From an uncultured Algibacter sp. (GTDB taxonomy: Bacteria > Bacteroidota > Bacteroidia > Flavobacteriales > Flavobacteriaceae): 64,000 bases of DNA. Below the pieces are notes generated by a model that worked only from the letters and a program-made list of their open reading frames with translations, was not told the DNA's origin and ran no database searches. Shown here piece by piece: positions 1 to 64,000 of this stretch. Where the stretch lies: positions 62,001 through 126,000 of the forward strand of contig CANMZT010000013.1 in NCBI GenBank assembly GCA_947502405.1, written 5' to 3'. Each line of letters starts with the position of its first letter. Positions within the stretch are counted from its first letter, which is position 1. The translations under genes were made by a program, and so were the position numbers.

Positions 1-1338
1 GGCTTGCTTTTTAGCATAGCCATTTTTAAGACTGAATTTATGATAACGCTCAAAAATTTGATGGTCTGTATAGCAAACAATTTTGTTATCGTGGTCTATA
101 AAGCCTTGGTGTAATGAGAGTATTACGGTTTGATACTCTTTTACATCTAGTTTGGCATCATCAAAAATATCATGAAATCGTTTGGCTTGTTGCTCGCTTA
201 CACAGGCGATGTAATTGGTATATCCTTTTTCGTGATTTGCATTTAAATCTTCAATTAAAAGGTTGAATTGTTTGTTGAATGCGGGTTGCGGTGTGGTGTT
301 GAATATGATTTCGTCATTACGAGGAGCTTGCGACGTGGTAATCTCATCCATTGAAACAGATTGCTTCGTTGCATTCGCAATGACGTTCGTTTTAAAAACA
401 GCTGAACTTCCAAATTCAATTATAGAAAAGTCTAAAAGTTGTTTTTTTAATAATTCTGAATTACAAAATAGCTCATGTGGTTGGGCATGTTTGATATCTT
501 CAGAAAGTCCCTTAAATGCCTCTTCTGCTTTAGTATAAAAATCGTCTATTCTTGAAAATAGTAAATCGGCATTTTTTAAACCAATTACCGTTTTTTGAGC
601 AATGTATTTTAAGAAGCTTTGGCGCTTTTCTTCCATCAACTTATTCGCCACGTTAGGAATAATATTGATTTTTTTTATTTGCTCTATGGATAATTGCGTT
701 TCTACATCAAAAGTTCGAATAGAATCTACCTCATCTCCAAAAAACTCAATGCGGTAAGGTTCATCATGCGAAAACGAAAACACATCTACAATACCACCGC
801 GTACTGAAAACTCACCAGGTTCGGTAACAAAATCTACGCGTTTAAACTTGTATTCAAACAATACTTCGTTTACAAAATCTATAGATATTTTATCATTAAC
901 ACCTATTTTAAGGGTATTGCGTTCTAACTCTTTACGGGTTACTACCTGCTCAAAAAGTGCATCAGGATAGGTAACAATTACGGCTGGCTTTTTTTGAGAA
1001 TTAATGCGGTTTAACACCTCTGCTCTAAGTAATACATTGGCATTATCGGTTTCCTCAATATCATAAGGTCTACGATAGCTACCTGGGTAAAACAACACAT
1101 CTTTTTCAGTGAGTAGTTGCTCTAAATCGTTTAAATAATGTGCCGCTTCTTCTTTGTCATTAAATATTAAAAGGAATGGTTTTTCTGCAGCTTTAAATAC
1201 ACTTGAAATTACAAATGAAAACGCAGAACCTACAAGTCCTTTAAGATGTGTTTTACTTCCGGTTTGGGTAATAGTATTCTGCAGATTTTGCCCTTGCAAA
1301 GTCTGTAAATAGGTTTGAGAGATTGTAGATTGACTCAC
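1..1338 (-). CDS. mfd: Transcription-repair coupling factor Mfd, N-terminal part (runs off left edge)
   Basis: This is the first 446 codons of Mfd, the ATP-dependent translocase that removes stalled RNA polymerase at DNA lesions and recruits UvrA. What is present is the UvrB-like damage-recognition module. I read GEFSVRGGIVDVF followed by EFFGDEVDSIRTFD, which are typical of Mfd and UvrB. The RNA-polymerase-interacting and helicase parts lie beyond the window. The start is a GTG at 1336-1338 with a strong -7 box (1358-1365) about 20 bases upstream, and no in-frame ATG fits better. Residues about 317-343 are encoded by a dispersed palindromic repeat and do not look like Mfd. The reading frame stays open through the repeat. 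Confidence 0.93.
   Translation of the reverse strand, partial: MSQSTISQTYLQTLQGQNLQNTITQTGSKTHLKGLVGSAFSFVISSVFKAAEKPFLLIFNDKEEAAHYLNDLEQLLTEKDVLFYPGSYRRPYDIEETDNANVLLRAEVLNRINSQKKPAVIVTYPDALFEQVVTRKELERNTLKIGVNDKISIDFVNEVLFEYKFKRVDFVTEPGEFSVRGGIVDVFSFSHDEPYRIEFFGDEVDSIRTFDVETQLSIEQIKKINIIPNVANKLMEEKRQSFLKYIAQKTVIGLKNADLLFSRIDDFYTKAEEAFKGLSEDIKHAQPHELFCNSELLKKQLLDFSIIEFGSSAVFKTNVIANATKQSVSMDEITTSQAPRNDEIIFNTTPQPAFNKQFNLLIEDLNANHEKGYTNYIACVSEQQAKRFHDIFDDAKLDVKEYQTVILSLHQGFIDHDNKIVCYTDHQIFERYHKFSLKNGYAKKQA
311..385. repeat. Palindromic dispersed repeat inserted in frame within mfd
   Basis: The element begins CGTCATTACGAGGAG (312) and ends CGCAATGACG (385), so its ends are inverted repeats (CGTCATT and AATGACG). 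It looks like the 'cgtcattgcgaggag...aatgacg' repeats that are usually intergenic in flavobacteria. Read in the mfd frame it encodes a low-similarity peptide containing ANATKQSVSMDE and SQAPRNDE, with no stop codon. Confidence 0.82.
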
Positions 1339-1357
1339 CTAATTTTTATTTGAAATG

Positions 1358-1365
1358 CAAAGATA
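1358..1365 (-). promoter_or_regulatory. mfd promoter, -7 box TATCTTTG
   Basis: On the minus strand the sequence reads TATCTTTG and matches the Bacteroidetes TAnnTTTG box. It lies about 20 bases upstream of the GTG start of mfd and so supports that start. Confidence 0.6.
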
Positions 1366-1434
1366 AGGCTTAGATACATTTTATTAAGTACCAATTTGGC
1401 AAATATTTTCTGAGTTTATTAGAAGTTTTATATT

Positions 1435-1523
1435 GTGTTAGGGATTGTAACGGAAATCCTTTTTGTGAGGCACGAGCAAAAAGATTGTAATGGAAAGCCC
1501 TACCCTTGCGGTAACGCCCAAAA
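1435..1523 (+). repeat. Dispersed structured element, copy A
   Basis: The copy starts GTTAGGGATTG, contains a hairpin CTTTTTG...CAAAAAG, then a GGAAAGCCC segment, and ends GTAACGCCCAAA. Five other copies lie at 3309, 26487, 37731, 44768 and 57471. Here it lies between the divergent mfd and TerB-like genes, upstream of the TerB-gene promoter. Confidence 0.75.
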
Positions 1524-1560
1524 AATTAAAATTTCAATTTAAAATCTTAAAAAAAATATG

Positions 1561-1568
1561 TAGGTTTG
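1561..1568 (+). promoter_or_regulatory. Promoter of TerB-like gene, -7 box TAGGTTTG
   Basis: TAGGTTTG matches TAnnTTTG and lies 24 bases before the ATG at 1592. Transcription would begin near 1575, which rules out an upstream in-frame start at 1490 that lies inside the repeat element. Confidence 0.6.
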
Positions 1569-1591
1569 CAGCACTAAAAAAAGATGTATAT

Positions 1592-2023
1592 ATGTCGTTT
1601 TCAAATTTATTTGACGGAGGTTTTAAAAAGCGTAATAAAAGCCATTTTGCTGCAATTGTGCGTGTAGCAATGGCTGATGGTGTAATCACTGATGATGAAA
1701 AGGCCTTTTTGGATCGATTAGCACAGCGTTTAGAGATTGGTGAAAACGACTATAAAGCTATTTTAAAAGATTACAATTCACATCCGATTAATCCACCTGT
1801 ATCATATGATTTACGTTTAGAGCGTTTATATGATTTAGTTCGAATGATACATGTAGATACTATTACCGGTGATGATGAAATGTCGCTTTTGAAAAAGATT
1901 GCAGTGGGACTTGGTTTTCATGCAGTGAACGTAAAATACATTATCGATAAAGCATTAACACTAGTAAATAACGGTGCTGATTTAGATGATTTTGTGGACC
2001 AAATAAAGAATATGAATAGATAA
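1592..2023 (+). CDS. TerB-like (tellurite resistance B domain) protein
   Basis: This is a 143-residue cytoplasmic protein that is essentially one TerB-like helical domain. The sequence VAMADGVITDDEKAFLDRLAQRL is the usual first TerB helix pair with its acidic loop, and a second related half (IHVDTITGDDEMSLLKKIAVGLGF) follows. TerB domains bind divalent metal weakly and are often adaptors at membranes, but no biochemical role can be assigned here. The ATG at 1592 is preferred over a longer frame from 1490 because the promoter lies between them. The gene ends at a clear terminator. Confidence 0.85.
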   Translation: MSFSNLFDGGFKKRNKSHFAAIVRVAMADGVITDDEKAFLDRLAQRLEIGENDYKAILKDYNSHPINPPVSYDLRLERLYDLVRMIHVDTITGDDEMSLLKKIAVGLGFHAVNVKYIIDKALTLVNNGADLDDFVDQIKNMNR

Positions 2024-2050
2024 GACTATTATAAATTCTATAATATTTAA

Positions 2051-2079
2051 AAGCGTCCAATGTATTGGACGCTTTTTTT
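2051..2079 (+). terminator. Rho-independent terminator of the TerB-like gene
   Basis: A perfect 10-bp stem (AAGCGTCCAA / TTGGACGCTT) with a TGTA loop is followed by a run of T. Confidence 0.9.
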
Positions 2080-2264
2080 ATGAAAAAAAATGAAATAATT
2101 TGGAATTGAATTTTAAAAACTAAAATACTAGGCATTGAAACGTAAGCAACTGGGAGACAAACTTTTGCCGAAATACGTAATTATCTGTTGAAAAATGGAC
2201 AGGAATTCCATTACTTAAATTTGAATATAACTAATTGATTTTCAATAAATTAATTGAATTTTTA

Positions 2265-2297
2265 TTTGGAAGTTTAAAAAATTCCACTTTATATTTG
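2265..2297 (+). promoter_or_regulatory. Strong Bacteroidetes promoter of the leader cassette
   Basis: TTTG at 2265-2268 and TATATTTG at 2290-2297 are separated by 21 bases, which fits the Bacteroidetes -33/-7 pattern. The predicted RNA would begin near 2304 with a 5' hairpin GCAGTT...AACTGC (2303-2324). Confidence 0.7.
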
Positions 2298-2325
2298 CAC
2301 CGCAGTTTTAAATAAACAACTGCTT

Positions 2326-2381
2326 GATTCCCGCTTTCGAGAGAATGACAATTTTAAATGAAACCTCTAGCGAGGAGTTAT
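2326..2381. repeat. Dispersed repeat, left flank of the leader cassette
   Basis: The sequence is GATTCCCGCTTTCGAGAG, then AATGACAA and ACCTCTAGCGAGGAG. It is a diverged copy of the same composite repeat seen at 2555-2611. The pair forms direct repeats around the leader ORF and terminator. Confidence 0.6.
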
Positions 2382-2413
2382 TTTTATAACTAATAATTAA
2401 AAAACTATAAGCC

Positions 2414-2494
2414 ATGTTGAAGCATTATATCGCATTTCAGGATTGGAGTTACGAACCGCAGGGTTTATGGCTCAGGCTTCGGTTTTTTCTGTAG
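2414..2494 (+). CDS. Candidate aromatic-rich leader peptide (26 aa)
   Basis: A short ORF with ATG at 2414 and TAG at 2492 follows the strong promoter at 2290. The 26-residue product starts MLKHYIAFQDW and is rich in aromatic residues: Tyr at 5 and 13, Phe at 8, 24 and 25, Trp at 11 and 19. Its last six codons form the 5' arm of a long stem that excludes the downstream terminator, as in amino-acid attenuators. No biosynthetic gene for aromatic amino acids follows; the next gene encodes a TPR protein. The ORF and structures are seen directly, while translation and attenuation are inference. Confidence 0.5.
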   Translation: MLKHYIAFQDWSYEPQGLWLRLRFFL

Positions 2495-2548
2495 ATTACT
2501 TTCCTCAGAAAAAAATCCGAAGCAGAACAAACTGTTTCGGATTTTTTT
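2476..2548 (+). promoter_or_regulatory. Candidate attenuator: antiterminator stem overlapping a terminator
   Basis: Segment 2476-2491 (GCTTCGGTTTTTTCTG) can pair with 2506-2523 (ending AATCCGAAGC). The same AATCCGAA (2514-2521) also pairs with TTCGGATT (2536-2543), followed by T residues, to make an intrinsic terminator. The two stems cannot form together, which is the arrangement of a transcription attenuator. The stop codon of the leader ORF directly follows the first arm. Confidence 0.55.
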
Positions 2549-2554
2549 ATTCCT

Positions 2555-2611
2555 AATTCCCGTTTTCACGGGAGTGACAAAATCAACAGAAACCTCTAAC
2601 GAGGAATCTTA
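2555..2611. repeat. Dispersed repeat, right flank of the leader cassette
   Basis: The sequence is AATTCCCGTTTTCACGGGAG, then TGACAA and ACCTCTAACGAGGAAT. It is a direct repeat of 2326-2381 and belongs to the REP-like family seen also at 13919, 43651 and 43705. Confidence 0.65.
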
Positions 2612-2704
2612 CTAGAATTTTAAGAATACATAAATCTGATTTGGTTTTATAGACATAGTATTTCTATGCCTTAAACTAAGTACCATTTAATTAAAAAAGA
2701 AATT

Positions 2705-3277
2705 ATGAAAACTAATATATACTTATGTAGAGCTATTGAAGCCTACCCATACGAATTAGCTAAAGCAATTGAAGCATTAAATTTTGCTTTGTCTTATGAG
2801 CCTAACAACGTAAAAGCATTGCACTTAATGGCAAAAGCACAAAGTGAACAATTTGGAGATTATAAAGCTGCAAAAAGTTATTATGAAAATGTTTTAGCGG
2901 TAGATATAGATTACCCTGATGTGTATCCAGATTTCATTAGATTTTTGGTTAATAATGATGATTTTGACGAAGCACAAAAGTTAATTGACTTTGCCATGAC
3001 CATTAAAGGCGTAGATAAGGCTGGAGTTAAACTAGCACAAGGTTACCTATACGAAGCTTTATACGATTTCGAAAAATCGGAAGACGCTTTAAAAGAAGCC
3101 AAAATGTTTGGGCTAAATAGCGAGTTTGATTACTTCGTGGATGAAGTTATTGCTCGTGTAAGCAAAAAGCGAAAAACTCAGAACAATAAAAATCGATTGA
3201 AAGAACCTGTTGAAAAAAAGGAGGTAGAAAAGACAACTAATAACTGGTTTAAAAATCGATTAAACAATTTGTTGTAA
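2705..3277 (+). CDS. Tetratricopeptide (TPR) repeat protein
   Basis: The product is a 190-residue soluble protein of TPR-type helical pairs: AIEALNFALSYEPNNVKALHLMAKAQ, then YKAAKSYYENVLAVDIDYPDVYPDF, then DFDEAQKLIDFAM and an ALYDFEKSEDALKEAKMFG unit. A basic and charged tail (KKRKTQNNKNR, then EKKEVEKTTNN) follows. TPRs are protein-protein scaffolds and no partner is evident. No signal peptide is seen. The ATG at 2705 follows an AT-rich stretch. The gene lies directly downstream of the attenuator-like cassette and could be its output, although nothing in the protein points to amino-acid metabolism. Confidence 0.8.
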   Translation: MKTNIYLCRAIEAYPYELAKAIEALNFALSYEPNNVKALHLMAKAQSEQFGDYKAAKSYYENVLAVDIDYPDVYPDFIRFLVNNDDFDEAQKLIDFAMTIKGVDKAGVKLAQGYLYEALYDFEKSEDALKEAKMFGLNSEFDYFVDEVIARVSKKRKTQNNKNRLKEPVEKKEVEKTTNNWFKNRLNNLL

Positions 3278-3308
3278 TACCATTTCTAGTAAATGTGTAT
3301 GTGTTTTT

Positions 3309-3476
3309 TGGGCGTAACCCCGCCAAAAAAGCGGGGTCGCGCTTTACGCTATATCTTTTTTGTACTGAACTTGTTTCAGCATCTCATCAAGTTAATTGCT
3401 AACATAATGTTTAGTCCATATAAGAAATAATACGTTTGCACAAAAAAGGATGCCGCTGCAATCGCTTACGCGGGTG
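3309..3476 (-). repeat. Dispersed structured element, copy B (inverted, expanded hairpin)
   Basis: On the minus strand the copy reads GCGATTGCAGCGGCATCC, then TTTTTT...AAAAAAGATATAGCGTAAAGC, then ACCCCGC...GCGGGGT and TACGCCC. The central loop is about 90 bases, far longer than in copies A, C and D. It takes up most of the 386-base gap between the TPR gene and the unknown pair; I see no gene in that gap. Confidence 0.72.
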
Positions 3477-3633
3477 TGTTTGCTGGTATAGTTCTTATTA
3501 TTAGTGTTCATTTAGTATCAATAAATCAATTGACAAAATCCTATTCTTTAAGGTTTTTAACTGTTTAGTAAATTAAATCTTATATAATTTTATTTTTTTA
3601 GAATTTTTACTACAAAAAAATGTGATCTATTCA

Positions 3634-3641
3634 TATCTTTA
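3634..3641 (+). promoter_or_regulatory. Possible promoter of the unknown gene pair
   Basis: TATCTTTA differs by one base from TAnnTTTG and lies 23 bases before the GTG at 3664. Confidence 0.35.
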
Positions 3642-3663
3642 TTAAAATTTTAAAATAAAAGCC

Positions 3664-4713
3664 GTGTCTAAAAACCCTAAAGTTGAGTTTTATAAAATTA
3701 TATTACATCCAACACCATCCACAAGCAATGATATAACCTTCAAAGATGTTTATCAAAAAATATATTTGAATTTAAAACCTGAAGAAGAAAATATCGAATC
3801 TATTAGCAATAATGATTTAAAAAGAAACTTTAATCAACATTTCTTCAACTCTATTGACAATAAGTTTCAGAGAGATTCTAGAAAAAGAAAAGCATTCTAC
3901 TCTAAGTCAATAAAAATAGATGGATCAATAACAAATCCAATAAAATTCTCTCTAGCCAGTTCAACCATAAGTGGGTTAATCAAAGGAGGTGATTATGATA
4001 CTGGTAAAGATTTAGGTGATATAGGTAAACCAGAAGATGATACGGAACCACTTGACGAAAGTAATATTTTACTCGATAATTTTTATTTTTCATTATACAC
4101 TCCATTAAATAAAAATATAGCTATTCTAGCTATTCATAGCTATACCAAAGACCAAATAGCTGACGTTTTTACACCATTCATATCAAAACTCTTTAGGATT
4201 CCTGGATTTACTTATAATGCAATGTTAGAAAGTTTTATGCCAAAGGAAATGCAAGAGAACTTTAAAAAAACAAGTATTGTCAAACAGTTAAATTACTCGA
4301 ATAGAGTTATAGTAAATGACATTGAAGATGGAGTCATAATGAATGAGGAATTTTCCATTAAAATTGAGATTAACTCACTTGGAGAACAGATTAACCTCAA
4401 AAACTTACCATTGTGGAAAAAAAAGATAGGAGAATCAATCCTTGGTTTACCAAATAGGCCTGAAAAAAGCCTTGGTTCTTTTAATAAACAAACGGGATAT
4501 TTAAAATCAAAAGGAGGTGTAACAACACCTGCATCATTTCAACTTGACAAAAATGATATTGATATTAAACCAACTATATTTTTAAAGAACTATATTAGAG
4601 TGGAAGAAAATGGCATTCCTGATTGGCCACAATTAGAAAGTTTCATCAATAAAACATTAGAAGAAATAGTAAAACCAGAGGTCTATCCAGAGGATAATTT
4701 GAATGAAGATTAA
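3664..4713 (+). CDS. Unrecognised 349-aa protein, first gene of a coupled pair
   Basis: I do not recognise this family. It is a soluble-looking protein with no signal peptide and no convincing membrane segment. Acidic patches occur near residues 110-135 (GDIGKPEDDTEPLDES) and at the C-terminus. The section NFYFSLYTPLNKNIAILAIHSY looks like beta strands, and no enzyme motif is evident. The start is GTG at 3664, following an AT-rich region with a weak -7 box. The last 11 bases overlap the start of the next gene, which encodes a membrane protein, so the two are probably translated together and act together. The base composition is more AT-rich than in the flanking metabolic genes. Confidence 0.75.
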   Translation: MSKNPKVEFYKIILHPTPSTSNDITFKDVYQKIYLNLKPEEENIESISNNDLKRNFNQHFFNSIDNKFQRDSRKRKAFYSKSIKIDGSITNPIKFSLASSTISGLIKGGDYDTGKDLGDIGKPEDDTEPLDESNILLDNFYFSLYTPLNKNIAILAIHSYTKDQIADVFTPFISKLFRIPGFTYNAMLESFMPKEMQENFKKTSIVKQLNYSNRVIVNDIEDGVIMNEEFSIKIEINSLGEQINLKNLPLWKKKIGESILGLPNRPEKSLGSFNKQTGYLKSKGGVTTPASFQLDKNDIDIKPTIFLKNYIRVEENGIPDWPQLESFINKTLEEIVKPEVYPEDNLNED

Positions 4714-5350
4714 AAAAAACATAAAGTTAATATTAAAAGAAAGTTATAGATGGAGGAATAGGAACTTAATTGAAAAAGCTGGTTTTATTGAACCAAAAAT
4801 TTCACTTAAAAATATATTAACTAGAAATGTGTTTTTGTTCTTAATAGGATTGATTTTTTCTATATGTTTCAGTTCCTTTTTTAATCCGAAATTTGCGGGT
4901 TATGCAATTACTGCATTGTCTATTTTCATTGGTTTGTTTACTACTGTATTAATTCTAATTTTTGATAAACTTGTAAATAATCAGAACTTAAATAATCTAG
5001 AAAATGCTTCATCAGAATTAAAATTGAATTTGAAGAGAACTAAAAATTTTTCTAGAAGATTTATCTTTATTTCTTTAGAAGCCCTATTAATTGCAACTTG
5101 TATAATTGTTCTATTTCTTATTCCTCTAATGTTTCAGGAAAGTTTTACAATAAACATATTAAATTATGAATTTGTTTTAAACAAAATAGATTACAATAGT
5201 TTCTCCACTTTAATTAAAAATAGTATTATAGTTGTCACTAGAATCTTACTGGTAGTTCTATTATATAAATTCTTCAAATATTTATTCATGATTTTTGGAG
5301 CTCTTGGAGCATACTTAAAAGGAGTATTAAATAACAATGTCAAAATCTAA
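4703..5350 (+). CDS. Unrecognised four-helix membrane protein, second gene of the pair
   Basis: The product is a 215-residue protein with about four hydrophobic segments (roughly residues 43-62, 66-90, 121-143 and 173-197). The N-terminus is basic and a polar stretch NNQNLNNLENASSELKLNLK joins segments 2 and 3. No family motif is recognised. Its ATG lies inside the last codons of the preceding gene (11-base overlap), an arrangement typical of translational coupling. A soluble protein paired with a small membrane protein is common in accessory systems, including some phage defence or toxin systems, but nothing in the sequence proves such a role. Confidence 0.75.
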   Translation: MKIKKNIKLILKESYRWRNRNLIEKAGFIEPKISLKNILTRNVFLFLIGLIFSICFSSFFNPKFAGYAITALSIFIGLFTTVLILIFDKLVNNQNLNNLENASSELKLNLKRTKNFSRRFIFISLEALLIATCIIVLFLIPLMFQESFTINILNYEFVLNKIDYNSFSTLIKNSIIVVTRILLVVLLYKFFKYLFMIFGALGAYLKGVLNNNVKI

Positions 5351-5394
5351 GTCTACTTAGAAATAATAGCTGATTTCTCTACCTTTACCACCCT

Positions 5395-6342
5395 ATGAAC
5401 ACCCATTTCAAATCCATTATTCTAAAAAGCACAGGTGCTTCTGAACTAGTTGAAAAAGAAACCATCCAAGAATTATGGAGCGGATATGGTAAAATTGTTC
5501 GTGTAGCATTAGAAAATTCACCAATAGAAAGTGTTGTTGTAAAACACGTGCAATTACTTAGGAATCATAATCACCCCAGAGGTTGGAATACAGATATTGG
5601 GCATCAAAGAAAACTAAAATCTTACGAAGTAGAAACCACATGGTATAACACCTATAGCGAATACAGTTTAGCGCGTTTACCTAAGTGTTTTGCACTTGAA
5701 CATAAAGATGATGAAGTACTCATTGTTCTTGAAGATTTAGACAAAGCAGGTTTTCCATTGAGAAAACACAATATAACGTGGGAATCTGTCGATACCTGTT
5801 TAGAGTGGTTAGCAAAATTTCATGCTAGTTATTTAGGAAAAGTTCCGAATGGGCTTTGGGATGTTGGCACCTATTGGCATTTAGAAACCAGACCTCAAGA
5901 ACTAGAAGTTCTAGAAGATAAAGCCCTGAAAAATGCAGCTTATGCCATTGATAAAAAACTGAATGATTGTACTTTTAAAACATTCGTCCATGGCGATGCA
6001 AAATTGGCGAATTTTTGTTTTTCAGAACATGGTGAAGTTGCTGGTGTAGATTTTCAATATGTAGGTGGTGGCTGTGGTATGAAAGATGTCGCTTATTTTG
6101 TTGGAAGTTGCCTTAATGAAAGCGATTGCGAACGTTTAGAATCACGAATATTAAATACATATTTTGCCTATTTACATAAAGCTTTAGGAAAAACCAATGA
6201 TGCTCTTGAAAACGAATGGCGAGCCTTATACCGTGTGGCTTGGGCAGATTTTCATCGGTTTTTAAAAGGATGGAGCCCTGGCCATTGGAAAATTAATAGT
6301 TATAGTGAGCGTATTACTGCCGAAGTCATTAAAAACTTATAG
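5395..6342 (+). CDS. EcKinase-like / aminoglycoside-phosphotransferase-fold kinase
   Basis: The 315-residue protein has the protein-kinase-like fold of the ecdysteroid-kinase-like / choline-kinase group. [13 protein letters not shown] is the Brenner catalytic motif (HGDxxxxN) and [19 protein letters not shown] holds the metal-binding Asp. The conserved QYVG part is typical of EcKinase-like proteins. An ATP-dependent small-molecule phosphotransfer is expected; the substrate is unknown. Only two bases separate it from a phosphatase-family gene, so the two are probably one operon and may act on related metabolites. Confidence 0.82.
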
Positions 6343-6344
6343 CC

Positions 6345-7175
6345 ATGGATTTACAACATTTAGCAACTATAGCTATTGAAGCGGCTTTTGCTGCTGGAAA
6401 GTTCATCCAGAAACATATGGATGCCGATATTATAGTAGAACAAAAAGAAGGCGGCTCCACATACGCTTCTCAGGTTGTAACTGAAGTTGACCGTGAATGC
6501 GAACGTGTTATTTTGTCGCATTTACTACCCACTTGTGAAGCATTTGGTATTGGTTTGTTATCTGAAGAAACAGAAGATGATGAGAGTCGATTTGAAAAAG
6601 AATATTTTTGGTGTATCGACCCCTTGGATGGTACATTGGCATTTATTAATAAACGACCTGGATTTTCTGTGTCCATTGCATTAATTGCTAAGGATGGCAC
6701 ACCAATAATTGGTGTTGTTTTCGACCCTAGTACTGAAACATGCTATCACGCCATTAAAGGCATAGGTGCTTTTAAAAACAAAACACTTATGCACATTAAA
6801 AACACGAATGACTATTTAACGTACGTTACCGATAAAAAGCTAAAAGACACACCTAATTCATTAAAAATTGAGCAGATTTTAAATGCACACAAAACCAACT
6901 TAGGTTTAAACGATATTAAAGAAATTTCAGGAGCTGGTGCCGTTATGTGTGCCATGTTAGTTTTAGAAAATGGACCTGCCTGCTTTTTAAAACTGCCTAA
7001 AACAGAAACTGGTGGCGGTAGCATTTGGGATTATGCCGCTACGGCTTGCATTTATAATGAACTCCACTTACCAGCAACTAGTTTTAATGGTGATAGTTTA
7101 GATTTAAACAAAAGGGATGGTTCTTTTATGAATGATGAAGGGGTGTGTTATACTAACCTATCTCAATCTATGTAG
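6345..7175 (+). CDS. Inositol monophosphatase family protein (CysQ/IMPase type)
   Basis: The 276-residue enzyme has all the metal-dependent phosphatase motifs: GLLSEETED (metal-binding Glu residues), WCIDPLDGTLAFINKRPGF (DPxDGT motif with the catalytic Asp residues) and GGGSIWDYAATACI (WDxAA). Such enzymes hydrolyse inositol phosphates, 3'(2'),5'-bisphosphonucleotides or sugar phosphates; the sequence alone does not decide which. It follows the kinase gene by two bases in the same operon. A composite repeat lies just downstream, and no clear terminator is seen. Confidence 0.88.
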   Translation: MDLQHLATIAIEAAFAAGKFIQKHMDADIIVEQKEGGSTYASQVVTEVDRECERVILSHLLPTCEAFGIGLLSEETEDDESRFEKEYFWCIDPLDGTLAFINKRPGFSVSIALIAKDGTPIIGVVFDPSTETCYHAIKGIGAFKNKTLMHIKNTNDYLTYVTDKKLKDTPNSLKIEQILNAHKTNLGLNDIKEISGAGAVMCAMLVLENGPACFLKLPKTETGGGSIWDYAATACIYNELHLPATSFNGDSLDLNKRDGSFMNDEGVCYTNLSQSM

Positions 7176-7192
7176 TAGTCATAATAATTATT

Positions 7193-7327
7193 GTCATTCC
7201 GAACGCTACTGAAATCAAAAAATATTTTGATTGAAAGTATATAGCGAAGCAAAGGAGGAGGAATCTCCAATGATGAGATGTCTCGTCGCTCTCCCGATAG
7301 CTATCGGGACTGCTCTGTCGACATGAC
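7193..7327. repeat. Composite palindromic repeat between convergent genes
   Basis: The ends GTCATTCCGA and TCGACATGACA are roughly inverted. Nested within are an ATCAAAA...TTTTGAT hairpin, a GAGGAATCTC...GAGATGTCTC segment and the perfect palindrome CCCGATAGCTATCGGG (7293-7308). It fills the space between two convergent genes. Confidence 0.65.
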
Positions 7328-7349
7328 AAAAGTTCAATAATTTTGATAT

Positions 7350-10300
7350 TTATTTCACTTTCAAAAAACTCAATTCACTATCAGCATTCAGCAAAATCAA
7401 ATATAAGGCTCCATTAATGGTAATTTGCTCCATAACTTTTGTTTCTGCACTTGAAATGGTTTGACTAAGACTTGCGAATTTTGAGTTCTCTTTTGCCTGT
7501 AGAACATAACCTTGAGAAGCATCGTAACGGATTGTCTCCACCTCAGCATCGTAAATAGTACCTACGCCAATTACTTCTGGTATTTTATCTTTATCAATAT
7601 CTAAAAACTCAAAATCTAAGGTTGGACCAAATTGTGCGGTATCCGGTAAGCGATGGAATTCAAAGTTACCATCACCCTTATTTTCAATATAATAAGTGCT
7701 AAACGTTGTTGCCTTTAAATGCAATGAATTTTCAATTGTTTCCTTTCCGTAAACATCAATAATGGTAGCGTTTGCAAAATCTTTATAAGTTCCTATTTTA
7801 TCCTTTAAAAAAGGGGTTTGTTGGGTAGAACATTCTTTCCCGCGAAGCGGAAATAAATCGCCATCATAAGATTTACTCAACGCAATATCATAACTATCAT
7901 TATCATCAAAATAATGAGCATAAATGTGTAATGGCTTTTTCTCTGTTGGATGAAATTTATTGTTTTCGCCAAAATTCCCAACAAAATAATCATCATCACC
8001 ATCGTTATCAAAATCAATCGCTTTTATGGTTTGATACCAGCCTGTTTTTTCATTTATAACTTTGTCATCTTTGATAAAACGATTGTTTTCATTTTTAAAA
8101 AATGTAACCGGTAACCACTCACCAACTACAATTAAATCGTTATCGCCATCACCATCATAATCTGAAAATATAGCATCGTTTACTAAACCTAAATTTTTTA
8201 ATGCTTTATCATGTTTAGGTGTTGCGTTAATAAATGTGCCATTTCTGTTTTCTAGCAAATACGATTGTGGTGCTTTGGGATATTTACCAGGAATAACCCT
8301 TCCGCCAACAAACACATCTACATCACCATCATTATCAAAATCATTGGTTGCAATGGCTTTAGTAACGCTTAACATGTTTGGTAGTCTTCTTTTCGAAAAA
8401 TTACCTTTACCATCGTTCATATACAATCGGTCTTGTAAGAGTTTATGGTTTTGAGGCAAACTGTAATTTCCAGAGGCTACATACAGGTCTAAATCACCAT
8501 CGTTATCAGCATCAAAAAACAACGCGTTATTATCGTTATAGACTTTATCGTTTTCAAATATAGGTTGATGAAACAATATGAATTTTCCTGAATTATTTTG
8601 AATGTAAAGTTGAGCAGGGTGTCCCGATGTATTACCAATAAATAAATCATCCAAACCATCATTATTTACATCAGCTACAGCCAAAGCATTATCAATTGTA
8701 GATTGTTTTTGAGGTAATAATATCTGCAAATTATAGTCATTAAACTTTACAGCTTCATGTTTATACTCAATTCCTAATTTAGCTACAGAGACTTCTTCAA
8801 AAAATGATGTCTTTTTTAAAGGAGAAACACCTAAAACTTCAGCATTTTCATAAGACAAATTGAGTGTTTGATTTACTGGAATATTCTTGAGTAATTCAAC
8901 TTTATCATCTGGCCACATCATCTTTAAACTATCAATATTTTTAAAGTTTCCTAAACCAAAATTCAAATTATAACTTACAGAAGATTGATACCCTCTAGAT
9001 GGGTGTACCTCCTTTACTTGCTGTAAACTATCTGCATAAACAAGTACTTTTGCTCCAATACCATTTTTGTTATTACCTGAACCTTCTAAGCTTATTTTTA
9101 GATAATTAGCAATACTGTTATTTCTGTAAATAGACGCTTTATCAGACTGATTGTTAAGCACTAAATCTAAATCGCCATCATTATCAAAATCGGCATAAGC
9201 AGCACCATTAGAATTTATTTTTGCATCAAAACCATAAGCTTTAGAAACATCTTTAAACGCATAATTGCCTTTATTTTGGAACATATAATTCGTCAATTTT
9301 TCTGAAGGAATTAATTGTAATGCCGTTTCCAAATTCTGTTTTTCATCAAACCTAGACAGTTTTTTCCCCATCGCCTTCCTAAAATCCTGATTAGCAATAT
9401 CTCTCTCTATACCATTTGTTACAAAAAGGTCGTTAAAGCCATCGTTATTAAAATCAGCTATTAACGGCGCCCAACTCCAGTCTGTTTTTGACACACCTGA
9501 AAACTGACCTATTTCGCTATACGTTCCATTACTATTATTCAACTGCAGCATATTAGACATGTATTGATGATGCCAACCCCTGTTTACCATTATGTTAAAC
9601 TTAGCAATATCCATGGATGCCATATTCTCCTTACCGCGTTTTCTATCGGCAGCCAGCATATCTAAAACAACTAAATCTGGAAACATATCGTTATTGATAT
9701 CGGCAAAATCAGAGCCCATACTATTGTTTGAAATATGCTTAAATCGGGTTAAGATTTCATCTGTAAACGTACCATCTTGATTATTTATCCATAGAAAATC
9801 AGGCTCTAAAAAATCATTTGCTACATAAATATCTGGCCAATTGTCATTATTAAAATCTCCAATAGAGGCACTTAATCCCCAAGCTACTTTTTGAATACCA
9901 GCTGCTTTAGATACATCAACATATTTACCATTATCGTTTCTGAATAATTTATCTAAATCATCTTTGGTAATCCTTGTTTGCAAACTCGGGTTTAATAATG
10001 TTTGCATTTTGGGTTCTAAACTATGATTGACTAAATACATATCTAAATCGCCATCTTTATCATAATCAAAAAAATAGGCTTGGGTAGAAAACCCATGTTC
10101 CTTTAAGCCATACTCTAAAGCTTGCTCTTTAAATTTATTATTTTTCTGATTGATATAAAGCTTGTTTTGTCTCGCTCTACGATTTTCAATTGATGCCGAT
10201 TTACACACATAAATATCCAACCAACCATCATTATTGATATCAATCATAGAAACTCCTGTAGACCATCCTTTGGCATCTGAAACACCTGCAGATTTTGTAA

Positions 10301-10619
10301 TATCTTCAAAAACAAAATTGCCTTTATTGAGGTATAATTTATTTGAATTTTGGTTAGATGTAAAGTAAATATCCTCTAACCCATCATTATTAATATCGCC
10401 TACTGCAACGCCGCCACCATTATAGATGTATGAATAATTTAGAAAATTGAATTCTGGGGTTTCTTTAATACTATTTTGAAAATTGATATTAGAATGACTT
10501 GAAGGAATATTGGTAAACATGGCGTCTTTACCATCATCGTAAGGCGGTGGTAAATTGTCTTTACAAGAGAAACATACTATGGCAATGAAAAGAAGTATAA
10601 TCTTTTTAGAAATCATCAA
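7350..10619 (-). CDS. FG-GAP/VCBS repeat lipoprotein with ASPIC/UnbV domain (CRTAC1-like)
   Basis: This is a 1089-residue exported lipoprotein. The N-terminus ISKKIILLFIAIVCFSC is a signal peptide with a lipobox Cys at about residue 19. Many FG-GAP/VCBS blades carry Ca-binding DxDxDG loops, for example DINNDGLEDIYF, DADNDGDLDLYV and DYDGDGDNDLIV. Between two blocks of blades lies an ASPIC/UnbV domain (about residues 510-590, NGIGAKVLVYAD to LKMMWPDDKVELL). A conserved GDLFPLRGKECSTQQTPF follows later. Proteins of this type form beta-propellers on the Bacteroidetes surface and are often co-expressed with nutrient uptake genes; the ligand is unknown. The gene begins 33 bases after an RND exporter gene and is probably co-transcribed with it. 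Confidence 0.88.
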   Translation of the reverse strand: MMISKKIILLFIAIVCFSCKDNLPPPYDDGKDAMFTNIPSSHSNINFQNSIKETPEFNFLNYSYIYNGGGVAVGDINNDGLEDIYFTSNQNSNKLYLNKGNFVFEDITKSAGVSDAKGWSTGVSMIDINNDGWLDIYVCKSASIENRRARQNKLYINQKNNKFKEQALEYGLKEHGFSTQAYFFDYDKDGDLDMYLVNHSLEPKMQTLLNPSLQTRITKDDLDKLFRNDNGKYVDVSKAAGIQKVAWGLSASIGDFNNDNWPDIYVANDFLEPDFLWINNQDGTFTDEILTRFKHISNNSMGSDFADINNDMFPDLVVLDMLAADRKRGKENMASMDIAKFNIMVNRGWHHQYMSNMLQLNNSNGTYSEIGQFSGVSKTDWSWAPLIADFNNDGFNDLFVTNGIERDIANQDFRKAMGKKLSRFDEKQNLETALQLIPSEKLTNYMFQNKGNYAFKDVSKAYGFDAKINSNGAAYADFDNDGDLDLVLNNQSDKASIYRNNSIANYLKISLEGSGNNKNGIGAKVLVYADSLQQVKEVHPSRGYQSSVSYNLNFGLGNFKNIDSLKMMWPDDKVELLKNIPVNQTLNLSYENAEVLGVSPLKKTSFFEEVSVAKLGIEYKHEAVKFNDYNLQILLPQKQSTIDNALAVADVNNDGLDDLFIGNTSGHPAQLYIQNNSGKFILFHQPIFENDKVYNDNNALFFDADNDGDLDLYVASGNYSLPQNHKLLQDRLYMNDGKGNFSKRRLPNMLSVTKAIATNDFDNDGDVDVFVGGRVIPGKYPKAPQSYLLENRNGTFINATPKHDKALKNLGLVNDAIFSDYDGDGDNDLIVVGEWLPVTFFKNENNRFIKDDKVINEKTGWYQTIKAIDFDNDGDDDYFVGNFGENNKFHPTEKKPLHIYAHYFDDNDSYDIALSKSYDGDLFPLRGKECSTQQTPFLKDKIGTYKDFANATIIDVYGKETIENSLHLKATTFSTYYIENKGDGNFEFHRLPDTAQFGPTLDFEFLDIDKDKIPEVIGVGTIYDAEVETIRYDASQGYVLQAKENSKFASLSQTISSAETKVMEQITINGALYLILLNADSELSFLKVK

Positions 10620-10652
10620 TCTTTATACTTTTAAACCAAGATAATAAATAAG

Positions 10653-12905
10653 TTACTTATCAAACGTTTTTACTAAGGCTGGTAAATAAAAAATATCGGT
10701 AATTAGTGCAATAGATACTGTTACTGCACAAAGCAACCCAAAATGACTCACTGATGGTACCGCACTAGAACTGATAATTAAAAAACCGCCAACTAAGGCA
10801 ATTGTAGTAGAAAAAAGTGCTGTACCAGTATAAATCATCGCACTATTCATTCGTGCTTCCGGAGAGCCTTTTACTTGTTTAGTTCTCTTATATTTATAAA
10901 CCAGATGAATGGTATCGTCCATGGCTATACCCAACATTATTGGTGTAATCATAGCAGTTGTAACATCCAAAGTTATATCTAGCCAACTCATTATAATAGC
11001 TAGCACTACAAGTGGTAAAACATTTGGTATTAGTACTAAAAGTGTTGTTCTTATTTTTCGAATAAACACCCATAAACACAAAAATCCTACAATAAATGCC
11101 ACAAAAAATGATTTGAACTGCGTTTCTAAGATAAAATTATTTAGCTGTGCAAATACTACTGCGAAGCCATTAATCTTTAGTTGGTATTTTTCTGTAGGAA
11201 AGGTGTTTTTAAAATCTTGTTCTATTTCAAATAGCAGCTGCTCTAATTGAGACGTATTCATTTCCTTAAAGCTAATAGTAATACCTGCTGAAGTAAAATC
11301 ATTTGAAAATAATTTAAAAAAACTGTTTTCTTTAGCATCTACTGATGCTAAGGTGTTTTCAGTTTTTTCTTTTGAAACATTAGTTTGAAATAATACAGGT
11401 GTACGACTTTCCAAAAAAGATTTAACATCTACTACAGATACAGGAGCAGCAATTAGTGAGTTCTGTTCTAATTTCTCTTGAAATTCCTCTAAGTAACCTA
11501 TTGCCTCTTTGTTTAATATTTTATCACCATTCAACATTGAAATATCTAGTTGTATTCTAGAGCTTCCTTTTAACTTACTTTCTACCATTCTTAAATCTTG
11601 TTTCGCTTGCCCTTCTGCTAAAAGATCCAAAGAATTTGTATCAATTTTTACTTGAAAAATAGAGTAAACACCATATATCAAAATAATAGAGAAACCCAAT
11701 ATAATACCTGTATTATATCGTGTTGTGAATCTGTTTAACCAATGAATTACTTTGGTTTGACTCATAAAGCTCAGTCTTAAAACAGGTTTTGCCTCTTTAA
11801 AATTAAGCGACATGAAACTAAACCCGATAATAGTAATTATGTATACCAACAAAAAAGTTAAAACAAGACCAATACATGTAAAGACTCCCATATTTTTAAA
11901 TGCTGGTAGTGGTGATAAGTATAAAGCAAAATACCCTACAAAGGTTGTTAAGGTAGTATAAAAACATGGTGTGAAGCTTTTTCTAATAGCGAGTGTGATT
12001 AGCTCTATTTTATCAAAATTTTTGTTTTTAAGTCCTTCTTTATGATAAATATTAATGATGTGAACTGCATCACTTACACTATAAACCATTAGAATGGTTG
12101 GAATAAGCATCGATATCATATTTAAAGCAAAACCTAATGATGTGATGATTCCGAACAAGAGTGTTAATGGTATAGCAACAGATAATAACGAGACTAATAA
12201 ATACCTTTTGCTTGGTAATAAAAACAGTAACAAAAGTGTAATTACCAAAACGGTTAATACACCAAATAACATACTCTCTTTATAGATGCCTAAACTATAG
12301 GCTTCATTTAATACAGGCGGCCCCGTTAGATAGTAATTGGGATATTTTTCGGCTATAATTTGCCTGATTTCTCCAGCAATTATTTTTCGTTGCGCTTCAA
12401 TGGTTGGTGTTGGATTTAGTTGAATGTAAAAAAATTGATTTTTAAAATCTTTAGTAACCAACTGTGATGCTATATTAGGCAGTTTAGACAATACATTTTT
12501 CAGGCCTTTTTCGCTTCGTTTTGTATTGTATAAATCGTCAAAATTTATTTTGTTATTGGCATAAATAGGATATTGTGCTTTTGCTAAACTGAATGTAGTT
12601 TTTACATAAGGAAGCGCTTCAATAGATTGATGTAATTCTAATAAATGCGCCTTTTCTTTTACACCAATAGCGTTTTCAACAGGAAACATAGCAACAAAGA
12701 TTTCATCAGAACCAATTTCTTCTTGAAAGTCTATATAAGCTTTATAACTTGGGTCATCTTCAAGAAACCAAATAGATAGAGAATTGTCAACCGTTAAGTT
12801 TTTAAGTGTTTGTTGTGCCGAAAAACACATTAAAACAAAAAGTATAATAATAATTGGTAAACGATATACTATGATACTGCTTATGAATTGCTTTAACTTT
12901 TTCAT
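10653..12905 (-). CDS. RND-superfamily exporter (MMPL/SSD type)
   Basis: A 750-residue inner-membrane protein made of two similar halves, each with an N-terminal helix, a large periplasmic loop (about residues 40-200 and 415-585) and five further helices. The second half has the RND signature TAMITPIMLGIAMDDTIHLVYKY with the paired acidic residues of the proton relay. It resembles the predicted RND exporters related to MmpL and hopanoid or sterol-sensing proteins rather than the AcrB multidrug pumps, and no membrane-fusion protein gene lies nearby. The cargo is unknown, possibly lipid-like. It has a strong -7 box at 12935-12942 and precedes the FG-GAP lipoprotein gene in an apparent operon. 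Confidence 0.87.
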   Translation of the reverse strand: MKKLKQFISSIIVYRLPIIIILFVLMCFSAQQTLKNLTVDNSLSIWFLEDDPSYKAYIDFQEEIGSDEIFVAMFPVENAIGVKEKAHLLELHQSIEALPYVKTTFSLAKAQYPIYANNKINFDDLYNTKRSEKGLKNVLSKLPNIASQLVTKDFKNQFFYIQLNPTPTIEAQRKIIAGEIRQIIAEKYPNYYLTGPPVLNEAYSLGIYKESMLFGVLTVLVITLLLLFLLPSKRYLLVSLLSVAIPLTLLFGIITSLGFALNMISMLIPTILMVYSVSDAVHIINIYHKEGLKNKNFDKIELITLAIRKSFTPCFYTTLTTFVGYFALYLSPLPAFKNMGVFTCIGLVLTFLLVYIITIIGFSFMSLNFKEAKPVLRLSFMSQTKVIHWLNRFTTRYNTGIILGFSIILIYGVYSIFQVKIDTNSLDLLAEGQAKQDLRMVESKLKGSSRIQLDISMLNGDKILNKEAIGYLEEFQEKLEQNSLIAAPVSVVDVKSFLESRTPVLFQTNVSKEKTENTLASVDAKENSFFKLFSNDFTSAGITISFKEMNTSQLEQLLFEIEQDFKNTFPTEKYQLKINGFAVVFAQLNNFILETQFKSFFVAFIVGFLCLWVFIRKIRTTLLVLIPNVLPLVVLAIIMSWLDITLDVTTAMITPIMLGIAMDDTIHLVYKYKRTKQVKGSPEARMNSAMIYTGTALFSTTIALVGGFLIISSSAVPSVSHFGLLCAVTVSIALITDIFYLPALVKTFDK

Positions 12906-12934
12906 TTTAGGGAATGTGCAAACTATATTTTCTG

Positions 12935-12942
12935 CAAAGATA
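12935..12942 (-). promoter_or_regulatory. Promoter of the RND exporter operon, -7 box TATCTTTG
   Basis: On the minus strand TATCTTTG followed by CAG matches TAnnTTTG and lies about 30 bases upstream of the RND exporter ATG. Confidence 0.6.
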
Positions 12943-12966
12943 CTCCTTAGTTAATTAATAGATGTA

Positions 12967-13869
12967 CTAAAAGAAAATCTCCTGTGCTAGCCTAAAGGTA
13001 TTGGCATGCGCTTCAATAATAATTTTGATATCGGGAGAATAACCACCACCCATAGAACACATTACTGGTATTTGGTGGTTTTTACAAGTTTGTAAAACAA
13101 ATTCGTCGCGTGCTTTACAACCTTCCAAAGTCATTCCTAATTTTCCTAATTTATCAGATGCTACAACATCTACACCACATAGATAGTATATAAAATCTGG
13201 TTTCTGGCTTTCAATTAATTTTGGAAGTGTTTCTTTTAAAATTCTCAAATACGTTTCGTCTTCTGTATTATTTTCAAGCGCAATATCAAGGTCGCTTTCT
13301 TCTTTTTTAAATGGATAATTTCCTTTTCCGTGCATTGAAAAAGTAAATACAGAGGCATCATTTTGAAAGATCTCAGCTGTTCCATTGCCTTGGTGTACAT
13401 CTAAATCGACAATCAAGATTTTTTTTGCTAGATTTTTATATAGTAAATAACGGGAACCAATGGCTTGATCGTTTAATAAACAAAAAGCTTCTCCTCTATC
13501 CGAATAGGCATGATGTGTACCGCCTGCAATATTCATAGCAATTCCATGTTTTAAAGCAAATTCGGTTGCTTTAATGGTACCATCTGAAATAATAACTTCT
13601 CGTTTTACTAAAACTTCACTTAACGGAAAACCTATTTTTCTAGCTGCTCGTGCATCTAAAGTTAAGTTTTGTAAATCTTGGTAATAGTCTTTTGTATGTA
13701 CTCTTAAAATATGAGCATCCTCAGGAATTTGGGGTTCAAAAAAATTATTCAGTGTACATGTTCCTTCATAAATCAATTGTTCTGGTAACAATTCATATTT
13801 AATCATTGGAAAACGGTGGCCTTTAGGAAGCGGGTGTTTGTATATGTCGTGGTAGGCTATTTTTAGCAT
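12967..13869 (-). CDS. Histone deacetylase family protein (AcuC/acetylpolyamine amidohydrolase type)
   Basis: The 300-residue Zn hydrolase has the arginase/deacetylase fold. It has AGGTHHAYSDRGEAFCLLND (the active-site His pair), ILIVDLDVHQGNGTAEIF (Zn-binding Asp and His), TFSMHGKGNYPF, CGVDVVASDKLGKLGMTLEG (Zn-binding Asp) and a terminal GGGYS. These bacterial enzymes remove acetyl or related acyl groups from lysine side chains, polyamines or other amines; the substrate here is unknown. It lies 83 bases downstream of tex, with a REP-like repeat in between. Confidence 0.9.
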   Translation of the reverse strand: MLKIAYHDIYKHPLPKGHRFPMIKYELLPEQLIYEGTCTLNNFFEPQIPEDAHILRVHTKDYYQDLQNLTLDARAARKIGFPLSEVLVKREVIISDGTIKATEFALKHGIAMNIAGGTHHAYSDRGEAFCLLNDQAIGSRYLLYKNLAKKILIVDLDVHQGNGTAEIFQNDASVFTFSMHGKGNYPFKKEESDLDIALENNTEDETYLRILKETLPKLIESQKPDFIYYLCGVDVVASDKLGKLGMTLEGCKARDEFVLQTCKNHQIPVMCSMGGGYSPDIKIIIEAHANTFRLAQEIFF

Positions 13870-13918
13870 TACTTTTCCTGCGAATACAGAAATTTAAAAA
13901 AAATTATTAATTTATATT

Positions 13919-13946
13919 GGATTCCTGCCTTCACAGGAATGACAAA
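13919..13946. repeat. REP-like palindrome GATTCCTGCCTTC...GGAATGAC
   Basis: A hairpin with arms ATTCCTG and CAGGAAT is followed by GACAAAA. The same element is found at 43651-43732 and in degenerate form at 2326, 2555 and 56456. Here it sits between tex and the deacetylase-family gene. Confidence 0.75.
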
Positions 13947-13952
13947 ATCACT

Positions 13953-16070
13953 TTATTTATGCAATTTTAACTGAATACGCTTTCGCGGAATATCTACCTG
14001 CAAGACTTTCACTATGATTTGCTGATGCAATTGTACATGTTCATTCACATCTTTCACAAAACTATCTGATAGGTTTGACACATGAATTAAACCACTTTCT
14101 TTGATTCCAACATCTACAAAACACCCAAAATTTGTGATATTATTTACAATACCTGGAAGTAATTGACCTTCGCGTAAATCATTAATCGTTTTTATATTTT
14201 GGTTGAAGGTAAATACTTTAGCTTGCTCTCGAATATCCAACCCTGGTTTTTCTAATTCTGTAATGATATCTTCTAGGGTAAGTAATCCAACGGATTCAGT
14301 ACAGTATTTCTTTAAGTCTAGGTTTTGAAGTAAAGCCGAATTACCTATTAAATCTTGAACTGATTTCCCTAAATCTTTAGCCATTTTATTTACAATAGTA
14401 TAACTTTCAGGATGCACCGCAGAATCATCTAATGGATTTTTAGCGTCTTTAATTCTTAAAAAAGCAGCACCTTGCTCAAAGGCCTTTCCTCCTAAGCGCG
14501 GTACGTTTTTAATATCATTTCTAGATCTAAAAACACCATTTTCATTTCTATAATTAAAAATTTTCTCAGCTAATTTTGGTCCAATTCCAGAAACTGAACT
14601 TAACAATGGTTTACTTGCGGTGTTAATATTTACACCAACGGCATTTACGCAATTTTCAACTACAATATCCAATTGTTTTTGAAGTTTAGTTTGGTCTACA
14701 TCATGCTGATATTGCCCTACACCAATAGATTTTGCATCAATTTTAACCAATTCTGCCAATGGATCTTGCAAGCGTCTACCTATTGAAACCGAACCACGAA
14801 CCGTAACATCATAATCTGGAAATTCTTCACGTGCAATTTTAGAAGCTGAATAAATACTTGCACCCGCTTCGCTAACTACAAAAACCTTTACATCGTTTTT
14901 AAAATGTATTTTTCTAATTAAGGCTTCGGTTTCTCTAGATGCGGTGCCGTTACCAATGGCAATAGCTTCAATTTTATAAGCTTCACAAAGGGAACTTATT
15001 TTTTTCATGGCACCAATACTATCGCTTTTTGGGGGATGCGGATAAATAGTTTCGTTGTACTTTAACTGCCCTTGTGCGTCCAAACAAACTACTTTACAAC
15101 CTGTTCTAAACCCAGGATCTATAGCCAAAACACGTTTTTCACCCAATGGAGATCCCAATAATAATTGTTTTAAGTTTTTTGCAAAAACGTTAATGGCAGA
15201 TTCATCAGCTTTGTCTTTTGCTATTTGTAAGGCTTCATTGCTTAACGATGGGAAAAGTAATCGTTTGTAAGCATCTTTAATAGCGATTTCAATCTCTTCA
15301 GCACAAGCATTGTTACTCTTTATAATGCGCCTTTCAATATTATCTATAGCCCTATCGTTATCAATTTCAATTTTTACACGAATAAAACCTTCTTTTTCAG
15401 CTCTTAAAATAGCCAATAATCTGTGTGATGGAATTCTACTTAAAGATTCCTCCCAATCAAAATAATCTCTAAACTTTTGAGCGCTTTCATCATCCACTTT
15501 AGTTTTTATCACTTTTGTGGAAATCATAGCATAACGCTCAAGTTGACGACGGATATTGTTTCGAATATCGGTACGCTCATTGATCCATTCTGCTATAATA
15601 TGTCTTGCACCTTCAAGAGCTTCTTCAAACGAATTTATTTCGCCTTTTACATATTTAAATGCAATAGACTGTATATCATTTGCATTCTGACTCATAATGA
15701 TTTTTGCAAGAGGTTCTAAACCATTTTGTCTTGCTTTTTCAGCTTTTGTTTTTCGACTTTTCTTAAAAGGTAGATATAAATCTTCAAGGGTTGTTACATC
15801 TTGAGTTGCTTCAACTTTTTGTTTTAATTCTGATGTTAAGACCCCTTGCTCTTCCAAGGCCTTCAAAATGGCTTTTTTTCGCTTTTCTAAAGCCTCAAAC
15901 TGCTCTTTATATTTTACAATATCACCTATCTGTACCTCATCTAGATTTCCAGTGCGCTCTTTTCTATATCGAGAAATAAAAGGGATTGTACAATCTTCAT
16001 TAAGTAATGTAATCGTATTTTTTACAGATGTTTCAGGAAGACTGGTATGTTTAATTATGTATTTTATCAT
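13953..16070 (-). CDS. tex: Tex-like RNA-binding transcription accessory protein
   Basis: The protein is 705 residues long, which is normal for Tex. The N-terminal helical part contains CTIPFISRYRKERTGNLDE, and a YqgF/RNase H-like domain begins VLAIDPGFRTGCKVV. Helix-hairpin-helix motifs follow (VSGIGPKLAEKIFNYRNENG), and an S1 RNA-binding domain closes the protein (PGIVNNITNFGCFVDVG to the end). Tex binds nucleic acid and is linked to transcription and RNA turnover. I chose the ATG at 16070 (MIKYIIKHTSLPET) because it is where family members begin and because a -7 box lies at 16097-16104; an in-frame ATG at 16130 lies upstream of that promoter. Confidence 0.93.
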   Translation of the reverse strand: MIKYIIKHTSLPETSVKNTITLLNEDCTIPFISRYRKERTGNLDEVQIGDIVKYKEQFEALEKRKKAILKALEEQGVLTSELKQKVEATQDVTTLEDLYLPFKKSRKTKAEKARQNGLEPLAKIIMSQNANDIQSIAFKYVKGEINSFEEALEGARHIIAEWINERTDIRNNIRRQLERYAMISTKVIKTKVDDESAQKFRDYFDWEESLSRIPSHRLLAILRAEKEGFIRVKIEIDNDRAIDNIERRIIKSNNACAEEIEIAIKDAYKRLLFPSLSNEALQIAKDKADESAINVFAKNLKQLLLGSPLGEKRVLAIDPGFRTGCKVVCLDAQGQLKYNETIYPHPPKSDSIGAMKKISSLCEAYKIEAIAIGNGTASRETEALIRKIHFKNDVKVFVVSEAGASIYSASKIAREEFPDYDVTVRGSVSIGRRLQDPLAELVKIDAKSIGVGQYQHDVDQTKLQKQLDIVVENCVNAVGVNINTASKPLLSSVSGIGPKLAEKIFNYRNENGVFRSRNDIKNVPRLGGKAFEQGAAFLRIKDAKNPLDDSAVHPESYTIVNKMAKDLGKSVQDLIGNSALLQNLDLKKYCTESVGLLTLEDIITELEKPGLDIREQAKVFTFNQNIKTINDLREGQLLPGIVNNITNFGCFVDVGIKESGLIHVSNLSDSFVKDVNEHVQLHQQIIVKVLQVDIPRKRIQLKLHK

Positions 16071-16096
16071 TCTAGTGTAAAGCTCAAAATAATTAT

Positions 16097-16104
16097 CAAA
16101 TCTA
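16097..16104 (-). promoter_or_regulatory. tex promoter, -7 box TAGATTTG
   Basis: TAGATTTG on the minus strand lies about 27 bases upstream of the ATG at 16070 and supports that start. Confidence 0.5.
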
Positions 16105-16129
16105 AAAATTTTAGATTCAATATTAGTCA

Positions 16130-16166
16130 AAAAAAACCTGTCATGCTTAATAAACTTGACAGGTTT
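16130..16166 (-). terminator. Rho-independent terminator of the small Cys-rich gene
   Basis: The 10-bp stem AAACCTGTCA / TGACAGGTTT is followed on the minus strand by seven T residues. It ends the transcript of the 54-aa gene just upstream of the tex promoter. Confidence 0.85.
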
Positions 16167-16238
16167 ATGATGTATTTTAAAATTGTTATTTTATAAAACT
16201 GAAACTCAGAAATTTCAGTGCTTGAGGGTCAATTTATA

Positions 16239-16403
16239 TTAGGCTACCTTCTTAATCAAATCAAAGCAAGGGCATTTTTTACAACGTTTATTTTCGCCTT
16301 TTTTAAATTTTTTACAGCAACTACTTTTAACTTTATCAGGAACTTCTAGACCTAACTTTCGTAATTTCTTAATTGCCTTTTTTTGCTTCTTTTTTTTGCC
16401 CAC
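16239..16403 (-). CDS. Small lysine- and cysteine-rich protein (54 aa)
   Basis: A short gene with GTG at 16403 and TAA at 16239-16241. The product is very basic at the N-terminus (GKKKKQKKAIKKLRKLG) and then carries a Cys cluster (SSCCKKF..., RCKKCPCFDL) with a CC pair and a CxxCxC, suggesting Zn or Fe-S binding. Small proteins of this pattern (basic start, VPDKVKSSCC core, CPCFD end) are, to my knowledge, common in Bacteroidetes and have no known function. The 8-A and 7-A runs near its start keep the frame intact. It is followed by a good terminator and lies next to the ferritin gene. Confidence 0.7.
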   Translation of the reverse strand: MGKKKKQKKAIKKLRKLGLEVPDKVKSSCCKKFKKGENKRCKKCPCFDLIKKVA

Positions 16404-16479
16404 AGTAACACGGAGTATTCAAATCTGTGGGCAAAAATAAGTTATTTTTATTAAATCTAAATAAGCTTAAATGTTAAAA

Positions 16480-16998
16480 TTACTCAGGAGTATTCATTGC
16501 AGCAGTTGTAACTGTAAGATTTTCAATATCTCTATCGAATAAATACAAGCCACCTTTATCATCTCCTATCATATTTATTTTATCTAAAATAGTACGTGCC
16601 ACAGCCTCTTCTTCTATTTGTTCTGCAACATACCATTGCAAAAAGTTATGTGTTGCATAATCTTTCTCCTGTAATGAAATATGAACCAACTCATTGATGC
16701 TTTGAGATACAAATACTTCATGATCAAATAATTTTTCAAACATTTCTTTAAATGACTTAAAAGTAACGTTTGGTGCTTTTAATTCTGAAATTTGAGCGTG
16801 TCCACCACGTTCGTTTACAAACTTAACAAGTTTCAACATGTGTTCGCGTTCTTCATCGCTTTGTGCATACATGAAATTTGCCACACCTTCCAAACCTTTT
16901 ACCTCAGCCCAACATGCCATAGCTAAGTAGATTTGAGATGATTCTGCTTCTACTCTTATTTGATTATTTAGCGCCTCTTGAATATTTTTTGATAACAT
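16480..16998 (-). CDS. ftnA: Ferritin
   Basis: This 172-residue four-helix-bundle iron-storage protein has the ferroxidase ligands in EAESSQIYLAMACW (Glu), SDEEREHMLKLV (Glu and His) and EQIEEEAV. It oxidises Fe(II) and stores it as a ferric core in a 24-subunit cytoplasmic shell. Its length and motifs fit the prokaryotic FtnA group that lacks heme, not bacterioferritin. A weak -7-like TAACTTTA lies on the minus strand at 17024-17031. No Fur-like box is evident in its short upstream region. Confidence 0.95.
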   Translation of the reverse strand: MLSKNIQEALNNQIRVEAESSQIYLAMACWAEVKGLEGVANFMYAQSDEEREHMLKLVKFVNERGGHAQISELKAPNVTFKSFKEMFEKLFDHEVFVSQSINELVHISLQEKDYATHNFLQWYVAEQIEEEAVARTILDKINMIGDDKGGLYLFDRDIENLTVTTAAMNTPE

Positions 16999-17055
16999 AA
17001 TATTTAGTTTTATGTAAAGTTAAAAATTTACCTGTTCTATTCTTAATTATATTCA

Positions 17056-17090
17056 TAAAAAAAGGCTATTCTAATATTAGAATAGCCTTT
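17056..17090 (-). terminator. Terminator of the cupredoxin-like gene
   Basis: A perfect 14-bp stem (AAAGGCTATTCTAA / TTAGAATAGCCTTT) with a 2-base loop is followed on the minus strand by a T run. Confidence 0.9.
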
Positions 17091-17120
17091 AATGATTTAT
17101 TAGATAATCCTTACTATAAA

Positions 17121-17501
17121 CTACTGTACTGTAAGGGTATATTGCGGTGTTGGATTTAATGGGCAGAAATACACATATTCTCCTTTTGCTAAAGTTGTAG
17201 GTTTAGTTTTTTGCGTTTCTCCATCCTTAACTACTTGTGTTACATAAGCTGTTTGTATATGGTTTTCTGGCTTACTAGCGTCATCTCCTTTTTTAACTAA
17301 CACTAGGCCAACTTTTTCTGCTGCATGGTTATTTGCTACTTCAAACACATAAGTCCCTTCACTTACAGTTAATGCTTTTTGAACAAACTCTCCTTTGGTT
17401 TGCTCTAAAGAAATTGTTTTTACCGATGCCATGGCATCCTGTGCATTTGAGTTGAATGTAAATGCTAATACTACTACTAAAATTGAAATTACTTTTTTCA
17501 T
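17121..17501 (-). CDS. Secreted cupredoxin-like protein
   Basis: The 126-residue protein has a signal peptide (MKKVISILVVVLAFTFNSNA, cleaved near residue 20) and a beta-sandwich of cupredoxin type. The strands YVFEVANNHAAEKVGLVLVKK and LAKGEYVYFCPLNPTPQYTLTV resemble the copper-site loops of plastocyanin-like domains. There is one His in the first loop and one Cys in the last, but the usual His and Met that follow the Cys (C-x2-4-H-x-M) are absent. The copper site may therefore be incomplete, and the fold may serve another purpose. It lies 75 bases downstream of the AhpD-like gene and is probably in the same operon, ending at a strong terminator. Confidence 0.72.
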   Translation of the reverse strand: MKKVISILVVVLAFTFNSNAQDAMASVKTISLEQTKGEFVQKALTVSEGTYVFEVANNHAAEKVGLVLVKKGDDASKPENHIQTAYVTQVVKDGETQKTKPTTLAKGEYVYFCPLNPTPQYTLTVQ

Positions 17502-17576
17502 TGTTTTTAATTTTTGTGAGCATTGTTGCTCAGATTTATTGATTTGATTATTACTATTTACTTAATTATTAATTTT

Positions 17577-18125
17577 TTATACTGTTGCAGCTTGTAATGG
17601 TTGTGCTACTGGAAAATCTACTGGTACTTGCGTTGTACTGTGTACGTAATTTGAAATTGTTTTATCGCCTACCAAAGAAATGGTATCGATTAAATTTCCT
17701 TTTGAATATCCTGCATTAAAGTAGTTTTCTAAAACAGCTTCATCGGTTCTACCTCTATTTTCTGTAATGTTTCTAGCTAATCTTGCTAAAGCATCTAGTT
17801 TATTATCAAATGATGCTTCTCCAGCTCTTAACTCTAAAATTTGTTCGTCTGTAAATCCATTCATTTTACCTATTGCCGTATGTGCAGACAAACAATAGAT
17901 ACAATTATTTACTTGACTTACTGCTAAGTTTACAACCTCTTTCTCTTTAGCTGATAGCGATGTTTTTGCATTAGCAAAATTTAAATAGTTTTCTAAAGCT
18001 GTATCACTATTTGCATAGGTTGCATATAAGTTTGGTACAAACCCTAAAGCTTTGTTTAAATTATCGAAAATAGCTTGGTTATTTTCGCTAACTTCTTCTC
18101 TTGTTGGTACATTAAATGTGCTCAT
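17577..18125 (-). CDS. Carboxymuconolactone decarboxylase / AhpD-like family protein
   Basis: This 182-residue all-helical protein has the CMD/AhpD redox motif NNCIYCLSAHTAIGK (CxxC followed by His three residues later). Such proteins act as alkylhydroperoxidase-type thiol reductants; the N-terminal part FDNLNKALGFVPNLYATYA fits the uncharacterised peroxidase-related subgroup. The gene has its own operator-like region (18183-18249) that matches the one upstream of the 58-aa ORF, and the adjacent AraC regulator probably controls it. It precedes the secreted cupredoxin-like gene. Confidence 0.88.
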   Translation of the reverse strand: MSTFNVPTREEVSENNQAIFDNLNKALGFVPNLYATYANSDTALENYLNFANAKTSLSAKEKEVVNLAVSQVNNCIYCLSAHTAIGKMNGFTDEQILELRAGEASFDNKLDALARLARNITENRGRTDEAVLENYFNAGYSKGNLIDTISLVGDKTISNYVHSTTQVPVDFPVAQPLQAATV

Positions 18126-18182
18126 AATTTTAATTTTTTAATTGTTTTTTATTTTAAATTTTCTTGTTTGTAATTCTTGGTA

Positions 18183-18190
18183 CAAAGGTG
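18183..18190 (-). promoter_or_regulatory. -7-like box CACCTTTG of the AhpD-like operon
   Basis: On the minus strand CACCTTTG is followed by TACC. It occupies the same position relative to the upstream operator as the full TACCTTTG box at 18452-18459 (51 bases). Confidence 0.5.
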
Positions 18191-18214
18191 CAACCATTAT
18201 AAAGGGTACACCAT

Positions 18215-18249
18215 GTTGTTTATTCCTTTTAGATTGTCAATTTTTCCCT
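18215..18249 (-). promoter_or_regulatory. AraC-type operator, copy 2
   Basis: On the minus strand AGGGAAAAATTGACAA begins at 18249 and a second half-site AAGGAATAAACAAC begins 21 bases on. The same arrangement and distance to the -7 box occur at 18484-18518. It overlaps the stop codon of the 58-aa ORF. Confidence 0.55.
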
Positions 18250-18425
18250 TACTGATTTAAACCTATTGTATTTGAAGAAATATATGGTCTTTCTGTATCA
18301 CAATAGAAATCTGAAATATGATTTTGCTCGCAATGTGTTTTTGGAGAAATAGTGTTTAATACTTCTTTTCTTTTTCCTCTGAATATTTCAATTAAATTGA
18401 ATATTGATATGTGTTTTAAATTCAT
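18249..18425 (-). CDS. Small hypothetical protein (58 aa) in the AraC-controlled group
   Basis: The ORF has ATG at 18425 and TAA at 18249-18251. The product starts MNLKHISIFNLIEIFRGKRK and ends in a polar tail with two Cys residues (HCEQNHISDFYCDTE). I recognise no family. Support for it being real comes from context: a full TACCTTTG -7 box at 18452-18459 and an operator copy upstream match those of the AhpD-like gene downstream. It could instead be a leader or a transcribed spacer. Confidence 0.5.
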   Translation of the reverse strand: MNLKHISIFNLIEIFRGKRKEVLNTISPKTHCEQNHISDFYCDTERPYISSNTIGLNQ

Positions 18426-18451
18426 AACTTTGTTGTTTTAATTGTTCGGTA

Positions 18452-18459
18452 CAAAGGTA
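18452..18459 (-). promoter_or_regulatory. Promoter of the 58-aa ORF, -7 box TACCTTTG
   Basis: TACCTTTG on the minus strand lies 27 bases upstream of the ATG at 18425. A TTTG 18 bases further upstream can serve as the -33 element. Confidence 0.6.
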
Positions 18460-18483
18460 TATTAGGAATACGTGTTGCAAAAT

Positions 18484-18518
18484 GGTAAGATTGCCTTAGT
18501 ACTTGTCAATTTTTCCCT
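18484..18518 (-). promoter_or_regulatory. AraC-type operator, copy 1
   Basis: Half-sites AGGGAAAAATTGAC (from 18518) and AAGGCAATCTTACC (from 18497) are 21 bp apart, which is two helical turns. The 16-mer (+ strand TTGTCAATTTTTCCCT at 18503) is identical in copy 2 at 18234. Confidence 0.55.
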
Positions 18519-18635
18519 AATCAGTTTTTGACACTATATTCAACATGAATTCTTACTGTAATTAAAATAAAGAAGCGTTTTTTAGAGTATGAGTATTACA
18601 CTTCTTGGAGGGGAAACACTCATTTCCTGAAAAAA

Positions 18636-19478
18636 TTAAGTAGCAGTTTTAAGTTGTTTCTTAAAGTCTGAAGGAGATAAAGCTGTGTGTTTTTTGAATA
18701 ACCTGCTTAAATGTGAAGCATCTTCGAAACCAACCTCATAAGCAATTTCCTTTGCTGTTTTATCTGTGTAGATTAATAAACGTTTTGCCTCAAGTATAAT
18801 ACGCTCATGAATAATTTGCAATGGACTTGTATTTAATTTCGAAAACGTATTGGATAAGGTTTTTGGAGATTTAAAAAGTTTATCTGCGTAAAAAGATACG
18901 CTATGCTCTGTTTTAAAATGAGATTCTACCAGCATATTAAATTCACGTAACAAGTCTATTTTAGTATTCTTTACAGTTTCTACAAAACCTTCTTTGGATT
19001 TTAATAAACGTGTGCTTATAATAATGAAACGTGCCATGAGCATACGTAGCATTTCAGCTTGAATGGTATCTTTAGTTTCAAATTCATCTAAAAACACCTC
19101 GTGCAAAATATTTAGTTTTCTGTGTTCTTTATCATCTAACTCTATAATAGGAATATGCACATTTCCAAAAAACAGCAAACCTGCACAACTTACTTCTTGA
19201 TCATGATCTTTAATACAATAAAACTCTCTATTAAATTGATAAACTATCAAATCTTTACCTGAGATGAATTGAAAATACTGAACAACCGTTAATGCAAGAA
19301 TACTGTTTGGAGCAATAGTATAAGGTATACTATCTACAACTATTTGTGCTTCAGAACTAGTTGTTCTAATAAACGTATAAAGCTCTGGTTGTTTCGAATT
19401 TTTATAAGGTTCTAGAAGTTCTTCATCTCCTAATTTTAAAACAGCATTTGTAGAAAACTCTGTAAATGTTTTTTGCAT
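18636..19478 (-). CDS. AraC-family transcriptional regulator
   Basis: The 280-residue regulator has an N-terminal cupin-like sensor (about residues 30-130, including IVVDSIPYTIAPNSILALT) and a C-terminal pair of helix-turn-helix motifs. The second HTH reads TAKEIAYEVGFEDASHLSRLFKKHTALSPSDFKK. It is related to the CRP-domain-like AraC regulators common in Flavobacteria. It lies directly upstream of two promoters that share a two-half-site operator, so it is the likely activator of the 58-aa ORF and of the AhpD-like / cupredoxin operon. The effector is unknown. Confidence 0.9.
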   Translation of the reverse strand: MQKTFTEFSTNAVLKLGDEELLEPYKNSKQPELYTFIRTTSSEAQIVVDSIPYTIAPNSILALTVVQYFQFISGKDLIVYQFNREFYCIKDHDQEVSCAGLLFFGNVHIPIIELDDKEHRKLNILHEVFLDEFETKDTIQAEMLRMLMARFIIISTRLLKSKEGFVETVKNTKIDLLREFNMLVESHFKTEHSVSFYADKLFKSPKTLSNTFSKLNTSPLQIIHERIILEAKRLLIYTDKTAKEIAYEVGFEDASHLSRLFKKHTALSPSDFKKQLKTAT

Positions 19479-19565
19479 GCAGGTTTAGTCTATAACATTT
19501 AAAAATCATTACAAATATGACTATAATTTCAAACAAAAAACACATCGAGAGTAATAAAAAGGCAT

Positions 19566-19595
19566 AAAAAAACTCACTTCCATAAGAAAGTGAGC
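19566..19595 (-). terminator. Terminator of the OmpA-family gene
   Basis: The stem CTCACTT / AAGTGAG around a CATAAG-containing loop is followed on the minus strand by seven T residues. Confidence 0.85.
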
Positions 19596-19625
19596 TTTAG
19601 TTTATGTAGTAAAGTATCTTGGATT

Positions 19626-20330
19626 TTACTCTCCTGCCTGCTTCTTAGCCTCATCAATCATTTTTTCATTAGGCAGAATAACTATGTTTACACGTCTGTT
19701 ATGCGCTCTACCTTCAGCAGTACTATTATCATGCTTTGGTTGTGTTTCTCCAAACCAATTTGTGGTTAATCTACTGCCGCTTATACCGCTGTTTGTTAAA
19801 TAATTAGTTACAGCATAAGCTCTGTCTTTAGATAAAGACATATTATAATCAGCATCTCCAGTGCTATCTGTGTGTCCAACTACTAAAATATTAGTATCAG
19901 AGTACTCTTTAAATACGCCAATAAGTTTATTTAAGGATTCTTGAGATTTTGAATTGATATTTGATTTATTGGTTGCGAAATACACGCCACTACCTTCATC
20001 AAATGTTACTACTATACCATCATCTACACGCTCGACCTGTGCACCTGGAATTTCTTCTTCTATTTCTTGAGCTTGTTTGTCCATCTTGTTTCCAATTAGA
20101 ACACCTGCTGTTCCTCCAATAACTCCTCCAATAACAGCGCCTAATTCACCGTTACCTCCCTTGCCAACATTGTTTCCTATAATAGCTCCTAAAATAGCGC
20201 CTCCAGTTGTACCAATAACTGCTCCTTTTTGTTTATTATTTGCGTTTTGAACCGCTTTACAATTAAAAAGGGTAACTACCAGTAATAGGCTCAAAAAAAA
20301 TGTCGTTGCTTTTTTTATATATGTTTTCAT
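19626..20330 (-). CDS. OmpA-family lipoprotein with glycine-zipper region (YiaD-like)
   Basis: The 234-residue outer-membrane lipoprotein begins with MKTYIKKATTFFLSLLLVVT and a Cys at about residue 25. A glycine-zipper segment (roughly 38-85, rich in GAIIGNNVGKGGNG and GGVIGGTAGVLIG) comes next. The C-terminal OmpA domain includes VYFATNKSNINSKSQESLN, ILVVGHTDSTGDADYNMSLS and the peptidoglycan-binding AHNRRVNIVI. It should anchor the outer membrane to peptidoglycan. It lies 45 bases downstream of another lipoprotein gene and is likely in its operon, which a good terminator closes. Confidence 0.92.
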   Translation of the reverse strand: MKTYIKKATTFFLSLLLVVTLFNCKAVQNANNKQKGAVIGTTGGAILGAIIGNNVGKGGNGELGAVIGGVIGGTAGVLIGNKMDKQAQEIEEEIPGAQVERVDDGIVVTFDEGSGVYFATNKSNINSKSQESLNKLIGVFKEYSDTNILVVGHTDSTGDADYNMSLSKDRAYAVTNYLTNSGISGSRLTTNWFGETQPKHDNSTAEGRAHNRRVNIVILPNEKMIDEAKKQAGE

Positions 20331-20375
20331 GTCTTGTCTTTATAAATTAATTGATTATTAAGTTTTAAATATGAT

Positions 20376-20849
20376 TTATTGAAGCTTACTGAAATTCATA
20401 CTTATAGTAAATGGTGCTCCATCAACAGAAACTGTTTGTTGCCATTGCATTAAAGTGTCAGATAAAGATGTTAGTTTTAATCTGAAACCTTGATTTGTTT
20501 CTGATTTTCCTTTTGCATCAGTAGGCTTTAATAAAAAGTCATAAAGCCCTGTTGCTTCATCAATTTCCTGAATAGTAAAAATAAAATTGCGTTCCCCTGT
20601 TTCACACGTAGAGCCTTCAATTGAATAGACACCTGTATTATTGTTTGGAATAAATTTCCATGTACTATTTTCAAAACATGCTTTAGATGCGTCGTTTAAC
20701 AATTTTACATTATATGTTCCTGCTTTATCATAAGTAATACTGTTAAGTTGCCAATCGCCTTTTATAACTTTTTTTGATGTTCTTACCGTTTTAGAACTTC
20801 CACAAGCCATAAGACTAAGTGTAAGCATTATTAAAACTATTTTCTTCAT
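20376..20849 (-). CDS. Lipocalin-like lipoprotein
   Basis: The 157-residue protein has a signal peptide ending in the lipobox LMAC (Cys at residue 16). The remainder is a small beta-barrel of the lipocalin-like kind seen in Bacteroidetes: GDWQLNSITYDKAG near the start, then STWKFIPNNNTGVYSIEGS, then LTSLSDTLMQWQQTV. The ligand is unknown. It is the first gene of a probable two-gene unit with the OmpA lipoprotein. Confidence 0.72.
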   Translation of the reverse strand: MKKIVLIMLTLSLMACGSSKTVRTSKKVIKGDWQLNSITYDKAGTYNVKLLNDASKACFENSTWKFIPNNNTGVYSIEGSTCETGERNFIFTIQEIDEATGLYDFLLKPTDAKGKSETNQGFRLKLTSLSDTLMQWQQTVSVDGAPFTISMNFSKLQ

Positions 20850-21242
20850 AAATTAAATTTTTGTTGGTTAAAAATGAGACACATATATTAAAATATGTCA
20901 CATTTTATGGATTCGTTTAATTATAATTACGACTAAACAGATGATTTAGATTATAATTTATCCAAAACTACAAAGGTCTTTCGATTACAATTGATGCTTA
21001 TAATTAAAAAATTGATTGATATAGAATTTGTATTACATAATTAAATTCTAGTTATCTTGTTGTTAACAAACCTCTTATACAAATAAAAAAACACCATACA
21101 CTTTTTCTGTCTTTTTCATATTACACATTATCCTTTCTCAAGAAAAAAAGTATGGAGCTAATTAATGTGTTTGGTAAACGTGTTGGCTCTTTTATCAACT
21201 AATAAAAGCCTTAAAAAGTTTGTATTTCAGAATTAAATAGGC
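20850..21242. other. Gene-free stretch (393 bases)
   Basis: This AT-rich intergenic region lies between metG (which ends here) and the lipocalin-like gene (which starts here). I see no tRNA, no ORF above 20 codons and no dispersed repeat. A GACCTTTG on the minus strand near 20970 is a weak -7 candidate for the lipoprotein operon, and 21185-21210 can form a hairpin (GGCTcTTTTAT...ATAAAAGCC) just past metG, without a T run. Confidence 0.5.
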
Positions 21243-23309
21243 TTAACTTATCTGCAATCCATTCCCAACTTTAGCATCATCAGGATTAACAAACACCAAT
21301 TTACCATCAGGAGTTTCAGTCATTAAAATCATCCCTTGGCTTTCAACACCGCGTAATGCTCTAGGTGCAAGGTTTACCAAAACAGTAACTTTCTTTCCAA
21401 TAACTTCATCTGCAGTAAAACTTTCAGCGATACCAGAAACAATGGTTCTTGTGTCAATTCCTGTGTCTACTTTAAGTTTCAACAACTTTTTAGTTTTTGG
21501 CATTTTTTCAGCTTCTAGAATAGTGCCTACACGAATATCTAATTTGGTGAAATCTTCAAATGTAATGGTGTCTTTTTGAGGCTCTACAGTTGCATTGGCT
21601 ATCTCGTTGGCCTTTTTACTAGCCTCTAATTTGTCGAGCTGTTTTTGAATGGTTTCGTCTTCAATTTTCGAGAATAACAATTCTGCTTTCCCTATTTGAT
21701 GATTAGCTGGAAGTAACTCTTTTTTTGTTGAAACTTCATTCCAAGACGTCTCGACTGCGCTCGACGTGATGTTTAATATGTTTTTCAACTTAGTAGACGT
21801 AAACGGCAAAAACGGTTCGCTTAAAGTTGCTAAAGCACTAGCTATTTGAAGTGCCACATACATAATTGTTTTTGTGCGATCTTCATCTACTTTAATCACT
21901 TTCCAAGGTTCTGCATCGGCTAAATACTTATTTCCTAAACGTGCTAAATTCATAAGTTCTTGACCCGCTTCTCTAAATCGGTAACGCTCTATAGAACTTG
22001 CAATAACATCTGGATAAGCTTTTACTGCAGCTAAAGTTTCTTCATCAACGTCGTTAAAATCAGAAGGTTTTGGAACAATCCCTTCGTAATATTTATTGGT
22101 TAAAACTACTACACGGTTTATAAAATTTCCGAAAATAGCAACCAACTCATTATTATTTCTGGCTTGAAAATCTTTCCAAGTAAAATCGTTATCCTTAGTT
22201 TCTGGTGCATTGGCGTTTAATGCATAGCGTAATACATCTTGCTGACCTGGGAAATCTTCTAAATACTCAGGTAACCATACTGCCCAATTTTTTGAGGTTG
22301 ATAATTTATTACCTTCTAAATTTAAAAACTCATTGGCTGGCACGTTTTCTGGCAAAATATAGCTTCCTTCAGCCTTTAACATAGATGGAAATATAATACA
22401 ATGAAATACTATGTTATCCTTTCCTATAAAATGCACCAATTTGGTGTCTTTATCTTTCCAATAAGATTCCCAATCTTTTCCTTCTCGTGCAGCCCATTCT
22501 TTGGTAGATGAGATATATCCAATGGGCGCATCAAACCAAACATAAAGCACTTTACCTTCGCCGCCCTCAGCTGGCACAGGAATACCCCAATCTAGATCTC
22601 TTGTAACTGCTCTTGGACGTAAACCGTCATCAATCCAAGATTTTACTTGCCCATAAACATTCGGTTTCCAGTCTTTTTTATGACCTTCTAAAATCCATTC
22701 TTTTAAAAAGGCTTCGTGTTTATCTAAAGGTAAAAACCAGTGTTTTGTTTTCTTTAAAGTAGGCACATTTCCTGTAATTGCAGACTTGGGATTTATCAAG
22801 TCTGTAGCATTCAAACTAGTACCACAGTTCTCACATTGATCGCCATAAGCTTCTTCATTACCACATTTTGGACAGGTACCAATCACGAATCTATCTGCTA
22901 AAAACTGATTTGCCTCTTCATCATACAGTTGCTCAGTCGTTTCTTCTATAAATTCGCCCTTAGCATCTAAAGTTTTAAAAAACTCTGATGCCGTGTCATG
23001 ATGAATTGGTGCAGAAGTTCTTGAATAATTATCATAAGTAATCCCAAAATCTTCAAACGATTTTTTAATAATTGCATGATATTTATCTACAATATCTTGA
23101 GGTGAAACCCCTTCGTTTTTCGCTTTTATAGTAATAGGTACACCATGTTCATCACTTCCACCAATAAATGCCACATCGTTTCCTGTTAAACGTAAATAAC
23201 GTGCGTAAATATCGGCAGGCACGTAAACCCCTGCTAAGTGTCCAATATGAATAGGACCGTTTGTATAAGGAAGTGCGGTTGTAATGGTATATCTTTTAGG
23301 TTTGCTCAT
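21243..23309 (-). CDS. metG: Methionyl-tRNA synthetase
   Basis: The 688-residue class I synthetase charges tRNA-Met. It shows the HIGH region [12 protein letters not shown], a four-Cys zinc knuckle ([17 protein letters not shown], about residues 145-165) and the KMSKS equivalent KLSTSK. It also has the anticodon-binding helices and a C-terminal EMAP-II/Trbp111 tRNA-binding domain ([14 protein letters not shown]). Length is normal for the dimeric type. Residues about 513-520 ([11 protein letters not shown] region) are encoded by a dispersed palindrome and lie in the linker before the C-terminal domain. Upstream lies an inverted pair of the same repeat family. Confidence 0.96.
21747..21770. repeat. 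Dispersed palindrome inserted in frame within metG
   Basis: On the minus strand the core reads GTCGAGCGCAGTCGAGAC. The same core occurs as an inverted pair just upstream of metG (23324-23349 and 23371-23397) and, degenerate, at 35649-35675. The reading frame of metG is kept. Confidence 0.75.
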
Positions 23310-23323
23310 TTTATAACTCTAAT

Positions 23324-23397
23324 GTCAGGTCGAGCGCAGTCGAGACCTTTCTTTCTAAAACTAAAACTTAAACCTCTCGACTGCGCTCGAGGGGACA
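23324..23397. repeat. Inverted pair of the GTCGAGCGCAGTCGAGAC repeat
   Basis: Copy 1 (23324-23349) and copy 2 (23371-23397) face each other about 20 bases apart, between metG and the LD-carboxypeptidase gene. They can form a long hairpin upstream of both genes. Confidence 0.8.
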
Positions 23398-23477
23398 ATT
23401 TAGTAAAGTATTTTGAAGCCGTAAAAGTACACAATTTGCTGGCTTTTTTGAAAAAAATTACATCTATTAAAAATATG

Positions 23478-23497
23478 ATCCCGCTTTTCAGCGGGAT
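23478..23497. repeat. Hairpin ATCCCGC...GCGGGAT
   Basis: A 7- to 8-bp inverted repeat with a short T-rich loop, related to the REP-like arms seen elsewhere. It lies in the metG / LD-carboxypeptidase intergenic region and has no T run suited to a terminator. Confidence 0.5.
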
Positions 23498-23574
23498 TAG
23501 TTCAACTTACAATTTACAGTTCGCCTTATGGCTTCTATAAATTGAGTTTCACTAAAAAAATGTACATTTACATT

Positions 23575-24594
23575 ATGCAGAAAAGCCTACTCATTTTAAG
23601 CCTGTTTTGTGTTGCTTTATTCACAGGAATAAAAGACACCTTAGCACAAAATACAGCTACTGAAAAACAAGATAAAACTTTGAAGAAACCACCTTACTTA
23701 AAAACTGGCGATACCGTTGCTATTGTAGCGCCTTCAGGAATATTAAAAAACAGAAATGATGAAGTACAACAGGCCCAAGCACTTTTAAAACGTTGGGGGT
23801 TAGTTTCGATTGTAGGAAAACATGTTTTTAGTAAAGCAAATCATTTTGCAGGAACAGATGATGAGCGTTGTGAAGATTTCCAAAACGCTCTTGACGACCC
23901 AAAAATTAGTGCTATTTGGTGTGCTCGTGGTGGCTACGGTACTGTTAGAATTTTAGATAAATTAGATTACTCAAAATTTAAGCAAAACCCCAAATGGGTT
24001 ATTGGATATTCTGATATTACGGCACTTCATAATCAAATACATAACCAAGGTGTTGAAAGTTTACATGCCATAATGTGTGTAAGTTTACCCAAAGATGAAT
24101 CAGAAATTGAGGCTAGTATTTCCACATTTAAAAACACCATTTTCGGGAAACCTTTAAGTTATACGTTAGAAGGTTCAAACTATAATAAAACAGGAACTAC
24201 TTCAGGGCAATTAGTAGGTGGTAATTTAACCATGCTTCACACGATGCTAGGTTCTAAAACCAGTGTTGATGTTTCTGAAAAAATATTATTTATTGAAGAA
24301 ATTGGCGAATACAAATATCACATCGATAGGATGTTGCAAAGTTTAAAACGCGCAGGTTATTTTGATAATTGCAAGGGTGTTATTGTTGGTGATATGACCA
24401 AACTTAGAAAAAACACCACGCTTTGGGGCACTTCAATAGAACAATTAGTTTTGGATGCTTTATTAGAATACGATTTCCCGATTGCATTTAATATGCCTGC
24501 AGGACATGAAAAAGACAACAGAGCATTAATTCTAGGAAGAAGTATCGATTTACGGGTTAATAAAAACAAATCTACCGTCACCTTTAGTGAATAA
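23575..24594 (+). CDS. Murein LD-carboxypeptidase (peptidase family S66)
   Basis: The 339-residue exported protein starts with a signal peptide (MQKSLLILSLFCVALFTGI, cleaved after about residue 25 at LAQ). Family S66 motifs are present: ARGGYGTVRILDKLDY, VIGYSDITALH with the nucleophile Ser, FIEEIGEYKYHIDRML with the catalytic Glu, and NMPAGHEKDN with the His. Members cleave the L,D-bond of tetrapeptide stems in peptidoglycan recycling; an exported form acts in the periplasm. I chose ATG at 23575 because it gives a clean signal peptide. In-frame starts at 23560 (ATG) and 23542 (TTG) are possible. Confidence 0.88.
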   Translation: MQKSLLILSLFCVALFTGIKDTLAQNTATEKQDKTLKKPPYLKTGDTVAIVAPSGILKNRNDEVQQAQALLKRWGLVSIVGKHVFSKANHFAGTDDERCEDFQNALDDPKISAIWCARGGYGTVRILDKLDYSKFKQNPKWVIGYSDITALHNQIHNQGVESLHAIMCVSLPKDESEIEASISTFKNTIFGKPLSYTLEGSNYNKTGTTSGQLVGGNLTMLHTMLGSKTSVDVSEKILFIEEIGEYKYHIDRMLQSLKRAGYFDNCKGVIVGDMTKLRKNTTLWGTSIEQLVLDALLEYDFPIAFNMPAGHEKDNRALILGRSIDLRVNKNKSTVTFSE

Positions 24595-24787
24595 ACCACA
24601 CATATAAACGACTAAAAAAGTGGGGTATTCCTTGATATACCTGTGTTTTTCATCGAATTAACAACTCGCTTTGTGGGACAACTTGTTTATTTAACGGTCA
24701 TAAGGTTACAATCAGCTAATATTTTTACGATTTATTAGAATAAGTAATAACCTTGTACTGCTTATAACAAATTTAAACCCAAATATT

Positions 24788-25042
24788 ATGATTAAAAAAT
24801 TACAATCCCTAATGGCAGCTGCTGTTATTTTATTTTCTATTAGCATGAGTGCTGATACCATAAAAAACTCAAACTTAAATTTGAACAATCCTGATATCCG
24901 TAAATGTTTATTGGATGCTACAAAAACTGAAGGTTGGAAACTATCTTCTGTTTACCTTAATGCTAACAATAAGTTAGTTATGATTTTTGATAAAGGTGAT
25001 GACACAAAAATTTACACAAGTAAAGAAGTGTTTTCAAACTAA
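24788..25042 (+). CDS. Small secreted protein (84 aa)
   Basis: The product has a signal peptide (MIKKLQSLMAAAVILFSISM, cleaved near residue 22) and a mature part of about 60 residues containing RKCLLDATKTEGWKLSSVYL and NKLVMIFDKGDD. I recognise no named family. It stands alone between a 193-base gap and a strong bidirectional terminator, so it is probably a single-gene transcript. The gap upstream (24595-24787) holds no other gene. Confidence 0.65.
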   Translation: MIKKLQSLMAAAVILFSISMSADTIKNSNLNLNNPDIRKCLLDATKTEGWKLSSVYLNANNKLVMIFDKGDDTKIYTSKEVFSN

Positions 25043-25060
25043 ATAATACGTTTTTAAAGT

Positions 25061-25096
25061 AAAAAGCCAACTAAACATTGTTTAGTTGGCTTTTTT
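25061..25096. terminator. Bidirectional terminator
   Basis: The stem AAAAAGCCAACTAAAC / GTTTAGTTGGCTTTTT serves the 84-aa gene on the plus strand and the DUF1569 gene on the minus strand. Confidence 0.9.
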
Positions 25097-25114
25097 ATTT
25101 TTTCCGTTAATTCG

Positions 25115-25567
25115 TTAAACTCCAAATTGCGTTAAATGATGGTCTAAATGTTTATAAAACATGTTATTCCATTCTTGTTTTGTAAGCTTACCAAAAGAAT
25201 GCGATTCTTTTCCATCAAAATAATCTTCACCTAAACTTTGTGCCTTTTTTAAATAGTCCGTTAACCGCGCTTTTTCTTCTACAAAATTTCTAGCATTAGT
25301 AATTAAAAACTGAGGTGCTGTTCTACTATTTTTCTTATAAGGCTTATTACCTACGACCGTATTTTTTACAAATAACTTTAACATAAATTTTGTAAACCCA
25401 TTCGGTTTTTTGTGTTTATCATCAAAAGCCATTTCGTAAGTGACATTGCAATGGGCCAACATTTGGTCAGAACTCATTTTTCCCCAAAGCGGTCTTGTTG
25501 TTGGCGAAAGTTTATTAATTCTATCTATTACTGCTTCAGTTTCTTTTGAGTCGAAGATATTTTTCAT
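25115..25567 (-). CDS. DUF1569 / DinB-like protein
   Basis: The 150-residue protein belongs to the DinB-like four-helix-bundle group. LWGKMSSDQMLAHCNVTYEMA near residue 28 and FYKHLDHHLTQFGV at the end supply the His residues of a metal site. The family is frequent in Flavobacteria and has no proven function; DinB-like proteins include bacillithiol- and mycothiol-dependent enzymes. No neighbouring gene points to a substrate, though a bacilliredoxin gene lies about 1 kb away. Confidence 0.82.
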   Translation of the reverse strand: MKNIFDSKETEAVIDRINKLSPTTRPLWGKMSSDQMLAHCNVTYEMAFDDKHKKPNGFTKFMLKLFVKNTVVGNKPYKKNSRTAPQFLITNARNFVEEKARLTDYLKKAQSLGEDYFDGKESHSFGKLTKQEWNNMFYKHLDHHLTQFGV

Positions 25568-25628
25568 GATTTTAGATTGATGAATTTTACTCCTCGCAAT
25601 TTATTTATTTTATTTTTACTTTGAAAAT

Positions 25629-26408
25629 TTAAAACCCGCGCTCCTTTTGCAACTGCTCATAAGCAGCTTGTACTTGTCTAAACTTTTCTTCAGCCCCTTT
25701 TTGATGTTCTTTTCCTAAATGAATCACTTTATCTGGATGATACTTTTTAGCCATTTTTCGATAAGCTTTCTTAACCTCATCATCTGTAGCACTTTTATCA
25801 ATTTCTAAAACTTTATAAGCATTATCGCTACTATTATAAAACATCGCTTTAATACTCTCGTAATCTCTGGAGCTAATACCTAAATAGCCTGCTATGGTAT
25901 AAATTTGCTTCTCTTCATCACTCGTTACTGTACCATCAGCTCTGGCAATTCCAAATAGAAAGTGCATGAGTTGTAAACGCGATGGATGATCCATCATTTG
26001 GCGAATTTGTAAACACACCGGACGAACCGACACATTTTGCTTGCTAATATTTTTAAATAATTTAAAGGCATGATTTGCACGCGCTGCACCGTACATGTTT
26101 AAAAATTGCTGGCGTACAAAATCCAATTCGCGTTGGTCTTGTTTACCATCAGCCTTAATAACTACTGAAGCTAAAACTAACAAACTCACCTCAAAATCGC
26201 CCGATTGTGTTTGTGGGCGTTGTCTGGGTTGTGTTCTATAGGTTGTTCTTCGTCCTCCTCTTGTTGTTTGTCTTTCGCCTAATAATGGTCCACCATTACC
26301 ATCTGCCATAGAATCTACAACACTACCTAATGCTAAACCAATTATAGCTCCTATTGGACCTCCGAACGACCAGCCTATTGAGGCTCCTATCCATTTTGCA
26401 AAACTCAT
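25629..26408 (-). CDS. TerB-DnaJ domain protein (DjlA-like)
   Basis: The 259-residue co-chaperone-like protein has an N-terminal Gly-rich hydrophobic segment (residues 5-32, [20 protein letters not shown]) and an RQRPQTQ-rich linker. A TerB domain (about 72-185, [20 protein letters not shown] and [16 protein letters not shown]) follows. The C-terminal J domain (about 193-259) has the HPD motif in [12 protein letters not shown]. coli DjlA has the same order of membrane segment, TerB and J domain and stimulates DnaK at the membrane. It is monocistronic here. Confidence 0.9.
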
Positions 26409-26486
26409 TTAATTCTTTTGTTTTTTACAGGTGTTAAATATAACATTGTTAGTTGAATTTTTAGCTGTTTTGTTACAATTGTACTG

Positions 26487-26588
26487 TGTTAAGGATAGAA
26501 GCGGCATCCTTTTTTGCTTTTCTGCAAAAAAGATATAGCGGATAGCCTGACCTTATAACGCCATAAGCGTTTTAAGGGAACACCCAAA
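26487..26588 (+). repeat. Dispersed structured element, copy C
   Basis: The copy runs from GTGTTAAGGATAGAAGCGGC through a hairpin (CCTTTTTTGC...GCAAAAAAGA) and ATATAGCGGATAGCC to GGAACACCCAAAG. It shares the AGCGGCATCC and GATATAGCGG blocks with copy B. It lies between divergent genes, just upstream of the bacilliredoxin promoter. Confidence 0.72.
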
Positions 26589-26610
26589 GTATAAATACAA
26601 TCCTTTTATT

Positions 26611-26618
26611 TAACTTTG
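26611..26618 (+). promoter_or_regulatory. Promoter of the bacilliredoxin gene, -7 box TAACTTTG
   Basis: TAACTTTG followed by CA fits TAnnTTTG and lies 41 bases before the ATG at 26652. Confidence 0.6.
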
Positions 26619-26651
26619 CAAAAAAATTAATACTTAAAAAAAATTAAATAT

Positions 26652-27062
26652 ATGTATCCAGCAGAATTAGTAAAACCTATGCGTGAGGATTTAACCAAAG
26701 TTGGTTTTGAAGAATTACATACTGCCGCGGCTGTTGACGCTGCTTTAGCCAAAGAAGGTACCACATTAGTTGTGGTAAATTCGGTATGTGGTTGTGCCGC
26801 CGCAAATGCGCGCCCAGGTGCAAGAATGAGTTTAGAAAACACAAAAAAACCAGACCATATTGTTACGGTTTTTGCAGGTGTTGATAAAGAAGCAGTTGAT
26901 GCTGCTCGTGGTTACATGGTGCCGTTTCCTCCAAGTTCGCCTAGTATGGCCTTATTTAAAGATGGAGAATTAGTACACATGCTAGAGCGTCATCATATTG
27001 AAGGTAGACCAGCAGAGTTAATTGCAGAAAACCTTGTTGATGCTTACAACGACCATTGTTAA
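26652..27062 (+). CDS. Bacilliredoxin, BrxA/BrxB family (YphP/YqiW)
   Basis: The 136-residue thioredoxin-fold protein has the family CGC active site in VVNSVCGCAAANARPG and a conserved C-terminal half (VPFPPSSPSMALFKDGELVHMLERH). BrxA/B reduce mixed disulfides of bacillithiol with proteins, so their presence suggests that this organism uses bacillithiol, as many Bacteroidetes do. It has its own promoter at 26611 and a strong terminator at 27082. The mapping of the CGC motif is direct; the thiol partner is inference from the family. Confidence 0.93.
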   Translation: MYPAELVKPMREDLTKVGFEELHTAAAVDAALAKEGTTLVVVNSVCGCAAANARPGARMSLENTKKPDHIVTVFAGVDKEAVDAARGYMVPFPPSSPSMALFKDGELVHMLERHHIEGRPAELIAENLVDAYNDHC

Positions 27063-27081
27063 AACTCGAAAAAAAGTAAAC

Positions 27082-27112
27082 AAAAAACCACGACTAAGTC
27101 GTGGTTTTTTGT
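27082..27112 (+). terminator. Terminator of the bacilliredoxin gene
   Basis: The stem AAAAACCACGAC / GTCGTGGTTTTT with a TAA loop is followed by T residues. Confidence 0.9.
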
Positions 27113-27168
27113 TTTTATACGCAACCTTTCCAATATCATAACATCTAACAAATAAACAGCCCAAAAAG

Positions 27169-27570
27169 ATGAAGAGATTATTGCCGCAATTTATTTTTGC
27201 CCTCCCATTATGTTTATTTTTATTTTCTACACAATGTGATGATGATATTGCACCTCTTACCCAAGAAGATGAAGAACAGGAATTAGCTATTTTAAAAGCT
27301 GAAATTGAAAGTTTAGCAGACGCTTCTGTTTGTGATGATGCTTTTGAGTGTAAATTTATTGCCTTTGGAAGTAAACCTTGTGGTGGCCCATGGAGTTATT
27401 TAGTATATTCAACTTCTATTGATACCGAAAAGCTTGAAAATATGGTTGAAGGTTACAACAGAAAAGAGGCTATTTATAATACCGAATGGGGTATTGCGTC
27501 TGATTGCGCTATTGAAAACCCACCATCTAGTGTAACTTGCGAAAATAACACTTGTGTAGCTATCTACTAA
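27169..27570 (+). CDS. Small Cys-rich lipoprotein
   Basis: The 133-residue protein has a signal peptide and an atypical lipobox (LFSTQC, Cys at residue 23). The mature part has an acidic linker, then six Cys residues in a compact domain: VCDDAFECKFIAFGSKPCGG, a YLVYSTSIDTEKLENMVEGYN stretch, then SDCAIENPPSSVTCENNTC. Paired Cys residues suggest disulfides in the periplasm or on the surface. I recognise the pattern from Bacteroidetes hypothetical proteins but know no function. It lies 53 bases before plsC on the same strand. Confidence 0.68.
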   Translation: MKRLLPQFIFALPLCLFLFSTQCDDDIAPLTQEDEEQELAILKAEIESLADASVCDDAFECKFIAFGSKPCGGPWSYLVYSTSIDTEKLENMVEGYNRKEAIYNTEWGIASDCAIENPPSSVTCENNTCVAIY

Positions 27571-27622
27571 AACGCCTGCTTAAATCAAGTAATTTTTCAG
27601 TCTAGTTTATTATTTTTGGGGC

Positions 27623-28360
27623 ATGGTTAAACTACTGTCTTATCCCATATCTGTTATATATTTTATATGTTTTGGATTAACACTACTTGTGTTTCATCCC
27701 ATACAATGGTTTTGTTTTAATGTTTTGGGGCCTAAAGCACATGAAAAAAGTGTTTATGCTTTACAATTTTTCTTGATGCGTTGTGCCAATATTTTGGGTA
27801 CGCGTTTTTCTTTTATTAACCACCATAAAATAGAAGAAAACAGACCTCTTATAGTTGTTACAAACCATCAAAGCTTGCATGATATATATCCGCTAACTTG
27901 GTATATGCGTAAGTATCACCCTAAGTTTATTAGTAAAATAGAATTGGGAAAAGGTATCCCAAGTGTATCTTATAATTTACGTCATGGCGGTGCAGCGTTA
28001 ATTGATAGAAAAAATCCAAGACAATCCTTACCAGCTTTAATGAAATTTGGAGAATATATTGAAAAAAATAATTATGCTGCTGTTATTTTTCCAGAAGGCA
28101 CGCGTAGTAAGGATGGTAACCCAAAACCTTTTCAAACAAAAGGCTTAGAGATTTTATTTAAAAAAATACCCTCTGCGTTGATTGTACCAGTTACTATAAA
28201 CAATTCGTGGAAAATGTTACGTTATGGAAAATTTCCTGCTGGCATAGCAAATCATATTAAATTTACCGTACATAAACCTTTGGAATTGGGTACCTTTGCT
28301 GACAAGAAAGAACTTATCGAAACAGTCGAAATGACTATCAAAAATCATATTAAACATTAA
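27623..28360 (+). CDS. plsC: 1-acyl-sn-glycerol-3-phosphate acyltransferase
   Basis: This 245-residue membrane-associated acyltransferase adds the second acyl chain to lysophosphatidate. It has an N-terminal hydrophobic anchor (about residues 8-32), the HX4D catalytic motif in VTNHQSLHDIYPL and the substrate-binding FPEGTRSKDG. It starts an apparent operon in which a soluble acyl-ACP desaturase follows by 12 bases, so phospholipid assembly and fatty-acid unsaturation appear to be co-expressed. Confidence 0.9.
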   Translation: MVKLLSYPISVIYFICFGLTLLVFHPIQWFCFNVLGPKAHEKSVYALQFFLMRCANILGTRFSFINHHKIEENRPLIVVTNHQSLHDIYPLTWYMRKYHPKFISKIELGKGIPSVSYNLRHGGAALIDRKNPRQSLPALMKFGEYIEKNNYAAVIFPEGTRSKDGNPKPFQTKGLEILFKKIPSALIVPVTINNSWKMLRYGKFPAGIANHIKFTVHKPLELGTFADKKELIETVEMTIKNHIKH

Positions 28361-28372
28361 AAAAGAGATTAA

Positions 28373-29374
28373 ATGTCTTTAAAGAATAAGAGATTAGAGG
28401 TGATGCGGTTTTTAGAAAAAGACGTTGATGCATTGATGGAAAAATACTTGATTCCTATTGATAGCATTTGGCAACCCACAGATTTTTTACCAAATTCTGA
28501 AACTACTGATGAAGCCTTTTTTGAGGAGGTAAAAGAAATCAGAGAGCTAGCAAAAGATTTACCATACGATTTTTGGGTGGTTTTAGTTGGTGACATGATT
28601 ACAGAGGAGGCCTTACCAACTTACGAATCGTGGTTAATGGATGTTGAAGGTGTTGAACAGGTTGAAGGCGGTGGAAACGGTTGGGGTAAATGGGTACGCC
28701 AATGGACTTCTGAAGAGAACAGACACGGTGATGTACTAAATAAATATCTTTACCTTTCTGGACGAGTAAACATGAAAGAAATTGAAAAAACGACTCAGCA
28801 CCTTATTGCTGATGGTTTTGATATTGGTACAGATAGAGACCCTTATAAAAACTTTGTTTATACTAGTTTTCAAGAGTTAGCTACTTATATTTCTCATAAT
28901 CGTGTTGCTAAACTTGCAAAAGACAAAGGCAATAAGCGATTATCAAAAATGTGTAAGATCATTTCTGGTGATGAAATGCGTCACCACCATGCCTATTCTG
29001 AGTTTGTAGAACGAATTTTTACAGTAGACCCTAGCCAAATGATGATGGCTTTTCATTACATGATGAAACAAAAAATCACCATGCCCGCGCATTTTTTAAG
29101 AGAATCTGGAAAAAGTATTGGTACCGCTTTTGAAGAGTTTTCTAATACGGCACAACGTATTGGTGTTTATACAGCTACGGATTATGTAGATATCTTACAA
29201 AAATTGATTGAACGTTGGGATATTGGAAGCATTACAGGTTTAAACGATGAAGCAGAAAAGGCCAGAGACTACTTGATGAAACTACCTGCTAGAATGTATC
29301 GCTTATCTGAACGTATGAAAATTCCAGAAAACTCATTTCAATTTAAATGGGTTGAACCAGCTGTTACTAAATAA
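28373..29374 (+). CDS. Soluble acyl-ACP desaturase (stearoyl-ACP desaturase family)
   Basis: The 333-residue diiron enzyme belongs to the plant-type soluble desaturase family (FA_desaturase_2). Diiron ligands appear as SEENRHGDVLNKYLY (EExxH) and ISGDEMRHHHAYSEF (DExRHH), the two repeats separated by about 85 residues as expected. It introduces a cis double bond into acyl-ACP with oxygen and ferredoxin. Bacterial members are found in Actinobacteria and Bacteroidetes. It follows plsC closely and precedes a small conserved gene and an HD hydrolase. Confidence 0.9.
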   Translation: MSLKNKRLEVMRFLEKDVDALMEKYLIPIDSIWQPTDFLPNSETTDEAFFEEVKEIRELAKDLPYDFWVVLVGDMITEEALPTYESWLMDVEGVEQVEGGGNGWGKWVRQWTSEENRHGDVLNKYLYLSGRVNMKEIEKTTQHLIADGFDIGTDRDPYKNFVYTSFQELATYISHNRVAKLAKDKGNKRLSKMCKIISGDEMRHHHAYSEFVERIFTVDPSQMMMAFHYMMKQKITMPAHFLRESGKSIGTAFEEFSNTAQRIGVYTATDYVDILQKLIERWDIGSITGLNDEAEKARDYLMKLPARMYRLSERMKIPENSFQFKWVEPAVTK

Positions 29375-29385
29375 ACTAGCTTTTA

Positions 29386-29724
29386 TTGGTAGATTACAAT
29401 AACAAACGTTTTAAGCCTATTTTGACTTCAGAACATAGTGAAGTGACTTCTGATACTATCTTTCTATATAAACAAAAAGGAAATATTTTAACTTCAACTT
29501 ATAAGGGCGAAGCCATAATTGAAGGGCATTTAATTGGTTTGGTTAGTGATGATGGTGTTATAAATATGAGATACCATCAAATTAATAAAAACGGTGATTT
29601 AATGACTGGCATTTGTGTATCAAAACCTGAAATAGGTACTGATGGAAAAATTATACTACATGAAAGTTGGCAATGGACATCAGGCAATAAATCTAAAGGC
29701 ACATCTATCCTAAAAGAAATTTAG
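29386..29724 (+). CDS. Small conserved protein, often mislabelled N-acetylglutamate synthase
   Basis: This 112-residue protein of probable beta-sheet fold has no signal peptide. The motifs TSTYKGEAIIEGHLIGL, MRYHQINKNGDLMTGIC and LHESWQWTSGNKSKG look familiar from a group of bacterial proteins that databases sometimes name n-acetylglutamate synthase without evidence. It has none of the GNAT or kinase-like motifs of a real ArgA. The start is a TTG at 29386, and no ATG fits because the conserved DYNNKRFKPI region begins three codons later. It lies between the desaturase and HD genes. Confidence 0.72.
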   Translation: MVDYNNKRFKPILTSEHSEVTSDTIFLYKQKGNILTSTYKGEAIIEGHLIGLVSDDGVINMRYHQINKNGDLMTGICVSKPEIGTDGKIILHESWQWTSGNKSKGTSILKEI

Positions 29725-29729
29725 GCGTT

Positions 29730-30392
29730 ATGGATCAACAGGATATAATCAATAAAACCATAGCTTTTGTTAAGAAAACTTTAGCTAACGCTGAAGGTGG
29801 TCATGATTGGTTTCATATAGAGCGTGTTTATAAAAACAGTCTTTTAATAGCTAAAAGCGAGTCTGTCGATACTTTTGTTGTGACTTTAAGCGCTTTACTT
29901 CATGATATTGCTGATAGTAAATTTCATAACGGAGACGAAACCATTGGGCCTAAATTAGCCCGAGAATTTCTTTTTAAATTAAATGTAGATTCAACTATAA
30001 TAGAACATGTTATAAAGATTATAGAAAATATCTCTTTTAAGTCGAGCTTATCTACAGATGCTGCTAAAAAATTCAAATCTCCAGAGCTGGATGTTGTTCA
30101 GGATGCAGACAGACTAGATGCTATTGGTGCCATAGGTATTGCACGTTGTTTTAATTATGGAGGTTTTAAAAATAGAGCACTTTATAATCCTGAGATCAAG
30201 CCTGAATTAAACATGACTAAAGAAGAGTACAAAGCTTCAACTGCACCTACAATTAATCATTTTTATGAGAAACTTTTGCTTCTGAAAGATAAAATGAATA
30301 CTAAAACAGGAAAAGAAATTGCTGAGAAACGTCATGAATTCATGAAACTCTACTTAAACCAGTTTTATAATGAATGGGATGGCAATATATAA
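29730..30392 (+). CDS. HD-domain phosphohydrolase
   Basis: The 220-residue metal-dependent hydrolase shows the HD-domain ligands in GGHDWFHIERVYKNS, LLHDIADSKFHNGDE and VVQDADRLDAIGAIGIARCF. It resembles the YedJ-like stand-alone HD proteins, whose substrates (nucleotides or other phosphates) are mostly unknown. It begins five bases after the preceding gene, so it is the last gene of the plsC operon. No terminator was found directly after it. Confidence 0.88.
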   Translation: MDQQDIINKTIAFVKKTLANAEGGHDWFHIERVYKNSLLIAKSESVDTFVVTLSALLHDIADSKFHNGDETIGPKLAREFLFKLNVDSTIIEHVIKIIENISFKSSLSTDAAKKFKSPELDVVQDADRLDAIGAIGIARCFNYGGFKNRALYNPEIKPELNMTKEEYKASTAPTINHFYEKLLLLKDKMNTKTGKEIAEKRHEFMKLYLNQFYNEWDGNI

Positions 30393-30462
30393 TACCGTTT
30401 TAAATTCCAATTAATCACGATTTTTAGTTCGTATCAAATAACAACATACACTATTTTAACCC

Positions 30463-30552
30463 ATTTCTATGTTAAATTAGTGCTTAGGGTAAATTAGCAT
30501 AGAAATCAATTAAAATTACTGTTTTTTCCCTAAAACATCTAGCATAATTTTG
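30463..30552 (+). promoter_or_regulatory. Promoter and shared upstream element, copy 3
   Basis: The -7 box TAATTTTG is at 30545-30552. Exactly 51 bases upstream of its first base is TTAGCAT (30494) in the context AAATTAGCATAGAAATCAAT. That block also pairs as an inverted repeat with ATTTCTATGTTAAATTAG (30463-30480). The same 51-base spacing is found at 31969/32020 and 32881/32932. Confidence 0.55.
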
Positions 30553-30579
30553 AATTGTTGAACATTTAAATCCCTAGTT

Positions 30580-30717
30580 ATGAAAAAGTTAAAAGAAGAA
30601 TTAGTTCAAAAAGAAGAAGAGACAGCTAACTTTAATTATATACTATTTAGTGCTGGCCTTTTGCTGTCCTTACCAGTAATAACATTTGTTTTATTATTTT
30701 GCCTTAAATTAATTTAA
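30580..30717 (+). CDS. Small single-pass membrane protein (45 aa)
   Basis: The ORF has ATG at 30580 and TAA at 30715-30717. The product has a charged N-terminus (MKKLKEELVQKEEETAN) and one hydrophobic helix (about residues 20-45). I recognise no family. It is supported by a TAATTTTG promoter 35 bases upstream, by a GTTGAAC-type leader shared with the two secreted paralogs at 32056 and 32969, and by a terminator at 30736. The shared control suggests a role with them and with the AraC regulator. Confidence 0.6.
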   Translation: MKKLKEELVQKEEETANFNYILFSAGLLLSLPVITFVLLFCLKLI

Positions 30718-30735
30718 TTAAAACTCAAACTAATC

Positions 30736-30768
30736 AAAAAAAGCCTCCTTTTACTAGGAGGCTTTTTT
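30736..30768. terminator. Bidirectional terminator between two small genes
   Basis: The stem AAGCCTCCT / AGGAGGCTT has A residues on the left and T residues on the right, serving both the 45-aa gene and the minus-strand 56-aa gene. Confidence 0.88.
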
Positions 30769-30793
30769 AAATGTATTAAAGGTTTTAAAGCAA

Positions 30794-30964
30794 CTAATTC
30801 TCTAATGCTACTTGTAACGCTGTAATCTTATATTCTAAAATTGAAAGTTCTTCTGCATTTTCAATAATTTCTTCAACAGTCAAATCATTTTTACCGTTTA
30901 TATAAGTTAAAAGACCTTCTCGCTTGTATGAATAATATTTTAGAGCTTCATTTATTTTTTCCAT
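30794..30964 (-). CDS. Small acidic helical protein (56 aa)
   Basis: The ORF has ATG at 30964 and TAG at 30794. The product is acidic and likely all-helical: MEKINEALKYYSYKREG, then LTVEEIIENAEEL, ending ITALQVALEN. I recognise no family. It starts 12 bases after the AraC gene stop on the same strand and ends at a shared terminator, so it is probably co-transcribed with that regulator. Confidence 0.6.
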   Translation of the reverse strand: MEKINEALKYYSYKREGLLTYINGKNDLTVEEIIENAEELSILEYKITALQVALEN

Positions 30965-30976
30965 AGTTAAAGTTTT

Positions 30977-31852
30977 TTATTGAATAATTAACTTGATTTC
31001 TTTTCTATAGTTTGAAGCACTTTTTCCAGTGATATCATTAAATACCTTATTAAAGTGCGAAAAATTATTAAAGCCACATTCATAACAAACATCAGCTATA
31101 CTCATATCACTTTCTTCTGAAAGTAGCTTAGTAGCATGTACTATACGATATTCATTTACAATTTGCGTAAAAGTTTTACCTGTAGCCTTTTTAAAATATC
31201 TACAAAAAGCAGGCACAGTCATACTTACCACATCTGCAATCTCATCAAGAGTTATATGGTCTTGAAAATTTTTATTCACGTATTTAAATATGGCTCCAAT
31301 CTTAGAACTATCCTGAGCCTCGGCTTCAAAAGCATAACCATCCGCATTTAAGAGCGTATAATCTTCAGTGTTTGCTAAGTAGCCTAAAATTTCTAAAAAT
31401 TGTAAAATCCGGTCTAAGCCTGAGCTATTTAATAAACTGTCAATTTTAGGACCAATATGAGCTTTAGTTTCTACTTGAAATCGAATACCTTTTTTAGCTC
31501 GTTCAAATAAGGCAGCAATACTAGACAACTCAGGAACCTTAATAAAGTCATTACCTAAAAAGTCAGCTTTAAACTGAACGGTAGTTTCAGATCCATTGGC
31601 TGTTAATCGGTCAGCAAAACCGTTGTGAGGCAAATTAGCGCCTATTAATATAAGCTGACTGTTGTTAAAATATGATAAATGGTTACCAATATGTGTTTTT
31701 CCTTGCCCCTTATTTACATAAACTAGTTCAAGCTCAGGATGAAAATGCCAGTAGGCATTGAGCCTATCAGCCTTTTCTAAATGCTGCTTGACAAGTATTG
31801 AGCTTCCAAAACTTGGGGTAAGCTTTTCTAAAGTAGGTTTTTTATTAACCAT
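30977..31852 (-). CDS. AraC-family regulator with cupin sensor domain
   Basis: The 291-residue regulator has an N-terminal cupin (AYWHFHPELELVYVNKGQGK, then GANLPHNGF) and C-terminal AraC HTH pair (LDEIADVVSMTVPAFCRYFK, then IADVCYECGFNNFSHFNKVF). Cupin-AraC proteins usually sense sugars or related small molecules. It is divergent from a secreted-protein gene at 32056. The promoters of that gene, of its paralog at 32969 and of the 45-aa gene at 30580 share a motif 51 bases upstream of the -7 box, so this protein is the obvious candidate for their regulator. Confidence 0.92.
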   Translation of the reverse strand: MVNKKPTLEKLTPSFGSSILVKQHLEKADRLNAYWHFHPELELVYVNKGQGKTHIGNHLSYFNNSQLILIGANLPHNGFADRLTANGSETTVQFKADFLGNDFIKVPELSSIAALFERAKKGIRFQVETKAHIGPKIDSLLNSSGLDRILQFLEILGYLANTEDYTLLNADGYAFEAEAQDSSKIGAIFKYVNKNFQDHITLDEIADVVSMTVPAFCRYFKKATGKTFTQIVNEYRIVHATKLLSEESDMSIADVCYECGFNNFSHFNKVFNDITGKSASNYRKEIKLIIQ

Positions 31853-31954
31853 GAGAGACTAATTTTACAACAAATTTATAATTTATTATGCATACATTAT
31901 ATATAAAATTACCCAAAATATATGTTATATTAACTTAACACACAGTTAACATTC

Positions 31955-32027
31955 AATTAACAGATAATTTAGCACATAAAGTGGTCAAAATTCATGTTTT
32001 TGAAAAGACTCATCCAATATATCTTTG
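31955..32027 (+). promoter_or_regulatory. Promoter and shared upstream element, copy 1
   Basis: AATTAACAGATAATTTAGCA begins at 31955 and extends into CATAAAGTGGTCAAAATT. The -7 box TATCTTTG is at 32020-32027, 51 bases from TTAGCA. A leader beginning GTTGAACGTTAT precedes the ATG at 32056. Confidence 0.65.
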
Positions 32028-32055
32028 TACCGTTGAACGTTATTAAACCCAAATT

Positions 32056-32649
32056 ATGAAAAACGTAATCAAAAACACAAAAAAAGGATTCTTAATGGTA
32101 GCTCTTCTATCTACGTTTATAGGATTTGCTAGCAACACTGATAACCTAATTAAAAGAGATGCTAGAACAACCGCTTTAGTATTAGAAAATGTAAAAGAAG
32201 GTAATTTACTTAGCATAAAAGATAGCTACGGCATCATACTCTACAAAGAATCAATTAAAATAAATGGGGTTTATAAGAAAGGATTTGATTTAACCGCTTT
32301 ACCAGATGGTGAATATATTTTTGAACTTGAAAAGGAATTAGAAATTAAAACAATCCCTTTTACAGTTGAATCTTATAAGGTTATTTTCAATGAAGAAGAT
32401 GAAGCTACATATTTCAAACCTTTTATTAAGCATGAAAAAGATTTTGTTTTCTTGACAAAGCTTAATCTTAATGAAGAATTAACCACAATTAATGTATACG
32501 CTGTTTATAATGGTGATTTAAAACTTCGTCATTCAGAAACTATAGAAAACACTAAAGTTATCGAGAAAGTGTTCAAATTAGAAAAAGGAAATTACAAAAT
32601 TGAAATAAACTCCAATAACAAGGAGCATACAACATTCATTAATAATTAG
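32056..32649 (+). CDS. Secreted Ig-like-fold protein, paralog 1
   Basis: The 197-residue protein has a signal peptide (KNTKKGFLMVALLSTFIGFA, cleaved near residue 26) and a mature part of beta strands. The core GNLLSIKDSYGIILYKESI and KGFDLTALPDGEYIFELEK resembles Bacteroidetes secreted beta-sandwich modules, in which LPDGxYxFEL forms a hairpin. No catalytic residues are apparent. The neighbouring gene at 32969 is a tandem paralog with nearly the same promoter region and terminator type. A surface, adhesion or structural role is possible, but the function is unknown. Confidence 0.72.
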   Translation: MKNVIKNTKKGFLMVALLSTFIGFASNTDNLIKRDARTTALVLENVKEGNLLSIKDSYGIILYKESIKINGVYKKGFDLTALPDGEYIFELEKELEIKTIPFTVESYKVIFNEEDEATYFKPFIKHEKDFVFLTKLNLNEELTTINVYAVYNGDLKLRHSETIENTKVIEKVFKLEKGNYKIEINSNNKEHTTFINN

Positions 32650-32683
32650 TTTTAATGTCTTATTTAGTTTAGTTTAGTTGGTA

Positions 32684-32716
32684 AAAGTGGGCTGTGGTGG
32701 CCCACTTTTCTTTTTT
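32684..32716 (+). terminator. Terminator of secreted paralog 1
   Basis: The stem AAAGTGGGC / GGCCCACTTT is followed by CTTTTTT. It is nearly identical to the one after paralog 2. Confidence 0.88.
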
Positions 32717-32866
32717 AAACATACCACTTTTTCCTCTTCTCTTGAGTTTAGAAAATACTTTTTGATTATAGCATTTTCTGTTTCCCAATGTAGTTATTCA
32801 ATAATTAGTAAAACACCTTTTCAATATCTAAATAATTGACATTAATTTTACCTAAAAATGATGTAA

Positions 32867-32939
32867 AATTAACAGATAATTTAGCATATAAATTGGTAAA
32901 AATCAATGTTTTACAAGTTTATATTGCACTATATATTTG
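32867..32939 (+). promoter_or_regulatory. Promoter and shared upstream element, copy 2
   Basis: AATTAACAGATAATTTAGCA is repeated here, followed by TATAAATTGGTAAAAAT. The -7 box TATATTTG is at 32932-32939, again 51 bases from TTAGCA, with a GTTGAACGTTAT leader after it. Confidence 0.65.
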
Positions 32940-32968
32940 TAGTGTTGAACGTTATAAAAACCTAAATC

Positions 32969-33577
32969 ATGAAAAACGTAATTAAACACTCAAAAAAAGG
33001 AATCTTAATGGTAACTATGTTTGCTACCTTGTTAAGTTTCGCAAAAGACGCTACATTATTTAATATTAAAAATGAAGCTAAAAGAACCGCTCTTACTTTA
33101 TATAATGTAAAGCAAGGCAACCTATTATCTATAAAAGATAATAAAGGTTTGATTTTATTCAAAGAATATATTGATAAGTCTGGTACATATAACAAAGGTT
33201 TTGATTTAACCGCTTTACCAGATGGTGCTTATATTTTTGAGCTTGATAAAGACTTGGAAATAAACACTATACCTTTTACTGTAACTTCCGATGTTGTTGT
33301 TTTTGATAAAGCTAAAGAAAAAACAGTTTTTAAACCTTTGGTAAGGGTTGATAAGGACATGATGTATCTTTCGAAACTTTCTTTAAATGAAAGTCCTCTA
33401 AAAGTTGAAATTTATTTTAAAAATTATGGCTCGAATGCATCAGAACTTATCCATACTGAAATACTAAAAAACAAAAAAACTATTGAAAGAGTTTATAAGC
33501 TAACAGGTTTAGAATTGGGAACTTATAAACTAGTATTCTACACAGAAGGGAGAAAATTTGAAGAAACTGTTTACTAA
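32969..33577 (+). CDS. Secreted Ig-like-fold protein, paralog 2
   Basis: This 202-residue tandem paralog of the 32056 product shares the start MKNVIKxxKKGxLMV, GNLLSIKDNKGLILFKEYI and an identical FDLTALPDG stretch followed by AYIFEL. The C-terminal thirds have diverged more (YLSKLSLNESPLKVEIYFKN). The conserved promoter, leader and terminator indicate duplication of a whole transcription unit of about 0.9 kb. Function is unknown; the AraC regulator at 30977 is its likely controller. Confidence 0.72.
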   Translation: MKNVIKHSKKGILMVTMFATLLSFAKDATLFNIKNEAKRTALTLYNVKQGNLLSIKDNKGLILFKEYIDKSGTYNKGFDLTALPDGAYIFELDKDLEINTIPFTVTSDVVVFDKAKEKTVFKPLVRVDKDMMYLSKLSLNESPLKVEIYFKNYGSNASELIHTEILKNKKTIERVYKLTGLELGTYKLVFYTEGRKFEETVY

Positions 33578-33609
33578 AAACCTAAATACCTTATTTAGTT
33601 TAGTTGATT

Positions 33610-33638
33610 AAAGTGGGCTGTAGTGGCCCACTTTTTTT
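33610..33638 (+). terminator. Terminator of secreted paralog 2
   Basis: The stem AAGTGGGC / GGCCCACTT is followed by seven T residues and lies just before the convergent radical SAM gene. Confidence 0.85.
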
Positions 33639-33639
33639 A

Positions 33640-34713
33640 TTAAAATAGTTTTAATTGTCCCTGTTTATAAGGCTGATGCAAATCACAATTAAGTTTTGGA
33701 ATACCTTTGTTTTTAAAATACTGATGTCTAGCCAATTTTATAAGGTTATTTATTTGTTCTGCTATTTTACCTTCACCACGCATTCTTGCTCCATATCTTG
33801 AATCGTTTAAATTACCTCCATGGCAACTTTCTATTTGATGTAATACTTTTTCGGCTCGATCTGGCATTGTTTTTTTTATCCAATCTGTAAATATTTCGCC
33901 AATAGCACCATTAAGCCTTACAATGGTATGCCCTATTGCAAGAGCTCCTCTATCAGAAGCAGCTTTAGCCAAGGGCAGTATTTCATGACTATTAATTGAC
34001 GGAATTATTGGTGCAATCATGACATTTACAGGGATTCCGTGTTCACTCAATATCTTTACAGTTTCTAAACGCTTTTTAATAGTTGCTGTTCTAGGTTCTA
34101 AAATACGTCTTGTCTCTTCTGATAGCGAGGTAATAGAAATATTTACACCAATTAGATTGTCTTTAGCTAAAGCTTTAAGAACATCCAAATCTTCTATAAT
34201 TCTAGAATTTTTTGTGATTATACCCACAGGGTGCTTATATTTTAAAAATACCTCTAAACATTGCCTTGTAATTCTGTATATTTTTTCTGCTGGCTGATAA
34301 CAATCTGTATTTCCAGACATAACAATTGGGTATGCTTTCCAACTTTTCTTTTTTAAAAGAGTCTCAAGTAATTTTGGAGCATCTTTTTTTACTAAAATGC
34401 GTCTCTCAAAATCTAAACCAGCACTATATCCCCAAAATTCATGTGTATTTCTGGCATAGCAATAAATACAACCATGCTCACAACCTTGGTAGGCATTCAT
34501 GGAATATGCCATACCTACATCTGGACTCTTCACCTTGTTAACTATTGTTTTAGGAAAAACCTCTAGATATTTTGTCTTGTTTTTATCAATTTGCTCACCT
34601 TCTTTTTGGCAAAATTCTAAAAAATCGTCACGCATTTCATGACTTAATTCGAAGAAACGATTAGGGACGTTTATCTGCGCGCCACGTCCTTTTATGGCAG
34701 ATTTGGGAGACAT
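33640..34713 (-). CDS. PA0069-family radical SAM protein
   Basis: The 357-residue protein has the radical SAM Cys cluster CEHGCIYCYAR (CxxxCxxC) at about residue 81. It also has the PA0069-family landmarks AIKGRGAQINVPNRF, DVGMAYSMNAYQGCEHG, MSGNTDCYQPAEK and ILEPRTATIKKRL, and ends with a KLNCDLHQPYKQ tail. It is related to spore photoproduct lyase-like and SplB-like proteins; the substrate is unknown. It is a single gene convergent with the secreted paralog 2. Confidence 0.92.
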   Translation of the reverse strand: MSPKSAIKGRGAQINVPNRFFELSHEMRDDFLEFCQKEGEQIDKNKTKYLEVFPKTIVNKVKSPDVGMAYSMNAYQGCEHGCIYCYARNTHEFWGYSAGLDFERRILVKKDAPKLLETLLKKKSWKAYPIVMSGNTDCYQPAEKIYRITRQCLEVFLKYKHPVGIITKNSRIIEDLDVLKALAKDNLIGVNISITSLSEETRRILEPRTATIKKRLETVKILSEHGIPVNVMIAPIIPSINSHEILPLAKAASDRGALAIGHTIVRLNGAIGEIFTDWIKKTMPDRAEKVLHQIESCHGGNLNDSRYGARMRGEGKIAEQINNLIKLARHQYFKNKGIPKLNCDLHQPYKQGQLKLF

Positions 34714-34846
34714 ATTAATAAAATTAAAGATTGAATGCTTTTATTGTAGCTCTTTAAAATTACTTATAATTTGTTTTGAAAACTGTTAAAAGAAAAATGG
34801 GTTATTAACAACTTGATTTTCCGAGAAGAGATGATGGATATCTAAT

Positions 34847-35629
34847 TTACCTTCCAGGAAAATCAGCCTTACGCTTTTCTAAAAAAGCCGTTGTACCCTC
34901 AACAAAATCTTCAGTTCCGAAGCTGTTTCCAAATTCCTTAACCTCAACATCATAACCGTTTACACCATCTTTGAAATTAGCATTTATAGCTCTTATAGCG
35001 GCACTAATGGCTACTGATGAATTTCTAGAAATTTTAGAAGCTATTTTTTCGCAAAGCGGCATTAGTTCTTCCAAAGCAGTTACATGGTTTACCAAGCCGT
35101 AATTTAAAGCTTGGTTAGCATCAATCATTCCTGCGGTCATTATCATTTCCATGGCGCGTCCTTTACCTACTAATTGTGGTAAGCGTTGTGTACCACCATA
35201 CCCTGGAATAACACCCAAAGACACTTCTGGAAGCCCTAATTTCGCGTTATCGCTTGCTATTCTAAAATGGCAAGCCATTGCTAATTCTAATCCGCCACCA
35301 AGTGCAAAACCATTAACTGCTGCTATAACAGGCGTTGATAGATTTTCAATAAAATTGAACAATAATTCTTGTCCTTTTGCTGCTAATTTAGCGCCTTCTT
35401 CAACATCAAAATTGGCAAATTCGCTAATATCTGCTCCAGCAACAAAGGCTTTTTCACCGCTTCCAGTAATGAGAATAACTTTAGTGTCTTCATTGTTATT
35501 GGCATCATCAAAAGCTTCGTGCAACTCTTCAATAGTTTCTTTATTGAGTGCGTTTAACTTCTTTGGACGGTTGATGGTAATGGTTGTAATACCATTGTTT
35601 TCTTCGGTAAGAATGTTATTGTAAGACAT
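34847..35629 (-). CDS. Enoyl-CoA hydratase/isomerase family protein
   Basis: The 260-residue crotonase-fold enzyme has CoA and oxyanion-hole motifs in AFVAGADISEF and NGFALGGGLELAMACHFRIA, and PEVSLGVIPGYGGTQRLPQL. The two Glu residues needed for hydration (in GLELAM and in LPEVSLG) are both present, so it is likely a true enoyl-CoA hydratase that hydrates trans-2-enoyl-CoA in beta-oxidation or a related pathway. No other fatty-acid oxidation gene is adjacent. A dispersed palindrome lies just upstream. Confidence 0.92.
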   Translation of the reverse strand: MSYNNILTEENNGITTITINRPKKLNALNKETIEELHEAFDDANNNEDTKVILITGSGEKAFVAGADISEFANFDVEEGAKLAAKGQELLFNFIENLSTPVIAAVNGFALGGGLELAMACHFRIASDNAKLGLPEVSLGVIPGYGGTQRLPQLVGKGRAMEMIMTAGMIDANQALNYGLVNHVTALEELMPLCEKIASKISRNSSVAISAAIRAINANFKDGVNGYDVEVKEFGNSFGTEDFVEGTTAFLEKRKADFPGR

Positions 35630-35648
35630 TTTTATGATTTAGTATTAA

Positions 35649-35675
35649 GACCTTTAGACTGCGCTCAAGGTGACA
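35649..35675. repeat. Degenerate copy of the GAGCGCAGTC palindrome repeat
   Basis: GACCTTTAGACTGCGCTCAA, then GGTGACA, matches the repeat seen in and upstream of metG. It lies between the enoyl-CoA hydratase gene and the small secreted-protein gene. Confidence 0.6.
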
Positions 35676-35687
35676 TTGATTATTTAA

Positions 35688-36116
35688 CTATTCTTTAAAT
35701 ACAGTTAAACCTTCAATATGAAAGGTTTCTGATTCATAAAATCTTAAAGCCGTTTTTACAACTTTATCTGATTTATCTCTTGGTGATTTTGTGATGTATC
35801 TTGCTTTTGAGTTATTGAGATTAACTGTATATTTTTCATTAAAATCTGTTTTTTTATTTGAAGAGAATACAACTATCTTTCCTTCCTTTTGCCACGTCCC
35901 CTTACCATAAAAATTTTCTTCTGGGTTGCCTGCTCCTGCAACTCTTAAATAATGATATAAGAACGTACTATCTTGGTTTAATGTTATAGTCCACTTACTT
36001 ATTGTACCATCTTCTCTAGGATCTGAGGCACCTCTTGTGTAAACTCCAGCTTGTGAGAACACATTAAAAGAGCTTAGTATAATCACAATTATTACAAACC
36101 ATTTTTTTAAACTCAT
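35688..36116 (-). CDS. Secreted hypothetical protein (142 aa)
   Basis: The product has a signal peptide (KKWFVIIVIILSSFNVFS, cleaved near residue 21) and a small beta-rich mature part: ISKWTITLNQDSTFLYHYLRV, then NFYGKGTWQKEGKIVVFSS and ARYITKSPRDKSDKV. This pattern (an unfolded-to-strand repeat ending in GTW and GKIVVFSS) is common in flavobacterial lipocalin-like proteins that hold no known ligand. It lies 38 bases from the histidine kinase gene on the same strand and may be co-transcribed with it. Confidence 0.65.
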   Translation of the reverse strand: MSLKKWFVIIVIILSSFNVFSQAGVYTRGASDPREDGTISKWTITLNQDSTFLYHYLRVAGAGNPEENFYGKGTWQKEGKIVVFSSNKKTDFNEKYTVNLNNSKARYITKSPRDKSDKVVKTALRFYESETFHIEGLTVFKE

Positions 36117-36154
36117 ATTCTAATTTTTAAGATCCATGGCTTCGTAGGAATGAT

Positions 36155-37645
36155 TTATTCTTTAGGAAAAGTAACTTTAAAAGTGGTGCCTTTATTTTTT
36201 TCTGAAACAAAGGAAATATTGCCTTTATAGGTTTCTACTATGTTTTTTACCATAGCTAAACCAAGTCCCATACCACTTGTTTTTGTTGTAAATTTAGGCT
36301 CAAAAACTTTTTCTTTATTTTCTTCTGAAACTCCTGAGCCATTATCTGCAACTGTAATAATAACATGGCCTTTATCTTTTCCAACATTAATTATAATTTT
36401 AGGTATTTGGGTTTGATTTTCTGAGATGGCTTGTGTTGCATTCTTAACCAAGTTTGTTACCACACGTATAAGTTGTGTTCTATCGAATTTTGCTATAATC
36501 TCATCTGAATCTGAAGTGAAAACAATATAATCTTCATTAAAAATATCTAAAGCTAACTTTACAATTTTAACCACATTTAAAGTTTCGTTTTGTTGCGCTG
36601 GCATTTTTGCAAAGTTTGAAAATGCTGATGCAATAGAACTCATGGTGTCTATTTGCTGAATTAAGGTTTTACTATATTCATCTACTTTAGATGTGATATT
36701 TTCATCTTCTGGATTAAACTTTCGCTGAAAATTCTGCACCGTTAAACGCATAGGTGTAAGTGGGTTTTTAATCTCGTGCGCTACTTGTTTAGCCATTTCT
36801 CTCCATGCTTGCTCACGTTCACTTTTTGCTAATTGTACTGCACTTTCTTCAAGCTCATCAATCATACTATTATATGAATGTACTAGAGCAGAAATCTCCT
36901 CACTGGTATCATCTACCTCAATTTTCTCATTTCGTTTTTCTAATCTTGTGGTATTTATTTTATCACTTATGGCTTTTAAAGACTTGGTAATGTATTTAGA
37001 AAGTAAAAACGCTATAACTATAGCTGTTAGTAATACTAGCATAAATGCAAACCCAATACGCTGTAGAAACTCTTGAAGCTCTTTAGTAAGAAAATCGTCT
37101 TTTTCTAGATAGGGAATGTTTAATATGGCTAAAGGTTTGGATTTATTATCTGTTATATAAGTATAAGAGGATTGAAAGGTTTCTCCATTTTCCTTGAGTT
37201 TATCTACATATCTGTGTTGGGCAATTTCTGAATCTGAATCAAACTCTATTTTTTGAGTTAATGCATTCATTATTTCGGCATCCAAACACTGGTCGGCATT
37301 ACTTTTTTGCAAACCTGCTTGTGAAGAAATAAGAAGCCCTCCCTCTAAATCATACAAATTAATTTGAAGAGAATGGATATCTGCAATATTATATATTTCT
37401 TCTTTAAAAATATATGGGATGTTTTCTGTTTTTACTTCCCATGTATTCTGACGACCATTTAAAACACGTTTAAGATGTGTTTGTATACTACCTTCTTTAC
37501 GCACTAAACGGCCTTTATGGTAATCTTGACTTTGCTCTTTGTATTGATAAATAGCTACTGCTGAGATAAGTACAGAGGCTAACAACACTAGCAATATCAT
37601 AGCTAAAAAGATACGAGTACGTAAAGCGAGTTTTTTAAGTTTCAT
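36155..37645 (-). CDS. Membrane sensor histidine kinase
   Basis: The kinase has 496 residues from the ATG at 37645. It shows an N-terminal transmembrane helix (about 12-34), a periplasmic sensor region (about 35-190), and a second helix (about 198-220). A HAMP linker, a HisKA domain with the phospho-acceptor in VAHEIKNPLTPMRL and an ATPase domain (NLVKNATQAI, VADNGSGV, GMGLGLAMVKNIVE) follow. It resembles NtrY-like kinases. No response regulator lies next to it, so its partner is elsewhere. An in-frame ATG 10 codons upstream is possible but adds an unusual hydrophobic start. Confidence 0.9.
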   Translation of the reverse strand: MKLKKLALRTRIFLAMILLVLLASVLISAVAIYQYKEQSQDYHKGRLVRKEGSIQTHLKRVLNGRQNTWEVKTENIPYIFKEEIYNIADIHSLQINLYDLEGGLLISSQAGLQKSNADQCLDAEIMNALTQKIEFDSDSEIAQHRYVDKLKENGETFQSSYTYITDNKSKPLAILNIPYLEKDDFLTKELQEFLQRIGFAFMLVLLTAIVIAFLLSKYITKSLKAISDKINTTRLEKRNEKIEVDDTSEEISALVHSYNSMIDELEESAVQLAKSEREQAWREMAKQVAHEIKNPLTPMRLTVQNFQRKFNPEDENITSKVDEYSKTLIQQIDTMSSIASAFSNFAKMPAQQNETLNVVKIVKLALDIFNEDYIVFTSDSDEIIAKFDRTQLIRVVTNLVKNATQAISENQTQIPKIIINVGKDKGHVIITVADNGSGVSEENKEKVFEPKFTTKTSGMGLGLAMVKNIVETYKGNISFVSEKNKGTTFKVTFPKE

Positions 37646-37730
37646 GTAGAAATAATGATTCAATAAATATAGCAATAATCAAACCAAAGACACTACAAGA
37701 TGATTTAAAAAACTGCAGCTCGTGGATAGA

Positions 37731-37834
37731 TGCGTTGGTCCCGATAGCTATCGGGAGCAGTGGAAATCCTTTTTGTGAGGCACGAATAAAAAGATTGCAA
37801 CGTAAAGCCCGACCCCTTGTGGGTAACGTCCAAA
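37731..37834 (+). repeat. Dispersed structured element, copy D
   Basis: TGCGTTGG is followed by the palindrome CCCGATAGCTATCGGG (37740-37755) and AGCAGTGGAAATCC. A hairpin CTTTTT...AAAAAG, then GTAAAGCCC and GTAACGTCCAAA come next. It ends four bases before the stop codon of hemJ. The extra palindrome is also in copy F. Confidence 0.75.
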
Positions 37835-37837
37835 TAA

Positions 37838-38383
37838 TTATGCGTCTGGGTTTTTGTCTCTAAAGTTTTTATAAAGTTTGAATCCGAGCATGATGAGGAT
37901 ACCTAAAACAAATATCCCTATAACGCCCCATATCCAGTTAATGGCACTTTTAAGAATAACCAAAAAGATAACAGCGAAGAGGATGAATGTGGCACCCTCG
38001 TTCCAGATACGCATGAAACTTGAGGTTTTTTTTACTACATCGTTATGTAGTTGCTTGAAATACTGATGCGTTTTAAGGTGATAGATGAATAACAGTATAA
38101 TAAATGCCAATTTTACTTGCATCCAGGGCATGTAAAATAGTGTGGGATTCATGTAAAATAAACTTAAGCCGAAAATTAATGCTAGTATTGCTGATGGCCA
38201 TGTAATGATAAACCAAAGGCGTTTTGCCATAAGTTTTAGTTGCTTACCTAAAATTTCTTTTTCGGGAGATGGTTTATGAAAGGCTTCTATTTGGTATACA
38301 AAAAGGCGCGGTATATAAAACAACCCAGCAAACCAAGTGATAACAAAGATAAGATGAAATGCTTTTAGGTAGAAATATGTCAT
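37838..38383 (-). CDS. hemJ: Protoporphyrinogen IX oxidase HemJ
   Basis: The 181-residue integral-membrane protein belongs to the HemJ family (UPF0093). It has four to five helices, the N-terminal YFYLKAFHLIFVITWFAGLF with the conserved His, and KRLWFIITWPSAILALIFGL, where the family expects its other conserved residues. HemJ oxidises protoporphyrinogen IX to protoporphyrin IX. It lies 24 bases downstream of hemH on the same strand, which gives the last two heme-synthesis steps one transcript and makes the assignment firm. Confidence 0.92.
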   Translation of the reverse strand: MTYFYLKAFHLIFVITWFAGLFYIPRLFVYQIEAFHKPSPEKEILGKQLKLMAKRLWFIITWPSAILALIFGLSLFYMNPTLFYMPWMQVKLAFIILLFIYHLKTHQYFKQLHNDVVKKTSSFMRIWNEGATFILFAVIFLVILKSAINWIWGVIGIFVLGILIMLGFKLYKNFRDKNPDA

Positions 38384-38407
38384 GGCTTTACTACTTATAC
38401 ATTGTGT

Positions 38408-39448
38408 TTAAACAGTTAAAGGCTTTTTATCTGTTGTCCATTCTTTTGCAATATTAGCAATAACTTGTGCGAAGTCTTCGCGGTCATTTAAACAGGGGAT
38501 TACTGTAAATTCTTTTCCACCTACTTCGTGAAAAATCTCTTCACCTTCCATAGCAATCTCTTCTAGCGTCTCTAAACAATCGCTAACAAAAGCTGGAGTA
38601 ACGATAGCCATTTTTTTGATACCTTCTTTACCCATACGCTCTATGGTTCTATCTGTATACGGTTGTAACCATGGATCAAAACCTAATCGTGATTGAAATG
38701 TTGTAGAGTAAGTACCGTTTTTTAATCCTAATTTTTTTGCAACATTAACAGTAGTAATTTCACATTGGTGTCGGTAACAAAATTCGTGCTGTTTACTTCC
38801 TTTTTTAAAGCAGCATTTACCATCCATTTTACAGTTGCCGTTGGTAATATCGCTTTTTCGGATATGCCTTTCTGGTACACCATGATAGCTAAACAAAACA
38901 TGTTCATAATCTAAGCTATCTAGTGTTTCTCCTATACTTTTTGAAAGTACGTTTATATAATCTTCACGTTTGTAAAATGCTGGTGTTCTGGTAATTTTTA
39001 CCTGTGGAAAATGTTCTGCAACCAATTCATCTATTTTTACATCAATAGTTTCTGTGGTTGCCATAGCGAATTGGGGATATAACGGAATTGTTTTTATTTC
39101 TGTACAGCCTTTATCTACCAATTCTTGAAGCCCCTTTTTAAGCGTCATACTACCATATCGCATCGCAAGAGCCACAGGGTAATCAAGCTTTTCTTGTACT
39201 TTTTCCTGAAGCCGTTCTGAAAGCACTATTAGCGGCGAACCCTCATCCCACCAAATTTTTTTGTAAGCTTTGGCAGATGCCTTAGGGCGCGTGTTTAAAA
39301 TGATACCTTTTACAAGCAATGTTCTTGCCCAAAGCGGAACGTCAATAACACGTTCGTCCATTAAAAATTCGCCTAAATACCTTTTTACATCTTTTGGGTT
39401 AGGGCTGTCTGGGGAACCTAAATTAATGAGTAAAACACCTTTTTTCAT
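38408..39448 (-). CDS. hemH: Ferrochelatase
   Basis: The 346-residue enzyme inserts Fe(II) into the porphyrin ring. Motifs seen are KKGVLLINLGSPDSPNPKDV, IPLYPQFAMATTETI, the catalytic-region LFSYHGVPERHIR and QSRLGFDPWLQPYTD. An internal Cys-rich insertion (pattern CX5CCX10CX4C, near residue 190-215) follows the SYHG motif, as in several bacterial ferrochelatases. The ATG at 39448 is chosen because the -7 box overlaps an in-frame TTG at 39469. It is followed by hemJ after 24 bases. Confidence 0.95.
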   Translation of the reverse strand: MKKGVLLINLGSPDSPNPKDVKRYLGEFLMDERVIDVPLWARTLLVKGIILNTRPKASAKAYKKIWWDEGSPLIVLSERLQEKVQEKLDYPVALAMRYGSMTLKKGLQELVDKGCTEIKTIPLYPQFAMATTETIDVKIDELVAEHFPQVKITRTPAFYKREDYINVLSKSIGETLDSLDYEHVLFSYHGVPERHIRKSDITNGNCKMDGKCCFKKGSKQHEFCYRHQCEITTVNVAKKLGLKNGTYSTTFQSRLGFDPWLQPYTDRTIERMGKEGIKKMAIVTPAFVSDCLETLEEIAMEGEEIFHEVGGKEFTVIPCLNDREDFAQVIANIAKEWTTDKKPLTV

Positions 39449-39466
39449 AGTTAAATTTTCTTCTTG

Positions 39467-39474
39467 CAAAAATA
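39467..39474 (-). promoter_or_regulatory. hemH promoter, -7 box TATTTTTG
   Basis: TATTTTTG on the minus strand matches TAnnTTTG and lies 19 bases upstream of the ATG at 39448. Confidence 0.6.
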
Positions 39475-39506
39475 CAATAGAAATTATAAAGGTGCAGTAA
39501 TTTTAA

Positions 39507-39671
39507 TTAGTTATTGTTATTTTCTAATTCTGGTTGAAGATTTAATTTTGGACGCTTTTCAGATGGATCACAATCCTGAAAAATACCGCAAGACACATTT
39601 GTTCTTGCTAACGACTTGCTTTCAACAAAGTTTTTAGATAAAGCCTCAATTTCTGGGGTTAAGAATTTCAT
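39507..39671 (-). CDS. Small hypothetical protein (54 aa) between hemH and the AraC gene
   Basis: The ORF has ATG at 39671 and TAA at 39507-39509. The product starts MKFLTPEIEALSKNFVESK and ends NNNN, with two Cys residues in SCGIFQDCDPSEKRPKL. I recall similar short flavobacterial peptides but no function. It starts 51 bases after the AraC gene on the same strand. It could be a small regulator or a ligand-binding peptide; it is not shown to be part of heme synthesis. Confidence 0.5.
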   Translation of the reverse strand: MKFLTPEIEALSKNFVESKSLARTNVSCGIFQDCDPSEKRPKLNLQPELENNNN

Positions 39672-39722
39672 AATATTAGGTTTTGGGGTTTAGTCAAAAA
39701 TAATAAAAAAACCTTACGCTTT

Positions 39723-40619
39723 TTAACCCAACGACATCACATACTTTTTAGGCGTTGTGCCATACTTCTTTTTAAATGCTGCAATAAAATGACTCGAGGT
39801 ACTATAACCTACTTTATGCCCCACCTCGTTTACATTATCATCACCTGCTTCAAGTAGTTTACGTGCTACTTCCATTTTATAATCAAATAAAAAACTGAAT
39901 ACAGAATCGCCATAAATTTGTTTAAAGCCTTCTTTTAGTTTTTTAATATTCAGTCCTATTTCATCTGCCAATTCTTGTAATGTTGGCGGTTCTGCCATAC
40001 GTAACACTATAATATCTTTGGCTTTTCTAATTTTAATTACGTTGGCTTCGTCTACTAAAAACGGACATTGCTCCACATCAGCATCTTCGCTTCTATTAAA
40101 ATACAAACTCAATAACTCATAAGCCTTTCCTTTAAAGTACAACTGTTTTATGGATGAATTCAAACTATAATTAATCAACTGATTTAAAACTATAGCCATT
40201 GATGGGGTAATAACACCATCTTTATAATATTTTTTATCTTTATTATCGCCGCTTAAAAACGAAATATAATCTGCTTCTTCAGAAAATAAACCATGAAATT
40301 TTTTGATTGAAATTAATATAGAAACTATCCAAGAATTAGGCTCAACCTCAAGATCTATTGGTAATTCGCGTTGCGGATTATAGAGTAACAAGGAATTCTC
40401 TTCATGAATATCTAAGCTATAACGCCCTTGGTTAAAAACAAATTTAGTACCACCTTTAATACAAAAATGAAACTGTATAAAACTGCTATCTATGTCTTTA
40501 GCAACATTTTGAGCGACACTTTCATCATTTCTAAACATCAAAATCAAAAACCCATCATCAACTGCTGTTTCATTAAAAGTACTTTTAGCGACACTTTTTA
40601 AGTTGTTTTTTTCGTTCAT
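39723..40619 (-). CDS. AraC-family regulator of the heme locus (PchR-like)
   Basis: The 298-residue regulator has an N-terminal sensor domain (FIQFHFCIKGGTKFVFNQGR) and C-terminal HTH pair (TLQELADEIGLNIKKLKEGF, then VNEVGHKVGYSTSSHFIAAF). The overall pattern resembles PchR-type AraC proteins that respond to iron or siderophores in other bacteria. It is transcribed divergently from hemA across a 193-base gap that contains a Fur/PerR-like palindrome close to its start codon. It is the likely local controller of the tetrapyrrole genes; its effector is inference. Confidence 0.9.
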   Translation of the reverse strand: MNEKNNLKSVAKSTFNETAVDDGFLILMFRNDESVAQNVAKDIDSSFIQFHFCIKGGTKFVFNQGRYSLDIHEENSLLLYNPQRELPIDLEVEPNSWIVSILISIKKFHGLFSEEADYISFLSGDNKDKKYYKDGVITPSMAIVLNQLINYSLNSSIKQLYFKGKAYELLSLYFNRSEDADVEQCPFLVDEANVIKIRKAKDIIVLRMAEPPTLQELADEIGLNIKKLKEGFKQIYGDSVFSFLFDYKMEVARKLLEAGDDNVNEVGHKVGYSTSSHFIAAFKKKYGTTPKKYVMSLG

Positions 40620-40630
40620 TTTTTCTTTTT

Positions 40631-40649
40631 ATTTAGAATTATTCTAAAT
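40631..40649. promoter_or_regulatory. Fur/PerR-like 19-bp palindrome
   Basis: ATTTAGAATTATTCTAAAT is a perfect inverted repeat with a one-base centre. Its inner TTAGAATTATTCTAA is the 7-1-7 layout of Fur-family boxes (PerR: TTATAATnATTATAA). It lies 12 bases upstream of the AraC start codon and downstream of that gene's -7 box. Confidence 0.55.
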
Positions 40650-40678
40650 TAAAGCATTCAAAACTGCCTAATTCTATA

Positions 40679-40686
40679 CAAAAATA
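40679..40686 (-). promoter_or_regulatory. Promoter of the heme-locus AraC gene, -7 box TATTTTTG
   Basis: TATTTTTG on the minus strand lies 60 bases before the ATG. The Fur/PerR-like palindrome falls in the resulting 5' leader. Confidence 0.5.
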
Positions 40687-40781
40687 TGACATTTATCATA
40701 CTTTTTCTTGAAAATGCATTAAAAAACCACAAACGATATTAAAAGTTCTTTTAGCGTTGTTTTTTTTAGTATCAATCCCGT

Positions 40782-40789
40782 TACTTTTG
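40782..40789 (+). promoter_or_regulatory. hemA promoter, -7 box TACTTTTG
   Basis: TACTTTTG lies 24 bases before the ATG at 40813, with TTG at 40757 as a possible -33 element. It rules out a GTG start at 40789. Confidence 0.6.
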
Positions 40790-40812
40790 TGTGGCAATTT
40801 TCAGGTAGAGTA

Positions 40813-42078
40813 ATGCAGAAATACAATATTAGCAGAAGTAGTTCATTTTACGCCATTGGCTTAAGTTACAAAAAAGCCGATGCTGATATTCGTGGACGTT
40901 TTAGTTTAGATGATGAATCTAAACATGCGTTGCTACAACAAGCTAAAGAGAATAGTATTGAAAGTTTAATAGTTACTTCTACATGCAACCGCACCGAAAT
41001 TTATGGTTTTGCGCAGCATCCTTACCAACTTATAGAATTACTTTGTGATAACACTAACGGTACTGTTGAAGAGTTTCGCGATGTAGCCTATATTTACAAG
41101 AATAAAGAGGCTATTGCGCACATGTTTCGTGTGGGTTCGGGTTTAGATAGTCAGATTTTAGGTGATTTTGAAATTATTAGTCAGCTTAAGTCCAGCACAA
41201 AACTGTCTAGAACATATAATTTACTCAATCATTTTTCAGAGCGTTTGGTAAATGCTGTAATTCAAGCCAGTAAACGTATAAAAACGGAAACTAATATTTC
41301 ATCTGGTGCCACTTCTGTTTCATTCGCATCTGTACAATATATTTTTAAAAATGTTGCAGATGTTTCAAATAAAGATATTTTATTATTCGGAACAGGAAAA
41401 ATCGGTAGAAATACTTGTGAAAATTTAGTAAAGCATACCGAAAACGAACACATTACGCTAATCAATAGAACTAAAGATAAAGCAGAACAAATTGCTGGTA
41501 AATTCAATTTAGTGGTAAAAGATTATGCGAATTTGCAAGAAGAAATCAGTACATCAGACATTTTAATAGTAGCTACAGGAGCGCATCGTCCAACCATTGA
41601 TAAGCATATAATTCAAACTAAAAAGCCGCTTTTAATTTTAGATTTATCTATTCCGAAGAATGTAAATGAAAATGTTCAGGAATTAGAGAATGTCTCTTTA
41701 GTTCACTTAGATGATTTATCAAAAATCACTGATGAAACTCTTGAAAAACGTAAAGAACACATTCCGTTAGCTGAACAAATTATAGAAGAAATAAAAGCTG
41801 AATTTAACGGCTGGTTAGAAACCAGAAAGTTTGCACCTACCATAAAAGCGTTGAAGCATAAGTTGGCAGATTTTGCAGCAGCAGAATTAGATACACAACG
41901 CAAAAAGAATTCTGATTTTAACGAAGCACAAGCAGAATTAATTAGCAATAAAATTATTCAAAAAATAACCAATCATTTTGCGCATCATTTAAAAGATGAT
42001 GCCGTTTCTACTGATGATAGCCTAGAACTGATAAAGAAAGTATTTCAGTTAGAAGAACCTCAAAAAGCAAATGTCTAA
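40813..42078 (+). CDS. hemA: Glutamyl-tRNA reductase
   Basis: The 421-residue enzyme reduces glutamyl-tRNA to glutamate-1-semialdehyde, the first committed step of C5-route heme synthesis. TSTCNRTEIYGF holds the catalytic Cys. GSGLDSQILGDFEIISQLK is the conserved domain-swap region, and LLFGTGKIGRNTCENL is the NADPH-binding motif. A C-terminal dimerisation helix region completes the length. The start at 40813 (MQKYNISR) follows the -7 box by 24 bases. It overlaps the hemC-hemD fusion by 8 bases. hemL, the next pathway step, is not in this window. Confidence 0.96.
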   Translation: MQKYNISRSSSFYAIGLSYKKADADIRGRFSLDDESKHALLQQAKENSIESLIVTSTCNRTEIYGFAQHPYQLIELLCDNTNGTVEEFRDVAYIYKNKEAIAHMFRVGSGLDSQILGDFEIISQLKSSTKLSRTYNLLNHFSERLVNAVIQASKRIKTETNISSGATSVSFASVQYIFKNVADVSNKDILLFGTGKIGRNTCENLVKHTENEHITLINRTKDKAEQIAGKFNLVVKDYANLQEEISTSDILIVATGAHRPTIDKHIIQTKKPLLILDLSIPKNVNENVQELENVSLVHLDDLSKITDETLEKRKEHIPLAEQIIEEIKAEFNGWLETRKFAPTIKALKHKLADFAAAELDTQRKKNSDFNEAQAELISNKIIQKITNHFAHHLKDDAVSTDDSLELIKKVFQLEEPQKANV

Positions 42079-43645
42079 AACCATTAGAATTGGTACACGC
42101 GATAGCGAATTAGCGCTATGGCAAGCCAAAATAGTACAAAGTTTACTCGAAAAAGAAGGTCATAAAACCGAATTAGTACCTGTAAAATCTACAGGCGATT
42201 TAGTTTTAGACAAACCGCTTTACGAATTAGGTATTACAGGTATTTTTACACGTACCCTAGATATAGCCATGTTAAATCACGATATTGATATTGCGGTGCA
42301 TTCATTAAAAGATGTGCCTACTGTTTTACCAAAAGGTATTATTCAGGCTGCTGTTTTAAAACGTGGTAACGTCAATGATACTTTGGTTTTTAAAGATAAC
42401 GAAGAATTTTTAAGTGCTAAGAATGCCGTAATTGCTACAGGTAGTTTACGCCGAAAAGCACAATGGCTTAATAGATACCCAACACATACTATAACAGATT
42501 TACGTGGTAATGTGAATTCTCGTTTGCAAAAACTTCAAGATAACGACTGGAATGGCGCAATTTTCGCCGCTGCAGGTATTGGTAGAATTGGTATTAGACC
42601 AGAAGAAGCCATTAATCTTGATTGGATGATTCCTGCTCCAGCACAGGGAGCCATTATGATTACTGCTTTAGATGAAGACGATTTTGTTAAAGAAGCTTGT
42701 GCTGCTTTAAACCATGAAGAAACTGAGATTTGCACTACTGTAGAACGTAAATTTTTAAATAGATTAGAAGGCGGTTGTACCGCGCCAATAGGGGCTTTAG
42801 CCTTTATTAAAAATGAAGAAGTGCATTTTAAAGGTGTGCTTTTAAGTAAGGACGGTTCCAAAAAAATACAAGTAGAACGTTCTGAAAAACTAGGCAAACA
42901 CGAAGATCTGGCTGTGTTTTGTGCTGATTATATTATAGAGCGCGGTGGTAAACGTTTGATGGATGAAATTAAGTACTCAAACAAGGTTACTAATGTATTT
43001 TCAACTAAAAAATTAACGCAAGATCAGCAAAAGTTATTTCATGAGAAAGTAGTATCAAAAAGCGATGACTTTATTAAAATAAGTTTGAATCGCATTCGAC
43101 CACAAATTTTAAAGTCTGAGATTGAAAATGTTATTCTTACAAGTAAAAATGCTGTTGAAGCACTTATTACAAATTACTCTGCTGAAGAATTACAATTTAA
43201 AAATATTTATTGCGTAGGCAGAAGAACCAAGCGTTTAATAGAACGTAAAATAGGCCCTGTAAAGCATTCTGCTAAAAACGCAAAAGCACTAGCAGAATAT
43301 TTAGTAGAATATATTGAAGGTACTAAAGTAACGTATTTTTGCAGTGATATCCGATTGGACGACTTACCTACTATTTTAAGTGAAAACAACATAGAAGTAA
43401 ACGAAGTTGAAGCCTACCAAACCAAATATGACGGCAGTAAAGTAGAAGATTCTGTAGAAGGCGCTATGTTTTACAGTCCGTCTACTGTGGAAAGTTTTGT
43501 TTGTAGTAATAAAAGCGATGTTATTGCATTTTGTATTGGAGAAACCACAGCGAAAGAAGCTAAAAAACATTTTAAAGATGTTAGGGTGGCGAAGGTTCCG
43601 ACTGTGGAGAGTGTGATTGAGTTGGTGAACCAGCATTATATCTAA
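42071..43645 (+). CDS. hemC: Fused porphobilinogen deaminase and uroporphyrinogen III synthase (HemC-HemD)
   Basis: The protein is 524 residues long, against about 310 for HemC alone. Residues 1 to about 305 are HemC: GTRDSELALWQAKIVQ, HSLKDVPTVLP, RRKAQWLNRYP and the cofactor-attachment LEGGCTAPIGA (Cys near residue 236). From about 320 to 524 the sequence is HemD-like: NVILTSKNAVEALI, YCVGRRTKRL, SPSTVESF and CIGETTAKEAKK, which are HemD landmarks. It would convert porphobilinogen through hydroxymethylbilane to uroporphyrinogen III in one polypeptide. It follows hemA with an 8-base overlap, and a repeat separates it from hemE. Confidence 0.93.
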   Translation: MSKTIRIGTRDSELALWQAKIVQSLLEKEGHKTELVPVKSTGDLVLDKPLYELGITGIFTRTLDIAMLNHDIDIAVHSLKDVPTVLPKGIIQAAVLKRGNVNDTLVFKDNEEFLSAKNAVIATGSLRRKAQWLNRYPTHTITDLRGNVNSRLQKLQDNDWNGAIFAAAGIGRIGIRPEEAINLDWMIPAPAQGAIMITALDEDDFVKEACAALNHEETEICTTVERKFLNRLEGGCTAPIGALAFIKNEEVHFKGVLLSKDGSKKIQVERSEKLGKHEDLAVFCADYIIERGGKRLMDEIKYSNKVTNVFSTKKLTQDQQKLFHEKVVSKSDDFIKISLNRIRPQILKSEIENVILTSKNAVEALITNYSAEELQFKNIYCVGRRTKRLIERKIGPVKHSAKNAKALAEYLVEYIEGTKVTYFCSDIRLDDLPTILSENNIEVNEVEAYQTKYDGSKVEDSVEGAMFYSPSTVESFVCSNKSDVIAFCIGETTAKEAKKHFKDVRVAKVPTVESVIELVNQHYI

Positions 43646-43650
43646 CTATT

Positions 43651-43732
43651 GTCATTCCTGCGAAGGCAGGAATCCATATTATAAATTTAAGTTTCAATTA
43701 AAAAGATTCCCGCCTTCGCGGGAATGACAAAA
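43651..43732. repeat. Inverted pair of REP-like palindromes between hemC-hemD and hemE
   Basis: GTCATTCCTGCGAAGGCAGG (43651) and GATTCCCGCCTTCGCGGGAA, then TGACAAAA (43705-43732), face each other. Each can form a hairpin alone and the two can pair. They fall inside the heme gene run and the second ends just before the hemE start. Confidence 0.85.
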
Positions 43733-43735
43733 CAT

Positions 43736-44761
43736 ATGATAAAGAACAATTTATTTTTAAGAGCATTAAAAGGAGAAACGGTAGACCGTCCACCCGTATG
43801 GATGATGCGTCAAGCAGGGCGTTACCTTCCAGAATTCATGGAAATTAAGGCGAAATACGATTTCTTTACGCGTTGCCAAACCCCAGAATTAGCCAGTGAA
43901 ATTACCGTACAACCCATTCGCAGATACGGTATGGATGCGGCTATTCTGTTTAGTGATATTTTGGTCATTCCTCAAGCCATGAATATCGAGGTGCAAATGA
44001 AGCCCAATTTCGGACCCTATTTACCAAACCCGGTGCGCTCTCAAAAAGATGTTGATAATGTAATTGTACCAGATGTTACGGTAGAATTAGATTACGTATA
44101 CCAAGCCATAAAAGCCACCAAAGAAAAGCTAAACGATGAAATTCCATTAATAGGTTTTGCAGGTTCGCCTTGGACCATTTTATGCTACTGCGTGCAAGGT
44201 CAAGGCAGTAAAAACTTCGATAAAGCCAAAGAATTTTGTTTTACAAACCCCGTTGCGGCACATCAACTATTGCAAAAAATTACAGATACCACTATTGCTT
44301 ATTTAAAAGAAAAAGTAAAAGCAGGCTGTAACGCAGTACAAGTGTTCGATTCCTGGGGAGGCATGCTTTCGCCAGTAGATTATCAAGAATTTTCATGGCA
44401 GTATATCCAACAGATTATTGATGCTTTAAAAGATGACGCCCCAGTAATTGCCTTTGGTAAAGGCTGTTGGTTCGCATTAGGCGAAATGGCAAAATCTGGA
44501 GCTGCAGCCTTGGGTGTAGACTGGACCTGTTCTGCAAGAAACGCCCGTTATTTAACAGGTGGAAACATTACGCTACAAGGTAATTTCGACCCCACACGTT
44601 TGTTTTCGCCACCAGCAGAAATCAAAAAAATGGTGCACCAAATGATTAACGAATTTGGTAAAGACAAATACATCGTAAACCTTGGCCACGGTATCTTACC
44701 AAACATTGGTTTAGATAATGCCAAAGCGTTTATTGATGCTGTAAAAGAGTACGGAAATTAA
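43736..44761 (+). CDS. hemE: Uroporphyrinogen decarboxylase
   Basis: The 341-residue enzyme removes the four acetate carboxyls of uroporphyrinogen III to give coproporphyrinogen III. It has the N-terminal signature [18 protein letters not shown], then [25 protein letters not shown] and [16 protein letters not shown]. The ATG at 43736 ([13 protein letters not shown]) is the family start. A second in-frame ATG at 43724 lies in the last bases of the REP-like repeat (its GGAATGAC), so the repeat could supply an alternative start adding four residues. Confidence 0.95.
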
Positions 44762-44767
44762 AATAAT

Positions 44768-44903
44768 TTGGGCGTTACCTACTTTTTTGTGTAACATTCG
44801 GTTTTAACAATCAACTAATCGCTGTAAAAAGTAGGTCGGGCTTTCACTAGTCGCTCCTCCTTAGGTCGGGAGCTCCAACAGGCCGTTCAATCCCTAACGC
44901 AGA
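44768..44903 (-). repeat. Dispersed structured element, copy E (inverted)
   Basis: On the minus strand the copy begins GCGTTAGGGATTGAACGG, contains a GAGCTCCCGACC segment and GTGAAAGCCCGACC, and ends GGTAACGCCCAAA. It lies between hemE and ktrB and splits the heme run from the potassium-transporter run. Confidence 0.72.
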
Positions 44904-44970
44904 AGTAACATCAAATAATTTAAATTTCGTTTTAAAAGGTTTATTTTTATAAAAATAACCTTAATAAATT

Positions 44971-46326
44971 ATGCCAAATAAATTTCAGCAACTTGCCAAA
45001 AAGTATACACTACTAAAAAAAGGGTGGTCACCCCAGCAAAATTTATTCTATGGCTTTTCAACCTATATCATACTAGGCTTTTTATTATTATGTCTGCCTG
45101 TTGTTCAAAAACAAAGCGCACCTGTATTAGATCATTTATTTATTTCAACATCTGCAGTATCAACAACAGGTTTGGTAACAATTTCTATTTTCGATACGTA
45201 TAATTTTTTCGGTCAGTTTATCATTATGGTACTCATTCAGTTAGGCGGTATCGGGTATTTAACTTTTACCACTTTTATGTTGCTGTCTACAACACGAAAA
45301 ATGACCATATGGCACAAAAAAATACTCTCTACAGAATTTACACTACCAAAAACGATAAGAATAAACGATTTTTTAAAATCCGTAATACTATTTACCTTTA
45401 TTATGGAACTCCTAGGTGCCATTCTGTTTTTTATAGCTTTTAAAGATAGTGGCACACCATTTTGGGAAACACTTTGGTCATCTATATTTCATAGCGTTAG
45501 TACATTTTGTACCGCAGGATTCAGTCTTTTTAATAGTGGTTTTACCGCATACGTAGATGATAATTTTGTGAATTTCATAATCTCAATGCTGGCTATTTGT
45601 GGTTCTTTAGGTTTTATAGTAATTACAGATTTTGGCATGTTTATCAGAAAAAAATCGCATAAGTTAAGCTTCACAACTAAAATCATCCTCTATGGGTTTC
45701 TACTACTTCTAACTTTTGGAACTATATTTTTCTATTTTTTCGAACCTTCAATAGTTAACTTATCAGGGAAAACGAGGTTTTTGGCATCTTTTTTTCAAAC
45801 CATGACAGCCATGACTACCGTTGGTTTCAATACTGTAGATTTTGGTGTGTTCTCCCAAGCCATGATGCTTATTTGTATCTTTTTAATGTATGTAGGTGCA
45901 TCGCCTTCAGGAACTGCAGGAGGTATAAAAATAACAACCCTTACCGCCGTTTTTGCCATTTTAAAAAGTCAACTAAAAGGCAGCAAGCACATCACATTTT
46001 TAGGGCGAATTATTCCCTATGAAAGATTGTATATAGCAACTTCGGCATTTATTTTTTACACCATTATTATTTTAATAGGTACGTTTTTAATTACAATTAC
46101 GAACGATTTAAAATTTGAAGAAATTCTATTTGAAGTAGCCTCTGCATTGGGTACAGTTGGTATAAGCACAGGGATTACAAGCGATATTAATACCTTTGGA
46201 AAAATAGTTGTAATTATATTAATGTTTATAGGTCGCTTAGGTGTACTTACCTTTGGTTTGGCTATTTGGGCGCGTAGCAAAACCGAAGAAAACACCCCAA
46301 TTTTAAAAGGCGATATTGCAGTATAA
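44971..46326 (+). CDS. ktrB: Potassium transporter, TrkH/KtrB family
   Basis: The 451-residue membrane protein has four membrane-pore-membrane repeats. Selectivity-filter loops are visible as STSAVSTTGLVTI, HSVSTFCTAGFSLF, AMTTVGFNTVDFG and ALGTVGISTGITS, each with the key Gly. The gating loop GGIKITTLTAV follows the third. It should be the KtrB-type channel subunit; its cytoplasmic KtrA partner is not adjacent. It begins a run of closely spaced genes (KtrB, EI24, GNAT, hemF, hemB). Confidence 0.88.
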   Translation: MPNKFQQLAKKYTLLKKGWSPQQNLFYGFSTYIILGFLLLCLPVVQKQSAPVLDHLFISTSAVSTTGLVTISIFDTYNFFGQFIIMVLIQLGGIGYLTFTTFMLLSTTRKMTIWHKKILSTEFTLPKTIRINDFLKSVILFTFIMELLGAILFFIAFKDSGTPFWETLWSSIFHSVSTFCTAGFSLFNSGFTAYVDDNFVNFIISMLAICGSLGFIVITDFGMFIRKKSHKLSFTTKIILYGFLLLLTFGTIFFYFFEPSIVNLSGKTRFLASFFQTMTAMTTVGFNTVDFGVFSQAMMLICIFLMYVGASPSGTAGGIKITTLTAVFAILKSQLKGSKHITFLGRIIPYERLYIATSAFIFYTIIILIGTFLITITNDLKFEEILFEVASALGTVGISTGITSDINTFGKIVVIILMFIGRLGVLTFGLAIWARSKTEENTPILKGDIAV

Positions 46327-46328
46327 CC

Positions 46329-47075
46329 ATGATAAAAAACATCATTTCAGGAATTAAAGCATATTTCGGCGCATTTGGTTTAATATCAAAACTAAAACTC
46401 TGGAAATATTTTGCTATTCCAATGCTGATAAGTTTTATAACAGCCATTATTGTTTTTGGTTCAGCTTATGGATTGTCTGATAACATTGGAGGTTTCATTT
46501 CAAAAATCTGGATTTGGGATTGGGGTAAAGAGACGTTTTCATCCATCAGTAATTTTATCGGTGGTTTAATAATCGTAGTTATAGGTATTATACTTTTCAA
46601 ACATATCATAATGGCACTATCAGCACCATTTATGAGTCCTGTTTCAGAAAAAATAGAAGCGCATTTTACAGGAAACCCACCACATTCGCATAGGGACACC
46701 TCATTTATGCAACAACTGATGCGTGGTATCAAAATAAATGGTAGAAATTTATTAATGGAATTATTATTAACCATTCCAATTTTACTCTTAAAATTCATTC
46801 CTGTTGTCAATATATTTTCAACCGTATTACTATTTATGGTACAAGCCTATTATGCAGGTTTTGGTAATATGGATTATACTTTGGAGCGTCATTTTCAGTA
46901 TAAAGAAAGTGTGCAATTTGTGCGTAAACATCGTGGTTTAGCCATTGGTAATGGTATTGTGTTTATTCTCTTTTTATTAATTCCTGTAATCGGTGTTATT
47001 TTAGTATTACCCTTATCAGTTACAGCAGCTTCAACACGAACTGTAGAAGCGCTTCAACATAAAAAAAGTCTATAA
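46329..47075 (+). CDS. EI24-domain membrane protein
   Basis: The 248-residue protein has four or five membrane segments: YFAIPMLISFITAIIVFGSA, then IGGLIIVVIGIILFKHIIMA, then MELLLTIPILLLKFIPVVNI and GIVFILFLLIPVIGVILVLP. LSAPFMSPVSEKIEAHFTG and YYAGFGNMDYTLERH are the EI24 (CysZ-like) family landmarks. Such proteins include sulfate-permease-like CysZ; the substrate is unknown here. It starts three bases after ktrB and overlaps the next gene by one base. Confidence 0.85.
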   Translation: MIKNIISGIKAYFGAFGLISKLKLWKYFAIPMLISFITAIIVFGSAYGLSDNIGGFISKIWIWDWGKETFSSISNFIGGLIIVVIGIILFKHIIMALSAPFMSPVSEKIEAHFTGNPPHSHRDTSFMQQLMRGIKINGRNLLMELLLTIPILLLKFIPVVNIFSTVLLFMVQAYYAGFGNMDYTLERHFQYKESVQFVRKHRGLAIGNGIVFILFLLIPVIGVILVLPLSVTAASTRTVEALQHKKSL

Positions 47076-47617
47076 TGCAACTTAGTTTAGGGGCATATCA
47101 TATCATTCCTATTCAACCAAAAGATGCGTGGGCTATTTGTAATTTTTGTGTAGCAAACGGAGACCGCTTAAAGCTTTATTTCCCGAAAACATTAGAGCAG
47201 AATTTAACGCCAGATTTATCTAATATTTTTGTCCAAAAGAAAGTAAAACAGTTTCAGAATAAAGAAGAATTTTTATTCACAATAAAAGAAGATGAGTCTC
47301 ACAAATTAGTTGGTTTAATTTACATCAAAGCATTAGATTGGATAAAAAAACAAGGCGAGTTTGCCTATGCCATAGATTATAATGTAGAAGGATGCGGATT
47401 AATGACGACATCTATCCAGAAATTATCAGATTACGCTTTTGAAAATTTAGATATTGAAACACTTCAAATCATAGTGCATAAAAGTAATTTAGCTAGTGTT
47501 AAAGTTGCTGAAAATTGTAATTTTACGCATATTAAAACACTTAAGAACGAATATACTCCTGCTAGCGGAAAACCCATGAACATGGAGTTGTATGAACTTT
47601 ATAAAGCGATAGAATAG
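47075..47617 (+). CDS. GNAT-family N-acetyltransferase (RimJ/RimL-like)
   Basis: The 180-residue acetyltransferase has the GNAT fold. Features are the start LSLGAYHIIPIQPKDAWAIC, the central strands HKLVGLIYIKALDWIKKQGEFAYAI, and the CoA-binding loop to helix in NVEGCGLMTTSIQKLSDYAF followed by NLASVKVAENCNFTHI. It resembles RimJ/RimL-type enzymes that acetylate protein N-termini or amino groups of small molecules. It overlaps the preceding gene and hemF starts immediately after its stop, so it is part of the operon. Confidence 0.85.
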   Translation: MQLSLGAYHIIPIQPKDAWAICNFCVANGDRLKLYFPKTLEQNLTPDLSNIFVQKKVKQFQNKEEFLFTIKEDESHKLVGLIYIKALDWIKKQGEFAYAIDYNVEGCGLMTTSIQKLSDYAFENLDIETLQIIVHKSNLASVKVAENCNFTHIKTLKNEYTPASGKPMNMELYELYKAIE

Positions 47618-48523
47618 ATGAAGGATAAATTCTACCAATACATACAAGATTTACAAGACCGCATCACATCAAAACTTGAAGATATTGACGGAAAAGCCAA
47701 ATTTCAACAAGACATTTGGAAACGACCAGAAGGCGGCGGCGGACGCACACGTGTGATAGAAAACGGTAACGTTTTTGAAAAAGGGGGCGTAAATATTTCG
47801 GGTGTTCATGGCAAATTACCAAAATCTATGCAAGCGTATTTTAAAGTGGGCGATGTTGATTTTTTTGCCTGTGGACTAAGTTTAGTGTTACACCCCAAAA
47901 ACCCTATGGTGCCAACAGTGCATGCTAATTGGCGCTATTTCGAAATGTATGATGAAGATGGAAACATTATTGACAGTTGGTTTGGTGGCGGACAAGATTT
48001 AACGCCGTATTACCTTTTTGAAGACGACGCAAAACACTTTCATCAAACTTGTAAAACAGCTTGTGACAAGCACAATTCAGAGTTTTATCCAAAATATAAA
48101 GCACGTTGTGATGAGTACTTTTATAATGCGCATCGTAATGAAGGCAGAGGTTTAGGTGGTTTATTTTTTGATTATTGCAAAGTATCAGACAGCATGACTA
48201 TGGAAAACTGGTATAACTTTGTAACCGAAGTAGGCGATAGTTTCTTAGAAGCTTATGTTCCAATTGTTGAAAAACGAAAAGATTTACCATACACTCAAGA
48301 ACAACGCAATTGGCAAGAAATTCGACGCGGACGTTACGTTGAGTTTAACTTAGTACACGATAAAGGCACACTCTTCGGACTAAAAACTAACGGACGCATT
48401 GAAAGTATTTTAATGAGTTTGCCACCACATGTACAATGGGTATACGACCATCATCCAGAAGCTGGAAGTGAAGAAGAAAAATTAATCGAAGTATTGAAAA
48501 ATCCAATTGATTGGATAAACTAA
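47618..48523 (+). CDS. hemF: Oxygen-dependent coproporphyrinogen III oxidase
   Basis: The 301-residue cytoplasmic enzyme converts coproporphyrinogen III to protoporphyrinogen IX using oxygen. The signatures are LHPKNPMVPTVHANWRYF, WFGGGQDLTPYY, and RGRYVEFNLVHDKGTLFGL. Length matches the family. It begins one base after the GNAT gene stop. HemJ in this window acts on its product, so the route from coproporphyrinogen to heme is complete. Confidence 0.96.
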   Translation: MKDKFYQYIQDLQDRITSKLEDIDGKAKFQQDIWKRPEGGGGRTRVIENGNVFEKGGVNISGVHGKLPKSMQAYFKVGDVDFFACGLSLVLHPKNPMVPTVHANWRYFEMYDEDGNIIDSWFGGGQDLTPYYLFEDDAKHFHQTCKTACDKHNSEFYPKYKARCDEYFYNAHRNEGRGLGGLFFDYCKVSDSMTMENWYNFVTEVGDSFLEAYVPIVEKRKDLPYTQEQRNWQEIRRGRYVEFNLVHDKGTLFGLKTNGRIESILMSLPPHVQWVYDHHPEAGSEEEKLIEVLKNPIDWIN

Positions 48524-48525
48524 TA

Positions 48526-48549
48526 AACGCATCAACGCATCAACGCATC
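48526..48549. repeat. Short tandem repeat AACGCATC x3
   Basis: Three perfect 8-bp units lie in the 45-base gap between hemF and hemB. Such tracts change copy number easily and would alter the spacing upstream of hemB. Confidence 0.8.
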
Positions 48550-48568
48550 AACGAATAAACATTTTACT

Positions 48569-49558
48569 ATGTTCCCACTTAGAAGAAACCGAAGATTAAG
48601 AACAAACGAAGCCATACGCGCCTTAGTTCGTGAAACCATAATTACACCAAATGATTTTTTAGTACCACTTTTTGTGGTGGAAGGCAAAGGTGTAAAAGAC
48701 GAAATTCCATCAATGCCCAACTACTTTCGGTATAGTTTAGATTTATTAGAAGGCGAAGTAAAGGAACTTTGGAAACTAGGTTTAAAATCGGTATTGCTTT
48801 TTGTAAAAGTACCAGACAATTTAAAAGACAATAAAGGTGCAGAAGCATTAAACCCAAACGGCTTGATGCAACGCGCCATTAAAACCGTAAAAAACGCCTG
48901 CCCTGACATGTTAGTGATGACTGACGTGGCATTAGACCCTTATTCTGTTTACGGGCATGATGGTATTATTGAAAATGGTGTTATTGTAAACGATGATACT
49001 GCCGAATTTTTAGCAGAAATGAGTATTTCTCATGCCACCGCTGGTGCCGATTTTGTTGCCCCTAGTGATATGATGGATGGACGTATTTTAACCATCCGTG
49101 AAGCCTTAGAAGACGAAGGCTTTACCAATACGGGTATTATGAGTTATTCGGCTAAATATGCCTCTGCGTTTTATGGGCCTTTTAGGGATGCTTTAGATTC
49201 TGCACCTGTGGATATTCAAGATATTCCAAAGGATAAAAAAACCTATCAAATGGATTATGGCAACCGCTTCGAAGCCATCAAGGAAACCGAAATGGATATT
49301 GATGAGGGTGCCGACATCGTCATGGTAAAACCAGGTATTTCGTATTTAGATATTCTTAGAGAAATAAAAAACGAAGTTGATGTGCCTGTAGCGGTATATC
49401 AAGTTTCGGGCGAATATGCCATGATAAAAGCTGCTGCCGAAAAAGGCTGGCTAGACCACGACCAAATTATGGTAGAAACCACAACGGCGTTTAAACGTGC
49501 TGGCGCGGATATTATTGCGTCTTATTTTGCTAAGGATGTTGTGAAGCTATTGTCTTAG
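48569..49558 (+). CDS. hemB: Delta-aminolevulinic acid dehydratase (porphobilinogen synthase)
   Basis: The 329-residue enzyme condenses two aminolevulinate molecules to porphobilinogen. Schiff-base Lys motifs are in IMSYSAKYASAFYGPFRDAL and IVMVKPGISYLD. The metal-site segment is DVALDPYSVYGHDG, with Asp in place of the three zinc-binding Cys, so it is of the magnesium-responsive type. It ends in a 4-base overlap with a convergent gene (the shared TTAG). It follows hemF by 45 bases. Confidence 0.96.
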   Translation: MFPLRRNRRLRTNEAIRALVRETIITPNDFLVPLFVVEGKGVKDEIPSMPNYFRYSLDLLEGEVKELWKLGLKSVLLFVKVPDNLKDNKGAEALNPNGLMQRAIKTVKNACPDMLVMTDVALDPYSVYGHDGIIENGVIVNDDTAEFLAEMSISHATAGADFVAPSDMMDGRILTIREALEDEGFTNTGIMSYSAKYASAFYGPFRDALDSAPVDIQDIPKDKKTYQMDYGNRFEAIKETEMDIDEGADIVMVKPGISYLDILREIKNEVDVPVAVYQVSGEYAMIKAAAEKGWLDHDQIMVETTTAFKRAGADIIASYFAKDVVKLLS

Positions 49559-52320
49559 TTGTTTTCCAATCTTTTTTCTACAGTATATGAGGTTTCATAA
49601 TACCCTATTTTACCATCAGATGTAATAGCTTCCACTACAATGAGTTTGTCACCAATACTATCATCATTATAAAATTCCAGTTCAATGTCTCCTTTCTTAT
49701 CGGTGAACAAAGAAGGTTCCCAATGTAATACTGGGCGTAAATCTGGTGTATCCCAATCTTTAGCTTCTAGTTTATCATACTTAGGCGAATAAAATTCACG
49801 TTTAACAGAAAAACCAGAAACTTTTCCTCTAAAAATACCTTTTGAAAATCCTAGAGCTGCCATTCCAATACTGCCATAAGTATATATACTTACAATAGCA
49901 ATACTTACATTAGGATGATTAGGAAACCCTCCCTTAGGTCTTTTTAAAACTTCAACACTTTTTACATTTTCGATGGTTAAATAGGGCAATAAAGAATAAG
50001 CTCCTTTACCAACCTCATCGCCATCAATATAATATACAGTCAACTCTGCACTTGCAATATGTGCTAGTTCAAAGCTTCCTCCATCTAGTCTTTGCACTAC
50101 TCTAAATATAATATCATCTGGGAACTTAGTTCTAAGAAGGTCGTATAGTCCAGACATCCATTTTTCTTCTCTCTCTTTGAGTTGTTCATTATCTATGACG
50201 ATATCTGGGGGGCCGCGGAGTTTAAACATTTTTTCACGTTCCGGTGTTACTTTGTAACCTGTAAGTTCTACAGCATCCAACTCTACGGTGCTGTCATCCA
50301 CATCGAACCCCGTTACGGCTTGTCTTTCTTGTTTTTTAATCTTTAAAAAGTCATTTATAATACTATCTGGGAGCGCAATTACTTCTTCTTTCTCATAGGT
50401 GATTTTCGGCGGGGGTATCGGTGCGTCTATCTTAATAGAATATTCTTTGGCTCGCCCTTTTTTGTTGGAAGATTGTATTATAACATCTAACTTATCGCCA
50501 TAAGGGTCAAATAAATCAACAGAAAAACTACCAGTACTGTCCACTTCATGAGTATAAACTTCAGGTGATTTACCCGAGGTCATTAAGATTAAATTCACGT
50601 CTTTTTTAGGTGCTTTGTTGTCATTCCAGGTCGAACGTACTTTTCCAGAAACTTGTAATGCGGTTTCAGGTTGTATATCAAAAGTATAGTTTTCATCATT
50701 AAAACTATACTTATAATTGCGCCAACCCTGTGTAAGCATTAAAGCATCTAAATCCCGCTTCCTATACATGTTGTTTTTGTCAAAATAAGTATTGGGTTTT
50801 TCAATAAAACCTTTTAATTCTGATTGTAATAAAAAATAGGACAATATATTGGAGTGCTCGCTTCTATTGGGATTTAATTTGGCCTTATCTATAACCAGTG
50901 TAGAAAAATTGGTTGCAATAGCCTCATTCTCTCTGTTATCAAAAGTTAAACTTAATGAGGTTTTATCGCGCTGGCTGTAAATTGTTTTGTCTGTTTTCAC
51001 ATCAATATTCAAAATATTCTTTTCATCAAGGTTGAAAAAAAGACGTTCAGCAATAGGCAAGCCATTATCATCAAAGAGCGTAATATTAATGATGCCATTG
51101 GGTAATTCTGATTTTTTAACCAATGCTTCATGAATTCCGTTTTCTAAAGTAAAAGCATGTTTTCGAATTAAGACTCCTTTGCTTTTAACTTTAACATACA
51201 GACTGTTTTCTGTTTTAATATTACTCTTTGTGATAAAGCTCATATAATCACTGGTTTCTCCTAAACTTAATGTATAGCCATGTTCCTCGGCTTTAGGCAG
51301 TGGGTATTTGTAAACAGCATTGTTTGCTCTTCTTATTTTACCATAATAGGTCTTGTCAGTATTAGGTTTAAAATACACAAACCCCATCCCCAATTTGTTA
51401 GTGGTAAAAGGTGTGATTATACTATCTGTTTCATCAACGATGTGACCACTAATAGCTTCACCTAAACCTTCATAATTAATAGATTTATAGGCTATTCTAT
51501 TTGTTAGTCCAGCTATCATTTTTCCGCCTTCTGGAAAAAACTGCAGGTCTAAAAAATCCTTGTTAAGTACAATGGTTTTGGAGTAGGTACTTTCAATTTT
51601 ACGTTTAAAGTTTTTTAGTTTGGTGTCTTCTAGCTTTACCTTTAGTTGTACCTTGATTAAATCTTTGGGCAAGGTATATTCAAAAGCATATTGTTTATCC
51701 ACCCTTTTTACCTCTACCGAATCTTTAAATTCTTCCGATAGGATGTATATGTTTAAATCTTTGTTGTAATCGCTTTTTAATACTTCTGGATGTATTTTTA
51801 CCGCTATTTTTAATTTATCGTCATTGGTTTCTGTAAGTACAATATCTGTAATAACATCTGGTCTTTTTATGGGTTTAATAGCAAAGACATCAATGTATTG
51901 TTTGAAGATAAAGTCTTCTCCAAAATTCCTGTTCCATTGCGTATATGCTCTTATTAAATATCTGCCAGATGGCAGTTTTTCATCCAGATCAAAAAAACCA
52001 TCTGCTATACCGTTTTCTAGTTTTAGGATTTTTGAGCTAATCTTTTTCTCATCAAAATCAATAAGTTCTACATGTAAAATACCACTTCGTTTTGAAGGCA
52101 TGTTTAGGGTATTGGTAACAATGGCTTTAAACCAAAGAGTCTCTCCTGTTGCACAAATGGTGTTGCTAAGTTGAAGGTATATTTTTTCGGCGTAGGATAC
52201 TTTAGATATACTTTTAGTTTTAAAAACTTCTTGAGCTTTTAAAGAATATGAAAAAAGTAACAATAAATAAATAAAGATTAGAGGCACTAAACATAATAAT
52301 TTATCGATTTTATTTTTCAT
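49555..52320 (-). CDS. MG2-domain / plug-like surface protein, paralog 2
   Basis: The 921-residue exported protein has a signal peptide (about residues 10-30, VPLIFIYLLLLFSYSLKA). Its first part (about 35-130, YLQLSNTICATGETLWFKAI and LPSGRYLIRAYTQWNRNFG) is an MG2-type macroglobulin-like domain. A middle part with beta domains (KTDKTIYSQRDKTSLSLTF) and a C-terminal part with a TonB-receptor-plug-like segment (ADELTVYYIDGDEVGKG-like, near IASAELTVYYIDGDEVG) follow. The function is unknown; this architecture is common among Bacteroidetes surface proteins. It overlaps the upstream paralog by 11 bases. Confidence 0.78.
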   Translation of the reverse strand: MKNKIDKLLCLVPLIFIYLLLLFSYSLKAQEVFKTKSISKVSYAEKIYLQLSNTICATGETLWFKAIVTNTLNMPSKRSGILHVELIDFDEKKISSKILKLENGIADGFFDLDEKLPSGRYLIRAYTQWNRNFGEDFIFKQYIDVFAIKPIKRPDVITDIVLTETNDDKLKIAVKIHPEVLKSDYNKDLNIYILSEEFKDSVEVKRVDKQYAFEYTLPKDLIKVQLKVKLEDTKLKNFKRKIESTYSKTIVLNKDFLDLQFFPEGGKMIAGLTNRIAYKSINYEGLGEAISGHIVDETDSIITPFTTNKLGMGFVYFKPNTDKTYYGKIRRANNAVYKYPLPKAEEHGYTLSLGETSDYMSFITKSNIKTENSLYVKVKSKGVLIRKHAFTLENGIHEALVKKSELPNGIINITLFDDNGLPIAERLFFNLDEKNILNIDVKTDKTIYSQRDKTSLSLTFDNRENEAIATNFSTLVIDKAKLNPNRSEHSNILSYFLLQSELKGFIEKPNTYFDKNNMYRKRDLDALMLTQGWRNYKYSFNDENYTFDIQPETALQVSGKVRSTWNDNKAPKKDVNLILMTSGKSPEVYTHEVDSTGSFSVDLFDPYGDKLDVIIQSSNKKGRAKEYSIKIDAPIPPPKITYEKEEVIALPDSIINDFLKIKKQERQAVTGFDVDDSTVELDAVELTGYKVTPEREKMFKLRGPPDIVIDNEQLKEREEKWMSGLYDLLRTKFPDDIIFRVVQRLDGGSFELAHIASAELTVYYIDGDEVGKGAYSLLPYLTIENVKSVEVLKRPKGGFPNHPNVSIAIVSIYTYGSIGMAALGFSKGIFRGKVSGFSVKREFYSPKYDKLEAKDWDTPDLRPVLHWEPSLFTDKKGDIELEFYNDDSIGDKLIVVEAITSDGKIGYYETSYTVEKRLENN

Positions 52321-55150
52321 TCTCTTCTTCTACGGTATAAGTGGTTTCAAAATATCCTATTTTACCATCAGGAGTTATAGCTTCAACTACAACCAGCATA
52401 TCACCTGTGTTATCGCCATTGTAAAATTCTACTTTGCTTGAACCTCTCTTATTCGTTTGTACTGAAGGTGTCCAATGTATGGTTGATCGAATATCCGAAG
52501 TATTCCAATCCATCTCTTCTAAATTATCATATTTAGGCGTGTAAAATTCACGTGTTTCAGAATACCCAGAAGCTCTACCTTTATAAATACCTTTAGTTGG
52601 TGTTAGTGCTGAAATACCATTACTACCATAGGTATATATACTGAGAACAGCAATATTACTCATGTTTGCTGCTCTATCTCTCTCAAATGGATTCAATCTA
52701 GGATATGCTTCTTTAAGATATTCTACAAACCTACCTTTAGGTCTTCTTAAAATCTCAACACTTTTAACACTTCTTACAGGTAAATAAGGTAAAAACTCAT
52801 AATCTAATCCACTAACGACTTCGCCATCAATATATACAAGAGTGAAATCTGAATTAACAACATGTGCAGCTTCAAAGGTCCATGCTCTTTCAAAGCCCAT
52901 TCCTAAAGTATCTGGAGGAATTCCAATAAGATCTTCCATATATTTTACGCTTTTAAAAGCAATATCATCAGGAAATTTAGCCAAAAGAAGCGCGTATAGT
53001 CCAGACATCCAACCTTCTTCTTCTTTTTCAAGGGTTTCATTCTCTATTACCACATCAGGTGTCCCATGCAGTTTCAATATTTTTTCGCGTTCTGGGGTTA
53101 GATTGTAGCCCGTTAGTTCAACCTCATCTAAGGCAACGGTTTCGCTAGAGATTTTAAAACTCTTATTAGTTTCATGCTGAACAATGTTCTCTTCTATAAA
53201 TGTCCTATAAATAGTATCAGCAAGTGCAACGGTTTCTTTGGTTTTATAATCTACTTTAGGTGATGTAATAGGGGCATCTAATATAATACTGTAGTTTTTG
53301 GGTACCCCTTTTTTATTCATAGACTGAATTAATATATCAAGCTTATCAGCAAAATAATTATTTAAACTAAAAGTAAATTTGCCTAAACTATCTGTAACTT
53401 GAGTTTGCGTGCCAAAAGAAGGTTTGGTAATCATGGTAACATGCACACTTTTTTTAGGAATTTTGTCTTTATTAAAAACGGATCTTACCCGACCAGTTAA
53501 TAATTTATCGGTTTCAGGTTTAAAATCAAAATCGGTGTTGGTATCATTTTTATCATAAACATATTTTCGCCAACCTTGGGTTAGCATAAGTGCTTCTATA
53601 TCACGTTTTCTCAGTTCGTTATTGGGATTAAAGTAATAATTGGGATTTTCAATAAAACCTTTTAGTTCTGAATTTAAGAGAAAATAAGACAACATATTAG
53701 GTTGAGATTTTTGGGTAGGGTCTAATCTGTCTTTATCCAGCACCAATGCAGAAAAATTGGCTTCAATGGGGGTTTTGTCAAAATTAGAAACAGATACATT
53801 TAGAGCTGTTTTATCGCGTTGACTGTAAGACTTTCTCCCTGTTTTAGCCTTTATATTTAGTATTTTTTCTTCGTTAAAATTAAAAGATAAACGCTCGCAA
53901 ATAGGGATATCATCACTATTAAACAAAGTAATGTTTATAATCCCATTGGGAATTAATGCTTTTTTTATTAAGGCTTCATGCATTCCATTTTCCAACATAA
54001 AAGCATGATTATGTATCAAAACGCCACGACTTCTTACTTCTACATATAGGCTTTTTGTGTTTTGAATATTACTTTTTACAGTTAAACTCATGTAGTCTCG
54101 GGTTTCCCCTGTACTTAACAAATAACCTTCTGACTTTACTTTTGGTAATGGGTATTTATAAGCAACCCCTTCTTTACTAATAATTTTTCCATAATACGTT
54201 TTGCTTTTATTAGGCTTAAAATAGGTAAAACCCATTCCTAAATCATTAGTCTTAAAAGGCCTAATTATACTATCTGTTTCATCAACAAGGTAGCCACTAA
54301 TTTTTTCTCCCAACCCTTTATAATTAATAGCCTTGTAGGCTACTTTACTTGTAAGTCCATCAATCATTTGTCCGCTTTCTGGAAAAAACTGTAAGTCCAC
54401 AAAATCTTTATCAAGGGCAACAGTTTTAAAATATGTGCTTCCTTTCTTGCGTTTACGATTCTTCAATTTGGTATCTTCCAACTGTACTTTAAGTTTTACT
54501 GAAATCAAATCTTGAGGCAGGTTGTAATTCAAAACATATTGTTTGTTTTTTCTTTTTACCTCAATGGAATCTAGTATACCTTCAGACTGGATGTATACTT
54601 TTAAATCTTTCTTATAGTCATCTTTTAAACCTTCTGGAAATATATTTGCTGATAGTTTTATTTGGTTCCCTCCTGTTTCAGTGAGTGAAATATTTCTAAT
54701 AATTTCTTTTTTATTGAAATCTTCAAAATCAAGTACAGTGATGTGTTTTTTAAAAATAAAATCTTGTCCAAAATTTCTATTCCATGTTGTATAAGCTCTT
54801 ATCAAATATCGCCCAGAAGGAAGCGAATTACTTAAATCAAAAAAACCATCTGACAAACCATTTTCTAGTTTAAGTGTTTTTGTTTTAATGATATTTTTAT
54901 CAAAATCAATAAGATCAATATATAATACGCCACTAAGTTTTGACGCCTTATTTGTGGCATTAGTCACTATAGCCTTAAACCATATCGTTTCACCTGTTTT
55001 AAAAATGGTATTATTTAATTGAAGGTATATTTTTTCAGCATAAGAAGTTCTAGACAATGAGGTCTTTGTTTCAGTAACTTTAGATTGTGCAAAACCAGTT
55101 GTTACTGTAAGTAATAGAATTAAGACTAAGTAAAATTTCTTCCTAAACAA
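52310..55150 (-). CDS. MG2-domain / plug-like surface protein, paralog 1
   Basis: The 946-residue tandem paralog of the 49555-52320 product has a signal peptide (FYLVLILLLTVTTGFAQ) and shares long runs such as SYAEKIYLQLNNTIFKTGET, YLIRAYTTWNRNFGQDFIFK, ALMLTQGWRKYVYD and KVEFYNGDNTGDMLVVVEAI. The start is a TTG at 55150. It is the upstream gene; the other starts within its last codons, so both come from one mRNA. The paralogs differ mainly in the C-terminal plug-like part, which has an extra stretch here (LIGIPPDTLGMGFERAWTF). Role and ligand are unknown. Confidence 0.78.
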   Translation of the reverse strand: MFRKKFYLVLILLLTVTTGFAQSKVTETKTSLSRTSYAEKIYLQLNNTIFKTGETIWFKAIVTNATNKASKLSGVLYIDLIDFDKNIIKTKTLKLENGLSDGFFDLSNSLPSGRYLIRAYTTWNRNFGQDFIFKKHITVLDFEDFNKKEIIRNISLTETGGNQIKLSANIFPEGLKDDYKKDLKVYIQSEGILDSIEVKRKNKQYVLNYNLPQDLISVKLKVQLEDTKLKNRKRKKGSTYFKTVALDKDFVDLQFFPESGQMIDGLTSKVAYKAINYKGLGEKISGYLVDETDSIIRPFKTNDLGMGFTYFKPNKSKTYYGKIISKEGVAYKYPLPKVKSEGYLLSTGETRDYMSLTVKSNIQNTKSLYVEVRSRGVLIHNHAFMLENGMHEALIKKALIPNGIINITLFNSDDIPICERLSFNFNEEKILNIKAKTGRKSYSQRDKTALNVSVSNFDKTPIEANFSALVLDKDRLDPTQKSQPNMLSYFLLNSELKGFIENPNYYFNPNNELRKRDIEALMLTQGWRKYVYDKNDTNTDFDFKPETDKLLTGRVRSVFNKDKIPKKSVHVTMITKPSFGTQTQVTDSLGKFTFSLNNYFADKLDILIQSMNKKGVPKNYSIILDAPITSPKVDYKTKETVALADTIYRTFIEENIVQHETNKSFKISSETVALDEVELTGYNLTPEREKILKLHGTPDVVIENETLEKEEEGWMSGLYALLLAKFPDDIAFKSVKYMEDLIGIPPDTLGMGFERAWTFEAAHVVNSDFTLVYIDGEVVSGLDYEFLPYLPVRSVKSVEILRRPKGRFVEYLKEAYPRLNPFERDRAANMSNIAVLSIYTYGSNGISALTPTKGIYKGRASGYSETREFYTPKYDNLEEMDWNTSDIRSTIHWTPSVQTNKRGSSKVEFYNGDNTGDMLVVVEAITPDGKIGYFETTYTVEEENEK

Positions 55151-55248
55151 GATATTTTTTCCTATAAATTTAATGATTAGTAGTAATACTTCAAATAATT
55201 TTTAGTTAAATTACTTTCGTAAATTAGCACTTTACTAAAACCTATTTA

Positions 55249-56334
55249 ATGAGCGCATTAATTTTTTGGGCAACCATCTCTATTTTCTTTTCGTTTTTAT
55301 GTTCTATCCTTGAAGCTGTTTTACTCAGTGTTACACCAACGTTTATAAATGTTAAAAAACAAGAAGGCAAAGACTATGCTTTAACTTTAGAAGAATTAAA
55401 AAAAGATGTAGACAAACCCCTAATAGCGATACTTACACTAAACACCATTGCACATACTTTGGGCGCAATGATGGTGGGTATTGAAGCGGAGAATTTGGGC
55501 TATGATTGGAATGTTTTAGGTATCAACACCGTAGGGATTATTTCGGCAATTATGACTTTTTTGATTTTGGTAGCTTCAGAAATTATCCCAAAAACCATTG
55601 GAGCCACTTACTGGAAAGGTCTTGCAAATTTTGCTTCTAAAACATTGATGATTCTCATTTTTCCGTTGAAATGGACTGGTATTTTATGGTTACTCCAACT
55701 TACAACAAAGCTTATTGGTGGAAAAGGCCATGGTAGTGTATTAAGTCGTGAAGGTTTTATGGCAATGACAGAAATAGCGCATGAAGAAGGCGTGTTTCAA
55801 GAAAATGAAAGTAAAATTATTAAAAACCTGCTCACCTTTAAAGAGATATTTGCAAAAGATGTGATGACTCCTAGAACAGTTATGAAAACTGAAGATGAGA
55901 AAACTACGGTTGAAGACTTTTTTAAACGGAATTTAAACTTGCGTTTTTCTAGAATCCCAGTGTATTCTAACGATGCAGATAATATTATTGGACTAGTGCT
56001 TAAAGATGAGATTTTTAAAGAAATGGCACTCGATAATAATACTAAAAAATTATCAGAATTAAAGCGCGACATTATTGTTGTTGATAGAAATTTACCCATT
56101 CCTACATTATTTGAAAAATTAGTAGAAAGCAGAAACCACATGGCTCTGGTAGTTGATGAGTATGGCTCTGTTAGTGGTTTAGTTACTATGGAAGATGTTA
56201 TTGAAACCTTACTTGGCTTAGAAATAATGGATGAAAGCGATAATGTTTCAGACTTACAACATTTAGCAAGAAAAAGCTGGGAAACTCGAGCTAAAAAATT
56301 AGGCCTTTTTGAAGAAGATAAACCTTCTGAATAA
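55249..56334 (+). CDS. CNNM/CorC-type membrane protein with CBS domains (DUF21)
   Basis: The 361-residue protein has a DUF21 membrane region (helices about 5-25, 60-78, 95-115 and 130-155, including ASEIIPKTIGATYWKGLA) and a tandem CBS pair. The CBS part includes DVMTPRTVMKTEDEKTTVEDF, FSRIPVYSNDADNIIGLV and ALVVDEYGSVSGLVTMEDVIETLLG. The family transports or regulates Mg or other divalent cations. It overlaps ogt by one base, so the genes are co-transcribed; no CorC-C domain follows the CBS pair. Confidence 0.88.
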   Translation: MSALIFWATISIFFSFLCSILEAVLLSVTPTFINVKKQEGKDYALTLEELKKDVDKPLIAILTLNTIAHTLGAMMVGIEAENLGYDWNVLGINTVGIISAIMTFLILVASEIIPKTIGATYWKGLANFASKTLMILIFPLKWTGILWLLQLTTKLIGGKGHGSVLSREGFMAMTEIAHEEGVFQENESKIIKNLLTFKEIFAKDVMTPRTVMKTEDEKTTVEDFFKRNLNLRFSRIPVYSNDADNIIGLVLKDEIFKEMALDNNTKKLSELKRDIIVVDRNLPIPTLFEKLVESRNHMALVVDEYGSVSGLVTMEDVIETLLGLEIMDESDNVSDLQHLARKSWETRAKKLGLFEEDKPSE

Positions 56335-56864
56335 TGGAGGAATGCATCATCAAATCGCCTTTAGGGTTTACCAAAATTGTTGGTGATGTAAATGGAATAT
56401 CTTCTGTAACCGTTCTAAATACTTTAGACCTTTCCGAAGGAAAAACAACTGATTTGTCTTTCCCACGAAAGTGGGAATCTGAAGAAAAAATCACAGATAT
56501 TATTCCTGTTGAATTGGAAGATTGCGTGATGCAACTCAATGAATATTTTGAAGGTTCTCGTAAAGATTTCGACTTAAAATTAAATCCGAATGGAACTGAT
56601 TTTCAGAAAAAAATTTGGAAACTTCTGGAGTCTATCCCTTATGGAAAAACAACCTCATATTTAGAACTTTCAAAACAACATGGCGATGTAAAAGCGATTC
56701 GTGCTGTAGCTAATGCTAATGGTAAAAATCCACTTTGGATTATTGTGCCTTGTCATCGGGTTATAGGGAGCGATGGCTCGCTTACGGGTTATGCCGGAGG
56801 ATTGCATCGTAAAAAATGGCTACTGGAACATGAAAGCCCTTATAAACAGCAATCTCTTTTTTAA
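56334..56864 (+). CDS. ogt: Methylated-DNA--protein-cysteine methyltransferase
   Basis: The 176-residue repair protein moves alkyl groups from O6-alkylguanine to its own Cys. The active site is IIVPCHRVIGSDGSLTGYAGG (PCHR), and the DNA-binding region GTDFQKKIWKLLESIPYGKTTSY precedes it. The N-terminal domain contains SFPRKWESEEK at residues 42-52. This is the translation of a dispersed palindrome (56456-56480) and is not expected in the family, but it lies in a variable loop and keeps the frame. The gene starts inside the stop codon of the CBS-domain gene and ends right at the next gene. Confidence 0.93.
   Translation: MEECIIKSPLGFTKIVGDVNGISSVTVLNTLDLSEGKTTDLSFPRKWESEEKITDIIPVELEDCVMQLNEYFEGSRKDFDLKLNPNGTDFQKKIWKLLESIPYGKTTSYLELSKQHGDVKAIRAVANANGKNPLWIIVPCHRVIGSDGSLTGYAGGLHRKKWLLEHESPYKQQSLF
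56456..56480. repeat. REP-like palindrome inserted in frame within ogt
   Basis: GTCTTTCCCACGAAAGTGGG, then AATCT, has the arms TTCCCAC / GTGGGAA and matches the GATTCCC...GGGAATGAC family seen at 13919 and 43651-43732, with an altered end. It adds about eight residues to the N-terminal domain. Confidence 0.72.
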
Positions 56865-57389
56865 ATGTACAGAACGCTTTCAAAAATAGCTGAACGCTTT
56901 TTTACTAAAGCTCAAATTTATAAATACGGGTTCAATTGGTCGCCCATGTATAAGCGCTCTACTGGAAAAGTAATTGAAGTTTCTGAAGATTTACATATTG
57001 TTAAAATTAAAATTCCTTTAAGCTGGAAAAACAAAAACTATGTAGGCTCTATATTTGGTGGTAGTATGCTTTCTGCCACTGATCCCATTTACATGATTCA
57101 ACTCATAAATATTCTAGGAAATGATTATGTGGTATGGGATAAAGCGGCAAGTATTAAATACAAAAGACCCGGAAAAGAAACTGTATTTTGCGAATTTATT
57201 TTTACCTCTGAAGAAATTCTCAATATTAAAAATGATGTGAAACGTAAAGGTGAAATAGACATTGTTAAAACACCAAACATTGTAACAAAAGATGGCGTTG
57301 TAATTGCTAAACTTAATAAAACAATTTATGTTGCTAGTAAAGCATTCTACAAAGTTAAACGCAAGCAAAAGGCTGCAAAATTGACTTAA
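56865..57389 (+). CDS. DUF4442 / hotdog-fold thioesterase-like protein
   Basis: The 174-residue protein has the hotdog fold of the YiiD C-terminal (DUF4442) family: KIPLSWKNKNYVGSIFGGSM (the conserved NYVGSIFGG loop) and MIQLINILGNDYVVWDKAASIKY. Such proteins may bind acyl-CoA or acyl-ACP; no catalytic proof exists. The gene starts immediately after the ogt stop, so it belongs to the CBS-ogt operon. Downstream (57390-57657) is a 268-base gap with repeat copy F. Confidence 0.8.
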   Translation: MYRTLSKIAERFFTKAQIYKYGFNWSPMYKRSTGKVIEVSEDLHIVKIKIPLSWKNKNYVGSIFGGSMLSATDPIYMIQLINILGNDYVVWDKAASIKYKRPGKETVFCEFIFTSEEILNIKNDVKRKGEIDIVKTPNIVTKDGVVIAKLNKTIYVASKAFYKVKRKQKAAKLT

Positions 57390-57470
57390 AAATAAATTTT
57401 ATTGCGTTTTGAAACTGAAACACGTTTGACAAACTTATGGTATTGAAACTGCCCTTGGCGGATTAACCCG

Positions 57471-57577
57471 CGTTAGGGATTGCAGTGGATAGCCCACAGC
57501 CCTCTCCCGATAGCTATCGGGAGAGGTGCGAGGACTTGGAACGGAAAGCCCGACCCCTTTTCGGGGTAACGCCCAAA
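57471..57577 (+). repeat. Dispersed structured element, copy F
   Basis: CGTTAGGGATTGCAGTGG is followed by ATAGCCC, a perfect palindrome centred on CCCGATAGCTATCGGG (57506-57521, extended by CTCT/AGAG), then GGAACGGAAAGCCCGACC and GGGGTAACGCCCAAA. It has the same start and end as copies A, D and E. Confidence 0.78.
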
Positions 57578-57657
57578 TTATTTACTAATGGTATCTCGCT
57601 GCAAAAGGCATTAGAAAAGAATTTTCTTATCTTTAGTTTTTACATTAAACTAAGTAC

Positions 57658-58809
57658 ATGAAATTTTTAAAAAAGTTCTTTAAGTGGGTGGTTATTTTAT
57701 TCGGGTTACTCATAATTGCCTTATACCTTACTGATACGGATTACCTGATTAAAGCGGTGAGAACCATTTATCTGCAAGGTTATACCACAGCTTATTTGGA
57801 AGATTATAAGAAATTTGACAATCGAGTTATTGAAAACGGCACACCTCAGCCTTGGCCAAATCATAAAAATTACAACTCCGTAAAAGAAACTAAAGGTTTG
57901 GATTCTATCAATAAAGCCAATGGAACGGTTGCTTACGTGATTATAAAAAATGATAGCATTTGGTTTGAAAACTATTATGATGGGTTTGATGAGAACTCCC
58001 AAACCAACTCCTTTTCGATGGCTAAAAGTTACGTTTCTGGGCTTCTAGGAAAAGCGCTCATGGAAGGCCATATAAAAAGTTTAGACCAGCCTGTGAGTGA
58101 TTTTCTGCCTACTTTTAATGAAGGATTAGCGGCTAAAATGACCGTTGGCGATTTATCTAGTATGGCATCTGGTACAACTTGGGATGAAAAATATTACTCA
58201 CCGTTTTCAATAGTTACTCGTGCTTATTTTGATGATGATTTAGAAAAAGTGATGCTAGGTTTAAAGGTTGAAACTGAACCTGGGAAAGCGTTTAAATACT
58301 CAAGTGGAGATACCCAAATGCTTGCTATGGTTATTGAAAAAGCCACAGGTAAAAAACTCTATAATTATTTAACTGAAAGCTTTTGGAAACCTTTAGGTTG
58401 TGAAAACCCAACACTTTGGCAAGTTGATAGTGAAGATCATGATTTAGTAAAAGCATACTGCTGTATTGCTAGTAATGCTAAGGATTTTGCTCGTTTTGGA
58501 AAGCTTTACAAAGACCATGGAAAATGGAATGGTAAACAAATTTTAGATTCTACTTTTGTGGCAAAATCTATAAAACCTGTTCATCCAAACGGCAATATGT
58601 ATGGTTATGGTATGTGGTTAAAAACCATTGGTAGCAAAAACTTTTTTATGATGAGAGGACATTTAGGGCAATATGTTATTGTTGAACCAACAGATAATAT
58701 AATCATTGTTAGATTGGGTCATTCAAAAGGCGATAACAGTATGGTTGGTCAGTTTACTTCAGATATTTTTACTTACATTCAAGAAGCTTATAAAATGCTA
58801 AAGTCTTAA
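57658..58809 (+). CDS. Serine hydrolase (beta-lactamase/penicillin-binding-protein-like, class C type)
   Basis: The 383-residue protein has an N-terminal hydrophobic anchor (about residues 8-24, WVVILFGLLIIALYLT). The active site SxxK is in NSFSMAKSYVSGLLG. A Tyr-containing motif FKYSSGDTQMLAM (YxS/N class) and a later GHLGQYVIVEPTDN region follow. Such family members act as esterases, peptidases or D-amino-acid-specific hydrolases, and true beta-lactamase activity is not implied. A TATCTTTA lies about 25 bases before the ATG. Confidence 0.87.
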   Translation: MKFLKKFFKWVVILFGLLIIALYLTDTDYLIKAVRTIYLQGYTTAYLEDYKKFDNRVIENGTPQPWPNHKNYNSVKETKGLDSINKANGTVAYVIIKNDSIWFENYYDGFDENSQTNSFSMAKSYVSGLLGKALMEGHIKSLDQPVSDFLPTFNEGLAAKMTVGDLSSMASGTTWDEKYYSPFSIVTRAYFDDDLEKVMLGLKVETEPGKAFKYSSGDTQMLAMVIEKATGKKLYNYLTESFWKPLGCENPTLWQVDSEDHDLVKAYCCIASNAKDFARFGKLYKDHGKWNGKQILDSTFVAKSIKPVHPNGNMYGYGMWLKTIGSKNFFMMRGHLGQYVIVEPTDNIIIVRLGHSKGDNSMVGQFTSDIFTYIQEAYKMLKS

Positions 58810-58886
58810 TATTTTGTTATTTAACAAATATTTAGAATTGTAAGAAAAATAATTCTCTTTTTTTGATTGAAATTACATCAATCATT

Positions 58887-61097
58887 ATGAAAAAACTATT
58901 ATTTACTTCATCACTTCTATTAGTTACTATTTTTCTAAAAGCTCAAAATCCTGAAAACTTAGATTTTGAAATTATTGAAAACGGAAAAGCTAAGCACTGG
59001 AAAGAATCAGGTCAAGGGCAGTACAAAGTTCATTTCGACCAAAACATTAAACAACATGGAGATGTATCTGCCTCTATAGAAAGTATTGGAGAGAGTTCAG
59101 GTTATAAAGCGTTAAGCTATAAAATTCCAGCAAATTTTGGTGGAAAAAAGATTAAAATTTCAGGATATATTAAAACAGAAAATGTTTCTGGAGGGTGGGC
59201 AGGTTTATGGATGCGTATTGACCCAAACATAGCCTTCGATAATATGAAGTCTAGAGGAGTAACAGGGACTAACGATTGGAAAAAATATACTATTGAACTT
59301 GATTTAAGCCCATTGGCTGAAACTATTGTTTTAGGAGGAATGTTGGTTGGTTCTGGGAAAATGTGGGTAGACAATTTAAAAGTTACTGTTGATGGGGAAG
59401 CCTTAGAAAAGGCTCCTGAAAAAGAATTTACAAAACCTCAAATGGATAAAGAATTTGATTTTGGTTCTGGTATTTCTTTCCAAAATTTAGACTCTAATCT
59501 AATTCAAAATCTAGATTTATTAGGTCGTGTATGGGGATTTTTAAAATATTATCATCCAGAAATAGGAAAAGGAAATTATAATTGGGATTATGAATTATTT
59601 AGAATACTTCCTAAATACAAAGACGCAAAAACTAACTCGGAAAGAGATACCATACTCGTTAATTGGATTGAAAATCTTGGAGACATACCCATTTGTACAT
59701 CTTGTAAAGATACGCCAGAAAATGCATTTTTAAAGCCAGATTTAGATTGGATAAAAAACGAAAAGATTTCTACAGCTTTAAGAGATAAACTACTATTTAT
59801 TCAAGAAAACAGACATCAAGGAAGCCATTATTATATTGGAATGGTTCCAAGAGTTAATAATCCAATTTTTAAAAATGAGAATTCGTATGCAAAAACACCT
59901 TATCCTGATGAAGGTTTTAGACTCTTAGGCTTGTTTAGATATTGGAACATGATACAGTATTTCTTCCCTTATAAACACTTAACGGATAAAGATTGGAATA
60001 CTTGTTTAAAAGAATATATCCCACAATTTATTAATGCTAAAAACGATTTAGAATACGAATTGGCTTTTTTAAAAATTATAGCTGATGTTAAAGATACTCA
60101 TGCTAATATTGGGGGAGGAAATAATAAAATACAAAAACAACGTGGTAAATTTTACCCGCCCGTACATGTTCGTTTTATAGAAAATAAATTAGTAGTTGAT
60201 GCGCATTTTAATGAAGAGATGAAAGATGTTGTGGGTTTAAAAATAGGAGATGTTATTACTCACATTAATGGAAAACCTATTAATGAAATGGTAGAAAATA
60301 TGCATGATTTTTACCCTGCATCTAATCAACCTACTCGATTAAGAAATATTAGTTTTGATATTTTGCGTTCCTCAATTAACACTGCGAAGCTGAGTATTGA
60401 ACGTGATGGGAAACAGCTTGACAAAACATTACAGTTATTTGAAAAAAAAGAGATAAGAGGATATTACACGTGGTATAAAAGAGAGAAGAATGGTAAAAGC
60501 TTTAAAATTTTAGACGATAACATTGGATATATTACTCTAAAAAATATTAAAAAAGATGATATAGCATCTATTAAATCTGAATTAAAGGATACAAAAGGAA
60601 TTATTGTTGATATCCGAAATTATCCTTCTACTTTCGTTCCATTTTCATTAGGTAATTTTTTGAATACTAATAGAGCAGATTTTGTTAAATTTACACAAGG
60701 TAATGCTAATAATCCAGGGGAATTCATTTTTAGAAAAGGTAATAAAGTAGGTTTAAATCGCTCATGGTCCTATCAAGGAAATAAAGTTATTGTCCTTGTT
60801 AACGAAATATCTCAAAGTCAAGCTGAATATACAGCAATGGCATTTAAAGCTGGTGATAAAACAACTATTATAGGTAGTACTACAGCAGGAGCTGACGGTA
60901 ATATATCTCGTATCACATTACCTGGGGGTTTACGAACAGCTATTTCAGGAATTGGCGTATATTATCCAGATGGAACAGAAACCCAACGTGTTGGTATCAT
61001 TCCCGATATTGAAGTACTACCTACAATTAAAGGAATTAAAGAAGGTAGAGATGAAGTCTTGGAAAAAGCCATCGAAATTATAAATAAAAATGATTAG
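58887..61097 (+). CDS. S41-family peptidase with N-terminal carbohydrate-binding-like domain
   Basis: The 736-residue exported protein has a signal peptide (MKKLLFTSSLLLVTIFLKA). A beta-sandwich domain (about residues 25-165, LDFEIIENGKAKHWKES and MWVDNLKVTVDGEAL) is followed by a helical region. A PDZ-like domain (about 445-500, VVGLKIGDVITHINGKPINE) and a C-terminal protease core (DNIGYITLKNIKKDDI, GIIVDIRNYPS, EISQSQAEYTAMAF, GADGNISRITLPGG) follow. The Ser of SQSQAEY is the likely nucleophile. ATG 58887 is chosen over a TTG at 58863 because the signal peptide begins there. It overlaps the exonuclease gene by 8 bases. Confidence 0.87.
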   Translation: MKKLLFTSSLLLVTIFLKAQNPENLDFEIIENGKAKHWKESGQGQYKVHFDQNIKQHGDVSASIESIGESSGYKALSYKIPANFGGKKIKISGYIKTENVSGGWAGLWMRIDPNIAFDNMKSRGVTGTNDWKKYTIELDLSPLAETIVLGGMLVGSGKMWVDNLKVTVDGEALEKAPEKEFTKPQMDKEFDFGSGISFQNLDSNLIQNLDLLGRVWGFLKYYHPEIGKGNYNWDYELFRILPKYKDAKTNSERDTILVNWIENLGDIPICTSCKDTPENAFLKPDLDWIKNEKISTALRDKLLFIQENRHQGSHYYIGMVPRVNNPIFKNENSYAKTPYPDEGFRLLGLFRYWNMIQYFFPYKHLTDKDWNTCLKEYIPQFINAKNDLEYELAFLKIIADVKDTHANIGGGNNKIQKQRGKFYPPVHVRFIENKLVVDAHFNEEMKDVVGLKIGDVITHINGKPINEMVENMHDFYPASNQPTRLRNISFDILRSSINTAKLSIERDGKQLDKTLQLFEKKEIRGYYTWYKREKNGKSFKILDDNIGYITLKNIKKDDIASIKSELKDTKGIIVDIRNYPSTFVPFSLGNFLNTNRADFVKFTQGNANNPGEFIFRKGNKVGLNRSWSYQGNKVIVLVNEISQSQAEYTAMAFKAGDKTTIIGSTTAGADGNISRITLPGGLRTAISGIGVYYPDGTETQRVGIIPDIEVLPTIKGIKEGRDEVLEKAIEIINKND

Positions 61098-61803
61098 CAA
61101 ATTAAATCTTGAAAACATATTATTTCTAGATATTGAAACGGTTCCTGAAACTCAACATTTCTCTGATTTAGATGAAACTAAACAAGCCCTTTGGGAACAT
61201 AAATCGAAATACCAAAGAAAAGAGGATTATACTGCTGAGGAATTTTATGATCGTGCTGGTATATGGGCAGAATTTGGTAAAATAGTATGTATTTCTGTTG
61301 GGTATTTTAATATTCTAAATGATCTACGAACCTTTAGAACCACATCTTTCTATGGTGATGAAATTACACTTCTAAAAGATTTTAAAAATCTACTTATTTC
61401 GCACTTTAGCCAAACTAAACACCTGCTTTGTGCCCATAATGGTAAGGAATTCGATTTTCCATATATAGCGCGCCGCATGATTATTAATAACATTGAATTG
61501 CCTTATAAACTGAATTTATTTGGTAAAAAACCATGGGAAGTACCTCATCTTGACACTTTAGAATTATGGAAGTTTGGGGATTACAAAACTTATACATCTT
61601 TAAAATTAATGACTAATGTATTGGGTATTCCCTCTCCCAAAGATGATATTGATGGTAGCGAAGTTTATCGTGTTTATTATGAAGACAATCAAATAGACCG
61701 TATAATAACCTATTGCGAAAAAGATACCATTGCAGTAGCACAGATATTTCTTCGTTTAAGAGGTGACGAGCTTTTAACCGACGATGAAATTATTCATATA
61801 TAA
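61090..61803 (+). CDS. PolB-like 3'-5' exonuclease (DnaQ-like fold)
   Basis: The 237-residue nuclease domain protein matches the predicted PolB-like exonuclease family. It has LFLDIETVPETQHF (motif I, DxE), LCAHNGKEFDFPYIARRM (motif II) and ITYCEKDTIAVAQIFLR (motif III, with Asp). No polymerase domain follows. It would act on DNA or RNA ends with divalent metal; the pathway is unknown. It overlaps the S41 peptidase gene by 8 bases and ends at a strong bidirectional terminator. Confidence 0.9.
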   Translation: MISKLNLENILFLDIETVPETQHFSDLDETKQALWEHKSKYQRKEDYTAEEFYDRAGIWAEFGKIVCISVGYFNILNDLRTFRTTSFYGDEITLLKDFKNLLISHFSQTKHLLCAHNGKEFDFPYIARRMIINNIELPYKLNLFGKKPWEVPHLDTLELWKFGDYKTYTSLKLMTNVLGIPSPKDDIDGSEVYRVYYEDNQIDRIITYCEKDTIAVAQIFLRLRGDELLTDDEIIHI

Positions 61804-61838
61804 AAAAAGTCCAGATTTAAAATCTGGACTTTTATTTT
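61802..61838. terminator. Bidirectional terminator between convergent genes
   Basis: The stem AAAGTCCAGATT / AATCTGGACTTT has a TAA loop, A residues on the left and T residues on the right. Confidence 0.92.
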
Positions 61839-61863
61839 TGAGTTAGTCTTTGCTATTAATAGT

Positions 61864-64000
61864 CTACTCTTTTATAAATCGTTTCATCATTTTATCATCG
61901 CCATTAGTCACTTCAATATAATACATACCAGCTTCCAACCTGTCTACAATAATCTCTTTAGAAGTTTCACCTGTATTAACAATTTGACCTAATGCGTTGA
62001 TTATTCTATAAGTCATTTTTCCTCCTTTTGAAGTTTTAATTGTTAATATATCTTCAACAGGGTTAGGGAATAAAGTAAGTTTGTTTTTAACAAAATTATT
62101 TTCAGCAATGTCTAAAACCTCAGATGGATTATTATCATCTTTAGGCGTATCATCTTTAAGCAATAAAGCTCCTGTTCCTCCTGAACCTGTAATAACAACT
62201 TGATCAATAAAAATCTGATCATTATTCACAGAAGCATCACATCTTAACCTAAATTGCGCATTACTAGATAAATTATATTGAGTTGCATTTAAAGTTACAG
62301 TGAAGTTGTCAAAAGCATTATTAACAAAGTCTGTTCCTCTTGCCCAAGTTTCTATTGTTACAAACCCCGAGCCATCGTTATATTGCAACCAAAAATCTTC
62401 TCCAACTTCCATACCTCTTGAAAAGAAATAAAAATCGAACTCAACCTCGTTAAATGATGATAAATCAAAAGTAGGTGAAGTCATTGAGGATGCTACACCT
62501 GAATTATCTCTAATTCGTATTGAATATGAGCCTTCAAAAGAACGTGCTTCATCTAATCTTCTAGCACAATCACTTCCGCCATCAATCCAGCCATCCCAAC
62601 CAGATTCAAAATATCCTTCATGTATAATGACATCTGTTGGTAAACTATTTACATTTACTGTACGTACTACCTGGGTTGCTGCGTTTCCTGAGGCATCACT
62701 TACATCATAGGTTATTAGATACGTTCCTGCTGTGTTGGTATCTACACTTCCGCCTACTACTATATTCGCGGTAAGATCACCATCTATATTATCAGTTGCC
62801 GTTGCACCTTGCTCTGTGTAAGTGTCGCCTACATTCAAATCAATGGTTGTATTACCATTTAATGTAATTACTGGTGCTGTAGTATCTGGTATAACATTTA
62901 CGGTTCGTACTACCTGTGTTGCTGCGTTTCCTGCGGCATCACTTACATCATAGGTTATTAAATAAGTGCCGCCTGTGTTGGTATCTACGCTTCCGCCTAC
63001 TACAATATTAGCAGTAAGATCACCATCTATATTATCGGTTGCCGTTGCACCTTCTTCTGTGTAAGTATCACCTACATTCAAATCAATGGTTGCATCGCCA
63101 TTTAACGTAATTACTGGTGCTGTAGTATCTGGTATTACATTTACTGTACGTACTACCTGTGTTGCTGCGTTTCCTGCGGCATCACTTACATCATAGGTTA
63201 TTTGATACGTTCCGCCTGTGTTGGTATCTACACTTCCGTCTAATACTATATTCGCGGTAAGATCACCATCTAGATTATCAGTTGCCGTTGCACCTTGCTC
63301 TGTGTAAGTGTCGCCTACATTCAAATCAATGGTTGCATCGCCATTTAACGTAATTACTGGTGCTGTAGTATCTGGTATAACATTTACAGTTCGAACAACT
63401 TGTGTTGCTGCGTTTCCTGCTGCATCACTTACATCATAGGTTATTTGATATGTTCCGCCTGTGTTGGTATCTACACTTCCACCTACTATTATATTCGCGG
63501 TAAGGTCACCATCTAGATTATCAGTTGCCGTTGCACCTTCTTCTGTGTAAGTATCACCTACATTCAAATCGATGGTTGCATCGCCATTTAATGTAATTAC
63601 TGGTGCTGTGGTATCTGGTATAACATTTACAGTTCGAACCACCTGTGTTGCTGCGTTTCCTGCTGCATCACTTACATCATAGGTTATTAAATAAGTGCCA
63701 CCTGTATTGGTATCTACACTTCCGCCTACTACAATATTAGCAGTAAGATCACCATCTAGATTATCAGTTGCCGTTGCACCTTCTTCTGTGTAAGTGTCGC
63801 CTACATTCAAATCGATGGTTGCATCGCCATTTAATGTAATTACTGGTGCTGTGGTATCTGGTATTACATTTACGGTTCGTACTACCTGGGTTGCTGCGTT
63901 TCCTGAGGCATCACTTACATCATAGGTTATTAGATACGTTCCTGCTGTGTTGGTATCTACACTTCCGCCTACTACTATATTCGCGGTAAGATCACCATCT
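61864..64000 (-). CDS. T9SS-secreted protein with DUF5011-type Ig repeats (N-terminus beyond right edge)
   Basis: This is the C-terminal 710 or so residues of a large extracellular protein whose 5' end lies past the window. At least five full copies and one partial copy of an 81-residue module run in tandem; each contains DTTAPVITLNGDATIDLNVG, DTYTEEGATATDNLDGDLT and ITYDVSDAAGNAATQVV. A MAM/jelly-roll-like domain of about 150 residues follows (EGYFESGWDGWIDGGSDC to FIDQVVITG), and then a type IX secretion C-terminal domain (LTLFPNPVEDILTI, RLEAGMYYIEV, KRFIKE end). It is probably an adhesin or a surface-bound enzyme. The modules are nearly identical at DNA level. Confidence 0.9.
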   Translation of the reverse strand, partial: DGDLTANIVVGGSVDTNTAGTYLITYDVSDASGNAATQVVRTVNVIPDTTAPVITLNGDATIDLNVGDTYTEEGATATDNLDGDLTANIVVGGSVDTNTGGTYLITYDVSDAAGNAATQVVRTVNVIPDTTAPVITLNGDATIDLNVGDTYTEEGATATDNLDGDLTANIIVGGSVDTNTGGTYQITYDVSDAAGNAATQVVRTVNVIPDTTAPVITLNGDATIDLNVGDTYTEQGATATDNLDGDLTANIVLDGSVDTNTGGTYQITYDVSDAAGNAATQVVRTVNVIPDTTAPVITLNGDATIDLNVGDTYTEEGATATDNIDGDLTANIVVGGSVDTNTGGTYLITYDVSDAAGNAATQVVRTVNVIPDTTAPVITLNGNTTIDLNVGDTYTEQGATATDNIDGDLTANIVVGGSVDTNTAGTYLITYDVSDASGNAATQVVRTVNVNSLPTDVIIHEGYFESGWDGWIDGGSDCARRLDEARSFEGSYSIRIRDNSGVASSMTSPTFDLSSFNEVEFDFYFFSRGMEVGEDFWLQYNDGSGFVTIETWARGTDFVNNAFDNFTVTLNATQYNLSSNAQFRLRCDASVNNDQIFIDQVVITGSGGTGALLLKDDTPKDDNNPSEVLDIAENNFVKNKLTLFPNPVEDILTIKTSKGGKMTYRIINALGQIVNTGETSKEIIVDRLEAGMYYIEVTNGDDKMMKRFIKE
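62650..64000 (-). repeat. Tandem array of about 243-bp DNA repeats inside the T9SS gene
   Basis: Units of 81 codons repeat with only scattered changes (EEG/EQG, NLD/NID, TGG/TAG, YL/YQ, AAG/ASG). The array enters the window from the right edge. The unit at the edge shares ASG and TAG variants with the last unit rather than with its neighbours. Confidence 0.9.

Follow-up and report, generated by a model that had tools for sequence, protein, structure and literature searches.

A conserved leader-peptide attenuator ahead of TPR, RtcB and PrfH genes in an order of Bacteroidota, with faltering translation as its probable signal

The window, a stretch of 64,000 nucleotides from an uncultured Algibacter sp., carries a real and conserved attenuator cassette ahead of a gene for a TPR protein, and the same leader layout is shared by relatives in at least four families of one order. 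The cassette is likely to be a trp-type transcription attenuator that senses a failure of translation rather than the shortage of one amino acid. Through its leader, faltering protein synthesis probably turns on genes for RNA repair and ribosome rescue.

Layout, conservation and spread of the cassette

The elements listed in the initial annotation (promoter, 5' hairpin, leader ORF and both stems) are all present, within a few bases of where it had placed them (Table 1). The 26-codon ORF indeed encodes seven aromatic residues, and a Pfam TPR_19 match confirms that the next gene codes for a TPR protein. An extra arm, absent from that annotation, is arm A, which is able to pair with the start of arm B. 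The terminator arms (2509-2525 and 2532-2548) span 17 nt and are 94% complementary. The RNA folds more stably than any of 200 shuffles over positions 2300-2550 (z = -4.8), 2400-2531 (z = -4.2) and 2476-2549 (z = -6.1), and the hairpin at 2476-2523 is present in the MFE structure of 2400-2531. No terminator was listed by a simple scan of positions 1900-2800, despite the C:D stem there. Across the family, the promoter is followed by arm A (GAAGC), placed at the start codon of an ORF of 21-33 codons. This ORF contains a covarying hairpin and, near its end, arm B (GCTTCG); after it come arm C (CCGAAGC) and arm D (GTTTCGG), the latter followed by a U-run.

Table 1. Features of the attenuator cassette and its surroundings, in window coordinates
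Feature	Position	Strand	Basis
Promoter, TTTG (2265-2268) and TATATTTG (2290-2297) boxes	2265..2297	+	Read from sequence
5' hairpin GCAGTT/AACTGC, transcript start	2302..2323	+	MFE and centroid fold
Composite repeat copy 1, insertion in 5' UTR	2327..2376	+	Repeat comparison; none in relatives inspected
Arm A (AAGCC), directly 5' of leader start codon, potential partner of arm B	2409..2413	+	
Leader ORF, 26 codons, stop TAG (2492-2494)	2414..2494	+	Translation MLKHYIAFQDWSYEPQGLWLRLRFFL
Hairpin P1, within leader ORF	2446..2473	+	Folding; family covariation
Arm B (GGCTTCGG and 3' extension), leader ORF end	2475..2491	+	Folding
Antiterminator hairpin B:C	2476..2523	+	Folding; pairing conservation
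Arm C (ATCCGAAGC)	2515..2523	+	
Intrinsic terminator C:D; arm D GTTTCGGAT (2534-2542), U-run after	2509..2548	+	Folding, covariation
Composite repeat copy 2, between terminator and TPR gene	2556..2605	+	Repeat comparison
Putative regulated gene, 190-aa TPR protein, long C-terminal helix	2705..3277	+	Pfam TPR_19; AlphaFold2
ATTCCCG..TGACAA repeat	2327-2351, 2556-2580, 13921-13945, 43649-43673, 43706-43730, 56454-56478		Pattern search

The promoter boxes fit the flavobacterial TAnnTTTG box as described in PMC9723704. The pattern [AT]TnTTTGC[AG] occurs 34-131 nt 5' of the leader ATG in 69/76 loci (1.0 expected in shuffles), and a stricter two-box pattern fits 12/75 loci only. Likenesses of the 5' hairpin, CGCAG..CTGC or CGCAGAATT..AATTCGC, were seen by eye in some of 11 relatives inspected. 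Direct copies of a composite repeat, 78% identical to each other, do flank the cassette, and had been taken as a sign that it was moved as a block. The relatives inspected carry the cassette without these repeats, and the first half of the repeat, a palindromic ATTCCCG..TGACAA element, is dispersed in the window (six matches with at most three mismatches, 0.01 expected). Block transposition via the repeats is therefore unsupported, and the cassette was probably not moved by them. Four Flavo-1 RNAs (RF01705) also occur in the 64 kb, at 1433-1508, 3331-3479 (minus strand), 26484-26556 and 37742-37818, two of which flank the TerB-leader-TPR region.

The search of relatives for the leader ORF and stems that the initial annotation had proposed was run with the downstream gene recorded, and both ORF and stems proved to be conserved. 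At the DNA level, 44/299 family genomes gave matches to parts of the cassette. Of 301 relatives of the window TPR protein, the 80 best were taken; a regular expression detects arms B, C and D together with a leader ORF upstream of 74 of these loci, and the R2 covariance model, built from 60 leaders, matches 75/80, of which 35 contributed to the model and so match by construction. As to the five unmatched loci, the contig of L069 begins 74 nt before the TPR match, L070 is divergent, and L077, L118 and L121 have RtcB, nucleotidyltransferase and PrfH genes upstream, where the leader would fall beyond the fetched flank; a leader was found at L177, on a contig apparently matching that of L118.

The R1 covariance model, built from 44 leaders of <85% mutual identity, matches 53/397 family genomes with 56 hits, of which 40 were read; one of its matches, L166, was taken as false. 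R2 matches 65/346 genomes of the order (families f1, f5 and f13) and 26/345 genomes of the phylum, the latter in f1 and f5 only and all 26 in the same order. The 35 order and phylum R2 loci that were read (weakest E = 2e-5) have RtcB downstream in 34 cases and TPR in one. From the opposite direction, an RtcB query matches 47/196 order genomes, some of them via distant RtcBs only. A leader lies upstream on the same strand in 30/30 of the best RtcB loci (one per genome, 30 of the 47 genomes), one of them, L245, in a fourth family, f7. E values are 8.6e-5 or better for 29 of these 30 leaders; that of L259 is 0.0014, within the range of opposite-strand back-hits to the palindromic terminator (from 0.00025).

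Competing arms, leader peptides and the proposed switch

The attenuator identity of the cassette is borne out by its relatives, in which the ORF and the stems are kept and two helices covary. In the covariation tests, whose shuffles ignore relatedness and whose structure is drawn from the same sequences it is tested on, C:D is paired in 98.2% of cells over 60 leaders, with six doubly changed pairs and 0/500 shuffles as high. Two variable C:D pairs form in 66/68 leaders, compared with a mean of 49.1 and a maximum of 54 for swapped partners. The internal hairpin P1 covaries as well (score of 0.440 over 44 leaders; shuffles give 0.207 +/- 0.026 and slid pairings no more than 0.189), and in the window 4/6 aligned family pairs of P1 are formed, as judged by eye. 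B:C is paired in 95.5% of cells (17-54% slid) and is nearly invariant, its covariation being reached by 44/500 shuffles. A three-way covariation of the 3' extension of arm B, visible by eye between arm types, was set aside as indecisive: the extension pairs fully in 35/68 leaders vs 28.5 (maximum 37) with swapped partners. This count and that of the variable pairs used 68 of 71 leaders.

Arms A and B pair in 77.9% of cells, vs 26-47% slid and 76.1 shuffled, and their covariation is reached by 19/500 shuffles. Their duplex energies average -9.06 kcal/mol with the own partner, -7.99 with swapped and -4.39 with shuffled partners, as computed on 59/60 leaders (L170 dropped; rows kept for L046, L049, L160, L165 and L175, in which an arm is apparently misplaced). 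The own partner is better than the swapped one in 46/59 leaders, and A:B is weak in some. The control duplexes A:C, A:D and B:D stay within ~1 kcal/mol of shuffled ones. Matching changes are found, for example, as CTCGAAG:CTTCGAG (L104, L115), CACGAAG:CTTCGTG (L119) and CCGAAG:CTTCGG (L163). Terminator and antiterminator are mutually exclusive as in trp-type attenuation, with strong covariation in C:D and P1 only, and a short conserved in-frame ORF lies 5' of the intrinsic terminator.

The reading frame of the leader is likewise conserved. In the 60-leader set, 58/60 leaders are in frame, the exceptions being L020 (an artefact, wrong ATG) and L156 (real). Because 44/60 leaders of that set had been gathered with a filter demanding the frame, the unbiased counts are those of the model hits: an ATG-started frame runs through arm B in 38/40 R1 hits read (exceptions L156 and L166), and the frame is kept in 33/35 R2 loci (exceptions L197, out of phase, and L229, with a GTG start). 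At neither L156 nor L197 does a frame beginning with ATG stay in phase across arm B. Selection on the peptide itself is weak, with a pN/pS of 0.66 in frame vs 0.74 and 0.93 in the other frames (26 pairs). The leader stop is TAG in 31/57 dereplicated leaders (L156 included) vs 6/37 long window ORFs (Fisher p = 0.0002).

The conserved frame bears on a reading that dispenses with any translation sensor, in which the leader, once terminated, serves as a small RNA, or the operon is autoregulated by one of its products through binding to the leader. The strong promoter box and the 5' hairpin would suit it by giving a stable terminated transcript of ~250 nt. It leaves the frame through arm B in 38/40 and 33/35 model hits without an explanation, however, and a plain small RNA would have no role for a competing B:C hairpin. 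The first gene behind this leader is RtcB in some genomes and TPR in others, which disfavours a single autoregulating product, and we regard this reading as unlikely.

The composition of the leader peptides was counted on 56 dereplicated peptides, L156 being left out. Aromatic residues average 3.9 per 25.7 residues, so that the seven in the window are the maximum rather than the rule; Trp is absent from 40/56 peptides and Tyr from 13/56, and no conserved run of one amino acid is shared among the 56. The aromatic specificity suggested by the initial annotation, according to which a scarcity of Trp, Tyr or Phe would stall the leader ribosome and turn the gene on, is not upheld by these counts. 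Phe is present in 55/56 peptides and absent from one, which, like the seven aromatics among the 26 residues of the window peptide, speaks for such an attenuator, and a Phe bias may therefore exist. Some peptides that precede RtcB, e.g., MFRTNQNSTVGLPLMVVRLRGLVHS, contain a single aromatic residue. Furthermore, the genes identified downstream are those for TPR, RtcB, PrfH, nucleotidyltransferase and slipin proteins: TPR, RtcB or PrfH follow in 36/40 R1 hits read (TPR first in 22, RtcB in 13, PrfH-TPR in one) and in 35/35 R2 loci. In the window, the genes from TPR onward are TPR, two unnamed ORFs, a kinase-like gene and an inositol-phosphatase-like gene. Aromatic attenuation is rejected on both grounds, peptide composition and the genes identified downstream, and has become most improbable.

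A recurring peptide end, LR-x-[FY] (often RLR), could alternatively arrest the ribosome together with a drug or a metabolite and set the switch. The recurrence of LR with an aromatic residue two positions on would fit, as would the likeness of RLR to the +x+ motif of erm leaders. Against this, the LR codons are part of arm B, so that RNA pairing alone explains LR, and the residue after LR varies (D, G, A, N, K and others). A stall at LR would, moreover, cover B and favour termination. Nascent-peptide arrest is thus quite unlikely.

In the favoured trp-type attenuator, arm A sits at the leader start region and arm B at the ORF end, while C and D make up the terminator; the four would compete as A:B, B:C (antiterminator) and C:D (terminator). 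Normally, the ribosome would reach the leader stop and cover B, letting C:D pair and transcription end. In times of trouble, a ribosome that initiates and then crawls or stalls within about the first 15 codons, owing to drugs, damaged rRNA, or cleaved or uncharged tRNA, would leave B free. Arm B would then pair with C, the terminator would come late, and the operon would be transcribed, yielding RtcB ligase, PrfH release factor, nucleotidyltransferase, TPR protein, slipin and often tRNAs. In folding of transcripts ending before D, B:C forms with a probability of 0.995-0.997 when the ribosome is absent or sits at codons 1, 5, 10 or 14, and this probability is 0 when it sits at codon 20, at codon 23 or on the stop; from this dependence on ribosome position, we infer that finishing the leader means termination and an early stall readthrough. 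In the full RNA at equilibrium, C:D is at or above 0.94 in all ribosome states. Since equilibrium favours C:D in every state once D is made, the decision would have to be kinetic, as in trp. The ribosome-free state could be either ON or OFF in this model, because A:B could form before C is made. General translation trouble is the suggested signal, since it would halt ribosomes early regardless of the codon, and the RtcB, PrfH and tRNA cargo fits.

Genes and tRNA arrays behind the leader

The initial annotation had called the cassette an orphan, with a TPR gene next to it; this gene is in fact a usual partner of the leader, which in other genomes stands before RtcB and PrfH. Two types of operons are found. 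The first reads leader-RtcB-(nucleotidyltransferase)-PrfH-TPR, and in leader-RtcB operons a charged protein of ~225-260 aa often precedes RtcB. The second reads leader-TPR-(0 to 16 tRNA genes)-slipin-RtcB and includes a second RtcB type. PrfH passes the NCBIfam model TIGR03072 (221.7 vs 166.65 bits); the RtcB proteins match Pfam RtcB (PF01139) but stay below the NCBIfam RtcB cut-offs. Besides L166, three R1 hits lack TPR, RtcB and PrfH in the stretch read. The next gene at L156 encodes 472 aa and looks, by eye, like the PcfJ-domain protein of L162, and a Band 7/slipin gene lies downstream at L173. The third, L170:568-707, is a leader with a shortened terminator and is possibly a remnant.

The window genome gave no RtcB match and no PrfH above the cut-off, and no tRNA gene is found in the 64-kb window. 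Judging from the gene order, the TPR gene alone would be driven by the switch in this genome, a form that may derive from a larger operon. The AlphaFold2 model of the TPR protein (pLDDT 91.3, pTM 0.80) is all-helical, with a last helix at residues 139-189. A fold search with this model returned generic TPR proteins (consensus TPRs, MamA, PilF), and a sequence search of the PDB was likewise generic. The TPR proteins of L044-L123 have lysine-rich tails or an NWFxNRLNxLL-like end, as in the window. At L052:3854-5136, two more degenerate leader copies stand ahead of a LytTR protein (PF04397) whose first ~30 residues look, by eye, similar to the N-terminus of the TPR protein.

Of the 80 TPR loci, 34 have same-strand tRNA genes downstream (171 tRNAs, up to 16 per locus); these cases are not independent, since the 80 include many close relatives. 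The flanks covered reach 3 kb at most, some being shorter, and in them no tRNA gene occurs upstream (0/80 loci) or, on the other strand, downstream. In 6/7 arrays examined, the first tRNA begins ~35-190 nt after the TPR gene with a simple test showing no terminator in between; the exception is L118, where the TPR gene is separated from the tRNAs by terminators and a second leader. Arrays downstream of the TPR gene are seen at L059, L060, L054, L064, L081, L050 and others. An encoded CCA is absent from 75/76 tRNAs in seven arrays, some array tRNAs have odd anticodons (Tyr ata, Asp atc), and a hairpin like AATCGGCAAAC..GTTTGCCGATT lies ahead of four arrays.

A second type of leader ORF, of 40-42 codons, stands directly ahead of tRNA arrays at L077, L109, L118, L120, L121, L261 and L267, as exemplified by L118:4600-4803; L118 and L121 are identical across this stretch. 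Its arms are AGGAAGGT / GCACCTTCC / GAGGTGC, and those of L267 are AGGGAG / GCACCTCCC / GAGGTGC, B and C being altered together. The coordinates of L261 and L267 place them immediately past the RtcB operons of L164 and L158. A model of this second attenuator, R3, matches 20/249 genomes; among seven hits examined, tRNAs are present in two (L261 and L267) and absent from five. Tentatively, and with somewhat less than even confidence, the order may keep reserve tRNAs and RNA-repair enzymes under two leader-peptide attenuators that sense stalled translation. The window type would stand before TPR-tRNA-slipin-RtcB or RtcB-PrfH-TPR, and the 40-42-codon type before tRNA arrays (seven loci). If so, damage to ribosomes or tRNAs would itself free replacement tRNAs and repair enzymes.

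Relation to known systems

Classical trp, phe and his attenuators combine a leader ORF with competing 1:2, 2:3 and 3:4 arms. The window family resembles them, and the Bacteroid-trp leader (RF01692), in its leader ORF and competing arms; unlike amino-acid attenuators, it has no conserved run of regulatory codons and no biosynthetic gene identified downstream. A search with RF01692 gave no match, either at the gathering threshold or at E up to 1. Assignment to a known RNA family was discarded: 13 Rfam hits were all below threshold, eight of them on the opposite strand, including Phe_leader on the opposite strand with 24.1 of the 55 bits needed and Thr_leader on the same strand with 18.7 of 55.

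The gene set itself has been described. Burroughs and Aravind reported in 2019 (PMC6514570) that RFH (PrfH)-RtcB operons have accreted TPR and Pol-beta nucleotidyltransferase genes, and the operons found here share this set, including the TPR gene and the charged proteins; the parts of that paper on these operons say nothing of a leader or of regulation, nor of a stand-alone TPR gene or trailing tRNA arrays. RtcB2-PrfH is reported to protect E. coli from colicin E3 (PMC9223846). In the Anabaena trn operon, a silent tRNA array, rtcB and a slipin gene are described as being under one regulator, the repressor TrcR, and trn and rtcB have been linked to antibiotic translational stress (PMC10272220). 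TrcR is, however, a protein repressor described as acting on several loci, whereas the window family has an RNA attenuator inside the operon. The rtcBA operon under RtcR is likewise an RtcB repair operon, with a control tied to damaged tRNAs; RtcR differs in being a protein activator, and the opening of the PMC7790460 abstract mentions no leader peptide.

In the portions of the open-licence literature searched, no flavobacterial leader of rtcB, prfH, TPR or tRNA arrays was found, and the main text of the attenuator and RNA-motif papers checked mentions neither rtcB nor TPR. A transcriptome of F. psychrophilum is described as comprising 64 structured 5' regions, with leader-peptide attenuation for amino-acid operons, and a leader of the window type may be among these 64. 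The described control of bacterial RNA repair involves the proteins RtcR and TrcR, and a leader peptide in P. aeruginosa. An RNA switch that recurs ahead of RtcB-PrfH and tRNA arrays would reveal how a whole order senses damage to its ribosomes or tRNAs, and the leader would provide a ready reporter for translation stress. The uncharacterised TPR protein could have a repair role, possibly as a rescue factor kept where RtcB and PrfH are absent.

The closest known system appears to be that same leader, PA5471.1 of P. aeruginosa, ahead of armZ-prfH. Its complete translation is reported to form the terminator, and a stall caused by drugs, or by the loss of Cca (the CCA-adding enzyme), to allow readthrough; its third and fourth codons (Gln, Phe) matter (PMC12057347, PMC13041342). 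As described there, it shares with the window family a constitutive promoter, a leader ORF of small size, competing segments that include a 3:4 terminator and, on the mechanism proposed here, a switch turned on by early stalls, as well as an RtcB-like gene (armZ, PA5471) adjoining prfH (PA5470). A leader before rtcB-like and prfH genes is found in the family, not in the window genome. The likeness is one of description, and the output described for PA5471.1 is the MexXY pump through ArmZ. The window family differs further in having arm A on the leader start, in a cargo that includes TPR, slipin and tRNA genes, and in its recurrence across an order of Bacteroidota.
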